Shown here: in pieces, positions 1 through 47,278 of the stretch
Position numbering within the stretch: position 1 is the stretch's first letter
Layout: each line of letters starts with the position of its first letter
Assembly (NCBI GenBank): GCA_030148915.1
Contig: JASBSN010000045.1
Span: 1-47,278 of the forward strand
DNA from: Thiogranum sp.
Lineage (GTDB): Bacteria; Pseudomonadota; Gammaproteobacteria; DSM-19610
DNA: 47,278 bases
Direction of reading: 5' to 3'
Program-made: the position numbers and the translations under genes
The notes under the pieces: model-generated
Told to the model about the DNA's origin: nothing
Database searches by the model: none
What the model saw: only the letters and a program-made list of their open reading frames with translations

Positions 1-420
1 GCGATACAAGCCGGCGAACGAGGCCTCCACACCGCTGTGCTCGACGCCCGCAATCGGATGCCCGGGCACGAACCAGCCGGGTGCCTCCCCCACCGCGGCG
101 ATCACATCCGCGACCACACTGGCCTTGGCGCTACCGCCGTCGGTGACCACCGCATGCGCTTCCAGCGAGCCCTTTATGGCCGCAAACACAGCGCCCATGG
201 CGCCCAAGGGCACGGCGACAAAGACCATGTCGGCGCCGCGCACCGCAGCAGCCGGATCGGTATCGAAGCGGTCAATCACACCGAGCTGCACGGCGCGCTG
301 CAAGTGTTCGGCGCTACGGCTGGTGCCGATAATTTCTCTGACATAACCGGCTTCGCGCAAAGCACGCGCCAGCGAGCCTCCGATCAGCCCCACGCCGATC
401 ACACAGAGCCGTTCGATCAC
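1..420 (-). CDS. tyrA: Prephenate/arogenate dehydrogenase, N-terminal part (cut by window edge)
   Basis: Oxidative decarboxylation of prephenate (or arogenate) on the way to tyrosine. Only the first 140 codons are in the window, up to the left edge. The start is a GTG whose last two bases lie in the hisC stop codon (GTGA overlap). The N-terminus shows the NAD-binding motif GVGLIGGSLAR at about residues 9-19 and continues with the conserved stretches FVAVPLGAM and GHPIAGVEHSG, which are typical of TyrA. The order pheA-hisC-tyrA with overlapping ends argues for one transcript for aromatic amino acid synthesis. In Pseudomonas the equivalent gene is fused to aroA (EPSP synthase); whether that holds here lies outside the window. 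Confidence 0.9.
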   Translation of the reverse strand, partial: MIERLCVIGVGLIGGSLARALREAGYVREIIGTSRSAEHLQRAVQLGVIDRFDTDPAAAVRGADMVFVAVPLGAMGAVFAAIKGSLEAHAVVTDGGSAKASVVADVIAAVGEAPGWFVPGHPIAGVEHSGVEASFAGLYR

Positions 421-1553
421 GTTCCCAACACCCGTGCCAGCGCCTCGAGACAGCGTCGGTTCTCTTCCGGCAGGCCAACACTGATGCGCAGAAAACCCGG
501 CATGGCGTAGTTGGCCACCGGTCGTACGATGACACCCTCGCGCAACAGGGCGGTATATACCTGGCCGGCATCGCGGCCCGTATCGACGCTGATAAAATTC
601 CCCGCCGAGGGAATAAAGTCCAGTCCGAGGGACTTGAAGCCCGCCTCGTATTGCTGCAGGCCCCGCCGGTTGAGCGCGACGCTGGCGCTCAGGTGTGCCG
701 TGTCCTGCAGGGCGGCGACGGCCGCGGCCTGGGCGAGACTGTTGACATTGAACGGCTGACGTACGCGGTTGAGCACCTCGGCAAGCGCGGGTTGCGAGAC
801 GCCGTAACCGACGCGCAGTCCGGCCAGGCCATAGGCCTTGGAGAAGGTGCGGGTCACCAGGAGGTTGGGGAACGCGTCTATCCACGCTACGGTGTCCGGG
901 TAGTCGGAGGCCTCGACGTATTCGAAATAAGCCTCGTCGATAACCACGATCACATCGCCCGGGATTCGCTCGACAAAGGCCCGCAGTTCGCCGGCGGGCG
1001 CCCAGGTACCGGTGGGGTTGTTGGGGTTGGCGACAATCACCAGCCGGGTGTTCACCTCGATGGCCTCGAGCATCGCCGCCAAATCGTGGCCGTAACGCGG
1101 CCCGCGCTCGCCGCGGTGCGCCGGCGTCACCAGGCTGCGCGCGCCGATGGCCTGAGTGATGAGCGGGTACATGGCGAAGGCATGTGCGGAAAACACCGCC
1201 GATGACTGTGCCGAAAGAAAGGCCCGCGCCACCAGTTCGAGCACATCGCTGGAACCGTTGCCCAGCGTGATGCAGGCCGCATCCACCTGCACGTGCGCCG
1301 CCAGCGCGGTTTTCAGCGCAAAGCCATTGCCGTCGGGGTAACGCCCCAGTTCGTCCAAGGCGCCGCGCAGCGCCTGCCGCACCCGCGGACTCGGGCCGAG
1401 AGGGTTTTCATTCGAGGCCAGCTTGACCGCCTGCGTGATGCCGAATTCGCGCTCCAGCTCGCCGAGCGGTTTGCCGGGCGCATAGGGCTGTAGCGCCTGC
1501 ACGCCACTGACGGCCAGATCCAATATCGATCTCATCGCCGGCGTCCCGTTCAT
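417..1553 (-). CDS. hisC: HisC-type aminotransferase (histidinol-phosphate/aromatic aminotransferase)
   Basis: PLP-dependent class I/II aminotransferase of the HisC family, 378 residues, normal length. The substrate-side motif SNENPLGPSP is at about 47-56, the PLP-contact ANPNNPTGT at about 175-183, DEAYFEY at about 206-212, and the Schiff-base lysine K239 in the motif TFSKAYGLAGLRVGYG. The ATG overlaps the pheA stop (ATGA) and the stop overlaps the tyrA start, so the three are probably translationally coupled. Family members make histidinol phosphate, but a copy placed between pheA and tyrA (hisC2 in Pseudomonas) more likely transaminates phenylpyruvate and 4-hydroxyphenylpyruvate. Dual use is possible. 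Confidence 0.93.
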   Translation of the reverse strand: MNGTPAMRSILDLAVSGVQALQPYAPGKPLGELEREFGITQAVKLASNENPLGPSPRVRQALRGALDELGRYPDGNGFALKTALAAHVQVDAACITLGNGSSDVLELVARAFLSAQSSAVFSAHAFAMYPLITQAIGARSLVTPAHRGERGPRYGHDLAAMLEAIEVNTRLVIVANPNNPTGTWAPAGELRAFVERIPGDVIVVIDEAYFEYVEASDYPDTVAWIDAFPNLLVTRTFSKAYGLAGLRVGYGVSQPALAEVLNRVRQPFNVNSLAQAAAVAALQDTAHLSASVALNRRGLQQYEAGFKSLGLDFIPSAGNFISVDTGRDAGQVYTALLREGVIVRPVANYAMPGFLRISVGLPEENRRCLEALARVLGT

Positions 1554-2629
1554 AGACTGCTGCGCGGAAACGAGCCCAACACCTTCAGCGACGAGGCCGC
1601 CTCGCGCAGCTCGCGCACCGCCGCGCTGACGTCCTCGTCCTCGACGTGGCCTTCGACATCGACGAAAAACACATAGTCCCAGTTGCTCAGCCGCGAGGGC
1701 CGAGATTCGATCCGGGTCATGCTGACACCGTGGCGCGCGATGGGCTCGAGCAGCGAGTAGAGCGCGCCCGCCTGGTTGCGCACCGTGACCATCAACGAAG
1801 TTTTGTCCTGGCCGCTGGGCCGCGGCTGCAGCGTGCCGATCACCAGAAAGCGCGTGGTATTACCCGGGTCGTCTTCGATATTCGTCGTGAGGATATTCAG
1901 CCCGTACACTTCGGCTGCCGCTACACTGGCAATGGCCGCCGCGGTGGACTCCTCGCCGGCCAGACGCGCCGCCTCGGCGTTGCTGCTCACCGCCAGGCGC
2001 TCGACCCCGGGCAGGTTCGCATCCAGCCATTCGCGGCACTGCGCCAGCGACTGCTGGTGCGAGTACACTTTGCTGAGTGCAGCCGTTTCGCCCGCCAGTG
2101 AGAGCAGCTGATGATGGATGGGCAATTCCACATCGCCGCAGATTTGCAGCGGCGAGCGCATGAACCGATCCAGTGTATGATTGACTGCGCCCTCGGTGGA
2201 ATTTTCCACCGGCACCACACCGAACTCGGCGCTGCCGGCCTCGACGTCGCGAAACACCTCATCGATGCCGCTCAAAGGGTGCAACGCCACGCCATGGCCG
2301 AAATACTTCTGCGCCGCTTCCTGACTGTAGGTGGCCTCGGGTCCCAGATAGGCGACCCGTAGCGGCTGCTCCAGCGCCAGGCAAGCCGACATGATTTCAC
2401 GGAACAGCCGCACCATCGCTGCATCGGGCAGCGGCCCGTGGTTACGTTCGCGCACGGTACGCAACACCCCCGCTTCACGCTCGGGGCGATAGAACACCGT
2501 CTCACCCGCACCGCGCTTGGTTTCAGCGACCTCCAGAGCGCATGCGGCGCGCTCGCTCAGCAGCGCCTGGATGCGCTCATCCAGTGAGTCGATGCGCTGG
2601 CGCAGTTGCTCGAGTTTGTTGTCGTTCAT
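1550..2629 (-). CDS. pheA: Bifunctional chorismate mutase/prephenate dehydratase (P-protein)
   Basis: Converts chorismate to prephenate and prephenate to phenylpyruvate for phenylalanine synthesis. Three domains are visible: an AroQ-type chorismate mutase helix bundle (about 1-90, LRQRIDSLDERIQALLSERA), a prephenate dehydratase domain starting at VAYLGPEATYSQ and carrying the NTTRFLVIG motif, and a C-terminal ACT domain with GALYSLLEPIARHGVSMTRI and the phenylalanine-binding ESRPS motif. I chose the ATG giving MNDNKLEQLR because family members start right before the mutase helix. An in-frame start 18 bases upstream is possible. Feedback inhibition by phenylalanine through the ACT domain is expected from the family. 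Confidence 0.94.
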   Translation of the reverse strand: MNDNKLEQLRQRIDSLDERIQALLSERAACALEVAETKRGAGETVFYRPEREAGVLRTVRERNHGPLPDAAMVRLFREIMSACLALEQPLRVAYLGPEATYSQEAAQKYFGHGVALHPLSGIDEVFRDVEAGSAEFGVVPVENSTEGAVNHTLDRFMRSPLQICGDVELPIHHQLLSLAGETAALSKVYSHQQSLAQCREWLDANLPGVERLAVSSNAEAARLAGEESTAAAIASVAAAEVYGLNILTTNIEDDPGNTTRFLVIGTLQPRPSGQDKTSLMVTVRNQAGALYSLLEPIARHGVSMTRIESRPSRLSNWDYVFFVDVEGHVEDEDVSAAVRELREAASSLKVLGSFPRSSL

Positions 2630-2653
2630 AAGCCGCCGCCCCGGCACCCCGTC

Positions 2654-3820
2654 TCAGTCCAGTACGCGTACCGCCAGCACCCCCTCGACAGAAGCGATTC
2701 TGTCGATGCAGGCCTGACCGATACTACTGTCGACGTCCACCAATGTGTAGGCCAACTCCCCCCGCGATTTGTTGATCATATCGAGGATATTGTGCCCTTC
2801 ATTGGCCAGAGCGGTGGAAATCTGTCCCAGCATGTTGGGCACGTTGGCGTTAGCCACGCACAAACGGTACCCCTGGTAGCGTTTCATGTACACCTTGGGG
2901 AAGTTCACCGCGTTGCGGACATTGCCGTTCTCCAAGTAATCGCGCACTTCATCGGCGACCATCACCGCACAATTGTCCTCGGCCTCTTTGGTCGAGGCGC
3001 CCAGATGCGGCAGCGTGATCACCCGCGGATGGTTCTTGAGCAGATTGCCGGGGAAGTCGCAGACGTAGGCATACACCTTACCCTGCTCCAGCGCCTGGAC
3101 CACCGCCTCGTCGTCAATAATGCCGTTACGGGCAAAATTCAACAGGATCACACGGTCTTTCATGTTGCGCAGGCGTTCGGCATTGATCATATGCCGGGTC
3201 GCCTCGACCAGCGGCACATGAAAGGTGACGAAATCCACTTGCGCCAACAGATCATCCACACTGCCCGCCTGCTCGACATCGGCGGTCAACTGCCAGGCGC
3301 TTTGCACGGTGATATCCGGGTCGTAGCCGACCACCTTCATCCCCAGTGCGTGCGCCGCGTTGGCCACCTGCACGCCGATCGCACCGAGACCGATCACGCC
3401 GAGCGTGCGCCCGGGCAACTCCATACCGGCGAACGCTTTCTTGCCCGCCTCTACCTGTCGGCTGATCTCGGCATCGTCGCCGCTCAGATTACGGGCGAAC
3501 TCCCAGCCCTGCACCAGGTTGCGCGCCGCCATCAGCATGCCGGCCAGCACCAGTTCCTTGACCGCATTGGCGTTGGCGCCCGGCGCGTTGAACACCGGCA
3601 CACCGCGGCGGCTCAGCTTCTCTACCGGAATATTGTTAACGCCGGCTCCGGCACGCCCGACGGCCTTCACCGACGCGGGGATATCCATATCGTGCATATT
3701 GAATGAGCGCAGCACAATGGCATCGGGATCGGACTGCTCCGCGGCCACTTGGTATCGGTCCGCCGGCAGCCGCTCGAGCCCGGCGGCAGAGATATTGTTC
3801 AGAGTAAGAATCTTGTACAT
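2654..3820 (-). CDS. serA: D-3-phosphoglycerate dehydrogenase with C-terminal ACT domain
   Basis: First step of serine synthesis: 3-phosphoglycerate to 3-phosphohydroxypyruvate with NAD. Visible: substrate-domain GRAGAGVNNIP, Rossmann motif VIGLGAIGVQVAN followed by the Asp of GYDPD, the catalytic Arg in NFARNGIIDDEAV and the catalytic His in LPHLGASTKEAEDN. An ACT domain ends the protein (about the last 75 residues, LANEGHNILDM). The start at MYKILT leaves an AAGG sequence 9 bases upstream; another ATG lies 6 bases earlier. Between the catalytic Arg and His the usual Glu context is replaced by VCDFPGNLL, as in the short DFP-type PGDHs. Its position between pheA and serC suggests a joint amino acid block. 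Confidence 0.93.
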   Translation of the reverse strand: MYKILTLNNISAAGLERLPADRYQVAAEQSDPDAIVLRSFNMHDMDIPASVKAVGRAGAGVNNIPVEKLSRRGVPVFNAPGANANAVKELVLAGMLMAARNLVQGWEFARNLSGDDAEISRQVEAGKKAFAGMELPGRTLGVIGLGAIGVQVANAAHALGMKVVGYDPDITVQSAWQLTADVEQAGSVDDLLAQVDFVTFHVPLVEATRHMINAERLRNMKDRVILLNFARNGIIDDEAVVQALEQGKVYAYVCDFPGNLLKNHPRVITLPHLGASTKEAEDNCAVMVADEVRDYLENGNVRNAVNFPKVYMKRYQGYRLCVANANVPNMLGQISTALANEGHNILDMINKSRGELAYTLVDVDSSIGQACIDRIASVEGVLAVRVLD

Positions 3821-3915
3821 AACCATTTACCTTAGCATTCAGCCACGCACAACACCCGCACCGCCATAGCGCAACACGCCGGGCACGCGGCTTTGCCGTG
3901 GAAATTCGCGAATCG

Positions 3916-4995
3916 TTATCCCCGGCGGCGTTCGAAATCCGCCATGAAATCCACCAGCGCCTGCACCCCCGTCTCGGGCATCGCATTATAGATGCTGGCG
4001 CGCATGCCGCCGACCGACCGGTGCCCCTTCAGCGAGACCAGACCGGCCGCCCCCGCTTCTTCGAGAAAGGTGCCATCCAAGCCGGGGTCGGCCAGGGTAA
4101 AGGGCACATTCATCCACGAGCGGCTGTTGGCATCGACCGGGTTGGCGTAAAAGGCGGAGTTATCGATGCTGTCGTAGAGCAAGCGGGCCTTGCGGTGATT
4201 GACCAGCGAAATAGCCTCCAACCCGCCCAGATCCTTGAGCCACTGGAATACCAGGCCGGCGAGGTACCAGCCATAGGTCGGCGGTGTGTTATACATCGAT
4301 CCGTTGTCGGCGTGCACGGCGTAGTCAAACATTACCGGTTGCCCATCGAGCGGCTGGCCGATGAGATCATCTCGCACAATCACCACGCTCAGCCCTGCCG
4401 GACCGATGTTTTTCTGCGCCCCCGCATAAATAACCCCGAAGCGACTGACATCCACGGGGCGCGACAAAATGGTCGAGGACATGTCCGCCACCAGCGGCAC
4501 GGCGCCGGCATCGGGTATCCAGTGGAACTCGACACCGCCGATGGTCTCGTTCGGCGTGTAGTGCAGGTAGGCGGCATCCGCATCCAATTGCCAGCCGGAG
4601 GGCTCGGGAATGCTGTTGAAGCCGTCGGCTTGCGAACTGGCGGCGATATTCACCTCGCAGTAGCGTTTGCCCTCGGCGATCGCTTTCTTGCCCCAGGCGC
4701 CGGTGCAGATATAGTCGGCGCGGGTTTTGCCGCGCAACAGGTTGGCCGGCACCATGGCAAACTGACTGGACGCGCCGCCTTGCAGGAACAGCACTTTGTA
4801 GTTGTCGGGGATTTTCATCAGCTCGCGCAGATCGGCTTCGGCCCGGGCGGCAATCTCCATGAACTGCTTGCCGCGGTGGCTCATCTCCATCACCGACATA
4901 CCGCTGCCGTGCCAGTCGAGCAGTTCCTCGCGCGCCTGTTCGAGCACCTCTTTGGGCAACACCGCCGGACCGGCGCTGAAATTATAGACAGTCAT
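3916..4995 (-). CDS. serC: Phosphoserine aminotransferase
   Basis: PLP-dependent class V aminotransferase that turns 3-phosphohydroxypyruvate into phosphoserine, and also serves pyridoxine synthesis in many bacteria. 359 residues, normal length. N-terminal NFSAGPAVLP, the phosphate-contact region LQGGASSQFA (about 71-80), VADMSSTILSR (about 169-179) and the PLP lysine K195 in YAGAQKNIGPAG identify the family, and the C-terminus carries GGMRASIYNAMP. A GGAG sequence lies upstream of the ATG. The serA gene follows after 95 bases without an obvious terminator, and gyrA lies 54 bases upstream, so serC and serA probably share transcripts. Confidence 0.96.
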   Translation of the reverse strand: MTVYNFSAGPAVLPKEVLEQAREELLDWHGSGMSVMEMSHRGKQFMEIAARAEADLRELMKIPDNYKVLFLQGGASSQFAMVPANLLRGKTRADYICTGAWGKKAIAEGKRYCEVNIAASSQADGFNSIPEPSGWQLDADAAYLHYTPNETIGGVEFHWIPDAGAVPLVADMSSTILSRPVDVSRFGVIYAGAQKNIGPAGLSVVIVRDDLIGQPLDGQPVMFDYAVHADNGSMYNTPPTYGWYLAGLVFQWLKDLGGLEAISLVNHRKARLLYDSIDNSAFYANPVDANSRSWMNVPFTLADPGLDGTFLEEAGAAGLVSLKGHRSVGGMRASIYNAMPETGVQALVDFMADFERRRG

Positions 4996-5049
4996 TGCTT
5001 ATCACACTCCAAGGATTATTCTGATTCGGTCGACCCGCCCGCCGCCCGC

Positions 5050-7620
5050 CTACCGCGGGGCATCGTCGGTCGGTTCACTATCCACGACAGCTTCGTCCTG
5101 GTCATCGATCACGCGCTCCACGCCGACCAGACGCTCTTCGCTGTGCAGGTTGATCAGGCGCACGCCTTGCGTGTTACGCCCCATGGTGGAGACTTCATTG
5201 ACACGGGTGCGCACCAGCGTGCCGCCGTTGCTGATGAGCATGATTTCGTCTTCATCGCGCACCAACACCGCGCCGACCACATCGCCGTTGCGCTCCGAAC
5301 CCTGGATGGAAATCACGCCCTGGCCACCGCGACCGTGGAGCGGATAATCCGCCACCAGAGTGCGTTTGCCGTAGCCGTTGGCCGTGGCCGTCAGCACCGA
5401 GCCTTCGTCGACGATTATCTGCGCGATCACCTTCTGGCCGGCGCCCAGGCGAATACCGCGCACACCGCAAGCAGTGCGGCCCATGGGTCTGACATCCGCC
5501 TCCTTGAAACGGATCGCCTTGCCGGCGTTGCTGAACAGCATGACGTTCTGGTTGCCGTCGGTGATCTGAACGTTGACCAGATAATCATCGTCGCGCAGGT
5601 CGACGGCGATGATGCCGTTAGTGCGCGGGCGGGAGAAATCGGCCAGCGCGGTCTTTTTCACCGTGCCCTGCGCCGTGGCCATGAAGACGAACTGAGTTTC
5701 GCTGTATTCGCGCACCGGCAGCACGGCGTTGATGCGCTCGCCCTCTTCCAGTGGCAACAGGTTGACGATCGGTTTACCGCGCGCGGTACGCCCCGCCTGC
5801 GGTAACTGATACACCTTCAGCCAGTACGCCTTGCCCCGTGAACTGAAGCAAAGAATGGTGTCGTGGGTGCTGGCGATAAACAGCTTGTCGACGAAATCCT
5901 CTTCCTTGACGCGCGTGGCCGCCTTGCCGCGCCCGCCGCGGCGCTGGGCGCGATAGTCGGACAACGGCTGCGACTTGGCGTAACCGGAGTGCGACAGGGT
6001 GACCACCACATCCTCTTCGGTGATCAGATCCTCCATCGTCAGATCAAGCTGATCGACGAGAATTTCGGTGCGCCGCGGGTCACCGTACTGCTCGCGCACT
6101 TCCAGCAACTCATCACGGATCACCTGCATCAGACAATCCGGGTTGTTGAGAATCTCCAGCAGCGCGTCGATACGTTCGATCACCTCGCGGTATTCGTCGA
6201 CGATTTTACTCTGCTCCAGACCGGTGAGCTGGTGCAGGCGCAGGTCGAGGATGGCCTGGGCCTGAGTCTCGGACAGGCGGTAGATCTCGCCGTGAAAGCC
6301 GCACAGTGCATCCAGCCCGTCGGGGCGCGATGCCTCGCTGCCCGAGCGCTGCAACAGCTCGGTGACGATGCCCGGCCGCCACTCGCGGCGCGCCAGTTCC
6401 GCGCGCGCCTCGGCGCGGCTTTTGGACGCCTTGATTAACGCGATCACTTCGTCGATGTTGGCCAGCGCGACCGCCAGGCCTTCCAAAATGTGCGCGCGCT
6501 CACGCGCCTTGCGCAGATCGTAGACGGTACGCCGGGTAACCACTTCGCGGCGGTGACGGACAAACGCCTGCAGCACTTCTTTGAGGTTGAGCAGTCGCGG
6601 CTGGCCGTCGACCAGGGCGACCATATTGATCCCGAATACATTCTGCAGCTGGGTGTGCTGGTAGAGATTATTCAGCACCACCTCGGCCACTTCGCCGCGT
6701 TTCAGCTCGATGACCATGCGCATGCCGTCCTTGTCAGACTCATCACGCAGCTGGCTGATGCCCTCGATCTTCTTGTCCTTGACCAGTTCGGCGATCTTTT
6801 CCAGCAGCCGGGCCTTGTTCACCTGATAGGGCAGTTCGGTGACAATAATCGCCTGGCGCGCGCCGTCCTCGCCCTCGACGTGCGAGCGCGCGCGGATGTA
6901 CACCCGCCCGCGCCCGGTGGCGTAGGCCTCATGAATACCGCGCACACCGTTAATGAACGCCGCGGTGGGAAAATCCGGCCCCGGTATATACTCGATCAGC
7001 TCCTGCAGCGAGAGCTGCGGATTGTCGATCAGCGCCATGCAGCCGTCGATCACTTCGCTGAGGTTGTGCGGCGGAATGTTGGTCGCCATGCCCACGGCGA
7101 TACCCGCCGAGCCATTGACCAACAGGTTGGGCACCCGCGTGGGGAATACCGAGGGCTCGGATTCCGATTCGTCGTAGTTGGGAACGAAATCGACCGTTTC
7201 GCGGTCCAGATCGGCCAGCAGTTCGTGGGCGATCTTCGCCATGCGCACTTCGGTGTAACGCATCGCCGCGGGCGAGTCGCCGTCGACCGAACCGAAGTTG
7301 CCCTGCCCGTCGACCAGCATGTAACGCAGCGAGAACGGCTGCGCCATACGCACAATGGTGTCGTACACCGCGGTATCACCGTGGGGGTGATATTTACCAA
7401 TCACGTCACCGACCACGCGCGCGGACTTTTTATACGGTTTGTTCCAGTCGTTACCCAATTCGCTCATGGCGAACAGCACCCGACGGTGTACCGGCTTCAG
7501 GCCATCGCGCACATCAGGCAGGGCGCGACCGACAATCACGCTCATGGCGTAATCGAGGTAGGACTGCCGCATTTCGTCTTCCAGGTTGACGGGAAGAACT
7601 TCTTTGGCGAAATCAGCCAT
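5050..7620 (-). CDS. gyrA: DNA gyrase subunit A
   Basis: Catalytic breakage-reunion subunit of DNA gyrase, 856 residues. The active-site tyrosine is Y122 in AAMRYTEVR, and the GyrA box appears as QRRGGRG, starting the C-terminal beta-pinwheel DNA-wrapping domain, whose repeats (for example [15 protein letters not shown] and [12 protein letters not shown]) follow. In the quinolone region position 83 is Thr and 87 is Asp ([11 protein letters not shown]); Thr83 is also the wild-type residue in Pseudomonas aeruginosa, so no classical resistance change is seen. The C-terminus is acidic. An extended -10 promoter candidate lies about 70 bases upstream. Confidence 0.99.
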
Positions 7621-7688
7621 GCTTATCCAGTGTTATTGTTTCCGGGGCTTGTGTCCGGCGCTGGAAATTCTGCGCGCGTAAAAGCGGC

Positions 7689-7697
7689 ATCTTAGCA
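7689..7697 (-). promoter_or_regulatory. Extended -10 promoter candidate for gyrA
   Basis: Reading the minus strand there is TGCTAAGAT, an extended -10 (TGn plus TAAGAT), about 69 bases before the gyrA start. No convincing -35 at 16-18 bases is present, which is common for extended -10 promoters. Assignment is by sequence match only. Confidence 0.4.
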
Positions 7698-7746
7698 CAG
7701 GCGCGGGGGGTACTGCATCAAGACAAACGTTGCTGAAAACGGCTCA

Positions 7747-7767
7747 GAATCGCTCTGAGAGCGATTC
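7747..7767 (-). terminator. Perfect 9-bp hairpin after mtnA
   Basis: A perfect inverted repeat, GAATCGCTC and its complement separated by three bases, begins 14 bases after the mtnA stop. On the minus strand a TTTT run follows about 8 bases later. This could end mtnA transcription before gyrA; the T run is short and displaced, so efficiency is uncertain. Confidence 0.5.
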
Positions 7768-7780
7768 CGTCAAATTTCCG

Positions 7781-8821
7781 TCAACCCATGAGCGCAGCCA
7801 TTTTTGTCGCATCCGGCCGTTCAACCACGCCGCGTTCGGTGACGATGGCATCGACCAAACCCGCCGGAGTGATATCGAAAGCCGGGTTCCAGGCCTGCGC
7901 GCCGGGCGCCGCGACCGGGCGCCCCGCCAGCTGCAGAATTTCCTCGGCCGGGCGCTGTTCGATGGGAATATCCGCGGCGCAGGCCGTGTGCATGTCAACC
8001 GTCGAGGCCGGCGCGACCACCATTACTTTCACGCCGTAATAACGGGCCACGATGGCGGCGGTACAGGTACCGATCTTATTGGCGACGTCGCCGTTGGCGG
8101 CGATGCGGTCGGAACCGACAATCAGCCATTGCACCTGACCGGACTGCATCAGATGCGCGACCGCGCCGTCGACCACCAGACTGACGGGAATCGCATCGCG
8201 CACCAACTCCCAGGCGGTCAGTCTGGCCCCTTGCAGCCACGGGCGCGTCTCATCGGCGAACACCGCATTCAATTTGCCCTGGCGCCAGGCACTGCGGATC
8301 ACCCCCAGCGCCGTGCCGTAACCGCCGGTGGCCAGCGAGCCGGTGTTGCAGTGCGTCAACACCCCACTGCCTGCTTCGATGAGCGCAGCGCCCAAATCCC
8401 CCATGCGGCGATTGGCGGCTATGTCCTGCTCATGAAGCTCGCGCGCCAGCGCCAGCAGCGCCGCTTCGGGGTCGCCCCGCAGGTTGTCCAGACAGGCGCT
8501 GACCCGATCCAGCGCCCAGCCGAGGTTGACCGCGGTGGGCCGGGCCTGGCGCAACAGATCAAGATCGGCTTGCAGGGTTTGGCGCCAGGCAAGCGGGTCG
8601 CTGCGGTAACGATGGCGGGCCGCGAGCACCGCGCCATAGGCCGCGGTAATGCCGATGGCCGGCGCCCCGCGCACCACCATGTCGCGAATCGCTGCGGCCA
8701 CCGCTGCGGTGTCGGCCAGGGTCAACCAGATCTCTTCCGTCGGCAGACGCCGCTGGTCGAGCAGCCGCAGTGCATTGTCTTCCCAGTGTACGGCGCGTAC
8801 GCAATCGTGATTATCGTTCAT
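7781..8821 (-). CDS. mtnA: S-methyl-5-thioribose-1-phosphate isomerase
   Basis: Methionine salvage enzyme that isomerises methylthioribose 1-phosphate to methylthioribulose 1-phosphate. 346 residues, usual length for the family. The substrate-site motif [13 protein letters not shown] is at about 51-63, the catalytic cysteine C158 in [16 protein letters not shown], and the catalytic aspartate D238 in [18 protein letters not shown]. The related MTA deaminase gene lies about 1.2 kb away on the other strand, and together they suggest the route MTA to methylthioinosine to methylthioribose 1-phosphate used in Pseudomonas. The phosphorylase needed in between is not in this window. Confidence 0.96.
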
Positions 8822-9010
8822 CAGCGCAATTGTACAGCAGCGGCCGGCGTGGCTTGCAAGCTGATTGAATTCAGGTTCTACTCGACGCCTGTTGACTTTG
8901 ATTCGATTCGTCGCGCCGGATACTGAAACAAGTTCAGCACGGGCTGGTTGATGGATCCCGGCCTGCGCCAGTATGGCGAATTGATCAGAGTTTGCCTAAT
9001 AATGACGGTT

Positions 9011-9058
9011 ACAGAATTAATCCGCCCCCCTATACAGAATGAATCAGTGCCCCCCTAA
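9011..9058. repeat. Imperfect 23-25 bp tandem repeat before the mscS gene
   Basis: Two adjacent copies of a unit that begins ACAGAAT (9011 and 9034) and ends GCCCCCCTA (9024-9032 and 9049-9057). They sit directly upstream of the ribosome binding site of the mscS gene, inside the 261-base gap after mtnA. It may be a double operator or a simple local duplication. The rest of the gap shows nothing I can identify. Confidence 0.55.
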
Positions 9059-9082
9059 CCCGTATGTAAGGAGTTTTGTTTT

Positions 9083-9919
9083 ATGGAATCTGTAACCGCA
9101 GTCGACTGGAGCGACCCGGCCATCATCGAGTCGGTGCTGGTTCCCTGGGGTATCCGTATTGTCGTGGCGATCCTGATTTTTCTGGTCGGCCGCTGGATCG
9201 CCCAACGGCTTACCGGACTCTCGCGCCGGGCCATGACCCGCAGCCGGCTCGACGAGATGCTGATTAATTTCCTCACCAACATCATCTATCTGGTGCTGCT
9301 GGTGGCGGTGATCATGGCGACCCTGGACCATGTCGGCATCCAGACCACTTCGCTGCTCGCTATTTTCGGCGCCGCCGGCCTGGCCGTTGGCCTGGCGCTG
9401 AAAGATTCACTGTCCAATTTCTCCTCCGGGGTGATGATCATCCTCTTCCGGCCTTTCAAGGCGGGGGATTTCATCGAGGCTGGCGGTGCCGCCGGCGTGG
9501 TCGAGGAAGTGCGCATGTTCGCTACCCTGCTGCGTACCGGCGATAACCGCGCGGTGATCGTGCCCAATAGCCAGATCTACGACGGCACCATCACCAACTA
9601 TTCGACCAAACCGACCCGTCGTATTGACCTGGTGTTCGGTATCGGCTATGACGACGACATCGCCAAAGCCAAGCAGCTCATGGCGGATATCATGCAACAA
9701 GACGAGCGCATTCTGGAGGATCCGGCGCCGAGCATTGCCATGGCCGAACTCGGCGACAACAGTGTCAATTTCAATGTGCGCCCCTGGGTCAACAGCGCCG
9801 ACTACTGGCCGGTGCGCGCCGATCTGCTGGAAAACATCAAGCTGGCCTTCGACGCCAACGACATCAGCATCCCCTACCCGCAACGCGACGTGCACCTCTA
9901 CGCCGTCGACCGGAAATAA
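9083..9919 (+). CDS. mscS: Small-conductance mechanosensitive channel MscS
   Basis: Homoheptameric inner-membrane channel that opens under membrane tension and releases solutes on osmotic downshock. 278 residues, close to E. coli MscS (286). Three membrane helices are visible: about 20-40, 60-85 and the Gly/Ala-rich pore helix from about 90 (LLAIFGAAGLAVGLALKDSL). The signature of the beta domain follows (RPFKAGDFIEAGGAAGVVEEV, then the VPNSQIYDGTITNYS motif). An AAGGAG sequence (9068-9073) lies 9 bases before the ATG, so the start is firm. It stands between mtnA and the MTA deaminase gene, which are neighbours in Pseudomonas. Confidence 0.95.
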   Translation: MESVTAVDWSDPAIIESVLVPWGIRIVVAILIFLVGRWIAQRLTGLSRRAMTRSRLDEMLINFLTNIIYLVLLVAVIMATLDHVGIQTTSLLAIFGAAGLAVGLALKDSLSNFSSGVMIILFRPFKAGDFIEAGGAAGVVEEVRMFATLLRTGDNRAVIVPNSQIYDGTITNYSTKPTRRIDLVFGIGYDDDIAKAKQLMADIMQQDERILEDPAPSIAMAELGDNSVNFNVRPWVNSADYWPVRADLLENIKLAFDANDISIPYPQRDVHLYAVDRK

Positions 9920-9975
9920 CAGCGCTTGCCCCGCCCGGTTCCCTCGCTTCTCACTTGGCCGCTATACTCGCCGCC

Positions 9976-11313
9976 ATGAGAGCCGTTGAAACACTGCTGC
10001 ACGCCCGCTGGGTTATCCCGGTAGAACCTCACGCCACGGTGCTGGAGCACCACACTGTCGCCATCGACGAGGGCCGTATCGAGGCGATTGTGCCGCAAGC
10101 CGAGGCCCGCCAGAGCTTTCAGGCGCGCAGCGAAGTCGAACTGGACCGACACGCTCTGATCCCCGGTCTGGTCAATGCCCACACACACGCCGCCATGACT
10201 CTGCTGCGCGGTATCGCCGATGACCTGCCGTTGATGGAATGGCTGCAGCGGCACATCTGGCCGGCCGAACAACAGTGGGTCAGCGAACAGTTCATCCACG
10301 ACGGCACCCAACTGGCGATGGCCGAAATGCTGCGCAGCGGCACCACCTGTTTCAACGATATGTACTTCTTTCCCGAAATCACAGCCAGGACGGCAGCCAG
10401 CGCCGGCATGCGCGTGTGCGCCGGCATGATCCTCATCGACTTCCCCACCGCCTATGCCGGCGGCCCCGATGAATACTTCGCCAAGGGCCTCGCCCTGCAG
10501 GACGAGTACAAACATCACCCCCTGGTGCGCTGCAGTTTCGCCCCGCATGCCCCCTACACGGTATCGGACGCGCCGCTGCGCCGCGTGCAGGTACTGGCCG
10601 ACGAACTGGAGCTGCCGGTGCACATGCACGTGCACGAAACCGCCGGTGAAATCAGCGACAGTCTGCGCGCCTGTGGCCAGCGGCCGCTGCAACGCCTGCA
10701 CGACCTGGGGCTGCTGTCGCCTTCCCTAATGGCGGTGCACATGACACAACTCACCGACGCCGAGCGCCAACTGGTGGCCGACAGCGGCGCCACGGTGGTG
10801 CATTGCCCGGAGTCCAACCTGAAACTGGCGAGCGGATTCTGCGCGGTGCAAAAACTGCTCGATGCGGGTATCAACGTGGCGCTCGGCACCGATGGCGCGG
10901 CCAGTAACAACGACCTGGATATGCTGGGCGAACTGCGCAGTGCCGCACTGTTGGCCAAAGCGGTACAGGGGGACGCCAGCGCTCTGCCGGCCCCCGAGGC
11001 TTTGCGCATGGCGACGCTGAGTGGCGCCCGCGCGCTGGGGCTGGGCGAGGCCATCGGCTCGCTGCAAGCGGGCAAATGGGCGGATATCACCGCTGTCGAC
11101 CTCGGCGCCGTGGAAACCCGGCCGCTGTATAACCCCATCTCGCAACTGGTCTACGCCGCCGGGCGCGAACAGGTCAGCGACGTCTGGGTGGCGGGCCACC
11201 ACTTGTTGAAAAACCGCCAACTGACACAACTGGACATGGCCGATATCCTGCAGCGTGCGCACACCTGGCAAGGGCGTATCGCGGCGGCCGACGCGGCGCC
11301 TCACTCGACCTGA
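9976..11313 (+). CDS. mtaD: 5-methylthioadenosine/S-adenosylhomocysteine deaminase (TRZ/ATZ family)
   Basis: Amidohydrolase-superfamily metal enzyme, 445 residues. The first metal-binding pair is in [14 protein letters not shown], further ligands lie in [10 protein letters not shown] and the catalytic Asp in [15 protein letters not shown]. The product is most likely MTA/SAH deaminase, which makes methylthioinosine or S-inosylhomocysteine; the same gene lies beside ubiG and mtnA in Pseudomonas. I used the ATG giving [12 protein letters not shown]; a TTG 21 bases upstream would add seven residues but has no ribosome site. ubiG follows after 43 bases. Family members also deaminate guanine or chlorinated triazines, so substrate assignment rests on context. 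Confidence 0.87.
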
Positions 11314-11356
11314 CACGGGCCTTGCCGAGTCACCCCACCCCCGGTATCTTGTCGCC

Positions 11357-12067
11357 ATGAACCCCGTCACCGACAACGTCGATCACGCCGAAATCAGCAA
11401 ATTTGAGGAACTGGCCTCGCGCTGGTGGGATCCGCACAGTGAATTCAAGCCGCTGCACGACATCAATCCGCTGCGCCTGGAGTACATCGACCGACACGCG
11501 CCGCTGGCCGATCGCCGGGTGATCGATGTCGGCTGCGGCGGCGGACTGTTGTCCGAAGGCATGGCGACCCTGGGTGCCACCGTGACCGGTATCGATATGG
11601 GTGAAGCGCCGCTGACCGTGGCGCGATTGCATCAACTCGAATCCGGCCTCGAGGTGGACTATCAGCACACCACCGCCGAACAGATGGCCGCCGAGCACCC
11701 GGCGGCTTTCGACAGCTGCACCTGCCTCGAAATGCTCGAGCACGTGCCCGAGCCCGCCTCGGTGATTGACGCCTGCGCGCAACTGGTCAAGCCGGGTGGC
11801 GACGTCTTTTTCTCAACCATCAACCGTAACCCCAAGGCGTATCTGTTGGCCATCCTCGGCGCCGAGTACCTGTTGCGGATGCTTCCCCGTGGCACTCATG
11901 ACTACGCCAGATTCATCCGACCCTCGGAACTGGAACGGTGGGCGCGGGCGGCCGGCCTCAAGCTTCAGGACCTCACCGGTATGACCTACAACCCGCTCAC
12001 CGCGCACTACCGGTTGGAGCGCAACGTGGATGTAAACTATCTCGCCTGGTTCAAGAAAGCTGACTGA
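11357..12067 (+). CDS. ubiG: Ubiquinone biosynthesis O-methyltransferase
   Basis: SAM-dependent methyltransferase performing both O-methylations of the ubiquinone ring. 236 residues. The N-terminus has the UbiG signature [15 protein letters not shown], the SAM site is [16 protein letters not shown] (about 55-70) followed by GIDMGEAPL, and the motif II/III region is [11 protein letters not shown]. The C-terminus [16 protein letters not shown] is also characteristic. The ATG at this position matches the start of known UbiG proteins. The next gene begins within 17 bases after the stop, or overlaps it if a CTG start is used. Confidence 0.96.
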
Positions 12068-12083
12068 CCACGCCTATACCACG

Positions 12084-12722
12084 GTGCTGTTCGATCTCGA
12101 CGGTACCTTGCTGGACACCGCGGTCGATCTGGCCGACGCGCTGAACGCGGTGTTACAGGCCAACGGCGCACGCCCGCTGCCCTTCGAGTTCATTCGCCCT
12201 GTAGTTTCCCACGGCGGTAATGCGTTAATCGAACTCGGGTTCGGGCTGAAGCCCGGCGAGGACGGATTCGAACCCCTGCGAGAGCAGCTGCTCGCGTATT
12301 ACTCCAGCCATATTGCCCGCCGCACCCGCCTGTTTCCCGGTATGGAAGCGGTGCTCGACTATATTGAATCCAACGGCCTGCAATGGGGCGTGGTCACCAA
12401 CAAACCGGGCTGGCTGACCGCACCGCTGCTGGAAGCCCTGCAGCTGAGCACGCGCGCGGCCGGCGTGGTCTGTGGCGACACGCTCGAACAACGCAAACCG
12501 CACCCGGCGCCGCTGCTGCACGCCTGCCGGCTGATCGGCGCAGAGCCCGACCGCTGCCTCTATGTGGGCGATGCAGAGCGCGACATACAGGCCGGTCGCA
12601 ACGCCGGTATGACCACACTGGTGGCGCTGTTCGGTTATCTGCTGGACAGTGATCGCCCGGAGACCTGGGGCGCCACGGCGCTGATCCGCGAGCCCGGCGA
12701 TATTCTCGCCTGGCTGTCATAA
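12084..12722 (+). CDS. HAD-family phosphatase, MupP/Gph type
   Basis: Cytosolic phosphatase of the HAD superfamily. The nucleophile motif LFDLDGTLLDT is right at the N-terminus, motif II is VVTNKPG, motif III includes the Lys of RKPHPAPLL, and motif IV is YVGDAERDIQAGRNAGM. By sequence it resembles phosphoglycolate phosphatase. By position between ubiG and a YciK-like dehydrogenase it corresponds to the Pseudomonas MupP gene, which dephosphorylates N-acetylmuramate 6-phosphate in cell-wall recycling. The only ATG/GTG/TTG start is the GTG used here, leaving very little before the DxD motif. An in-frame CTG at 12060, overlapping the ubiG end, would add eight residues (TDHAYTT before VLFDLDG) and looks more natural; no other start is available before a stop at 12033. 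Confidence 0.85.
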   Translation: MLFDLDGTLLDTAVDLADALNAVLQANGARPLPFEFIRPVVSHGGNALIELGFGLKPGEDGFEPLREQLLAYYSSHIARRTRLFPGMEAVLDYIESNGLQWGVVTNKPGWLTAPLLEALQLSTRAAGVVCGDTLEQRKPHPAPLLHACRLIGAEPDRCLYVGDAERDIQAGRNAGMTTLVALFGYLLDSDRPETWGATALIREPGDILAWLS

Positions 12723-12797
12723 ACAGTTCACCGAAACTACACGCACCCGTCATACAAAGGACCGACACTGGCGGCGTCTAACCACCGGTGCAAGCCT

Positions 12798-13946
12798 TTG
12801 CCTGCTGGACCCTACATCGCTGTGGTGACCGAAACCTACGCCCCCGAGGTCAACGGGGTTGCCATGACCTTGGGCAAGCTGGTCGAGGGCCTGCTGCGCC
12901 GCGGCTGCCGGGTGGAGTTGTTTCGGCCGTGTCAGTCGCGCGACGAATCCCCGCGCATCAACGGTCAATATGCCGAGCACCTGTTCGCCGGCATGCAGGT
13001 GCCCATGTACCGCGAATTGCGCTTCGGCTTCCCCGCCTTTGGGCGGTTGCGCAACACCTGGCGCAACCATCCGCCGGACGCCGTGTATATCGCTACCGAA
13101 GGGCCCCTTGGCTGGTCGGCGGCCGGCGCCGCCCGCGAGCTCGGCATCGCCGCGCTGAGCGGCTTTCATACCAACTTTCATACCTACAGCCGCCACTACC
13201 GCCTCAAACTGCTGGAACCGCTGATACTCGCGTACCTGCGTAAACTGCACCGGCGCACCGGCTGCACGCTGGTGCCGACCGCGGCGTTGGCGGCGCAACT
13301 GCGGGCCCAGGACTTCGGCTGTGTGGAAGTGCTGCAGCGTGGCGTAGACGCCGCGTGCTTTAACCCGGCCCGACGCGACGACAGTTTGCGCCATCAATGG
13401 GGTGTCGATCCGGGACAATTGGCATGCCTGTATGTCGGGCGCATCGCCGCCGAGAAAAACATTCTGACCGCCGTGGCGGCGTTTCGCGCCATAGAGAGGC
13501 AAACACCCGGCGCCCGCCTGATCCTGGTCGGCGACGGACCGATGCGTGCCAGGCTGTCGCGCGAGAACCCGGATTTCGTCTTCTGCGGTATGCGCCATGG
13601 CACCGAGCTGGCGCGGCATTACGCCAGCGGCGATCTGTTTCTGTTTCCCAGTCGCAGCGAGACGTTTGGCAATGTGGTTACCGAGGCGATGGCCTCCGGG
13701 CTGGCGGTTGTCGCCTATGCGCTGGCCGCCGCCGGCGAACATATTCGCGACGGAGACAATGGCGCGCTCGCCGCCAACGACGAGCCGCAGGCGTTTGTCG
13801 AGCGAGCCGTCGCCCTCGCGCACGATAGCGCGGCTGTGCGCCGCCTCGGCGCGGCGGCCGCCCGCCATGCCGCCGGGTTGACCTGGGAGGCCATTGTCGA
13901 GCGTTTTCAGCAGTTGCTCGAAGAGCAGGCAGGCAAAACGCCATGA
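12798..13946 (+). CDS. GT4-family glycosyltransferase, SQD2/MgtA-like
   Basis: Retaining glycosyltransferase with two Rossmann domains (GT-B fold), 382 residues, TTG start. The N-terminal motif TETYAPEVNGVAMTLGKLVEGL and the central SGFHTNFHTYSRHY resemble the GT4 subgroup that glycosylates diacylglycerol (SqdX/SQD2, MgtA). The donor site shows YVGRIAAEKN, LVGDGPMR and the E-x7-E motif SETFGNVVTEAMASG. The stop overlaps the start of the PAP2-type phosphatase by four bases (ATGA), so the two are probably coupled. A plausible role is making a glycolipid from diacylglycerol supplied by that phosphatase; the sugar and acceptor cannot be read from sequence. Confidence 0.85.
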   Translation: MPAGPYIAVVTETYAPEVNGVAMTLGKLVEGLLRRGCRVELFRPCQSRDESPRINGQYAEHLFAGMQVPMYRELRFGFPAFGRLRNTWRNHPPDAVYIATEGPLGWSAAGAARELGIAALSGFHTNFHTYSRHYRLKLLEPLILAYLRKLHRRTGCTLVPTAALAAQLRAQDFGCVEVLQRGVDAACFNPARRDDSLRHQWGVDPGQLACLYVGRIAAEKNILTAVAAFRAIERQTPGARLILVGDGPMRARLSRENPDFVFCGMRHGTELARHYASGDLFLFPSRSETFGNVVTEAMASGLAVVAYALAAAGEHIRDGDNGALAANDEPQAFVERAVALAHDSAAVRRLGAAAARHAAGLTWEAIVERFQQLLEEQAGKTP

Positions 13947-14464
13947 ACCGCTGGTACCAACTGGATCTCAACCTGTGCATCGGCTTTAATCGCCTCAGCG
14001 CATACCGCATTCCGGAACTGTTTTTTCGGTTCATCAGCCGCATGGGCAACGGCGTTTTCTGGTACAGCCTGATACTGATTCTGCCCTCGCTCTACGGCGA
14101 GCCGGGCTGGCAGGCCGCGCTGCACATGCTGCTCGCCGGGCTGCCGGCGTTGCTGGTTTATAAGGTGCTGAAAAAAACCACCTCGCGGCAGCGTCCGTGT
14201 AACCTGCACCCGCGGGTGCGGCAAAAAACCGCCAGCCTTGATCAGTTCAGTTTTCCCTCGGGGCATACTCTGCACGCGGTCAATTTCACCCTGGTGTGCA
14301 GTGCCTATTTGCCCGAACTGGCCGCGCCCCTGGCCTCGTTCAGTGCACTGGTGGCGCTGTCCCGACCGGTGCTGGGCCTGCACTACCCCAGCGACGTGCT
14401 GGCCGGCGCCGCGATCGGCACCGTTATGGCACTGCTCTCCCTGGAGCTGCCATTGTTCGGTTGA
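13943..14464 (+). CDS. PAP2-family membrane phosphatase
   Basis: Small integral-membrane acid phosphatase, 173 residues. All three PAP2 catalytic signatures are present: KKTTSRQRPC (K-x6-RP), FPSGHT, and SRPVLGLHYPSDVLAG (SR-x5-H-x3-D). Hydrophobic helices flank them (about 55-75, 118-140 and the C-terminus). Known members dephosphorylate phosphatidate, undecaprenyl diphosphate or phosphatidylglycerol phosphate at the membrane. Being coupled to a diacylglycerol-type glycosyltransferase points to phosphatidate as substrate, but this is inference. rmuC starts 35 bases downstream. Confidence 0.9.
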   Translation: MNRWYQLDLNLCIGFNRLSAYRIPELFFRFISRMGNGVFWYSLILILPSLYGEPGWQAALHMLLAGLPALLVYKVLKKTTSRQRPCNLHPRVRQKTASLDQFSFPSGHTLHAVNFTLVCSAYLPELAAPLASFSALVALSRPVLGLHYPSDVLAGAAIGTVMALLSLELPLFG

Positions 14465-14499
14465 GCGGCGCGGGGCGCGGTACGGTATGATGTGCTGGC

Positions 14500-15783
14500 A
14501 TGGAACTTACCTACTGGATACTGTTGCTCGTCGCCGTGCCGTTGGCCGCGCTGGTCGGCTGGCTGCTCGCCCACCTGCGCGCCCAGCGTGCGGTCGCCGG
14601 GCTGCGTGAGGACAACATCCGTCTGGAGAGTCAGCTGGGCTCCCAGCGTCAGGCGATGGAAGAAAAACTGCGCAGCTTCGAAGAGGCTCGCCTGCAATTC
14701 GAGACCACCTTCAAATCCCTCGCCAGCGATGTGCTGAAATCCAACAGCAGTGAATTTCTCAAGCTGGCGGAAACCAATTTCAAGACCCTCCATACGCGTG
14801 CCAGCGGCGAGTTGGAGCAGCGCGAAAAAGCCGTCGAGGGTCTGGTCAAGCCAATCCGCGAATCCCTGGAAAAAACCGACCAACAGATCCGGCGCATGGA
14901 AAAGGAGCGCGAAGCGGCCTTCGGCTCGCTCACGCAACATTTGAAGTTCATGGCCCTGGCCCAGGAGCAACTGCAGGGCGAGACGCGCAACCTGGTCAAG
15001 GCCCTGCGCCGACCGGAAGTGCGCGGCCAGTGGGGTGAGCTGACCCTGAAACGACTCGTCGAGCTGGCCGGCATGGTCAAGCACTGTGACTTCGAGCAAC
15101 AACGCAGCGTCGATACCGACAGCGGTAAGCAGCGCCCCGATATGATCGTGCGCATGCCCGGCGGGCGCGAAATCATCGTCGATGCCAAAGCGCCCATGGA
15201 TGCGTATCTGGGAGCGGCCGAGGCGGCCGATGACGCCGGCCGCGCGCTGGAAATCCAGCGTCATGCACGCAACGTGCGCGACCGGGTGCGCGAACTGGCC
15301 AGCAAGAGCTATTGGCAGCAGTTTCCGCAATCACCGGATTTTGTCGTCCTGTTCATCCCCGGCGATCAATTCCTCAGCGCGGCACTGGAAATCGACCCGC
15401 GTCTGCTCGAAGAAGCGATGGCCGAAAAAGTGGTGCTGGCCACGCCCTCCAGCCTGGTGGCGCTACTGCGCGCGGTGGCCTACGGCTGGCGCCAGGAATC
15501 GCTGGCCGAAAACGCCGAGCAGGTCCTGACCCTGGGCGAAGAGCTGTACGATCGTCTGAGCACTTTTGCCGACCACCTCGGCAAGCTCGGCAGCAGTCTT
15601 CGGCGCAGTGTCGACAGCTACAACAGCGCCGTCGGCTCGTTTGACAGCCGCGTGCTGCCGGGCGCGCGCAAGTTCGGCGAAATGGGTATCCGGCGTAAAA
15701 AAGACCTGCCCGAACCCGAACCGGTGGAACGCCTGCCGCGCCCCGTCCAGGGCGAGCCCGACCCCCCCGGCGATGTCCACTGA
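14500..15783 (+). CDS. rmuC: DNA recombination protein RmuC
   Basis: Predicted nuclease-fold protein first found as limiting recombination at inverted repeats. 427 residues: one N-terminal membrane helix (about 4-25, YWILLLVAVPLAALVGWLL), a long coiled coil (about 30-130) and the RmuC domain with RRPEVRGQWGELTLKRLVELAGM, MPGGREIIVDAKAPMDAYL and FIPGDQFLSAAL. The conserved VDAKAP has the look of a PD-(D/E)xK-type core. The last 11 bases overlap the beginning of hpnC, tying it to the squalene genes although no functional link is known. Confidence 0.95.
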   Translation: MELTYWILLLVAVPLAALVGWLLAHLRAQRAVAGLREDNIRLESQLGSQRQAMEEKLRSFEEARLQFETTFKSLASDVLKSNSSEFLKLAETNFKTLHTRASGELEQREKAVEGLVKPIRESLEKTDQQIRRMEKEREAAFGSLTQHLKFMALAQEQLQGETRNLVKALRRPEVRGQWGELTLKRLVELAGMVKHCDFEQQRSVDTDSGKQRPDMIVRMPGGREIIVDAKAPMDAYLGAAEAADDAGRALEIQRHARNVRDRVRELASKSYWQQFPQSPDFVVLFIPGDQFLSAALEIDPRLLEEAMAEKVVLATPSSLVALLRAVAYGWRQESLAENAEQVLTLGEELYDRLSTFADHLGKLGSSLRRSVDSYNSAVGSFDSRVLPGARKFGEMGIRRKKDLPEPEPVERLPRPVQGEPDPPGDVH

Positions 15784-16639
15784 TCCGGCCGCGGTACGCG
15801 CCGGCTACCGCTGGTGCCGGGCGCTGGCGCGCTCTCACTACGAGAACTTTCCGGTCGCCTCCCTGTTGCTGCCGGCGCGCTTGCGCGACCCGGTCGCCGC
15901 CATCTATGCCTTTGCCCGCTGCGCCGACGACATCGCCGATGAAGGCAGCGCAAGCGCACAACAACGGCTGGCGCAGCTCGACGAGATGGCCGCTGCGTTG
16001 CACTTGATTGACGAGGCCCGCACACCCGACAGCCCGCTGTATCTGGCGCTGGCCGACGCTATTTCCCGACACACTCTGCCGCTGCAACCCTTCCATGACC
16101 TGCTGAGCGCCTTTCGCCAGGACGTGACGCAGACGCGCTACCGCGATTTTGGTCAACTCATGGACTATTGCCGGCGCTCGGCCAATCCGGTTGGCCGGCT
16201 GCTGCTGCACCTGCACGCCCAGGCGTCACCGCGCGATCTCGGTTTATCCGATGCGCTGTGCAGCGCCCTGCAGCTGATCAATTTCCTGCAGGATGTGGCG
16301 CCGGACTACACGTTGCGCGGACGTATCTATCTGCCAGGCGAAGACCTGGCGCGCTTCGGCGTGGCCGAAGCCGATATCCTCGCGCAGCGCAACAGCGCCG
16401 CCATGCGCGCCCTGATGCAGTTTCAGATACAACGCACGACGCGCCTGCTGCGCGCCGGCAGCCCGCTCGGGACACGCCTGAGAGGGCGCTTTGCACTGGA
16501 GCTGCGCGCTATCATTCTCGGTGGATCACGCGTACTGGAAAAGCTTCACCGCCAGCAGGATGCCTTCAGCCGTGTCCGCCTCAGCCGAGGCGAGCGCCTG
16601 AGCATCGGCTGGCGCGCGCTGCGCCAGGGGTTCGCCTGA
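15773..16639 (+). CDS. hpnC: Hydroxysqualene synthase HpnC
   Basis: Trans-isoprenyl diphosphate synthase (squalene/phytoene synthase fold), 288 residues. In the HpnCDE route it converts presqualene diphosphate to hydroxysqualene. The first Asp-rich motif appears as CADDIADE (about 49-56) and the second region as QLINFLQDVAPDYTLRGRIY, where NFxxD replaces the second DxxxD; this form is typical for HpnC. The start is an ATG inside the end of rmuC. hpnD follows one base after the stop and hpnE overlaps hpnD, so the three form one translational unit. Confidence 0.93.
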   Translation: MSTDPAAVRAGYRWCRALARSHYENFPVASLLLPARLRDPVAAIYAFARCADDIADEGSASAQQRLAQLDEMAAALHLIDEARTPDSPLYLALADAISRHTLPLQPFHDLLSAFRQDVTQTRYRDFGQLMDYCRRSANPVGRLLLHLHAQASPRDLGLSDALCSALQLINFLQDVAPDYTLRGRIYLPGEDLARFGVAEADILAQRNSAAMRALMQFQIQRTTRLLRAGSPLGTRLRGRFALELRAIILGGSRVLEKLHRQQDAFSRVRLSRGERLSIGWRALRQGFA

Positions 16640-16640
16640 G

Positions 16641-17546
16641 ATGCCGGAGACGATAGAATCAGAGCAACACCCAGTGGCCGGACCGCTCATGGCCCCCGAT
16701 CGGTATTGTCAGAACAAAGCCGCCGCCAGCGGTTCCAGTTTCTACTACAGCTTTCTCTTTCTGCCCGCCGCGCGCCGCCGCGCGATCATCGCGCTGTATG
16801 CCTTCTGCCGTGAAGTGGACGACAGCGTGGATGATTGCAGCGACCCGGGTATCGCCCAGCGTAAACTCGACTGGTGGCGCGCTGAGATCGAGGCCTGCTT
16901 CGCGGCGCGCCCCACCCATCCCGTCACGCGCGCACTGCAGGGGGTACTCGAGCACTACAATCTGCCCGCGGAATATTTCCACGAAGTCATCGACGGCATG
17001 GCCATGGATCTGCACCAGCAACGTTATGCAAACTTCAGCGAACTGGCGTTGTACTGCCATCGGGTGGCCGGCGTGGTAGGTCTGATGTCGGCGGAAATTT
17101 TCGGCTATCGGGACCGGCGGACGCTGAAGTACGCCGAAACATTGGGCACGGCGATGCAATTGACCAATATCATCCGCGACGTGCGCGAAGATGCCGAACG
17201 CGGCCGGGTCTACCTGCCGGGCGACGAATTGGCCGCTCATGGCCTCGACGCCGACAATTTGATTCATGCCGGTGAGCGCCTGCGCGGAGTACTGGCCGAG
17301 CAGGCGCGGCGCGCCCGCGATTACTACGCGCGCGCCCTGGCCTGCCTGCCCGAGGAGGATCGCTACGCGCAACGCAGCGGACTGATCATGGCGGCCATTT
17401 ACCAGGCGCTGCTGGATGAAATTGAAGCCGATGGTTTCAACGTCATGCAGCACCGCTTGCGCTTGACGCCGTTACGCAAATTCTGGATCGCCTGGATGAG
17501 CGCGCGGCGCGAGCGTCGTCGCCACCGGCGCCGCGCCCATGAATGA
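16641..17546 (+). CDS. hpnD: Presqualene diphosphate synthase HpnD
   Basis: Condenses two farnesyl diphosphates to presqualene diphosphate, the first step toward squalene. 301 residues. Both Asp-rich motifs are complete: FCREVDDSVDD (about 54-64) and TNIIRDVREDAERGRVYLP (about 174-192), with the substrate loop AASGSSFYYSF near the N-terminus. It is the middle gene of hpnC-hpnD-hpnE and its last eight bases overlap hpnE. The product would feed squalene-hopene cyclase, which is not in this window, so hopanoid production cannot be confirmed here. Confidence 0.95.
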   Translation: MPETIESEQHPVAGPLMAPDRYCQNKAAASGSSFYYSFLFLPAARRRAIIALYAFCREVDDSVDDCSDPGIAQRKLDWWRAEIEACFAARPTHPVTRALQGVLEHYNLPAEYFHEVIDGMAMDLHQQRYANFSELALYCHRVAGVVGLMSAEIFGYRDRRTLKYAETLGTAMQLTNIIRDVREDAERGRVYLPGDELAAHGLDADNLIHAGERLRGVLAEQARRARDYYARALACLPEEDRYAQRSGLIMAAIYQALLDEIEADGFNVMQHRLRLTPLRKFWIAWMSARRERRRHRRRAHE

Positions 17547-18903
17547 TACATCGGCCGACTGTCCTGTCGTGATCGCCGGCGGAGGCTGGGCGGGCCTGGC
17601 CGCCGCGCTCACGCTGAGCAGGCACGGAGTGCCGGTGGTGGTACTGGAGTCGGCGCGGCAGTTGGGTGGACGGGCGCGCAGTTTACGCATTGGCGGGCGG
17701 ATTCTGGATAACGGTCAGCACCTGATGATCGGCGCCTACCAATCATTGCTGACGCTGATGCGCCAGACCGGTGTGGATATGGAGCAGGCTTTCGAACGCC
17801 TGCCGTTGACCCTGCAGCTCTACCGCCGCGAAAAGATCAGCCTGAAACTGCAGGCGCCCACACTCCCCGCTCCCTTCCACCTGCTGGGCGCACTCAGCGG
17901 GGCGCGCGGGCTGTCGGCGCGCGAACGGCTCAAGGCGCTGCGGTTCAGTCGTCGGGTCATGCGCATGCAAATCCCGGTCGACGAGGACATCTGCGTGCAG
18001 GCGCTGCTGCACGCCCATGCGCAGACGCCGGCGCTGGTGCGCAAACTTTGGGAGCCGCTGTGTGTCGCAACATTGAACACACCCGCCAGCCTGGCTTCAG
18101 CGCGGTTATTCGTTGGCGTACTGCAGACACTGTTCACCAGCGCCAGAGCGCACTCCGATCTGCTGATTCCACGCCAGGAGCTCAACGCACTACTGCCGCG
18201 CCCGGCCGCTGAATTCCTCGAACGCCACGGCGCCAGTGTGGAGTTGGGACAGCGGGTTACCGCGCTGGAGATCGACGGCCACGGCGTGCGCGCCGTGGCC
18301 GTCGGTGCGCGCACCATAGAAGCCCGTCAGGTGATTCTCGCCACACCGCACCGCACCAGCCGCAGGTTGCTCACCCGTCACGCCCTATTGCAACCGCTGG
18401 CGGCAAAGCTCGCCGCGCTGGGTAATGAACCGATTGCCACTGTCTATCTGCAATATCCCCCCGAGACGAGCCTGGAGGTGCCCATGGTCGGGTGCGAGGG
18501 CGGTGTCTCGCAATGGATCTTCGATCGCGGTGTGTGCGCGCAGCCGGGTCTGATGGCGGTGGTGATCAGCGGGCGCGGCGAACACCTGCGCTGGCCCGCG
18601 GCCAGGCTCCTGGAAAGCGTCACCGCCGAGCTGGCCGGCCATTTTCCACATTGGCCGGCGCCCGAGCATGGCCGCCTGATACGGGACAAACGCGCGACCT
18701 TCTGCGCGGCGGTCGGCGTTGATGCGCTGCGCCCGGACAACGACACGCCGATCAACGGTCTGTGGCTGGCGGGAGACTATACCGCTACCGGGCTGCCGGC
18801 GACGCTGGAAAGCGCGGTGCGCAGTGGGCAACGTTGCGCACGCCACGTCATCAAATCGCTACGGAAGACAAACATGTTAGACTTGGCCGATGCGTATTCC
18901 TGA
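17539..18903 (+). CDS. hpnE: Hydroxysqualene dehydroxylase HpnE (FAD-dependent)
   Basis: FAD-dependent amine-oxidase-type enzyme that reduces hydroxysqualene to squalene, the last step of the HpnCDE route. 454 residues. The dinucleotide-binding motif VIAGGGWAGLAAALTLSRHG and the following ELxGGRARS-type stretch (ESARQLGGRARS) are at about 10-50; the C-terminal FAD contact is GLWLAGDYTATGLPATLESA. The start overlaps hpnD by eight bases and the end overlaps the YciK-like gene by 14 bases. Related flavoenzymes include phytoene desaturases, but hpnC and hpnD next door decide the assignment. Confidence 0.94.
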   Translation: MNDTSADCPVVIAGGGWAGLAAALTLSRHGVPVVVLESARQLGGRARSLRIGGRILDNGQHLMIGAYQSLLTLMRQTGVDMEQAFERLPLTLQLYRREKISLKLQAPTLPAPFHLLGALSGARGLSARERLKALRFSRRVMRMQIPVDEDICVQALLHAHAQTPALVRKLWEPLCVATLNTPASLASARLFVGVLQTLFTSARAHSDLLIPRQELNALLPRPAAEFLERHGASVELGQRVTALEIDGHGVRAVAVGARTIEARQVILATPHRTSRRLLTRHALLQPLAAKLAALGNEPIATVYLQYPPETSLEVPMVGCEGGVSQWIFDRGVCAQPGLMAVVISGRGEHLRWPAARLLESVTAELAGHFPHWPAPEHGRLIRDKRATFCAAVGVDALRPDNDTPINGLWLAGDYTATGLPATLESAVRSGQRCARHVIKSLRKTNMLDLADAYS

Positions 18904-19639
18904 GAATTGGTCGCCCCCGGAGGGCTCGCTCGAGAAGAAAATTATCCTCGTCACCGGCGCGGCTAAGGGCATCGGCGCGGCGGTCGCCTGCGCCTGCGCC
19001 GCGCAGGGCGCCACGGTGATTTTGCTGGACAAGGCAGTGCGTGAGCTCGAAGCGGTTTACGATCGCATTGAAGCGGCGGGGGGACCGCAACCGGCCATCT
19101 ATCCGATGGACTTGGAAGGCGCTACCGAAAAAGACTACTTTGATCTTGCCGGCACCCTGGATAAGGAATTCGGCCGCCTCGATGGCCTGCTGCACAACGC
19201 CGCGATGCTCGGCGCGCTGGTGCCGCTGGCACATTTCGAGACCGAGCTCTGGCTGCGCATTTTACAGATCAACCTGAATGCGCCCTTCATGCTCACCCGC
19301 GCCTGCCTGGCCCCCCTGATGAAAAGCGAAGATGCCTCGGTGGTGTTCTGCTCCGACAGCACCGGGCGCCAGGGCAAGGCTTACTGGGGGGCCTATGCCG
19401 TCAGCAAGGCCGCAGGGGAAAACCTTATGCAAATCCTCGCCGACGAGCTTGAGACCAATACACCTATCCGCGTCAACAGCGTCGATCCGGGGGCGGTGGC
19501 CACGGCCCTGCGCAGCCTCGCCTATCCCGGCGAACATCCCGATCAGCAGGCCAAACCCGCGGACGTCGTGTCACCCTTTCTCTATTTGCTGGGCAGCGAC
19601 AGCCGGGGCATAACCGGGGCTCAGTTCGAGGCGCAGTAG
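18890..19639 (+). CDS. YciK-like short-chain dehydrogenase/reductase
   Basis: NAD(P)-dependent SDR with the cofactor motif VTGAAKGIGAAVA (about 21-33), LHNAAMLG, and the catalytic Ser and Tyr-x3-Lys in CSDSTG and YAVSKAAGE. 249 residues, close to E. coli YciK. Substrate unknown; no specific function is firmly established for YciK. In Pseudomonas the same family follows the MupP-type phosphatase directly, whereas here six genes intervene. It is the last plus-strand gene of this block, converging on the thioredoxin-like gene seven bases downstream. Confidence 0.88.
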   Translation: MRIPENWSPPEGSLEKKIILVTGAAKGIGAAVACACAAQGATVILLDKAVRELEAVYDRIEAAGGPQPAIYPMDLEGATEKDYFDLAGTLDKEFGRLDGLLHNAAMLGALVPLAHFETELWLRILQINLNAPFMLTRACLAPLMKSEDASVVFCSDSTGRQGKAYWGAYAVSKAAGENLMQILADELETNTPIRVNSVDPGAVATALRSLAYPGEHPDQQAKPADVVSPFLYLLGSDSRGITGAQFEAQ

Positions 19640-19646
19640 CGGCGCT

Positions 19647-20690
19647 TCAGTCCATCAGGTTTATGTGCACACCCTGCGCTTCCAGCGCCTCGGCGCGCTT
19701 CTGAATGTAGCGCTGGAAACTCGGCTGCGCGCGGTAGGCTCCGGAGAGCACATAATCCAGCGACGATTGTACATGGAAGGCCTTCAGATAAGCCTCGGTA
19801 CGGAACACCTCTGTGCCCTCCCGGTCGAACATCGCCAATGTCGGTGCGTACTGGATATTCATCGCCCGTGACCATTGGCCGCTGGTGGTCTGTTGGCCGG
19901 AGGGGGTCTGTAGGGGTAGATCCGCCCGCATATCCAGCAAGACGATGTCAAACTGCTCGAGCAGCTGGCGAGTCTCGCTGCGGGCGAAAATATCCTCATG
20001 CAGCTCGTCGCACGAAGCGCAGTCCTTCTGTTCGAACAGCACCAGCAACGGCTTGCCGCTTTTCCTCTGCGCCAGTCGATATGGCGGTTGCAGGTAACTG
20101 GCGTCGTGGTGCAACTTGCCCTTGGAGGCTACAGGCGCATTACCCGCCAGGTAGGTGCGAAAATCCGATTCGCGTTCTTTGCGCTGCCCCACGTAGTCGA
20201 GCACGGCGGCGAATTTATGCGGTGGATAATAGCCGTTCAGGCGCACCACCACCGCGCCCTGCTCGTCGAGAAACACCAGCGTCGGGGTGAACATGACTTT
20301 GAGCGCCGAGGCAAAGTTTTTCTCCGTTACCGGATTGCCAGCGAAATCCACGACCTCGCGGTCTCCCCACAGGTTGATGGCGATCACATCGAACCGGTCC
20401 CGGGTGCGCTCGACGATATCGCGCTGGCTGAAATTGGTCTCCAGCAGTTTTTTGCAGTAAGGGCAACCGTCCTGATAAAAATACAGCATCACCCGCCGCC
20501 CGTTGGCGGCGGCTTCGGCGACATCTTCACGGATATCAAGAAAAGACTGTTTGAACCAGGCGGGTTGTTCGTGAAACCCCGGGTTGACCATACCCGGCCC
20601 CAACGACGGCGCATCGGCATTGACAGGGGCGGTCTCGGCGATTACCGCCGCAGGAAGCATTAGCAGAAAACATAACATCAATCGGTTCAT
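19647..20690 (-). CDS. Secreted protein with two thioredoxin-like domains (SoxW-like)
   Basis: Periplasmic thiol-disulfide protein, 347 residues. A signal peptide is visible at 1-19 (LMLCFLLMLPAAVIAET). The first thioredoxin domain has the redox motif CPYC (76-79) in FYQDGCPYCKKLLE and the cis-proline loop MFTPTLVF (about 133-140). The second has CASC (224-227) in FEQKDCASCDELHED with YAPTLAMF as its cis-proline loop. Tandem domains with different redox pairs suggest electron relay between partners. SoxW-type thioredoxins serve sulfur oxidation or cytochrome maturation, but no sox or ccm gene is nearby, so the partner is unknown. It is divergent to the GGDEF gene with a 262-base gap. Confidence 0.8.
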   Translation of the reverse strand: MNRLMLCFLLMLPAAVIAETAPVNADAPSLGPGMVNPGFHEQPAWFKQSFLDIREDVAEAAANGRRVMLYFYQDGCPYCKKLLETNFSQRDIVERTRDRFDVIAINLWGDREVVDFAGNPVTEKNFASALKVMFTPTLVFLDEQGAVVVRLNGYYPPHKFAAVLDYVGQRKERESDFRTYLAGNAPVASKGKLHHDASYLQPPYRLAQRKSGKPLLVLFEQKDCASCDELHEDIFARSETRQLLEQFDIVLLDMRADLPLQTPSGQQTTSGQWSRAMNIQYAPTLAMFDREGTEVFRTEAYLKAFHVQSSLDYVLSGAYRAQPSFQRYIQKRAEALEAQGVHINLMD

Positions 20691-20848
20691 GAATCAGGCG
20701 ACTCCGGGCGGCTCTCCAAGCCTAATGGTGTGCGCTCCGCCGGCCGCACGCAAGCGGCTGCGCAGGCCCCTGCGCTACCCGTGACCGGCAAAATAGCGGC
20801 AACTGATACGCCAAATAATTGACCATTGCCGCGTAGGCGGCAAAAAGA

Positions 20849-20884
20849 TAATTTTTTACTCTTTGTTTCTATTAATTTTTTACT
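20849..20884. repeat. 24-bp-spaced direct repeat upstream of GGDEF gene
   Basis: The 12-base sequence TAATTTTTTACT occurs twice (20849-20860 and 20873-20884), exactly 24 bases apart, and the similarity runs on for about six more bases (TTTGT). It is a strikingly AT-rich patch in GC-rich DNA, just upstream of a sigma-54-like element. It may be a dimer binding site or an IHF-type bend. Confidence 0.6.
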
Positions 20885-20898
20885 TTTTGTCTGACAAC

Positions 20899-20914
20899 TG
20901 GCACAGAATTAGCA
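20899..20914 (+). promoter_or_regulatory. Sigma-54-type -24/-12 promoter candidate for GGDEF gene
   Basis: TGGCACAGAATTAGCA differs from the sigma-54 consensus TGGCAYRnnnnTTGCW at one position (TAGC for TTGC) and keeps the strict GG to GC spacing. The implied start of transcription, near 20925, leaves a leader of about 28 bases before the ATG at 20953. No activator site was identified with confidence. Confidence 0.5.
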
Positions 20915-20952
20915 TTTGTTCGCAGCGGAGATTCACAACCGGTAAATCTATT

Positions 20953-21867
20953 ATGAACAAACCGCTGCACGAGATGGCGCAAGTAGTGACAGGCGCGGCC
21001 CCGCCGCCCCGACGCTCGGTGCGCCCCGAGCTGGCCGCGCAACAGACCCTCGAGCTCGTCAGATACCTGCAGACGACTCTGGATCCAACGCGTCTGATAG
21101 AGTTGTTCAGCCAGGAGGTCGGCGCCTTGATCCCTCATCAGGGCGTGCGCTACCGCAACGAGGACCTGAACCTGGAAGTGAAACTCGGCACCCAAGCCCG
21201 CCACAGCTGCTCGTACAAACTGAACCTCGGAGATGAACCGCTCGGCAAGCTGTCGTTGCGCCGAAACGAGAAATTCAGCGACCGGGAAACCGAGATTGTC
21301 GAACGCCTGCTGTGCAATCTGCTCTACCCGCTGCGCAACGCGCTGCTCTATCAGGACGCCCTGCAGCTGGCGCAGAAAGATCCGCTGACCGGGGTCTGCA
21401 ATCGCGCAGCACTCGACGAAGTGCTGCAGCGCGAGCTCAGTCACGCGCGTCGGCGCCAGGCCGACTGTGCCATGCTGGTGCTGGATATCGATCATTTCAA
21501 ACACATCAACGACCGCTACGGGCACATCATCGGCGATTGCGCGCTCAAGGCGATTGCCCTCATGACGGGCACCTGCAAGCGCGACGGTGATCTGCTGTTT
21601 CGATACGGTGGCGAGGAATTTGTCGTCCTGATGCGAGATACTGACAGAGACGGCGCAGCGTTACTCGCCGAACGTATCCGCTGTTATATTGCTGAAAATC
21701 CCTGCCGATGCTCCGGGGCAGAACTGGCAATGACGGTGAGTATCGGCGTCAGCATGCTCGCTGACAGTGACACGGCCGAATCATTGTTTGCGCGCGCCGA
21801 TCAGGCTCTGTATCGCGCCAAGCATAACGGCCGGAACCGGATCTGCGTCACCGATCCGCCGTCCTGA
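20953..21867 (+). CDS. Diguanylate cyclase (GGDEF) with N-terminal GAF-like domain
   Basis: Makes the second messenger cyclic di-GMP from two GTP. 304 residues with no membrane helix, so cytosolic. Residues about 35-135 look like a GAF-type sensory domain (TLDPTRLIELFSQEVGALI). The GGDEF domain begins at DPLTGVCNRAALDE (about 143) with LDIDHFKHINDRYGH for metal/GTP binding, the active motif GGEEF at 219-223 and an inhibitory I-site RDGD at 210-213, exactly five residues before it. An ATG 90 bases upstream in frame is less likely because it would lie in the AT-rich promoter zone. The sigma-54-like promoter would make it part of a motility, nitrogen or surface programme. Confidence 0.9.
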   Translation: MNKPLHEMAQVVTGAAPPPRRSVRPELAAQQTLELVRYLQTTLDPTRLIELFSQEVGALIPHQGVRYRNEDLNLEVKLGTQARHSCSYKLNLGDEPLGKLSLRRNEKFSDRETEIVERLLCNLLYPLRNALLYQDALQLAQKDPLTGVCNRAALDEVLQRELSHARRRQADCAMLVLDIDHFKHINDRYGHIIGDCALKAIALMTGTCKRDGDLLFRYGGEEFVVLMRDTDRDGAALLAERIRCYIAENPCRCSGAELAMTVSIGVSMLADSDTAESLFARADQALYRAKHNGRNRICVTDPPS

Positions 21868-21882
21868 TACCGGCGCGCACGC

Positions 21883-22497
21883 TCACATTCCGTTTTTAAA
21901 GGTGGTTGTCTCGGTGGCGCCGCTGGCGCGCACCTGACGCAGCGCGAGGGCGTATTCTTTGAGGATACCGAGCGCGTAGTCAAAACGGTCGCGAAAATAC
22001 TGGTCGGCCTGAGCGTTGTTGTCCGCCTCACGCTCGTTGAGCACGCTTTCGACGTTGCGCACGATCACCTGTTCGGGGATATAACAGAGGCGATTATTCT
22101 TGTAACTGCTCATGCGCAGTTCGGCCACCGGGTACGCGCCGCCGTCGGCCGATGATACCGTTACGATCAACGCCGGTTTATGCCCGACTTCCTGTCGTGT
22201 AACCAAGAGGAAGAAATTCTTCAATCCCGCCGGTACCTGACCATGCCATTCGGGCGAAACGACAATCAGGGCATCGCTGGAACTCAGCTGCTCGGACAAA
22301 GGCTGGAGGCGCTGGCGCCATTGCGGGTCAGCCTCCCAGACGCCCTCGTCCCACAGCGGCAGAGGATTTTTCGCCAACGAGAATAGCCAGGTCTGGTCGC
22401 AGATCTGTTGTTTTTCCAGGGTTCGCTGCAGATAGCGTGCGACTTTTTCGCTTTGAGAGTTTTCCCGGTGACTGCCGCTGATAATACTGAATTTCAT
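21883..22497 (-). CDS. NADPH-dependent FMN reductase-family flavoprotein
   Basis: Flavodoxin-fold protein, 204 residues. The FMN phosphate loop is ISGSHRENSQSEKVARYL (about 6-23), and the flavin-contact loop is VSPEWHGQVPAGLKNFFL (about 80-97), both typical of the NADPH-dependent FMN reductase/azoreductase group. The ligand or electron acceptor cannot be read. It lies 48 bases downstream of a thioredoxin gene on the same strand and may share its transcript, which would suit a redox-stress role. It converges with the GGDEF gene, 15 bases away. Confidence 0.85.
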   Translation of the reverse strand: MKFSIISGSHRENSQSEKVARYLQRTLEKQQICDQTWLFSLAKNPLPLWDEGVWEADPQWRQRLQPLSEQLSSSDALIVVSPEWHGQVPAGLKNFFLLVTRQEVGHKPALIVTVSSADGGAYPVAELRMSSYKNNRLCYIPEQVIVRNVESVLNEREADNNAQADQYFRDRFDYALGILKEYALALRQVRASGATETTTFKNGM

Positions 22498-22545
22498 AAC
22501 GCTCCTTGCATTGGGATTGAAGGCACCTGGTTTCAGGCGCCGGGT

Positions 22546-22896
22546 TTACCGGGCATAGACACCGCCAAGATGAGCTTCCAGGAAATCCACAATGTCCGCC
22601 CGGGAGCGGGCACCGCTAAAACGCCCCAGCTCCGCGCCGCGATGAAACAATACCACCGTGGGAAAACCCCGCAGACGATAGCGCCCGGCCAGTTTCATAT
22701 TCTCACCCTGATCCACTTCCAGCTTGACCACGCTGAGGCGCCCCCGCAGATCAGCCGCCAGTCGCTCGAGGACCGGCGCAATCACCCGACAGGGCGCACA
22801 CCAGTCGGCCCAGAAATCCACCAGAATCGGCGTCCTGTCCGACGCCTCGATAACCTCGGTTTCGAAGCCTTCCAGTGAGGAGTGCACAATGCTCAT
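22546..22896 (-). CDS. Thioredoxin
   Basis: Small cytosolic disulfide reductase, 116 residues. It has the active-site motif DFWADWCAPCRVIAPVLE (about 27-44) and the cis-proline loop GFPTVVLFHRG. WCAPC in place of the classical WCGPC is found in several secondary thioredoxins. No signal peptide is visible. A FMN reductase gene follows on the same strand. Confidence 0.92.
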   Translation of the reverse strand: MSIVHSSLEGFETEVIEASDRTPILVDFWADWCAPCRVIAPVLERLAADLRGRLSVVKLEVDQGENMKLAGRYRLRGFPTVVLFHRGAELGRFSGARSRADIVDFLEAHLGGVYAR

Positions 22897-22990
22897 CGGG
22901 TCATGCGCGCTAGCTGCGAAAAAATACCTGTAGCCTACGAATGCACAGGAGCCGTTTTCCTACAGCGCCCCTAAACGATTTTTATACATA

Positions 22991-23157
22991 TTAGGGAAGC
23001 TGATCAATTCGTCATACCGGCGCAGGCCGGTATCCAGGTTATTGAACCCCCTGGATGACTCGCTTCGCTCGCCCGTCGGGCCGCCCTGCAACGCGCAAGC
23101 GCTTTTGTCTGGCCTACGCCAGAATGACGGAATAGGAATAAATCAGATGTTCTTTAG
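22991..23157. repeat. MITE-like repeat, copy 1
   Basis: Non-coding unit of about 167 bases. Its two ends are inverted copies: a 21-base arm at 23010-23030 matches the complement of 23109-23129 at about 17 of 21 positions, and the outer ends read TTAGGGAAnCTGAT in inverted sense, degenerate on the right. The middle resembles copy 2 (36583-36765), for example GCGCTTTTGTCTGGCCTACG. It carries no reading frame of note. Together with the palindromic arms this fits a non-autonomous mobile element or large REP-type repeat. Confidence 0.75.
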
Positions 23158-23256
23158 TAGTTTACATTCTACTTATTGATTAGGCCGCCGGTCAAGCTGC
23201 GGCCGGGCCCCCGTCACGCACCCAGAGCGGAGAATAAGGCGATAGCGGCCTTTAAT

Positions 23257-23307
23257 TCGTCACAAAATCGTAACTGGCCCGTCATAGTTCAGTAATACAT
23301 CCGTAAT
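23257..23307 (+). promoter_or_regulatory. Extended Pho box: five heptads in 11-bp phase
   Basis: Five 7-base units start exactly 11 bases apart: TCGTCAC (23257), TCGTAAC (23268), CCGTCAT (23279), CAGTAAT (23290) and CCGTAAT (23301). This matches the known PhoB arrangement of CTGTCAT-like heptads with 4-base spacers. TAATAC at 23293 or 23304 could serve as the -10, since PhoB sites replace the -35. It lies 56 bases before the porin ATG. The remainder of the 467-base gap holds the repeat listed at 22991 and nothing else I recognise. Confidence 0.75.
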
Positions 23308-23363
23308 ACGCTGCACGCTCGTTTTTAACACATCACTGTGTTCATCATAAGGAGAGCGTGTAA

Positions 23364-24491
23364 ATGCCTAACAATTTAATCCGCGGGGCCGTGGCCGGCG
23401 CGCTGAGTCTCGCCGTGGTTGTACCGGCATACGCCGGTATCACCGTCTACAAGGACGGTGACAAGTTCGTAAAAATGGGCGGGCGTATCCAGATGCAGTA
23501 TCTGCGCACCGACCCGGACGGCGGTACGGCCACCGACGAGATGTTTTTCCGCCGTCTGCGCCCGTATGTCGAGGGCAGTCTGCATAAAGACTGGAAGGGC
23601 AAGTTTCAGATGGATTTTGGCAAAGCCGAAAACGAAAACGAAGTCGCGGTCAAGGACGCTTACATGCAGTACACCGGCTTCGAAGGCATGAAAGTCACCA
23701 TGGGTAACGCCAATTTCCCCTTCTCGCGTGAATTTCTGACTTCCTCCAAGTACCAGGAGTTTGTCGAGCGTACCTTTGTCGGCGACCATAACTTCGGTAC
23801 ACCCGATCGCAACCTTGGCCTGCATCTGACCGGACACAACGCCAGCAAGAAGCTGACCTGGGGAGCCTCCGTGGCCCAGGCCGACATCGATCCCAACGCC
23901 GGTCGGGTGGATTTCGATACCCCGGTAAACGCCAATTCCGACTTTAATGAAGGCTGGATTTACGGCGGTCGTGTCGATTTTCATCCGCTCGGTTTTCTGA
24001 AATTCTCCCAGGGCGATTTCTCCGGCGAGACCAAAGCGACTATCGGCGTAGCCGCATTTCGCTGGAACAACGACGGCGACAACGAGGTCAACGCCGCCAG
24101 TCTCGACCAGGTGACGGGCTACGAGCTCAGCGGCGCGTTTCGCAGCAACGGCTTCTCGGTGGACGCCGAGTATAATCTGTTCAATGTCGATACCACCGAT
24201 GGCACCTTCACCGGCGGGCTGTACCAGAACGGCAAAACCGATTTAAAGAACTGGTCGGTTGAAGGCGGTTATATGGTGATGACCGACCGCCTGGAACTGG
24301 TCGCCGGTTACTCTCAGCAGGACGCCGACAATTACGACAAGCAATGGGGCCGCACTACCTTTGGCGCCAACTGGTTCATCCATAAACACGATGTTAAAGT
24401 CCAGGCCACTTACCAGCTCAACAGCAACGAAAAAGGTGTCAACGGTAGCGACGCCAACGAATTGTTTGTGCAGGCTCAGTACGTGTTCTAG
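23364..24491 (+). CDS. Phosphate-selective porin, OprO/OprP family
   Basis: Outer-membrane trimeric beta-barrel for phosphate or polyphosphate uptake. 375 residues. A signal peptide with cleavage after AYA (about residue 24) is clear, alternating beta strands follow (RIQMQYLRTDPDGG, LHKDWKGKFQMDFGKAENE), and the chain ends in the outer-membrane sorting signal QYVF with C-terminal Phe. Its DMRN-like KGKFQMDFGKAENENEV stretch is typical of the family. An AAGGAG sequence lies before the ATG. The Pho box array upstream supports induction by phosphate starvation. It converges on nasA with 12 bases between them. Confidence 0.88.
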   Translation: MPNNLIRGAVAGALSLAVVVPAYAGITVYKDGDKFVKMGGRIQMQYLRTDPDGGTATDEMFFRRLRPYVEGSLHKDWKGKFQMDFGKAENENEVAVKDAYMQYTGFEGMKVTMGNANFPFSREFLTSSKYQEFVERTFVGDHNFGTPDRNLGLHLTGHNASKKLTWGASVAQADIDPNAGRVDFDTPVNANSDFNEGWIYGGRVDFHPLGFLKFSQGDFSGETKATIGVAAFRWNNDGDNEVNAASLDQVTGYELSGAFRSNGFSVDAEYNLFNVDTTDGTFTGGLYQNGKTDLKNWSVEGGYMVMTDRLELVAGYSQQDADNYDKQWGRTTFGANWFIHKHDVKVQATYQLNSNEKGVNGSDANELFVQAQYVF

Positions 24492-24503
24492 ACGTTAGAC
24501 GGT

Positions 24504-27230
24504 TCAGGGGACAGCGGCGCCGGACCTTATCACGGGGACTCCTTCCGGCGCGGCTGTCTCCCCGCTTTCGCCCAGCAACGCCTTAAGCTCCGGCACGCAG
24601 GAGCCGCAATTGGTCCCCGCCCGCAACCGCTCCCCTATCTGTTCGGCCGTACTCAGCCGATATTTCTCGATCGCTTTTCTGAGGGTGTTCACACCCACGC
24701 CGAAACAGGCACAGACGACCCGCCCGGGATCGTTTCCACCCGCACCCGGCCTGCCGCTGAGCAGGCTGGTACGGGAACCTTCGTCCAGAGTGTTCTGCTC
24801 AAACAGTTGCGCCAGCCAGTCACGCGCGGGCAGATGAAAATCCGGGCCGATAAACAAACAACTCTCCAGGGCGCCGTCCATCAGCCGTGCGGCACGGTAA
24901 CGGACAGCGCCGGGGTCCAGGTATTCCAGCCACTCAGCCCGGTCGCCGTGAGCGCCCAGCAGCCGGCGCGCGTAATCGGCCCAGTCGGCGACAGACTGTC
25001 GTCCGGCGATTTCGTAACGCCACAGGCCGTGGCCTTTTGCGCTGGCCCAGTAGTGGCTGGTGCTGTTCCATGCGAGACGCCGCCGCGACAGTACAAAACC
25101 GTACCAGGCCGGCGCGTACGCGGCTATTGCCACGGGGGTATGCTTGAATTCAGGCTGCCCTGAGATCGGATCGGTGTCCGGGCTGATCAGACAGCCGACG
25201 CTCGCCACGCTGGAGAATTGCCGGCTCCAGTGCATGGGGATAAACACGCTGCCGCGCTGCTGAGTGTCGCTGACGCTGGCGCGCACGATCAGTTCCCCCC
25301 AGCGGCTGCTGACACGGACCAGACTCCGATCCTGAATCTCCGCCGCGGCGGCGTCCAGCGGGTGAATTTCGGCGTAGGGTTCGAGCGTATGGGCGGACAA
25401 TCGCGCCGATTTGCCGGTGCGCGTCATAGTATGCCAATGATCGCGCACCCGGCCGCTGTTGAGCACCAGCGGATAGTCCGCGCTGAGCGGGTTGGCCGGC
25501 AGGCGGGGCCCCACCGCGATAAAACGCGCTTTCCCGTCGGGGGTGAAAAAGCGTCCCTCGGCAAACAAACGCGCCGTGCCCGGTCGCTGCGCGGTGACCG
25601 GCCACTGCACGGGCGCCAGGTCAGCGTATGCCTGGTCGCTGAGTGTGGCCAGTGCACTGATATCAAAGTCCCGCTGACCGCCGTTCCCGCAGCCCGACAG
25701 GGCGGCGTGTTCACGCCAGATATCGGCACTGTTGCGGTAATTGAAGGCGGCCCCGAAACCCATACGTCGCGCCACTTCGGTGATAATCCACCAATCCGGC
25801 CTGGCCTCGCCCAGCGACGGCAGGAAGGCGCGCTGGCGCGATATGCGCCGCTCGGAGTTGGTGACCGTCCCGTCTTTTTCGCCCCAGCTTTGAGCCGGCA
25901 GCAGCACATGGGCAAAGTGATTGGTATCGGTATGCTCGACGCAATCGGAGACCACTACCAGTTCGCAGGCCCGCAGCGCCCTGCGCACGCGCCCGCTGTC
26001 GGGCAGACTGACGGCGGGGTTGGTCGCCATGATCCACAGCGCCTTGATCTGACCGCTTTCCAAGGCGCCGAACAGGTCGACCGCCTTGAGGCCCTCGTCC
26101 TCGGCCAGGGTCGGAGACTGCCAGAACTGTTGTACCAGTGCGCGGTGTCCGGCGTCGGCGAGATCCATGTGCGCGGCCAGCTGATTGGCCAGGCCGCCGA
26201 CTTCGCGCCCGCCCATGGCGTTGGGCTGGCCGGTAAACGAGAACGGCCCCATACCGGGGCGGCCGATGCGCCCGGTGAGCAGATGGCAGTTGATAATGCT
26301 GTTGACCTTGTCCGTGCCGTAGGAAGACTGATTGACCCCCTGAGAAAAAACGCTGACCACGCGTTCGGTACGCGCAAACAGCCGATAAAACTCCAACAGT
26401 TGACCGACTTCCAATCCACAGCGCCCGGCGACAGCCGCCGGGTCGGCACAGTGGACCCGGGCGGCGGCCAGCGCCTCATCCAGACCGGCGGTGCAGTGCG
26501 CCGTGAACACCTCGCTGAGCGCCCCCCCGGCGTGCAGGTAACACAGCAGACCGTTGAACAGATCGATATCGCTGCCGGGCTTCAAGGGCAGATGCAGATC
26601 GGCGCTGTCGCCGGTGGCGGTGCGGCGCGGGTCAATGACGACGATGCGCAGATCCGCGTTCTCCTGCCGGGCCTGGCGCATGCGCTGGTACAGTACCGGG
26701 TGGCACCAGGCGGTGTTGGAACCAATCAGAACGATAAGCTTGGCGCGTTCCAGATCCTCATAGCTGCAGGGTACCGTGTCCGCACCAAAGGCGCGCTTGT
26801 AGCCGGCCACAGCCGAGGACATGCACAGGCGCGAGTTGGTGTCGATGTTGGCCGAGCCAATGAAGCCTTTCATCAGCTTGTTGGCGACATAATAGTCTTC
26901 GGTCAACAGTTGCCCGGAGACATAGAAAGCCACCGCCTCGGGACCGTGCTGATCGATTACCCGACTGAAGCCCTCGGCCGCATAATCCAGCGCGCCGGCC
27001 CAAGAGCTTCTCTTGGCGCCGATCCGCGGGTACAACAGGCGCTCCTCCGGGCCGGTGGTCTCACCCAGCGCCGCTCCCTTCGAACACAGACGGCCGAAGT
27101 TGGCGGGGTGCCCCGGGTCGCCGCGGACACTGACTTGCATCTGCCCGTCGACAGAGGCCAGCACGCCGCAGCCGACGCCGCAGTAGGGGCAGGTCGTGCT
27201 GATTTCGCGTGGAGTGGAGTTACTGGACAT
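24504..27230 (-). CDS. nasA: Assimilatory nitrate reductase, large subunit
   Basis: Cytoplasmic molybdenum enzyme reducing nitrate to nitrite for assimilation, 908 residues. The N-terminal [4Fe-4S] site is CPYCGVGC plus C49 of RLCSKG, and the molybdenum-ligand cysteine is in SRLCMSSAV. The molybdopterin dinucleotide-binding domain ends in the GQPEFKHTPVA region. A C-terminal BFD-like [2Fe-2S] domain (VCACFGVG and NCGSCVPEL) is present, as in the Klebsiella-type NasA. I chose the ATG giving MSSNSTPREI; a GTG 48 bases upstream would overlap nirD. It is the third gene of the nirB-nirD-nasA transcript driven by a sigma-54 promoter. No separate NasB-type reductase is visible. Confidence 0.94.
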   Translation of the reverse strand: MSSNSTPREISTTCPYCGVGCGVLASVDGQMQVSVRGDPGHPANFGRLCSKGAALGETTGPEERLLYPRIGAKRSSWAGALDYAAEGFSRVIDQHGPEAVAFYVSGQLLTEDYYVANKLMKGFIGSANIDTNSRLCMSSAVAGYKRAFGADTVPCSYEDLERAKLIVLIGSNTAWCHPVLYQRMRQARQENADLRIVVIDPRRTATGDSADLHLPLKPGSDIDLFNGLLCYLHAGGALSEVFTAHCTAGLDEALAAARVHCADPAAVAGRCGLEVGQLLEFYRLFARTERVVSVFSQGVNQSSYGTDKVNSIINCHLLTGRIGRPGMGPFSFTGQPNAMGGREVGGLANQLAAHMDLADAGHRALVQQFWQSPTLAEDEGLKAVDLFGALESGQIKALWIMATNPAVSLPDSGRVRRALRACELVVVSDCVEHTDTNHFAHVLLPAQSWGEKDGTVTNSERRISRQRAFLPSLGEARPDWWIITEVARRMGFGAAFNYRNSADIWREHAALSGCGNGGQRDFDISALATLSDQAYADLAPVQWPVTAQRPGTARLFAEGRFFTPDGKARFIAVGPRLPANPLSADYPLVLNSGRVRDHWHTMTRTGKSARLSAHTLEPYAEIHPLDAAAAEIQDRSLVRVSSRWGELIVRASVSDTQQRGSVFIPMHWSRQFSSVASVGCLISPDTDPISGQPEFKHTPVAIAAYAPAWYGFVLSRRRLAWNSTSHYWASAKGHGLWRYEIAGRQSVADWADYARRLLGAHGDRAEWLEYLDPGAVRYRAARLMDGALESCLFIGPDFHLPARDWLAQLFEQNTLDEGSRTSLLSGRPGAGGNDPGRVVCACFGVGVNTLRKAIEKYRLSTAEQIGERLRAGTNCGSCVPELKALLGESGETAAPEGVPVIRSGAAVP

Positions 27231-27264
27231 CGCGTTCTTTAATCGCCGTAGGCCGGCGACCGGG

Positions 27265-27630
27265 CTATCGATCCGCACATCCCTCGTCGGGTGTCAGCGA
27301 CAGCCGGATAAAACCGTCCTCGACCCTCACCGGGTAACGCGCGGCGCAACCTTCGTCGGGCGCCACCGCCTCGCCACTGTCGAGGTGAATTTTCCAGTCG
27401 TGAAGCGGGCAGGCGACCCGACGTCCATGGACGATGCCTTGTGACAGCGGGCCGCCCTTGTGGGGGCACTTGTCACGCAGCGCGAAAATCTCATCCTCGG
27501 CGTTGCGAAACACGGCAATATCGCCGTCGGGCGTGCGTACGACACGAGCACCGAGTGGAGGAATATCCTCGATTCTGCCGACTTCGAGCCAGCCACTGGC
27601 ATCTGTCATGATTTTTTCCGCGTGGTTCAT
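27265..27630 (-). CDS. nirD: Nitrite reductase small subunit NirD (Rieske type)
   Basis: Small subunit of NADH-dependent assimilatory nitrite reductase, 121 residues. A full Rieske [2Fe-2S] motif is visible, with CPHKGGPLSQG and CPLHDWKI supplying the Cys-His pairs; some enteric NirD proteins lack these ligands. The start used has a GAGAG sequence upstream; an ATG 21 bases later (MTDASGWLEV) is equally possible. It sits between nirB and nasA. A REP-like repeat lies in the nirB-nirD gap and could affect relative expression. Confidence 0.93.
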   Translation of the reverse strand: MNHAEKIMTDASGWLEVGRIEDIPPLGARVVRTPDGDIAVFRNAEDEIFALRDKCPHKGGPLSQGIVHGRRVACPLHDWKIHLDSGEAVAPDEGCAARYPVRVEDGFIRLSLTPDEGCADR

Positions 27631-27650
27631 AAGACACTCTCAAATCCCAT

Positions 27651-27742
27651 TGGGAAACGCTGATCGATTCGTTATCCCGGTTCCATTCGCCATCCCGGCC
27701 CCATTCGTCATCCCGGCGCAGGCCGGAATGACGACAAAGAAA
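27651..27742. repeat. REP-like repeat, short copy 3, between nirB and nirD
   Basis: About 92 bases related to the repeats at 22991 and 36583. Three successive units begin ATTCG (27667, 27685, 27703), the first two being 18 bases long with sequence ATTCGyyATCCCGG. The last unit merges into a near-perfect inverted repeat, CGTCATCCCGG to CCGGAATGACG (27706-27733), which would form a stem in the intercistronic RNA. Such elements often stabilise upstream mRNA or partly terminate transcription. Confidence 0.7.
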
Positions 27743-27744
27743 TC

Positions 27745-30183
27745 TTAGCTGACTTGCTTGATCGGTGTGAACTCATGGGCTTCGGCGCCCTGCGCGCGCG
27801 CCGCCCAGGGATCGTCCTGGGCAAACTGCTGAGCGTAGTGGAAACGTTGCACCAGCGCGTTGCGACCTGCCTCGTCATTGACCACTTTGTCCTTGATGTA
27901 GCTCAGGCCGACCCGCTCGATCCACGGCGCCGTCCGCTCCAGATAGTGCGCTTCTTCCCGGTACAACTGCATGAAAGCGGCGCAGTACTCCAGCACCTGT
28001 TCGGATGTCTCGACGTGGCAGAGCAGATCCGTGGCGCGCACCTTGACGCCGCCATTACCCCCCACATGCAGTTCGTAACCCGAGTCGACGCACACCACGC
28101 CGAAATCCTTGATCGTGGCTTCGGCGCAATTGCGCGGACAGCCGGAAGCGGCCATTTTAAACTTGTGCGGCGTCCACGAGCCCCAGGTCATTTTTTCCAG
28201 CTCGATGCCAAGGGCGGTGGAATCCTGGGTCCCGAACCGGCACCATTCGCGCCCGACACAGGTTTTTACGGTGCGTAACGCTTTGCCGTAGGCGTGACCG
28301 GACACCAGACCGGCCTGATTCAGGTCGCCCCAGATTTTCGGCAGCTGCTCCTTGCTCAGGCCATATAGCGCCAGGCGTTGGCCGCCCGTGACGTGCACCA
28401 TTCTCACCGCGTACTTTTCCGCGACATCGGCGATGGCGCGCAGCTCCTGCGGGGTGGTGCTGCCGCCCCACATGCGCGGAATCACCGAATAGCTTGCGTC
28501 TTTCTGAATGTTGGCGTGGGCACGCTCGTTGATGAAACGCGACTGGTTGTCATCCTGATAGTCGCCCGGCCATTGGCAGAGCAGATAGTAATTCAGCGCC
28601 GGACGGCATTTGGAACAGCCGTCCGGGGTTTTCCATTCAAAGAACTGCCGCACTGCGGGGATAGTCGTGAGGACATTGTCGCGAATACCGGCGCGGATCT
28701 CATCGTGGTTATGCTCGGTGCAGCCACACAGCGGTTTTTTTGCCGGTGACAGCGAATAGTCGCCGCCCACCGTATGCGCAAGCAGCGCTTCCACCAGGCC
28801 GGTGCACGAGCCGCAGGAACTGGATGCCTTGGTGTGGACGCGTACATCTTCGAGGGTGAAGAGCTTTTCCCTAATAATGGTATCGACGATCTGGCCTTTG
28901 CAGACCCCGTTACAGCCGCAGATTTCCGCCGTATCGGCCATGGCCGCGACCCGGTTGTCGTCACCGTGCCCGGAATCGCCCAGGTGCGCCTGCCCGAACA
29001 GCAGACTGTCACGGAAACCCGACACATCGGTACCGTCACGCATTAGCTCAAAGTACCAGGTACCGTCGATGGTGTCGCCGTACATGACAGCACCCTGAAT
29101 GCGGTTGTCCTTGAGCACGACTTTCTTGTACAGACCGCGACCGGGATCCTGCAGTACCAGCGCCTGGGTGCTGTCATCGCCGGTAAAGTCGCCAGCAGAG
29201 AACAGATCGATACCGGTCACTTTCAGTTTGGTTGAGGTCACCGAGCCTTCGTATCGGGCGATACCGATATGGGCCAAGTGATTGGCACAGACTTTGGCCT
29301 GTTCGAACAGCGGCGCCACCAGACCGTAGGTCTGACCGCGATGCTGTACACACTCGCCAACCGCATAGATACGCGGATCATAGGTCTGCATGGTGTCGGT
29401 TACCACCACGCCGCGTTCGCAATGCAGACCGATCTGTTCGGCCAGCTTGAAGTTGGGGCGGATGCCCACGGCCATGACCACCAGCTCGGCCGGTACTTCC
29501 AGGCCGTCTTTAAAGCGCACGCCGCTAACTTTGTCGGTGCCGAGGATGGCCTCGGTCTGCGCCTGCATGAGAAATTTCAGGCCCTTTTCCTCCAGCGAGG
29601 CTTTCAATAGCGCACCGGCGGGTTTATCCAGCTGGCGTTCCATCAAAGTGTCCATCAAGTGCACTACGGTGACATCCATGCCCTGCTTGTTGAGGCCGTT
29701 GGCCGCTTCCAGACCCAGCAGACCACCACCGATTACAATCGCCTTGCCGCCCGGTGCCGTACACGCCGAGAGCATGGCGTCCACGTCGGCGATATCACGA
29801 AAAGTAATCACACCTTCCAGGTCCTTGCCCGGAAGCGGTACGATAAAAGGGTTGGAGCCCGTGGCTATAATCAGGCGGTCATACTCGGCGGTAGTGCCGT
29901 CGCTGGCTTGCACGACCCGTCTGGCGCGATCGACGCACTCGACCCACTTGCCTTTGAATAGCCTGATGCCGTTATCAGCGTACCACTGTTCGTCGTTGAG
30001 CATGATCTGCTCGACGGTTTTTTCGCCGGCCAGCACCGGCGAGAGCATGATACGGTTGTAGTTCCCATAGGGCTCGCCGCCGAAAACACTGATGTCGTAC
30101 TGCTCGGGCGCCAGCTTCAACAGCTCCTCCAGCGCCCGCACACCCGCCATGCCATTCCCAATAAGAACGAGTTTTTCTTTCAT
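27745..30183 (-). CDS. nirB: NADH-dependent nitrite reductase, large subunit
   Basis: Cytoplasmic siroheme enzyme reducing nitrite to ammonium. 812 residues from the chosen ATG (MKEKLVLIG); an upstream GTG/ATG frame start would overrun the promoter. Order of domains: FAD-binding Rossmann (VLIGNGMAGVRALEELL), NAD site (AIVIGGGLLGLEAANG), two BFD-like [2Fe-2S] segments (CGCNGVCKG with CGSCTGLVE, then CGCTEHNHDE with CSKCRPALNY), and the siroheme/[4Fe-4S] half with TCVGREWCRFG and ASGCPRNCAEATIKD. First gene of nirB-nirD-nasA. Transcription is expected from the sigma-54 promoter 35-50 bases upstream. Confidence 0.96.
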   Translation of the reverse strand: MKEKLVLIGNGMAGVRALEELLKLAPEQYDISVFGGEPYGNYNRIMLSPVLAGEKTVEQIMLNDEQWYADNGIRLFKGKWVECVDRARRVVQASDGTTAEYDRLIIATGSNPFIVPLPGKDLEGVITFRDIADVDAMLSACTAPGGKAIVIGGGLLGLEAANGLNKQGMDVTVVHLMDTLMERQLDKPAGALLKASLEEKGLKFLMQAQTEAILGTDKVSGVRFKDGLEVPAELVVMAVGIRPNFKLAEQIGLHCERGVVVTDTMQTYDPRIYAVGECVQHRGQTYGLVAPLFEQAKVCANHLAHIGIARYEGSVTSTKLKVTGIDLFSAGDFTGDDSTQALVLQDPGRGLYKKVVLKDNRIQGAVMYGDTIDGTWYFELMRDGTDVSGFRDSLLFGQAHLGDSGHGDDNRVAAMADTAEICGCNGVCKGQIVDTIIREKLFTLEDVRVHTKASSSCGSCTGLVEALLAHTVGGDYSLSPAKKPLCGCTEHNHDEIRAGIRDNVLTTIPAVRQFFEWKTPDGCSKCRPALNYYLLCQWPGDYQDDNQSRFINERAHANIQKDASYSVIPRMWGGSTTPQELRAIADVAEKYAVRMVHVTGGQRLALYGLSKEQLPKIWGDLNQAGLVSGHAYGKALRTVKTCVGREWCRFGTQDSTALGIELEKMTWGSWTPHKFKMAASGCPRNCAEATIKDFGVVCVDSGYELHVGGNGGVKVRATDLLCHVETSEQVLEYCAAFMQLYREEAHYLERTAPWIERVGLSYIKDKVVNDEAGRNALVQRFHYAQQFAQDDPWAARAQGAEAHEFTPIKQVS

Positions 30184-30217
30184 AAAAGCTTCCGAAACGC
30201 AGTCATGGACAGCTAGT

Positions 30218-30233
30218 AGCAACGAGTATGCCA
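30218..30233 (-). promoter_or_regulatory. Sigma-54 (-24/-12) promoter of nirB operon
   Basis: The minus strand reads TGGCATACTCGTTGCT, a full match to TGGCAYRnnnnTTGCW with correct spacing of GG and GC. The predicted transcription start near 30206 leaves about a 23-base leader to the nirB ATG at 30183. An AT-rich stretch (30241-30290) lies between it and NtrC-like sites, as in typical bend-dependent sigma-54 promoters. Confidence 0.82.
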
Positions 30234-30294
30234 GCCGCGAATTCTTTATAAATATGTTTTATTTACAATAATTTATTCTGTATTCAACAAGGCA

Positions 30295-30335
30295 TGCACC
30301 GGTTTGGTCATGCCGCGCCGCACGCCCGCGGTGCG
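30295..30335. promoter_or_regulatory. Two NtrC-like enhancer sites
   Basis: Site 1 (30295-30311) reads TGCACC, five bases, GGTCAT against the NtrC consensus TGCACC-n5-GGTGCA. Site 2 (30319-30335) reads CGCACG, five bases, GGTGCG. Each keeps one good half-site, and they are 24 bases apart, centred roughly 95-120 bases upstream of the predicted start of nirB. The rest of the 339-base gap up to the channel gene contains no other pattern I can name. Confidence 0.55.
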
Positions 30336-30522
30336 TAGCGCAAAGATTGTGAGCCATAACGGGGCGCAGACGGACGACAATGGTGCCGAACGGTACAGCA
30401 GCGATTGCCAATATGACGCGCAGGGGCCGACATGCGCTTGCAGATTTACTGGCTCTCATACACACTAGCGCCGCGTCTGCTGCGCACCCATTCCCGCAAC
30501 AGTCGGCCCGCGGATTTTCGGC

Positions 30523-31620
30523 ATGACCCACTGGATTATTAATTTTTTCAATGACTACCTGCATCTGCAGCTCTCCGGCACGCTGATCGAGCGCTGGCTA
30601 CTGGCCGCGGCTGTCAGCGTGGCCACTTTCCTGGTAGCAAAACTCATCATCGGTCTGGTGGGCCGCCGGCTGGGCAAGCTCGCCGAACGCACCACCACGG
30701 TGATCGACGACGCCCTGGTGTGTCTGATCCGGCATACCAAGTGGTGGCTGCTGCTGGTCGGAGCGCTGGTGGCAGGCGCACAGTTCGTGGAGCTCGCCGA
30801 GCGAGCCCGCAGCGTTCTGCATACGCTGCTGGTGCTCTCGATGCTATTGCAACTGGGTGTCTGGGCCAGCGCGGCACTGCGCTTCACCCTGGAGCACTAC
30901 CGCCAGCGCAAGATCAAGCAGGACCCGGGCAGCGTCACGGCGCTGAATGCCATCGGCCTGCTCATCAGCGTGGCGTTGTGGGTGAGCATATTGTTGCTCG
31001 CTCTGGACAACCTCGGCTTCAACATTACCGCGCTGGTCGCCGGGCTCGGCGTGGGCGGTGTCGCGGTCGCGCTGGCGGTACAGAATATTCTCGGCGATCT
31101 GTTCGCCTCCCTTTCGATTCTTATCGACAAACCCTTTGTGGTAGGGGATTTTCTCGTTGTCGACGACTGCATGGGCAGCGTCGAACACGTCGGCCTCAAG
31201 ACCACCCGGGTGCGCAGCCTCTCCGGTGAGCAATTGGTCTTTTCCAATTCGGATTTGCTCAAAAGCCGCTTACGCAACTACGGCCGTATGTACGAGAGGC
31301 GCGTGGTAGTGCAGATCGGCGTGACCTACGAGACGCCGAGAGAAAAACTGAAACAGATACCGGGGATACTGCGGGCGGCCATCGAGACCCAGGAGCACAC
31401 CCGTTTCGATCGCTCACACTTCGCCAAATACGGCGATTTTTCCCTGAATTTCGAAACGGTGTACTACGTCCTGGGCCCCGATTACAACCTGTACATGGAC
31501 ATTCAGCAGGCCATTAACCTCTACGTGCACGAGCAATTCGAGCAGGCCGCAATCGAGTTTGCCTATCCGACTCAGACCCTGCTGTTGCGCCGTGACCTCC
31601 CTGTCAACGCCCCCTCCTGA
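30523..31620 (+). CDS. MscS-family mechanosensitive channel, long form
   Basis: Inner-membrane channel protein with five predicted helices, 365 residues (MscS proper has about 280). Helices lie near 22-48, 68-88, 97-118, 140-162 and the pore helix from about 165 (ITALVAGLGVGGVAVALAVQNILGDL). The MscS beta-domain signature DKPFVVGDFLVV and the FSNSDLLKSRLRNYGRM motif follow. Extra N-terminal helices are like those of YnaI/YbdG-type channels. It is transcribed away from nirB. It shares only the core domain with the MscS at 9083, so the two are not recent duplicates. Confidence 0.88.
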   Translation: MTHWIINFFNDYLHLQLSGTLIERWLLAAAVSVATFLVAKLIIGLVGRRLGKLAERTTTVIDDALVCLIRHTKWWLLLVGALVAGAQFVELAERARSVLHTLLVLSMLLQLGVWASAALRFTLEHYRQRKIKQDPGSVTALNAIGLLISVALWVSILLLALDNLGFNITALVAGLGVGGVAVALAVQNILGDLFASLSILIDKPFVVGDFLVVDDCMGSVEHVGLKTTRVRSLSGEQLVFSNSDLLKSRLRNYGRMYERRVVVQIGVTYETPREKLKQIPGILRAAIETQEHTRFDRSHFAKYGDFSLNFETVYYVLGPDYNLYMDIQQAINLYVHEQFEQAAIEFAYPTQTLLLRRDLPVNAPS

Positions 31621-31645
31621 GTCAATCAGGCATTTCGCACCCGAA

Positions 31646-32290
31646 CTATTGGTGAATTCTGACGCCTTCAATCATCACATCGACCCGGCGATTGCGCGCG
31701 CGACCTTCCCGGGTGGCGTTGCTGGCTACCGGACGGCTTTCCCCCAGCCCCAACGTTGACATCACCGTCGGCGAGATGCCTTGGTCGAGCAGAAAATTTT
31801 TCACCGAATTGGCGCGACGCTGCGACAACTGCTGGTTATAGGATTCGGAACCCGTGCTGTCGGTATGGCCGACGATCTTGATGCCCTGTATTTCCTCGAG
31901 CGACTTGATCCGCGTAGCCAGATCGGAAAGTTCCTGTTGCCCGGCCTCTTTCAACCGGTCGCTGTTGACATCGAACAACGCCCCGGCCGATAAAGACACC
32001 GACTCCGAAACCGCGACCCGCTCGGGCACCGGCGCCGGCTTAGCGACGGGCTGCGGTTCGGGCGCCACTACGACTTTTTTCGGCTCCGCGCCACAATCGA
32101 CCAGATCAAGGCTCTTTTTCCATTCGCCGGTGCGCACGCAATCACCGCTGCCGTCACCGATCAGATGCCCGGTCGAGTCCACCACATAGGCGTCATTGCC
32201 CTTGCCGACACCATGCGCCAGAGCAGTCTGCTGAGCGATGACACCCACCAGCGAGACCGCCGCCATCAGTATAATTTGCTTGTCCATCAT
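31646..32290 (-). CDS. OmpA-family peptidoglycan-binding protein
   Basis: Secreted envelope protein, 214 residues. A signal peptide spans about 1-25 (QIILMAAVSLVGVIAQQTALAHG); there is no lipobox Cys, so it is likely free in the periplasm. A Pro/Val/Ala-rich linker (about 70-93, PEPQPVAKPAPVPE) precedes the OmpA C-terminal domain with GHTDSTGSESYNQQLSQRRA and NRRVDV, which binds diaminopimelate of peptidoglycan. No beta-barrel is present. Two Cys residues in the N-terminal part (GDCVRTGEW, VDCGAE) could form a disulfide. GGAG lies upstream of the ATG. Confidence 0.9.
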   Translation of the reverse strand: MMDKQIILMAAVSLVGVIAQQTALAHGVGKGNDAYVVDSTGHLIGDGSGDCVRTGEWKKSLDLVDCGAEPKKVVVAPEPQPVAKPAPVPERVAVSESVSLSAGALFDVNSDRLKEAGQQELSDLATRIKSLEEIQGIKIVGHTDSTGSESYNQQLSQRRANSVKNFLLDQGISPTVMSTLGLGESRPVASNATREGRARNRRVDVMIEGVRIHQ

Positions 32291-32594
32291 TTGAATTATC
32301 TCCAGTCAGGCACGGGCGCCTGCGTTTTTACTTTAATGTTAAAGTGCTCCCAGTCCGGCAGCGGACTGTGCCTCTGCCATGGCCGATTGTAACATCTGCG
32401 CCAAACCAAGCCACACAGGGATGGGCACGATACGCGGGAGCTCGTGGGCTACGGCCCGGTCGCCCCGGTTTGGACGGGATTATCGCTTTCTGTGTATAGT
32501 GATCTACGCTGAAAACCCCGAAAATGGGGTTATATCGTTGAACTACGTACATCAACCCAGGCGTATCTCAGCGCCGTAACCGGAGTCCGTCGCC
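32291..32594. other. 304-base divergent gap between OmpA-like and DUF4197 genes
   Basis: Apart from the palindrome at 32330 and the hairpin at 32351, it has one more hairpin, AACCCC-GAAAAT-GGGGTT (32514-32531), 63 bases before the DUF4197 start, and a weak TTGGAC/TATAGT pair (32470/32495) with 19-base spacing on the plus strand. No gene is visible. Confidence 0.5.
32330..32345. promoter_or_regulatory. Perfect 7-2-7 palindrome upstream of OmpA-like gene
   Basis: ACTTTAA, two bases, TTAAAGT, 40 bases before the OmpA-like ATG, probably overlapping its promoter. Immediately beyond it a second perfect inverted repeat, CAGTCCG-GCAG-CGGACTG (32351-32368), can form a 7-bp hairpin. The AT-rich palindrome looks like an operator; the regulator is unknown. 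Confidence 0.45.
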
Positions 32595-33350
32595 ATGCGC
32601 CTGGAAAAAACCCTCCCCCTCTCGACGATACTGGTTGTTTTATTGCTGAGAAGCCCAATGCTTGAAGCCGGCTGGAGCGATTGGTCAAAGAAACTCCAGG
32701 AAGCTCTGCCCGGAGCAGTGGGTGGGCAGCCTGCGGCGGCGCTTTCTGCCGCGGAGATTACCGACGGCTTGAAGCAGGCGCTGCAAGTGGGCACGCAACG
32801 CGCCACCAGCCTGCTGGGGCAGGAAGGCGGCTTTCTCAATGACGCGGCGGTCAAGATTCCTTTACCCGAGTCTCTGCAAAAAGTGCAGCAAGGGCTGCGC
32901 CTGGTGGGTCAGGAAGCGCTCGCCGATGAATTTGTCGCCTCAATGAACCATGCAGCCGAGAAAGCAATTCCCGCCACTACCAATATTCTGGTAACCAGTA
33001 TCAAAAAGATGTCACTGGAAGATGCCCGGAGCATTCTCAGCGGGCCGGACGACGCCGCTACTGAGTATTTTCGCAAACACAATGAAGCCCAGTTAACCGA
33101 GGCTATCTTACCCACCGTACGCGAAGCGACCGCGCAGACCGGGGTCACCTCGGCCTACAAGCATATGTCCGGCAAGCTGGCCGTGCTCTCGCCCCTGACC
33201 GGCCAACAGGATAACCTCGACCTTGACCGCTACGTGGCGCGCAAAACCCTGGACGGCCTGTTCGTGAAGCTGGCCAACGAGGAAAAACTGATACGCGAAA
33301 ACCCGCTGGCACGCAGTACCGACCTGCTAAAAAAAGTCTTCGCCAAATAG
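32595..33350 (+). CDS. DUF4197 family secreted protein
   Basis: 251 residues, function unknown. A hydrophobic N-terminus (about 6-20, TLPLSTILVVLLLRSP) looks like a signal peptide. The DUF4197 region shows LSAAEITDGLKQALQVGTQRA, ALIPLP-like KIPLPESLQKVQQGLR, and a helical C-terminus with LDRYVARKTLDGLFVKLANEEKLIR. Members are widespread as single periplasmic proteins in proteobacteria. It stands alone with its own promoter gap and converges with the quinone oxidoreductase-like gene. Confidence 0.85.
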   Translation: MRLEKTLPLSTILVVLLLRSPMLEAGWSDWSKKLQEALPGAVGGQPAAALSAAEITDGLKQALQVGTQRATSLLGQEGGFLNDAAVKIPLPESLQKVQQGLRLVGQEALADEFVASMNHAAEKAIPATTNILVTSIKKMSLEDARSILSGPDDAATEYFRKHNEAQLTEAILPTVREATAQTGVTSAYKHMSGKLAVLSPLTGQQDNLDLDRYVARKTLDGLFVKLANEEKLIRENPLARSTDLLKKVFAK

Positions 33351-33365
33351 TTCAATAGCGCAGCG

Positions 33366-33386
33366 TACCGGCCTTAAGGCACGGTA
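33366..33386. terminator. Hairpin between convergent genes
   Basis: TACCG-GCC, loop TTAA, GGC-A-CGGTA gives an 8-bp stem with one bulged base, 16 bases after the DUF4197 stop and overlapping the end of the opposing gene. There is only a short, distant T run, so this is a weak call for a shared terminator. Confidence 0.3.
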
Positions 33387-34378
33387 ACCACGATTTTCCC
33401 CTTTTGCTGGTTCGACTCCATATATCGGTGCGCCTCGACAATCTCTTCGAAGCCGAAAGTACGATCGATCAGCGGCTCCAAGCGCCCGGCAGCCAGCCCT
33501 GCATGTACGAACTCTTTGGCCGCGGCGAGACGCTCGTCGTGCTGAGTCAACTCGAACAGCGTGTAACCGCGCAACGTCAGCCCCTTGGCCAGGGCGCTGA
33601 ATAACGGGTAGGGTGTGGGCTGCGTCGACAGAGCGCCATATTCTATCAGCTGAGCACGGTGTGCCGCCGCAGCGGCAAGCGTTTCCAACAGGGGGCCGGC
33701 GACGGGATCGAAGACCAGATTCACGCCTTGCCCGGCGGTAATGTCCATGACGCGCTCCTGCAGATCTTCCTCCCCGGTGACAACCACATGGTCGGCCCCC
33801 GCGTCGAGAAGAAACTGTCGCTTGGCGCTACCCCGCGTAGTGGTAATGACAACCGCCTCACGCATCTTCGCCACCTGGATCGCCGCCAGCCCGACGCTGC
33901 TGCTGGCCGCTGTAATCATCACGCTCATCCCCGCGCTCAGGCCGCCCACTTCGACCAGCCCCCCGTAGGCGGTCAGATACTGCATCCAGATCGCTGCGCC
34001 TTGGGTCGGCGACAGACGCTCGGGGTAAACACTCACGGCGCGCGCCGGCACAATGACCCGCTCACCGTAGACCCCGTACTTGCCCATGGAAAAGGCCGGA
34101 ATGGTGCTTACTCTATCGCCGACTTTCAGCGTCGTGACACCCGCGCCGAGCGCCTCGATCACCCCCGCGGCCTCGTAGCCGAGCTTGGAGGGAAAACTTG
34201 GCGATTCCAGGTACTGTCCCTGTCGGAACATGATTTCCGCGCGATTCAGGCCAATGGCCTCGACGGCAATGCAGACTTCACCCTCGCCCGGCGCGGGCAG
34301 CGGATGCTGCTCCAATTTCAGTACGGAGGCATCTCCGGTGGCGTAAAAACGAACACTTCTGGCGGTGCTGGCGCTCAT
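33374..34378 (-). CDS. Zinc-type alcohol dehydrogenase-like/NADPH:quinone oxidoreductase
   Basis: MDR-superfamily oxidoreductase, 334 residues. The GroES-like N-terminal domain has GLNRAEIMFRQGQY and KLGYEAAGVIEALG; the cofactor domain has SAGMSVMITAASSSVGLAAIQVAKM. The structural-zinc Cys cluster is absent and the usual catalytic-zinc Cys is replaced (IGLNRAEIM), so it is of the zinc-free quinone oxidoreductase kind. Located 73 bases downstream of the Old Yellow Enzyme gene on the same strand, it probably belongs to that electrophile-response transcript. Confidence 0.85.
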   Translation of the reverse strand: MSASTARSVRFYATGDASVLKLEQHPLPAPGEGEVCIAVEAIGLNRAEIMFRQGQYLESPSFPSKLGYEAAGVIEALGAGVTTLKVGDRVSTIPAFSMGKYGVYGERVIVPARAVSVYPERLSPTQGAAIWMQYLTAYGGLVEVGGLSAGMSVMITAASSSVGLAAIQVAKMREAVVITTTRGSAKRQFLLDAGADHVVVTGEEDLQERVMDITAGQGVNLVFDPVAGPLLETLAAAAAHRAQLIEYGALSTQPTPYPLFSALAKGLTLRGYTLFELTQHDERLAAAKEFVHAGLAAGRLEPLIDRTFGFEEIVEAHRYMESNQQKGKIVVTVP

Positions 34379-34451
34379 GATGGCTCTCCTTGCGCCCGCG
34401 AGTGCGCCGGCGCCCTGTTGGTCTGATCACCGCGGCTGCGGCGGGCGGTAT

Positions 34452-35558
34452 TCAGGCGAGCTTTTTCTCCTCTTGCAGGGCCGGATAGTCCGTGTAGCCC
34501 GCCGCATCGCCCCCGTAGAAGGTCTTGGGGTCCGGCTCGTTGAGTTGCGCGTCCTCGGCCAGTCGCGCCGGCAGATCGGGGTTGGCGATAAACAGTTTGC
34601 CGAAGGCAATCAGATCGGCTTTGCCCTCGCGCAGCGCCTGCTGCGCACTGGCGCGGGTGTAGCCGTGGTTGGCCATATAGAGGCCGCCAAAGCGACGCTT
34701 GAGCTCCTCGTAGTCGACCAGACGCTCACCGGTCAGCATGTCGCCCTCCACCACATGCAGATAAGCGAGCCGGTGCTCGCGCAACATATCGGCCACCGCG
34801 TTGAATGTTTCCTGCGGCCGCGAGTCCTCGATGTCATTGAAGCGGTTTTCCGGAGACAGCCGAACGCCGATGCGCTGGGTCGGCCAGATCACGCTCACCG
34901 CGCGGATCACCTCGTCCAACAGGCGCAGACGCTTGGCCACACTGCCGCCGTAGGCATCGCTGCGGGTGTTGGTGCCATCACGCAGGAATTCATCCAGCAG
35001 ATACCCGTTTGCCGCATGAATCTCGACTCCGTCAAACCCCGCGTCCTTGGCCCGCTGGGCGGCGGCCGCATAATCGGCGATGATGCCCGGGATTTCGTTC
35101 AGCTCCAGCGCGCGCGGCGTTTCGAACGGCAGGTTACCTTCATAGGTCACCGCCTCGCCTTGCGCACGAATGGCTGAAGGCGCCACTGGCAGCGCATTAC
35201 CGGGCTGTAACGAGGAATGGGAAATACGCCCGACATGCCAGAGCTGGATGAAGATATGTCCGCCCTGGGCGTGCACGGCATCGGCGATCCGTCGCCAGCC
35301 GGCCACCTGCTCGTCGCTGTGAATACCCGGCGTCGAGGGGTACCCCACTCCCTGCGCGGAGATCTGACTGGCCTCGGTAATGATCAGCCCGGCACTCGCC
35401 CGCTGAGTGTAATATTCAACATTCAGATCCGTCGGCACATTGCCGTTTCCGGCGCGGTTGCGGGTCAGCGGCGCCATCACTACGCGGTTCGCCAAGACGA
35501 GGTCGCCCAGCGCAAGCGGAGTGAAGAGATCTGCGGTCGATGATTCAATACCTGACAT
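34452..35558 (-). CDS. Old Yellow Enzyme-family alkene reductase (NemA-like)
   Basis: FMN-dependent ene-reductase that uses NADPH to reduce activated alkenes, N-ethylmaleimide, nitrate esters or quinones. 368 residues, TIM barrel. Motifs: FTPLALGDLVLANRVVMAPLTR at the N-terminus, FIQLWHVGRISH (about 99-110), and the substrate-binding His-Asn pair in VEIHAANGYLLDEFLRDGTN followed by RSDAYGGS. A LysR regulator is divergent, with 114 bases between. It leads an apparent two-gene transcript with the quinone oxidoreductase-like gene. Confidence 0.93.
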   Translation of the reverse strand: MSGIESSTADLFTPLALGDLVLANRVVMAPLTRNRAGNGNVPTDLNVEYYTQRASAGLIITEASQISAQGVGYPSTPGIHSDEQVAGWRRIADAVHAQGGHIFIQLWHVGRISHSSLQPGNALPVAPSAIRAQGEAVTYEGNLPFETPRALELNEIPGIIADYAAAAQRAKDAGFDGVEIHAANGYLLDEFLRDGTNTRSDAYGGSVAKRLRLLDEVIRAVSVIWPTQRIGVRLSPENRFNDIEDSRPQETFNAVADMLREHRLAYLHVVEGDMLTGERLVDYEELKRRFGGLYMANHGYTRASAQQALREGKADLIAFGKLFIANPDLPARLAEDAQLNEPDPKTFYGGDAAGYTDYPALQEEKKLA

Positions 35559-35642
35559 AGTGTGGACTCCTTCCTGAATGTTCGGTGATGGCTATTCTAG
35601 CGGCGATACTGTCTTCCAAATAGCATCAAAATGTCGTATATA

Positions 35643-35661
35643 TGTTTCCATTAAAGAAACA
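35643..35661. promoter_or_regulatory. LysR-type operator candidate
   Basis: TGTTTC, seven bases, GAAACA forms a perfect inverted repeat that contains the T-n11-A arrangement typical of LysR-type sites. It lies between the divergent OYE and LysR genes, 12 bases before the LysR ATG, a position suited to autorepression. Confidence 0.6.
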
Positions 35662-35672
35662 ATGAGGCGTTT

Positions 35673-36581
35673 ATGGATACTGCCAGCCGCCTGATCTTAT
35701 TCGCCGATGTGATCGACAGCGGTAATTTCAGTAAAGCCGCCGAGCGGCGTGCCGTCAATCGTTCTCTGGTGAGCAAGCAGCTGGCAAAACTCGAAGAGGA
35801 CTTGGGTGTTCGTCTGCTCAACCGCACCACCCGCAGCCTGAGTCTCACTGACGCGGGGCGCGCGGTCTATCAGCACGCCAACACCTTACGCGAGCAACTG
35901 CGGGAGACCGACGCCCTGGTGGCGTCGTTGCGCGATGAAGTCAGCGGTGAGCTGCGCATTTCCAGCACCACTCATTTCGGCCGCCTGCACGTGCTGCCGG
36001 TGATCGAAGCGCTGGCCGCGCAGTATCCGCTTCTCACCGTCGAACTGCGTCTCGAGGACCGTTACGTGGATATTGTCGGCGAGCGTTATGACGTAGCGAT
36101 TCGGATTACCGAACCGGACGATTCTTCCCTGGTGGCGCGCAAACTCGCCGACAACCCGTTTGTAATGGTCGCATCGCCGGCTTATCTGCAACGCCATGGC
36201 ACGCCCCGGACGCTTGACGATCTCCTCGACCATCGGTTCGTCGTGTATTCCGGCGCCTACGGAGTCAACAATCATTGGCGCTACCGCGAAGGTTCGGAAA
36301 TCAAGACCTTTGCCGTCACTCCGCGGATTAAGGTCAATGACGCCCATGCCCTGTTGAAAGCGACACAAGACGGCGTCGGTCTCGCGCTCCTGCCTACCTT
36401 CGTCGGACGCGAAGCCCTGCAAGGAGGTTCTCTGGTGCCGGTGTTAGCCGACCTGCCGCTTATCCCCTATTATCCCATTTATATCATGTACCCCAGCCGC
36501 AACCACCTTCCACATAAAACCCGCCTGTTTATCGATCGGCTGGTCGACTATGTCGGTACGCCGGCTTTCTGGAACACCTAA
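35673..36581 (+). CDS. LysR-family transcriptional regulator
   Basis: 302 residues. The N-terminal winged helix-turn-helix is clear (LILFADVIDSGNFSKAAERRAVNRSLVSKQLAKLEEDLG in segments at about 6-45, then RLLNRTTRSLSLTDAG). The C-terminal periplasmic-binding-type effector domain (about 90-295) begins SGELRISSTTHFGRLHVLPV. Divergent from the Old Yellow Enzyme gene, which it most likely controls in response to an electrophile or quinone. A palindrome in the shared promoter region is a candidate site. A repeat element starts directly after its stop. Confidence 0.93.
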   Translation: MDTASRLILFADVIDSGNFSKAAERRAVNRSLVSKQLAKLEEDLGVRLLNRTTRSLSLTDAGRAVYQHANTLREQLRETDALVASLRDEVSGELRISSTTHFGRLHVLPVIEALAAQYPLLTVELRLEDRYVDIVGERYDVAIRITEPDDSSLVARKLADNPFVMVASPAYLQRHGTPRTLDDLLDHRFVVYSGAYGVNNHWRYREGSEIKTFAVTPRIKVNDAHALLKATQDGVGLALLPTFVGREALQGGSLVPVLADLPLIPYYPIYIMYPSRNHLPHKTRLFIDRLVDYVGTPAFWNT

Positions 36582-36582
36582 G

Positions 36583-36765
36583 GACACCCTGATCAATTCG
36601 TCATACCGGCTCATCAATTCGTCATACCGGCTCAGGCCGGTAGCCAAGCTTTTGTGAAACCCCTCGATGACCCGCTTCGCCCGCCCTGCGGGCGTTCAAC
36701 GCGCCAGCGCTTTTGTCTGGCCTACGCCAGAATGACGCAATAGGAATAAATCAGAGGTTCCCTAA
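36583..36765. repeat. MITE-like repeat, copy 2 with internal 21-bp duplication
   Basis: Close relative of the unit at 22991-23157. Its right half (GCTTTTGTCTGGCCTACGCC and on to TTCCCTAA at 36758-36765) is almost identical to copy 1. The left arm contains a perfect 21-base tandem duplication (36593-36613 and 36614-36634) that accounts for its greater length. It fills the space between the LysR stop and the convergent peroxidase-like gene, whose stop is 64 bases away. Confidence 0.75.
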
Positions 36766-36829
36766 TCCGCTCCAGTAAATGAGCTTGCCCTACGCTGCTG
36801 AGCAGCAACACTTACAGCCCAAATCCGCG

Positions 36830-38494
36830 TCATTCGTAGTCCTCATTCAATGCCCGCAAAAAGGCGGCGATGGGCGCCACGTCTTCGGGCCGCAAACGGA
36901 TACCGCGAAGCGCCGGGGCGGGGTTGCGCAACTGCCCGCGGCGCGCCTGGACCGAGCTCGCCCGATAAAATTCGATCACCGCCTCCAGGCTGTCCAACCG
37001 GCCATTGTGCATATAGGGCGCAGCGTGACCTAAATCCCGCAGGCCGGGGGTTTTAAAGGTGGCGATGCTACGCTCCAGCAACGCCGCTTCGGTACACGGC
37101 GACCGGCGTGGCGCTCCCGGCCGCGCCCGCTGTAGGCCCGCCTCCAGCGGCTCGCGGCACAACAGCCCACCGAGGGTGCCCTGGACATCCGGGTAATCCG
37201 CGTTGGCAAATATATTCCATGCACCCAAATCGGTTTCACCCGGGCGTTCCCCGGTGGCGATAGCCCGAAACGGCTCGCGTGCATCGGGGTGTGCCGGGGT
37301 GGCCGGCAGCCAGGCGTCCGGGTCGCGCCTGCGCACCGCTAAAGACGGTATATACAACGCCTCGAAGGCGCCTTCGCCGTGCACCTCATCGTACTCCATC
37401 TGAGTCACACCCGTGTTGTGCAGAGAAAAATCGGTAAAATTTGGTGCCGCGTGACAAGCGACACAATTACCCGCGCTGCGTTGCCTGGGCCCGCGGAGGT
37501 GGGGTCGTGTGAAAAAGAGTTTCATACCCGCCAGTTCCGTCGGACCGAATACAAACGCTTGGTCGTGAAAGGCAAACGCCGCGTCTTCGGGGGTGACGAA
37601 CTGCGGCTTTTTCAGGCGCTTCAGTTGGTGCAGCAGACGCCGGCTGTAAGCCGAGGCCGATTCGCCGGTGCGCGGCTGGCGCGGTAGCGCATTCTTGTCG
37701 AGAAACAGATCGTAGGGCGAGGCGTTGAATGCGCCGTCCTCGTCTCTGGAAAATTCCAGGTCCTCGACATAGGCGGCTGTCAGACGGCTCACCTGATCAA
37801 AAATCTCTGCGTCGCTGGCCGTGTCGACATCGATACGCCAGGCTTCGGGCAACCTCAGCTCCTCGGGGATCGACGGGTCAGTGCCCTGCAGTACCACGCG
37901 GTAGGCGCCGCCGAACTCCTGTGCCAGTTCGCCACTACCGTCGTCATGGCGTATCACGGCGGCGAAATGACGTATCGCCTGCTCCTGTTCACTCGGCAGC
38001 CAACCGTAGTTGCGGCCGGTATAGGTGCCCTTGACCAGGTCCTGCAATGTGGCGAATTCCCCGTCAAAATGGAACAGGTCACCGCCGGCACGCGGCAACG
38101 ACGCGTTGACCAGCGGCGGGCTGTTGCGCACCGCGTGGGTGCGGCCGTCCTCGCGCCAGGGGATGGGACTGCGGCGGGCAAAATCATTGTAGCTGCGCAT
38201 ACCACCGGCGGTACTGTCGAGCTGCTGGTCGACCAGATGGCAGGCGGCACAATTCATCGACTGCCCGGCAAACGCCCCGGGCAAGGATCCGTCCGGGGTT
38301 TCAGTGCTATCCATGACCGGATCGCCTCCCTGGCCGTGGGCTAAGTAATACTGGGCGAAACGCGTTTCGAGAAACAGCCGTTCGCCAAGGGCGATGGGGG
38401 CCGGATCGGCGGCCTGCTCCGCGCCGATCACCGGGCCGACCAACAAGGCCAGACAGGAGACGATCAGTCCGGGTTTGGGTACTGCGTACATCAT
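36830..38494 (-). CDS. Di-heme cytochrome c peroxidase-like protein (CcpA/MauG superfamily)
   Basis: Secreted c-type cytochrome, 554 residues, clearly longer than the usual 330-380 of bacterial cytochrome c peroxidases. A signal peptide spans about 1-25 (cleavage near VIGA-EQ). Two heme-binding motifs are seen: CAACH (82-86) and CVACH (344-348). The C-terminal domain has TPGLRDLGHAAPYMHNGRLDSLEAVIEFY, where the heme-ligand-type Met of YMHNG is conserved. The segment between the hemes (about 100-335) is expanded. It follows the DUF2325 gene by 38 bases and is likely under the same Fur-controlled promoter. Peroxide detoxification or a MauG-like protein oxidation are both possible. Confidence 0.87.
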   Translation of the reverse strand: MMYAVPKPGLIVSCLALLVGPVIGAEQAADPAPIALGERLFLETRFAQYYLAHGQGGDPVMDSTETPDGSLPGAFAGQSMNCAACHLVDQQLDSTAGGMRSYNDFARRSPIPWREDGRTHAVRNSPPLVNASLPRAGGDLFHFDGEFATLQDLVKGTYTGRNYGWLPSEQEQAIRHFAAVIRHDDGSGELAQEFGGAYRVVLQGTDPSIPEELRLPEAWRIDVDTASDAEIFDQVSRLTAAYVEDLEFSRDEDGAFNASPYDLFLDKNALPRQPRTGESASAYSRRLLHQLKRLKKPQFVTPEDAAFAFHDQAFVFGPTELAGMKLFFTRPHLRGPRQRSAGNCVACHAAPNFTDFSLHNTGVTQMEYDEVHGEGAFEALYIPSLAVRRRDPDAWLPATPAHPDAREPFRAIATGERPGETDLGAWNIFANADYPDVQGTLGGLLCREPLEAGLQRARPGAPRRSPCTEAALLERSIATFKTPGLRDLGHAAPYMHNGRLDSLEAVIEFYRASSVQARRGQLRNPAPALRGIRLRPEDVAPIAAFLRALNEDYE

Positions 38495-38532
38495 GCGATT
38501 TTTCCTTCTGGTAAAGTTCAGCGTGCGGTGGT

Positions 38533-39777
38533 TCAGGCGGCGACCTCGCTCAAACCCCGTGTAAAGGCGGCCAGGCTCGATCTGGGGAGTAACACCAATT
38601 GTTTGCCATGGCGCTTACAGAATTGCCGGACGCGGTTGGTGGCGTCATGACTGACACAGTCCAATGGACAAAGCACCGCATCGGCCTGGGGCAGAATAGA
38701 ACCCAGGCGCAGGCGCCCGTCATGCAAACCGCCGTCATGATGGATGAAACGGCCGTTCTGACGCTCGACCAGGGCGCGAAACCGTGCGCATTGTCGCGCT
38801 CTTCCGCCCACATAGAGAATGCAACGTCCGCACAGATTGAGAGAATTCGCACACCCTTCCTGCTCGCCACAGCCGCTACAATCCGCTGCCAGCAGTTTCT
38901 CCAGAGCCAGTTCCAGGGCATCGCGCTCGACCTGCAACTCCGCCAGACGGCCCTCCAGGCGCAGCACGCGATCGCCCTGTTTCACCGCCATGCGTTGCCA
39001 TTGCTGCAGACCGGCTTGGGCTTGCGCTGTCTGTCGCTGCTCGGTGGCCAGGTGTTCGGCGTAGTGCTCGAGTTGAGCTTGCAGCCGACACCGGCGAGGG
39101 TCATCTTCCAGCGCCCGCAGGCGTTCGCGCATGCGTTGGTCGCCTTGCAGCCTGGTGTGCGCCTGCCGCAGATCTTTCTGTAAGCGGACCAGCGCCCGCT
39201 CACGCTTGGTGCTCTGTATCATTGCCTTTTTTTCACTGGCGGCGAGTTGCTTGGTCAACGTCGCCGACAGGTGTCTCAGGCGCGTGAGTTCCTGCTTATC
39301 GACCCGCACCGCCGCCCCGGCCAGGTGCGAGAGCATATGGACTTCACCGTAAACGCGATCGAGCAACTCAACTGAGGCCCCCGGATGCGTCACCAGAGCC
39401 CAATAGGCCGGCGCTAATTCGCCAGACAGGACGGCCGCCCGCCAGTGCTTTTCCAGCTCTGCGTCACTGTCCAGGCGGCCAAAAAGGCGGATCGTCAGCC
39501 GGTATTTGCGATCCAGGTATTTACCGAGGCGTCCGGCGGCACGGCTGTGCTCTGCGGCGATACAGACGTAGGACCGATGCAACTCGTAATCGGTCGCCGA
39601 ACCTGGCACCCGCAGCCCCAATTTAGGGCAAAGACGGCGTAACTCCGACAGCGACAGGCAGGTGCCCACCACGCTGCAATGAAACGGTCTATCAAGCTCC
39701 CAGAGTTTCTTTCGCGCTGAAAACCCGGAGTTTGTATCGTCCGCCTCCGTAAGCGGTTGTTCGCATTTCCTACACAC
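38533..39777 (-). CDS. DUF2325 protein with Cys-rich centre and coiled coil
   Basis: 414 residues, GTG start, function unknown. The N-terminus carries a CxxC pair (MCRKC), the middle (about 165-297) is a long Gln/Arg-rich coiled coil (LRQAHTRLQGDQRMRERL), then comes a Cys cluster C300, C303, C309, C316, C319 (CSGCGEQEGC and LCGRC) that could bind zinc or an Fe-S cluster. The C-terminal DUF2325 domain starts at ILYVGGRARQC and ends QLVLLPRSSLAAF; the same fold has been noted in dinucleotide- or DNA-related proteins only loosely. A Fur-box promoter lies directly upstream and the di-heme peroxidase-like gene follows, so its role is presumably iron-related. Confidence 0.8.
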   Translation of the reverse strand: MCRKCEQPLTEADDTNSGFSARKKLWELDRPFHCSVVGTCLSLSELRRLCPKLGLRVPGSATDYELHRSYVCIAAEHSRAAGRLGKYLDRKYRLTIRLFGRLDSDAELEKHWRAAVLSGELAPAYWALVTHPGASVELLDRVYGEVHMLSHLAGAAVRVDKQELTRLRHLSATLTKQLAASEKKAMIQSTKRERALVRLQKDLRQAHTRLQGDQRMRERLRALEDDPRRCRLQAQLEHYAEHLATEQRQTAQAQAGLQQWQRMAVKQGDRVLRLEGRLAELQVERDALELALEKLLAADCSGCGEQEGCANSLNLCGRCILYVGGRARQCARFRALVERQNGRFIHHDGGLHDGRLRLGSILPQADAVLCPLDCVSHDATNRVRQFCKRHGKQLVLLPRSSLAAFTRGLSEVAA

Positions 39778-39812
39778 CCCGGTGCCCCGATCAGCTTCGT
39801 TGATAAGATTTG

Positions 39813-39841
39813 AATGATAATCGTTCTCATTCTCATGTCAA
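39813..39841 (-). promoter_or_regulatory. Fur box overlapping a sigma-70 promoter for DUF2325/peroxidase operon
   Basis: On the minus strand TTGACA (39841-39836) and TATCAT (39819-39814) are separated by 16 bases, a strong promoter. AATGATAATCGTTCTCATT (39813-39831, plus strand) fits the 19-bp Fur box and its 7-1-7 core TGATAAT-C-GTTCTCA, covering the -10 and spacer. Fur with iron would block polymerase. The transcript starts about 30 bases before the GTG of the DUF2325 gene. Confidence 0.8.
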
Positions 39842-39869
39842 ACCTTTTTCGGCGCGCCCTTTCATGCGC

Positions 39870-40979
39870 TCATTCCAAGCGCTGGGTAAAAAACCACCCG
39901 GCCAGCGCCAGTGTCAACGCCCCGATCACCAACAATGGCCAGGTGTTGGCCCATACATCCATAAAGGGCATATTTTTTAAAAACAATCCTTTCAAGGTGA
40001 TGAGAAAATGCTTCAGCGGATTGGCCCAGCTTGCGACCTGCAGCCAGTGGGGCATGTTTTCCACCGGCGCCGCGTAACCCGAAAGGGTGACCGCGGGCAC
40101 CATGAAAATAAACGCCCCTAGAATCGCCTGCTGCTGGGTTTGCGAAAGGGCGGATAGAAACAGCCCGACGCCAACCACCGACATGACAAAAATGAACAAG
40201 GCAAACAGCAACAGAAGGAACGAACCTGTAAACGGCACGCCAAAGACGCCCGTGCCGACGGCGAAAATCAACAACCCTTCGCCCATGCCGACCAGCACCG
40301 CCGGCACGGTCTTACCGAACAATATCTCGGCGGGGGTGAGCGGCGAGACCAACAACTGATCGAAGGTGCCCAGTTCGCGCTCCCGCGCTACCGAAAGCGA
40401 AGTAACCATAAGCGTAATAAGCATGGCCAGAATGCCCACCAGCGACGGTACCGTGAACCACAGATAGAGCAGGTTTTCATTGAACCAGTTGCGCGCCACG
40501 ATAACGGTCGAGGGCAGCAGATGAGGCCTGGCAGCGAGTATCGCCCGCTCATAGTCTGCGACCAGTTGGGTAATATAGCCGTTAACGATTTGGGCGGCGT
40601 TGGAGCGGCGCCCATCCAGAATCACTTGCAGGGTGGCCGGCTCCCCCGCTTCTATGTTGCGGGAAAAGTCTGCCGGTATATAGAGCGTGGCCATGACCTT
40701 CTGTCGATCGATCAGGGGTCGTAAAGCGCTCAGGTTGTCGACAAATCTGATCTCGGTGAAAGTGGGCGAACCGCTCAGGCGCTGGACGATTTCGTAGCCG
40801 TGTTTGCCGTGGTCCTGGTTAAACACCGCCACACTGACATTTTTGACTTCTAGGGTGGCTGCAAACGCAAACACAACCAGTTGCAGCACCGGCGGCCCGA
40901 TGAGGATCAAACGCCCTCGGCGATCACGAAACAAGGTGAGCAGCTCTTTTACGATCAGCGCAAAAATACGCCCGCTCAT
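39870..40979 (-). CDS. ybhR: ABC-2 type exporter permease, YbhR-like
   Basis: Inner-membrane subunit of the YbhGFSR-type exporter, 369 residues. It has one N-terminal helix (about 23-42, LILIGPPVLQLVVFAFAATL), a periplasmic domain of about 130 residues, and five helices in the C-terminal half, including VTSLSVARERELGTFDQLLVSP, the conserved ABC-2 coupling stretch. Its ATG overlaps the stop of the other permease gene by four bases (ATGA). It is the last gene of a five-gene unit, in the same order as E. coli cecR-ybhG-ybhF-ybhS-ybhR. Confidence 0.9.
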   Translation of the reverse strand: MSGRIFALIVKELLTLFRDRRGRLILIGPPVLQLVVFAFAATLEVKNVSVAVFNQDHGKHGYEIVQRLSGSPTFTEIRFVDNLSALRPLIDRQKVMATLYIPADFSRNIEAGEPATLQVILDGRRSNAAQIVNGYITQLVADYERAILAARPHLLPSTVIVARNWFNENLLYLWFTVPSLVGILAMLITLMVTSLSVARERELGTFDQLLVSPLTPAEILFGKTVPAVLVGMGEGLLIFAVGTGVFGVPFTGSFLLLLFALFIFVMSVVGVGLFLSALSQTQQQAILGAFIFMVPAVTLSGYAAPVENMPHWLQVASWANPLKHFLITLKGLFLKNMPFMDVWANTWPLLVIGALTLALAGWFFTQRLE

Positions 40980-42094
40980 GCGTCCAGGCGCTTTCGCGTT
41001 TTACGCGACGTGAGTAAAAAGAAAACCAGCGCGATCAACGCCATCGCCGCCATGCACAGGAGAAGCAACGGCCACACATTGCCCGTTAAAAACAGTGTTT
41101 GCAGGCTGGTGACAAAATAGCGGGCGGCGAATAGGTGCGTCAGAACCTGGATGGGTTCCGGCATGGCGCTGATCTCAAAAATAAAACCGGACAGCATAAA
41201 CGCCGGTAGAAAGGCCGACATCAGCGCCAGTTGCGCGGCGACAAACTGATCCTTGGCGATGGAGGATATCAGCAGCCCCTGCCCCAGCGCGGCCAACAAA
41301 AAGACCGCAGACACAATGCTGAGCGCGAGCAAGGAACCCCGGAAAGGCACCGCATAGACCCACATCGCTACCACGACGCACAGAAACATCGCAGCCATGC
41401 CGAGGAGAAAATACGGAATCAACTTGCCCAACAGAATCTGGCCGCTCGAGACAGGTGTGGCCATCAGCGCCTCCATCGTTCCACGCTCCCATTCCCGGGC
41501 AACCACCAAGGCGGTGAGCAAAGAACCGATCAGCGTCATGATAATGGCGATCGAGCCGGGTAACAGAAAATTCTGACTCTTCAACTCCGGGTTGTACCAA
41601 AAGCGCGGGGCGACCTGGATGGCAGCGGCGTTAGTGCTTCGCCCCTCGTCCTCGCTCTGATGCTGTGACCATACGGCGAGGACACCACGGGCGTAGTTCT
41701 GCACAAAACCGGCAATATTCGGTTCCGATCCGTCGGCGATCACCTGGATCGCCGCGCTGCGCTTGTGTTGCGCGATCTTTCGACTAAAATCCTGCGGGAT
41801 GACAATAATACCGCGGAGGCGCCCGGCGCTGAGATCATCCTGGTATTGGCGCCGATCCTTCCCGATGCTGACAACAAAAAAACGTGAATTAGCAAACGCC
41901 TCGGCGAGGCTGGTGGTATCGGCGCTCTGCGCCTCCAGCACCAGTCCCACGCGGACTTTGTTACTGTCGAGGTTGACGCCATAGCCAAAAATAAACAACA
42001 GGATTAATGGCAACACGAAGGCAATCATAATCGCGCTGGGATCGCGCATGATCTGCAGCATCTCCTTTACAACAAGAGCCTTTAGCTGCCTCAT
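40976..42094 (-). CDS. ybhS: ABC-2 type exporter permease, YbhS-like
   Basis: Second membrane subunit, 372 residues. Topology is the same as its partner: an N-terminal helix (about 24-42, IMIAFVLPLILLFIFGYGVN), a large periplasmic loop with a DGSEPNIAGFVQNYARG segment, and a C-terminal helix bundle with VVAREWERGTMEALMATPVSS. The two permeases would form a heterodimer on the double-ATPase subunit. It overlaps the ATPase gene and the ybhR-like gene by four bases each, so stoichiometric translation is likely. Confidence 0.9.
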   Translation of the reverse strand: MRQLKALVVKEMLQIMRDPSAIMIAFVLPLILLFIFGYGVNLDSNKVRVGLVLEAQSADTTSLAEAFANSRFFVVSIGKDRRQYQDDLSAGRLRGIIVIPQDFSRKIAQHKRSAAIQVIADGSEPNIAGFVQNYARGVLAVWSQHQSEDEGRSTNAAAIQVAPRFWYNPELKSQNFLLPGSIAIIMTLIGSLLTALVVAREWERGTMEALMATPVSSGQILLGKLIPYFLLGMAAMFLCVVVAMWVYAVPFRGSLLALSIVSAVFLLAALGQGLLISSIAKDQFVAAQLALMSAFLPAFMLSGFIFEISAMPEPIQVLTHLFAARYFVTSLQTLFLTGNVWPLLLLCMAAMALIALVFFLLTSRKTRKRLDA

Positions 42095-43821
42095 GCCGCC
42101 GTCTTCCCAGCCGCTGAAAGCTCGCTGCGACGCACCAACTCAATGAACGCGTCCTCCAGCGTGGGCGGCTGCCCCCCCTCCGTCTGAACCCGCGCTTTGA
42201 GATCATCCGGGGTACCCGTGGCGATATTCTCCCCTTGATAGATCAACCCTATGCGGTCGCAGTACTCGGCCTCATCCATAAAGTGCGTAGTCACCATCAC
42301 CGTAACGCCTTTTTCGACCATGCCGTTGATGTGCAGCCAGAACTCGCGTCGGGTGATGGGGTCGACGCCGGATGTCGGCTCATCGAGAAACAGTACGTCC
42401 GGTTCGTGCATTACCGCACAGGCCAGCGCCAGTCGTTGTTTGAAACCTAAGGGTAATTCACCGGCGTTGTACTTGAGATAGTGTTGCAGATCGAATATTT
42501 CCACCATCATATCGATCTGCTGTTTCTGTCGCTTGCCGCCAAGACCGTAGAGACCGGAAAAAAATCTTAGATTCTGCAGCACGTTCAGGCTGCTATAGAG
42601 TGAGAACTTCTGCGCCATGTAGCCGAGGTGGGAGCGCGCCAGCGAGGTCGCCGTACGCAGATCCAGCCCGGCGACAAACGCCTGACCTTCTGTGGGCTGC
42701 AACAACCCACAGAGCATTTTGAAGGTTGTCGATTTTCCCGCGCCGTTGGGGCCCAGCAAGCCGAATATTTCTCCTCGCCGGACGCTGAAACTGTTGTCCT
42801 TCACGGCGCAAAAGTCACCGAACTGCTTGCTCAAACCGACAGCTTCAATCACCGGCTTATCGCTTACCGGTTTCTCGGCCATACGCTCGGCCAGCGCCGA
42901 ATACCCACCGGGACCGCCGCCTAATACGTCGATAAACGCATCCTCGAACCAGGGAGCAACCCGGTGCCAGCTGCCCTGATCGAGTCTTGGCACCGGTGTG
43001 TCTTTAGCCAACAGGACACGCAGTTGCTTACCCTGGATAACGCCATCCATGACACCGTCCTGACGCAGCAGATCCATCAGTACGCCACGCCGGCGCCGGT
43101 CGTCGATGTCACGGATCTGAAAAGTGCGGCCATCGACGCGGTCGAGAAGATCATTGGGTGGACCGCTATAGAGTTTCCGCCCCTCGTTGAGCAGAATCAC
43201 ACTGTCGCATTTTTCCGCTTCGTCCAGATAAGAGGTTGACCAGACGACCGCCATGCCCCCGGAAAGCATCTCTCTGACCATCTTCCAGAGCTCTCTTCGG
43301 GAAATCGGGTCGACACCCACACTGGGCTCGTCCAGCAGCAAGACTTTCGGATCGCCCATCAGCGCGCAGGCCAGACCCAGCTTCTGCTTCATGCCCCCGG
43401 AAAGTTTTCCGGCCAGCCGTCCGGTAAAACGCTTGAGCTCGGTGAATTCGAGCAGCTTTTCAAATTTGCTTTGACGCGCCTGCCCCGTTACCGCGCGCAA
43501 ATCAGCATAGAGCTCGAGATTTTCGCTGACGCTCAAGTCTTCGTAGAGACCGAACTTTTGCGGCATGTAGCCGATGATGGCGTGAATCGCTTCGGCTTGC
43601 GTGCGGCTGTCAAACCCCTCGACCGTGACGCTCCCCGCATCGGCGTGCAGCAGCCCGGTGATCAAACGGATGAGCGTCGTTTTACCGGCGCCGTCAGGGC
43701 CGACCAGCCCGGACATTTCGCCGGGACGCAGCGTCGCGCAGATCCGATCCAGCGCCGGCTTTTGCATGCCCGGGAACGTCTTGACCAGGTTGTCAAGGAC
43801 GACTGTCCCCTCATTTGCCAT
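42091..43821 (-). CDS. ybhF: Fused double ABC ATPase, YbhF-like
   Basis: Cytosolic motor of the exporter with two ATP-binding cassettes in one chain, 576 residues (E. coli YbhF 578). Cassette 1: Walker A LVGPDGAGKTT, signature LSGGMKQKLGLACALMG, Walker B VLLLDEPSVG. Cassette 2: Walker A LLGPNGAGKST, a degenerate signature LPLGFKQRLALACAVM, and Walker B VLFLDEPTSG. The second signature lacks the canonical LSGG, so the two ATP sites may be unequal. The start overlaps the HlyD-type gene by 11 bases. Confidence 0.95.
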   Translation of the reverse strand: MANEGTVVLDNLVKTFPGMQKPALDRICATLRPGEMSGLVGPDGAGKTTLIRLITGLLHADAGSVTVEGFDSRTQAEAIHAIIGYMPQKFGLYEDLSVSENLELYADLRAVTGQARQSKFEKLLEFTELKRFTGRLAGKLSGGMKQKLGLACALMGDPKVLLLDEPSVGVDPISRRELWKMVREMLSGGMAVVWSTSYLDEAEKCDSVILLNEGRKLYSGPPNDLLDRVDGRTFQIRDIDDRRRRGVLMDLLRQDGVMDGVIQGKQLRVLLAKDTPVPRLDQGSWHRVAPWFEDAFIDVLGGGPGGYSALAERMAEKPVSDKPVIEAVGLSKQFGDFCAVKDNSFSVRRGEIFGLLGPNGAGKSTTFKMLCGLLQPTEGQAFVAGLDLRTATSLARSHLGYMAQKFSLYSSLNVLQNLRFFSGLYGLGGKRQKQQIDMMVEIFDLQHYLKYNAGELPLGFKQRLALACAVMHEPDVLFLDEPTSGVDPITRREFWLHINGMVEKGVTVMVTTHFMDEAEYCDRIGLIYQGENIATGTPDDLKARVQTEGGQPPTLEDAFIELVRRSELSAAGKTAA

Positions 43822-44656
43822 CCGCGGCGCCCGCTGCGTCCGGACTCAGATGAACAGTTACCGGCATGCCCTGGCGCAGTCCGTTATCCGGGGTGTCGAC
43901 GATAATCCGCAGCCGGTAGACAAGACTGGTGCGCAGCTGCGAGGTTTCGACACTTTTGGGTGTGAATTCAGCTTGGGGTGAAATAAAACCAACCTGACCG
44001 GTATATTCTCTGCCAGCATCAGTGGTCACGCTGGCCCTTTGCCCCGGATAAACACGACCAAGAAACGGTTCGTCCACATAGGTGCGCACCCAGAGCGGGT
44101 GGCTTAGAGCCAGTGTATAGACGCTGGCGCCCTGGGCCACAACAGAGCCCGGCTCTGTTACACGGGTCAGTACAATACCGGCTTGCGGCGCGCGCAGTTC
44201 GGTATCAGCCAACTGCGTTTTAACCAGATCCAATTGTGCTTCGGCGCGTACCCGTCGCGCTCTGACCACATCTCGGTTAGCCATCGCGTCATCGTACTGT
44301 TCTTTTGCCACCGCACCCGTTTTTAACAGCTCGGCACGACGCCTGAACAGCTTCGCGGCGTTGACAAAAGTCACCTTTGCTTCAGCCAACTCGGCGTTGG
44401 CCAGCGCCAGATCATCGAGAAACGGCTGCTGATCCAGCACCGCGAGCACCTCCCCCTGTTTAACAGCATCACCCTCTTCAAAGCGCATTTGTGTGATACG
44501 GCCCGCAACGCGAAAGCCGAGCGCCACATCGCGAATATCGACATTGCCATAGAGTGTGAGGCGGTTGTCTTCCGTGGCCGCCTCCTGTTGGTGATAGAGG
44601 TAATAGGCACCTCCGGCGAGCAGTAACACCAGGAGAGGCAGGAATATCTTTTTCAT
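43811..44656 (-). CDS. ybhG: HlyD/membrane-fusion protein, YbhG-like
   Basis: Periplasmic adaptor joining the inner-membrane exporter to an outer-membrane channel. 281 residues, with one N-terminal membrane anchor (KKIFLPLLVLLLAGGAYYLY), a lipoyl/barrel-sandwich half (RVAGRITQMRFEEGDAVKQGEVLAVLD), an alpha hairpin (about 90-155, LANAELAEAKVTFVNAAKLFRRR) and the second lipoyl half with LRAPQAGIVLTR. I chose the ATG giving MKKIFL, which overlaps the regulator stop (ATGA); a longer frame start 57 bases upstream would add a stretch without family similarity. Confidence 0.93.
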   Translation of the reverse strand: MKKIFLPLLVLLLAGGAYYLYHQQEAATEDNRLTLYGNVDIRDVALGFRVAGRITQMRFEEGDAVKQGEVLAVLDQQPFLDDLALANAELAEAKVTFVNAAKLFRRRAELLKTGAVAKEQYDDAMANRDVVRARRVRAEAQLDLVKTQLADTELRAPQAGIVLTRVTEPGSVVAQGASVYTLALSHPLWVRTYVDEPFLGRVYPGQRASVTTDAGREYTGQVGFISPQAEFTPKSVETSQLRTSLVYRLRIIVDTPDNGLRQGMPVTVHLSPDAAGAADGK

Positions 44657-45357
44657 CGGTCCTCGCCCCGGCACAGCATGGGTACTTTCAGCGCCGCCGC
44701 TACCTGCGCCCATAAGACTTTGTGGATCAGACTGACATGGTGATCACTGAGCTTTTTTACACCGAGTTGGCGTATCAGTGTCTCGCGGCTCGAAAGGAAC
44801 ACCAGTATCTGCCCCAAAAAGGTATGGGCGCGGATCTTGGCTTCATCACCTTGCGCAGGCAGACCGGTACATATACCAATCAAAGCCGAGATCTGACCGT
44901 GCAGCGTTTTCATCATACCGTAGTACAATATGTCAAATGCTTCGGTAGGCCGAGCCTGCTCGCGCATCACTATCAGCGCCCAACTTTTAGGCTCATCCGA
45001 ATCGACAAACAGATGGGCGACACTTTCCACCAGTGTTTTAAGAGCCTTCCTGGCACTGAGTTTGGTCAGCATCGGTTCTTTTTCGCGTATCGCCTCGCAG
45101 GCCGGCCCGATGTATTGCGTCGCGCGCTGCACGATGTGCTCGATTACCGCTTTATACAGACCTTCCTTATTGCCGAAATAATAGGCAATGGCCGATACGT
45201 TGGCGCCCGAACTCTGAGACAGCATGCGCGTGCTGGTACCATTGAAACCGTACTCACCAAACAACTCCAGGCCCGCGGCGATCAACGCCCGGTCGGTGGC
45301 GTCACGATTCCCATTGGGCGCTTTTTGCGGTGCTTTATTTCCCGCCGCAGGGCTCAT
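44653..45357 (-). CDS. cecR: TetR-family regulator, CecR-like
   Basis: 234 residues. The N-terminal DNA-binding helix-turn-helix is clear (LELFGEYGFNGTSTRMLSQS and GANVSAIAYYFGNKEGLYKAV), and the C-terminal ligand domain matches the CecR/YbiH group by length and neighbours. It heads the exporter transcript and is expected to repress it, with relief by an antibiotic-type ligand; E. coli CecR controls ybhGFSR and is linked to cefoperazone and chloramphenicol sensitivity. A palindrome over its own -35 is the probable operator. Confidence 0.92.
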   Translation of the reverse strand: MSPAAGNKAPQKAPNGNRDATDRALIAAGLELFGEYGFNGTSTRMLSQSSGANVSAIAYYFGNKEGLYKAVIEHIVQRATQYIGPACEAIREKEPMLTKLSARKALKTLVESVAHLFVDSDEPKSWALIVMREQARPTEAFDILYYGMMKTLHGQISALIGICTGLPAQGDEAKIRAHTFLGQILVFLSSRETLIRQLGVKKLSDHHVSLIHKVLWAQVAAALKVPMLCRGEDR

Positions 45358-45389
45358 TTTCTATCCTCTGACACGCATGATGCTGCCCA

Positions 45390-45426
45390 AGCATAATGGC
45401 TCCGAGCGACAAATTCAATCGATTGA
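45390..45426 (-). promoter_or_regulatory. cecR promoter with palindromic operator
   Basis: On the minus strand TTGAAT (45418-45413) and TATGCT (45395-45390) are 17 bases apart. A perfect 12-base palindrome, TCAATCGATTGA (45415-45426), covers the -35 hexamer, within a wider AT-rich near-palindrome. Its position fits autorepression by the TetR-type regulator. Confidence 0.65.
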
Positions 45427-45452
45427 TTTATTTTTTGGCGCCGGGGCTACCG

Positions 45453-47147
45453 TCACCGGATATAGGCCTCTGTCGCGTAGCGACGCATCATTCGGTGACT
45501 GTTGAAATAGCTGGCACTTTTGCTGACGGTGGATTTCATCATGGCGATCCAGGCGTCACGATCGCGGTAATAGCGTGGTAAAATCGCAGTTTCCAGTTTA
45601 TCGTACAGGGATGCCGCGTCTCCGGTGCTGTCTGTATCCGCGCTGTTGCCGACCGCCCATCCTGTGACGCCTTCAATACATCCTTCCACCCACCAACCGT
45701 CCAGCACGCTAAGGTGGGGTACCCCGTTGAACGCGGCCTTCATGCCACTGGTTCCGGATGCCTCGAACGGGCGCAGTGGCGTATTCAGCCAAACATCGAC
45801 ACCGGCGACCAGTAAGCGCGCCATATTCAGGTCGTAATCCGGCAGGTAGGCCATGGGTATTTGATCCGCCAACTCCCTTATATAAGTATGTAGTTTTTCA
45901 ATCAGTCGCTTGCCGCCTTCGTCCCGAGGATGCGCCTTTCCGGCCATTACGATTTGCACCGCGTGGCGTTGCGCGATCGCCCTTAGACGCCTGAGGTCCG
46001 AAAACAGAAGATCAGGACGCTTGTACGCCGTCATGCGCCGCGCAAAGCCGATAGTCAGCACCCCCGGGTCCAGACGTACCGACGTCGCCCGGCCCACCTC
46101 ATCGATCAGCTCTCGTTTGGCCTGCATGTGAGCCTCCCAGATGTCTGGGTCAGACACGCAACAATCGGTGCGCATCAACAGCTCCGGTTCATGACACCAG
46201 CCCGGCATATGCGTGTCGAACAATTTTTGCAAGCTCTCACACGTCCAGACAAACGGGTGGACACCATTTGTCACCGCGTGAACGTTGTATCCCGGAAACA
46301 TGGAACGGGACACTTCGGCGTGGCGTTTGGCGACACCGTTCACATATTCGCTCAAATTCAGCGCCATACGTGTCATGTTCAAATTCTCTTCACCCGCAAT
46401 ACTTTTCAGTGTGTGGTCGTCAATAAACGCCGGCATGAGGGTGCGCACCAGTTGATAATCAAACCGGTCGTGACCCGCCTCTACCGGCGTGTGCGTGGTA
46501 AAGCAGCACAGCTCTCTTACGCGAGGCACGTCATAGGGCGACTCGCCTGCGCGCAGGTCTTGTGCCGGGTAGGCGTAACGGCGCAACAGTTCAAGGGCCA
46601 GAAGAGCTGAGTGGCCCTCATTCATATGGTATAGGCGCACGCTAAAGCCGATCGCTTGTAACAGGCGTACCCCGCCGATGCCGAGCACCATTTCCTGCTT
46701 CAATCGGTAGCGTTCGTCACCGCCGTACAAGCGGTCGGTTATGGTACGATCATCCGGGTGATTTTCATCAAGATCGGTGTCGAGAAATATAATGGGCTGA
46801 CGCCCGTTCATATGGCCTTGCAGAATATATAACCAGCCACCGACCCAAACGGTGCGGCTTTCGATCGTCAGTGCGACTTTGGCTGACAGAAACGTCATCC
46901 ACTGTGCCGGATCCCAGGCATCAGCGCTCTCACTCTGATGGCCGGTCGCGTCAATCGATTGATGGAAGTATCCCTTGCGACTGACCAGTGTCACGGCTAC
47001 CATGGGCAGCTCCAGATCCGCTGCCGATCGCAGCGTATCACCCGCAAGTACCCCGAGCCCTCCGCTATAAGTGCAAATCTCGTTACGCAGGGCGAGCTCC
47101 ATCGAGAAATAGGCGATACGCGGCTCGTGAATGAATTCATCCAGCAT
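45453..47147 (-). CDS. glgP: Alpha-glucan (glycogen) phosphorylase, short form
   Basis: Phosphorolysis of glycogen or maltodextrin to glucose 1-phosphate, PLP-dependent. 564 residues, the short type that lacks the N-terminal DUF3417 part of the 800+ residue glycogen phosphorylases. N-terminal EPRIAYFSMELALRNEI and TYSGGLGVLAGDTLRSAADL mark the family; GFARRMTAYKRPDLLF is the phosphate/PLP side; the PLP lysine is in EASGTSGMKAAFNG. AGGAGG eight bases before the ATG fixes the start. No other glycogen gene is in the window. The regulator gene follows after 95 bases. Confidence 0.93.
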   Translation of the reverse strand: MLDEFIHEPRIAYFSMELALRNEICTYSGGLGVLAGDTLRSAADLELPMVAVTLVSRKGYFHQSIDATGHQSESADAWDPAQWMTFLSAKVALTIESRTVWVGGWLYILQGHMNGRQPIIFLDTDLDENHPDDRTITDRLYGGDERYRLKQEMVLGIGGVRLLQAIGFSVRLYHMNEGHSALLALELLRRYAYPAQDLRAGESPYDVPRVRELCCFTTHTPVEAGHDRFDYQLVRTLMPAFIDDHTLKSIAGEENLNMTRMALNLSEYVNGVAKRHAEVSRSMFPGYNVHAVTNGVHPFVWTCESLQKLFDTHMPGWCHEPELLMRTDCCVSDPDIWEAHMQAKRELIDEVGRATSVRLDPGVLTIGFARRMTAYKRPDLLFSDLRRLRAIAQRHAVQIVMAGKAHPRDEGGKRLIEKLHTYIRELADQIPMAYLPDYDLNMARLLVAGVDVWLNTPLRPFEASGTSGMKAAFNGVPHLSVLDGWWVEGCIEGVTGWAVGNSADTDSTGDAASLYDKLETAILPRYYRDRDAWIAMMKSTVSKSASYFNSHRMMRRYATEAYIR

Positions 47148-47194
47148 GAGGTCGGCCTCCTGTATACCCGCTGTTCATACCGCGACTGCAAGGG

Positions 47195-47278
47195 CTAGTC
47201 ACATACCTTGGAGTGACACTGCTCCTGACGACGAATATGATAAACCGATTCCACGGGCAGCACCGCCACAATACCGTC
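47195..47278 (-). CDS. C-terminal tail of an unidentified gene (cut by window edge)
   Basis: From the right edge an open frame gives 27 residues (starting DGIVAVLPVESVY, ending QCHSKVCD) and a TAG stop, 47 bases before glgP on the same strand. The composition looks like coding sequence, but there is too little to name a family; it may be the start of the glgP transcript's upstream gene. Confidence 0.35.
   Translation of the reverse strand, partial: DGIVAVLPVESVYHIRRQEQCHSKVCD

Follow-up and report, generated by a model that had tools for sequence, protein, structure and literature searches.

The window analysed here (the whole stretch of 47,278 nucleotides) is part of a 3.2-Mb gammaproteobacterial genome, and the closest relative bearing both genes described below belongs to the same genus and is a MAG of Thiogranum sp. 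(G004 = L077). Two genes lie in tandem on the reverse strand. The first, a DUF2325 gene (38533–39777), begins with a GTG start that is backed by relatives and encodes 414 residues. After a gap of 38 nt it is followed by a di-heme gene (36830–38494), which encodes 554 residues. Their other neighbours in the window are LysR, OYE and ABC transporter genes. Upstream of DUF2325 on the same strand (39870–45357) are a CecR-type TetR regulator, an HlyD-like protein, a double ABC ATPase and two ABC-2 permeases, a gene set that we take to resemble a ybhGFSR-like efflux operon. Terminator-like sites near the locus occur at chance level only.

The promoter ahead of the DUF2325 gene consists of a −35 element TTGACA (39836–39841, reverse strand) and a −10 element TATCAT (39814–39819, reverse strand), separated by a 16-nt spacer. 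Together they match 11 of 12 consensus bases, and both are invariant in seven genomes. This is the sole promoter-like site found by scanning 36400–40100, a count that by itself is at shuffle level (1 found versus 1.1 expected). A putative Fur box, GAGAATGAGAACGATTATC (39816–39834, reverse strand), overlaps the spacer and the −10 element and matches the 19-mer consensus at 15 positions. None of 300 shuffles of the region upstream scores as high, and a match of at least 15/19 is found upstream of 2.8% of 719 unrelated neighbour genes at other loci. The pattern TTGACAT...AATG.GAA..(at)TATCATT stands ahead of DUF2325 in seven genomes, where the promoter/operator core has a mean pairwise identity of 0.83, compared with 0.29 and 0.34 in the flanks. 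The DUF2325 proteins behind this operator are only 45–62% identical to that of the window. Judged on sequence, such conservation is a stronger test of the Fur box than the match count. The sequence-only reading had placed a Fur box over a near-consensus promoter, and this is borne out by the match, the shuffles and the core kept in seven genomes. The operator is a property of the DUF2325 gene; the genes downstream of DUF2325 differ between genomes, one of which has a TonB receptor there (G018). Several other DUF2325 genes show no Fur box ahead by such matching, and some of them sit downstream of HemP. The genome encodes two Fur-family homologues over the cut-off (best E-value 8.7e-47). In scans of the same genome, the other convincing Fur box lies ahead of the gene for an FTR1 iron permease that carries a cytochrome c domain (L161, G000:C34).

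The DUF2325 protein has a conserved Cys/His-rich N-terminal part, a coiled coil at about residues 165–295 and a C-terminal DUF2325 domain at residues 319–411 (38545–38823, reverse strand; PF10087, 75.5 bits against a curated cut-off of 33.6). A profile search against the PDB returned coiled-coil matches only and thereby assigned no fold to the protein. A PHROGs search gave nothing useful. The coiled coil had been recognized earlier together with an N-terminal CxxC and a five-Cys cluster. The coiled coil stands, while the CxxC and most of the cluster are not conserved among 30 homologues: Cys5 is present in a single one, Cys300, Cys303, Cys309 and Cys316 in 7–11, and Cys319 in 18. Residues Cys34, Cys40, His67, His131, His147, His151, His347, Cys370, Cys374, His377 and Cys387 are kept in 24–30 of the 30 and are candidates for metal or heme binding.

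Elsewhere, DUF2325 genes have iron genes among their neighbours. Full-length gammaproteobacterial members adjoin bacterioferritins and Bfd (L058, L063), and full-length members also adjoin genes of ferritin-like proteins (L060, L067, L072, L021, L078). Other neighbours are HemP (L061, L071, L076), HmuY (L061), TonB receptors (L057, L021), PepSY (L072), imelysin (L068) and DHOR (L075). In Campylobacter jejuni the short DUF2325 gene cj1384c has a motif for Fur repression, and its expression is raised in a fur mutant (PMC4491227). Cj1384 and the protein of the window have the DUF2325 domain and a Fur motif at the gene in common, and Fur repression would be shared as well; Cj1384 differs in having 104 residues, without the long N-terminal part, and in being also under PerR, beside katA (PMC9426514). 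The iron-gene neighbours and the Fur repression of cj1384c together give good support to a function of DUF2325 in the homeostasis of iron or heme. The literature searched mentions DUF2325 in no more than four papers. A small conserved Cys-containing ORF (..LCAADFRCLDCESKQCVWRLLLMNC), without a Pfam match, lies near DUF2325 in five loci (L057:7482–7751, L078:1719–2135, and also L063, L069 and L070); the window gave no match to its motif.

The second gene encodes a protein with a signal-peptide-like N-terminus and two CXXCH motifs, in agreement with the secreted 554-residue di-heme protein that had been read 38 bases behind DUF2325. The first heme motif is CAACH at residues 82–86 (38237–38251, reverse strand) and the second is CVACH at residues 344–348 (37451–37465, reverse strand). 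Cys82, Cys85, His86, Cys344, Cys347 and His348 are invariant in all 59 aligned sequences. Tyr510 (codon 36965–36967, reverse strand) aligns with the axial Tyr294 of MauG in both HMMER and hhalign, and is Tyr in 58 of 59. His142 (codon 38069–38071, reverse strand) occupies by hhalign the place of the inter-heme Trp of MauG and bCCPs (Trp93 in MauG), and it too is kept in 58 of 59. The Pfam CCP_MauG score (PF03150) is 29.5 bits against a cut-off of 25.6. An AlphaFold model based on the 59-row alignment has a pLDDT of 88.7; it was used instead of a poorer model from an 8-row alignment (pLDDT 50.6). The model matches bCCPs with Z-scores of 17–25 (best 24.8, Shewanella BccP), MauG with 23.0, the MbnH-type protein 6e1c with 21.8 and BthA with 20.1. 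These matches span about 270–315 residues, and the remainder of the protein is made of insertions. With MbnH-like proteins hhalign gives a probability of 99.8% over 313 columns, while the NCBIfam equivalog cut-offs are missed by far (48.1 versus 443.85 bits for MauG and 50.7 versus 362.85 bits for MbnH). Within the CCP_MauG superfamily the protein represents a long branch of its own, unnamed so far, with an enlarged bCCP/MauG fold; no description of this branch was found in the literature searched.

Compared with MbnH, MauG and BthA, the protein has the same two c-type hemes, the same fold (Z 20–23), the axial Tyr of the second heme by alignment, and the PYMHNG motif. It differs in about 200 extra loop residues, in heme motifs 262 residues apart and in the near-invariant His in place of the inter-heme Trp. 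No mau operon or mbnP gene lies beside it, and its context is of Fur type rather than methylamine- or copper-linked. The core fold is also that of canonical bCCPs (P. aeruginosa, N. europaea and S. oneidensis BccP); in contrast to these, the protein is longer, lacks the inter-heme Trp and has by alignment Tyr510 where canonical bCCPs have Met as the axial ligand of the second heme. FadCcp (PA2077/PA2078) and the rubber oxygenase RoxA are likewise long di-heme proteins with widely spaced CXXCH motifs (245 and 235 in PA2077/PA2078, 199 in RoxA; PMC4496055). The fold match to RoxA is weak (Z 6.5), with weak RoxA-like Pfam matches in three of eight di-heme members, and FadCcp is likened by description only. 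BthA, which has no inter-heme Trp, nevertheless reaches the bis-Fe(IV) state and shows turnover of H2O2 (PMC6405878), so that both MauG-type and peroxidase chemistry are possible for the long branch.

A scan of genome contigs gave 114 di-heme relatives, of which 80 were kept. About half belong to Nitrospira and its kin and many to Gammaproteobacteria; others are from Nitrosomonas marina, Nitrospinaceae, Acidobacteria and further groups. Viral contigs gave none, and plasmids gave weak C-terminal matches only. Solitary di-heme genes in Gammaproteobacteria and Nitrospinaceae often have Fur-type boxes of their own (13–17/19). In Nitrospira the di-heme gene closes an operon that also encodes a porin-like protein, FMN_bind and a four-helix membrane protein, often with a divergent ApbE. 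Its full order is porin-like protein, lipoprotein, FMN_bind, 4-TM protein, HD and long di-heme protein (L084, L103, L111, L132, L138, L146 and about 30 other loci). No Fur box lies directly upstream of the Nitrospira di-heme genes, because the promoter stands ahead of the first gene of the operon. There, CTTGACA-N16-GATATTAATAATCGTTCTC is found, with an identity of 0.99 in the box compared with 0.57 and 0.47 in the flanks (24 sequences); its likeness to the consensus suggests that this box is of Fur type. The Ectothiorhodospiraceae operon comprises, in this order, porin, FMN_bind, PepSY_TM and di-heme genes. PepSY-like flavinylation clusters are reported to be repressed by Fur in two species and to have a link with iron assimilation (PMC8238504). 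They have in common with the operons of the di-heme relatives the partners FMN_bind, ApbE and PepSY_TM, none of which lies beside the genes of the window, and the text of that paper mentions no di-heme enzyme. In seven gammaproteobacterial loci (L135, L147, L151, L152, L153, L155 and L156) a conserved protein without a Pfam match, CL23 (483–535 residues, about 487), is encoded immediately upstream of the di-heme gene; most of these loci have a cupin (CL24) ahead of CL23. CL23 is a candidate substrate. By the same test as above, no Fur-type box was found ahead of these cupin/CL23-linked operons. Directly downstream of solitary di-heme genes, five loci (L087, L089, L092, L093 and L097) encode CL31, a protein of 146–170 residues and of unknown family.

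We propose, with a probability of roughly 60%, that the locus is a Fur-repressed iron-starvation transcription unit, in which the exported di-heme protein serves iron assimilation in the periplasm as an oxidase that depends on peroxide or O2, and the two genes are members of a regulon, not an obligate pair. As long as iron is sufficient, Fe-Fur would occupy the box across the −10 element and spacer and block the promoter. On iron starvation the promoter would fire, and DUF2325 and, by co-transcription, the di-heme protein would be made. DUF2325, rich in Cys and His, would then take part in the handling of iron or heme in the cytoplasm. The di-heme protein would be exported, matured as a c-type cytochrome and folded into an enlarged enzyme of the MauG/bCCP type in which Tyr ligates the second heme. 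It may oxidize an iron ligand or an envelope protein, the choice of substrate being a guess. For the siderophore-type substrate suggested from the sequence, the data speak neither for nor against. In other lineages the enzyme is probably coupled to flavinylated electron carriers (FMN_bind/ApbE/PepSY). A two-heme protein would be costly to make during iron starvation, and we therefore infer a return in iron. The Fur control claimed from the sequence is supported by the conserved operator, by Fur-type boxes found independently at both families and by the published repression in C. jejuni. The expected role in the iron-starvation response has gained support as well, with the link to iron holding for each gene separately.

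The di-heme protein could instead be a periplasmic H2O2 peroxidase of the BthA kind, which would protect iron-starved cells short of catalase and other iron enzymes and would have no part in iron acquisition. BthA has the same Tyr-ligated heme and turns over H2O2 without the inter-heme Trp; the fold matches to BthA and BccP, and the C. jejuni DUF2325 gene with its PerR control and katA neighbour, fit such a role as well. Against it, the operons with porin and FMN_bind/PepSY and those with ferritin genes indicate iron assimilation and not defence. No catalase gene was recognized beside the di-heme genes, although a peroxiredoxin-like gene (CL34) is near in five loci. On balance we find this purely protective role somewhat unlikely.

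Another reading makes the protein a maturase of the MauG/MbnH kind, which would oxidize Trp or Tyr of an envelope protein so that this protein binds iron, much as MbnH probably does with MbnP in the case of copper. The hhalign match to MbnH-like proteins, the axial Tyr and the position of CL23 directly upstream in seven loci are consistent with such an activity. It is unlikely nonetheless: no candidate substrate gene lies beside the di-heme gene in the window, the scores fall far below the MbnH and MauG equivalog cut-offs, and His stands in place of the inter-heme Trp that MauG requires for TTQ synthesis.

The sequence-only reading had the two proteins working together as a dedicated system, a claim that is not borne out and that we regard as improbable. 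Among the genomes covered, DUF2325 and di-heme genes are adjacent in only three: that of the window, the congeneric Thiogranum sp. MAG and an Acidiferrobacterales MAG (L078). In the latter, labelled as another order, a small Cys protein and a ferritin-like gene lie between the two, and the di-heme reading frame is interrupted near its start. The adjacent arrangement is probably older than the genus, because one of the three genomes is labelled outside the family of the genus. Also in favour of a joint system, another locus (L075) has a DUF2325-like gene beside imelysin and DHOR, a different di-heme family. Against direct joint action, the predicted compartments of the two proteins differ, and in both families a member is mostly found without one of the other family. 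Moreover, one congener (G014) has kept DUF2325 with its promoter at this locus but lacks the di-heme gene, with nothing nearby on the same strand. Of 369 gammaproteobacterial genomes two have both genes, and once the query genome is removed the remaining one gives no significant co-occurrence (p = 0.30). The best reading of these data is that two Fur-regulon genes share one operator in this lineage and are not an obligate pair.

An EfeB-like role, in which the di-heme protein would oxidize Fe2+ or supply oxidation for an FTR1 permease, is highly improbable: the FTR1-cytochrome c gene does carry the other convincing Fur box of the genome and EfeB/DHOR peroxidases do accompany imelysins and FTR1 (PMC3143127), but FTR1 occurs in 4 of the 8 genomes with a di-heme gene and in 24 of 114 genomes of a class sample, too few for an association and leaving half without FTR1, so that coupling to FTR1 is unsupported by co-occurrence. 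EfeUOB and the imelysin/DHOR operon PA4370–PA4373 (PMC3143127) are under Fur control, act in iron uptake and include a periplasmic protein akin to heme peroxidases, much as proposed for the locus; they differ in that the heme protein of the window is of another family and that neither imelysin nor EfeB/DHOR lies beside it.

A periplasmic oxidase serving iron assimilation, as preferred here, may extend beyond this lineage. Tentatively, the long di-heme family may be an iron-starvation enzyme common to Nitrospira, Gammaproteobacteria and others, which would use MauG-type high-valent heme chemistry to release or capture iron, fed in some lineages via a porin and a flavinylated carrier. It would then join EfeB and DHOR as a third heme-oxidase module linked to Fur. 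Through this locus and its relatives, DUF2325 and the long di-heme branch are connected with iron starvation in two phyla, including the main nitrite oxidisers (Nitrospira). Should the proposal hold, a widespread domain of unknown function would gain a function open to test, and MauG-type chemistry, so far known for methylamine and copper proteins, would have a place in iron assimilation. Against the proposal, some alpha- and betaproteobacterial DUF2325 genes adjoin molybdenum genes rather than iron genes. On plasmids of Caballeronia, Methylorubrum and Rhizobium (L052, L053 and L056), DUF2325 lies beside NifQ, modABC and Glp.
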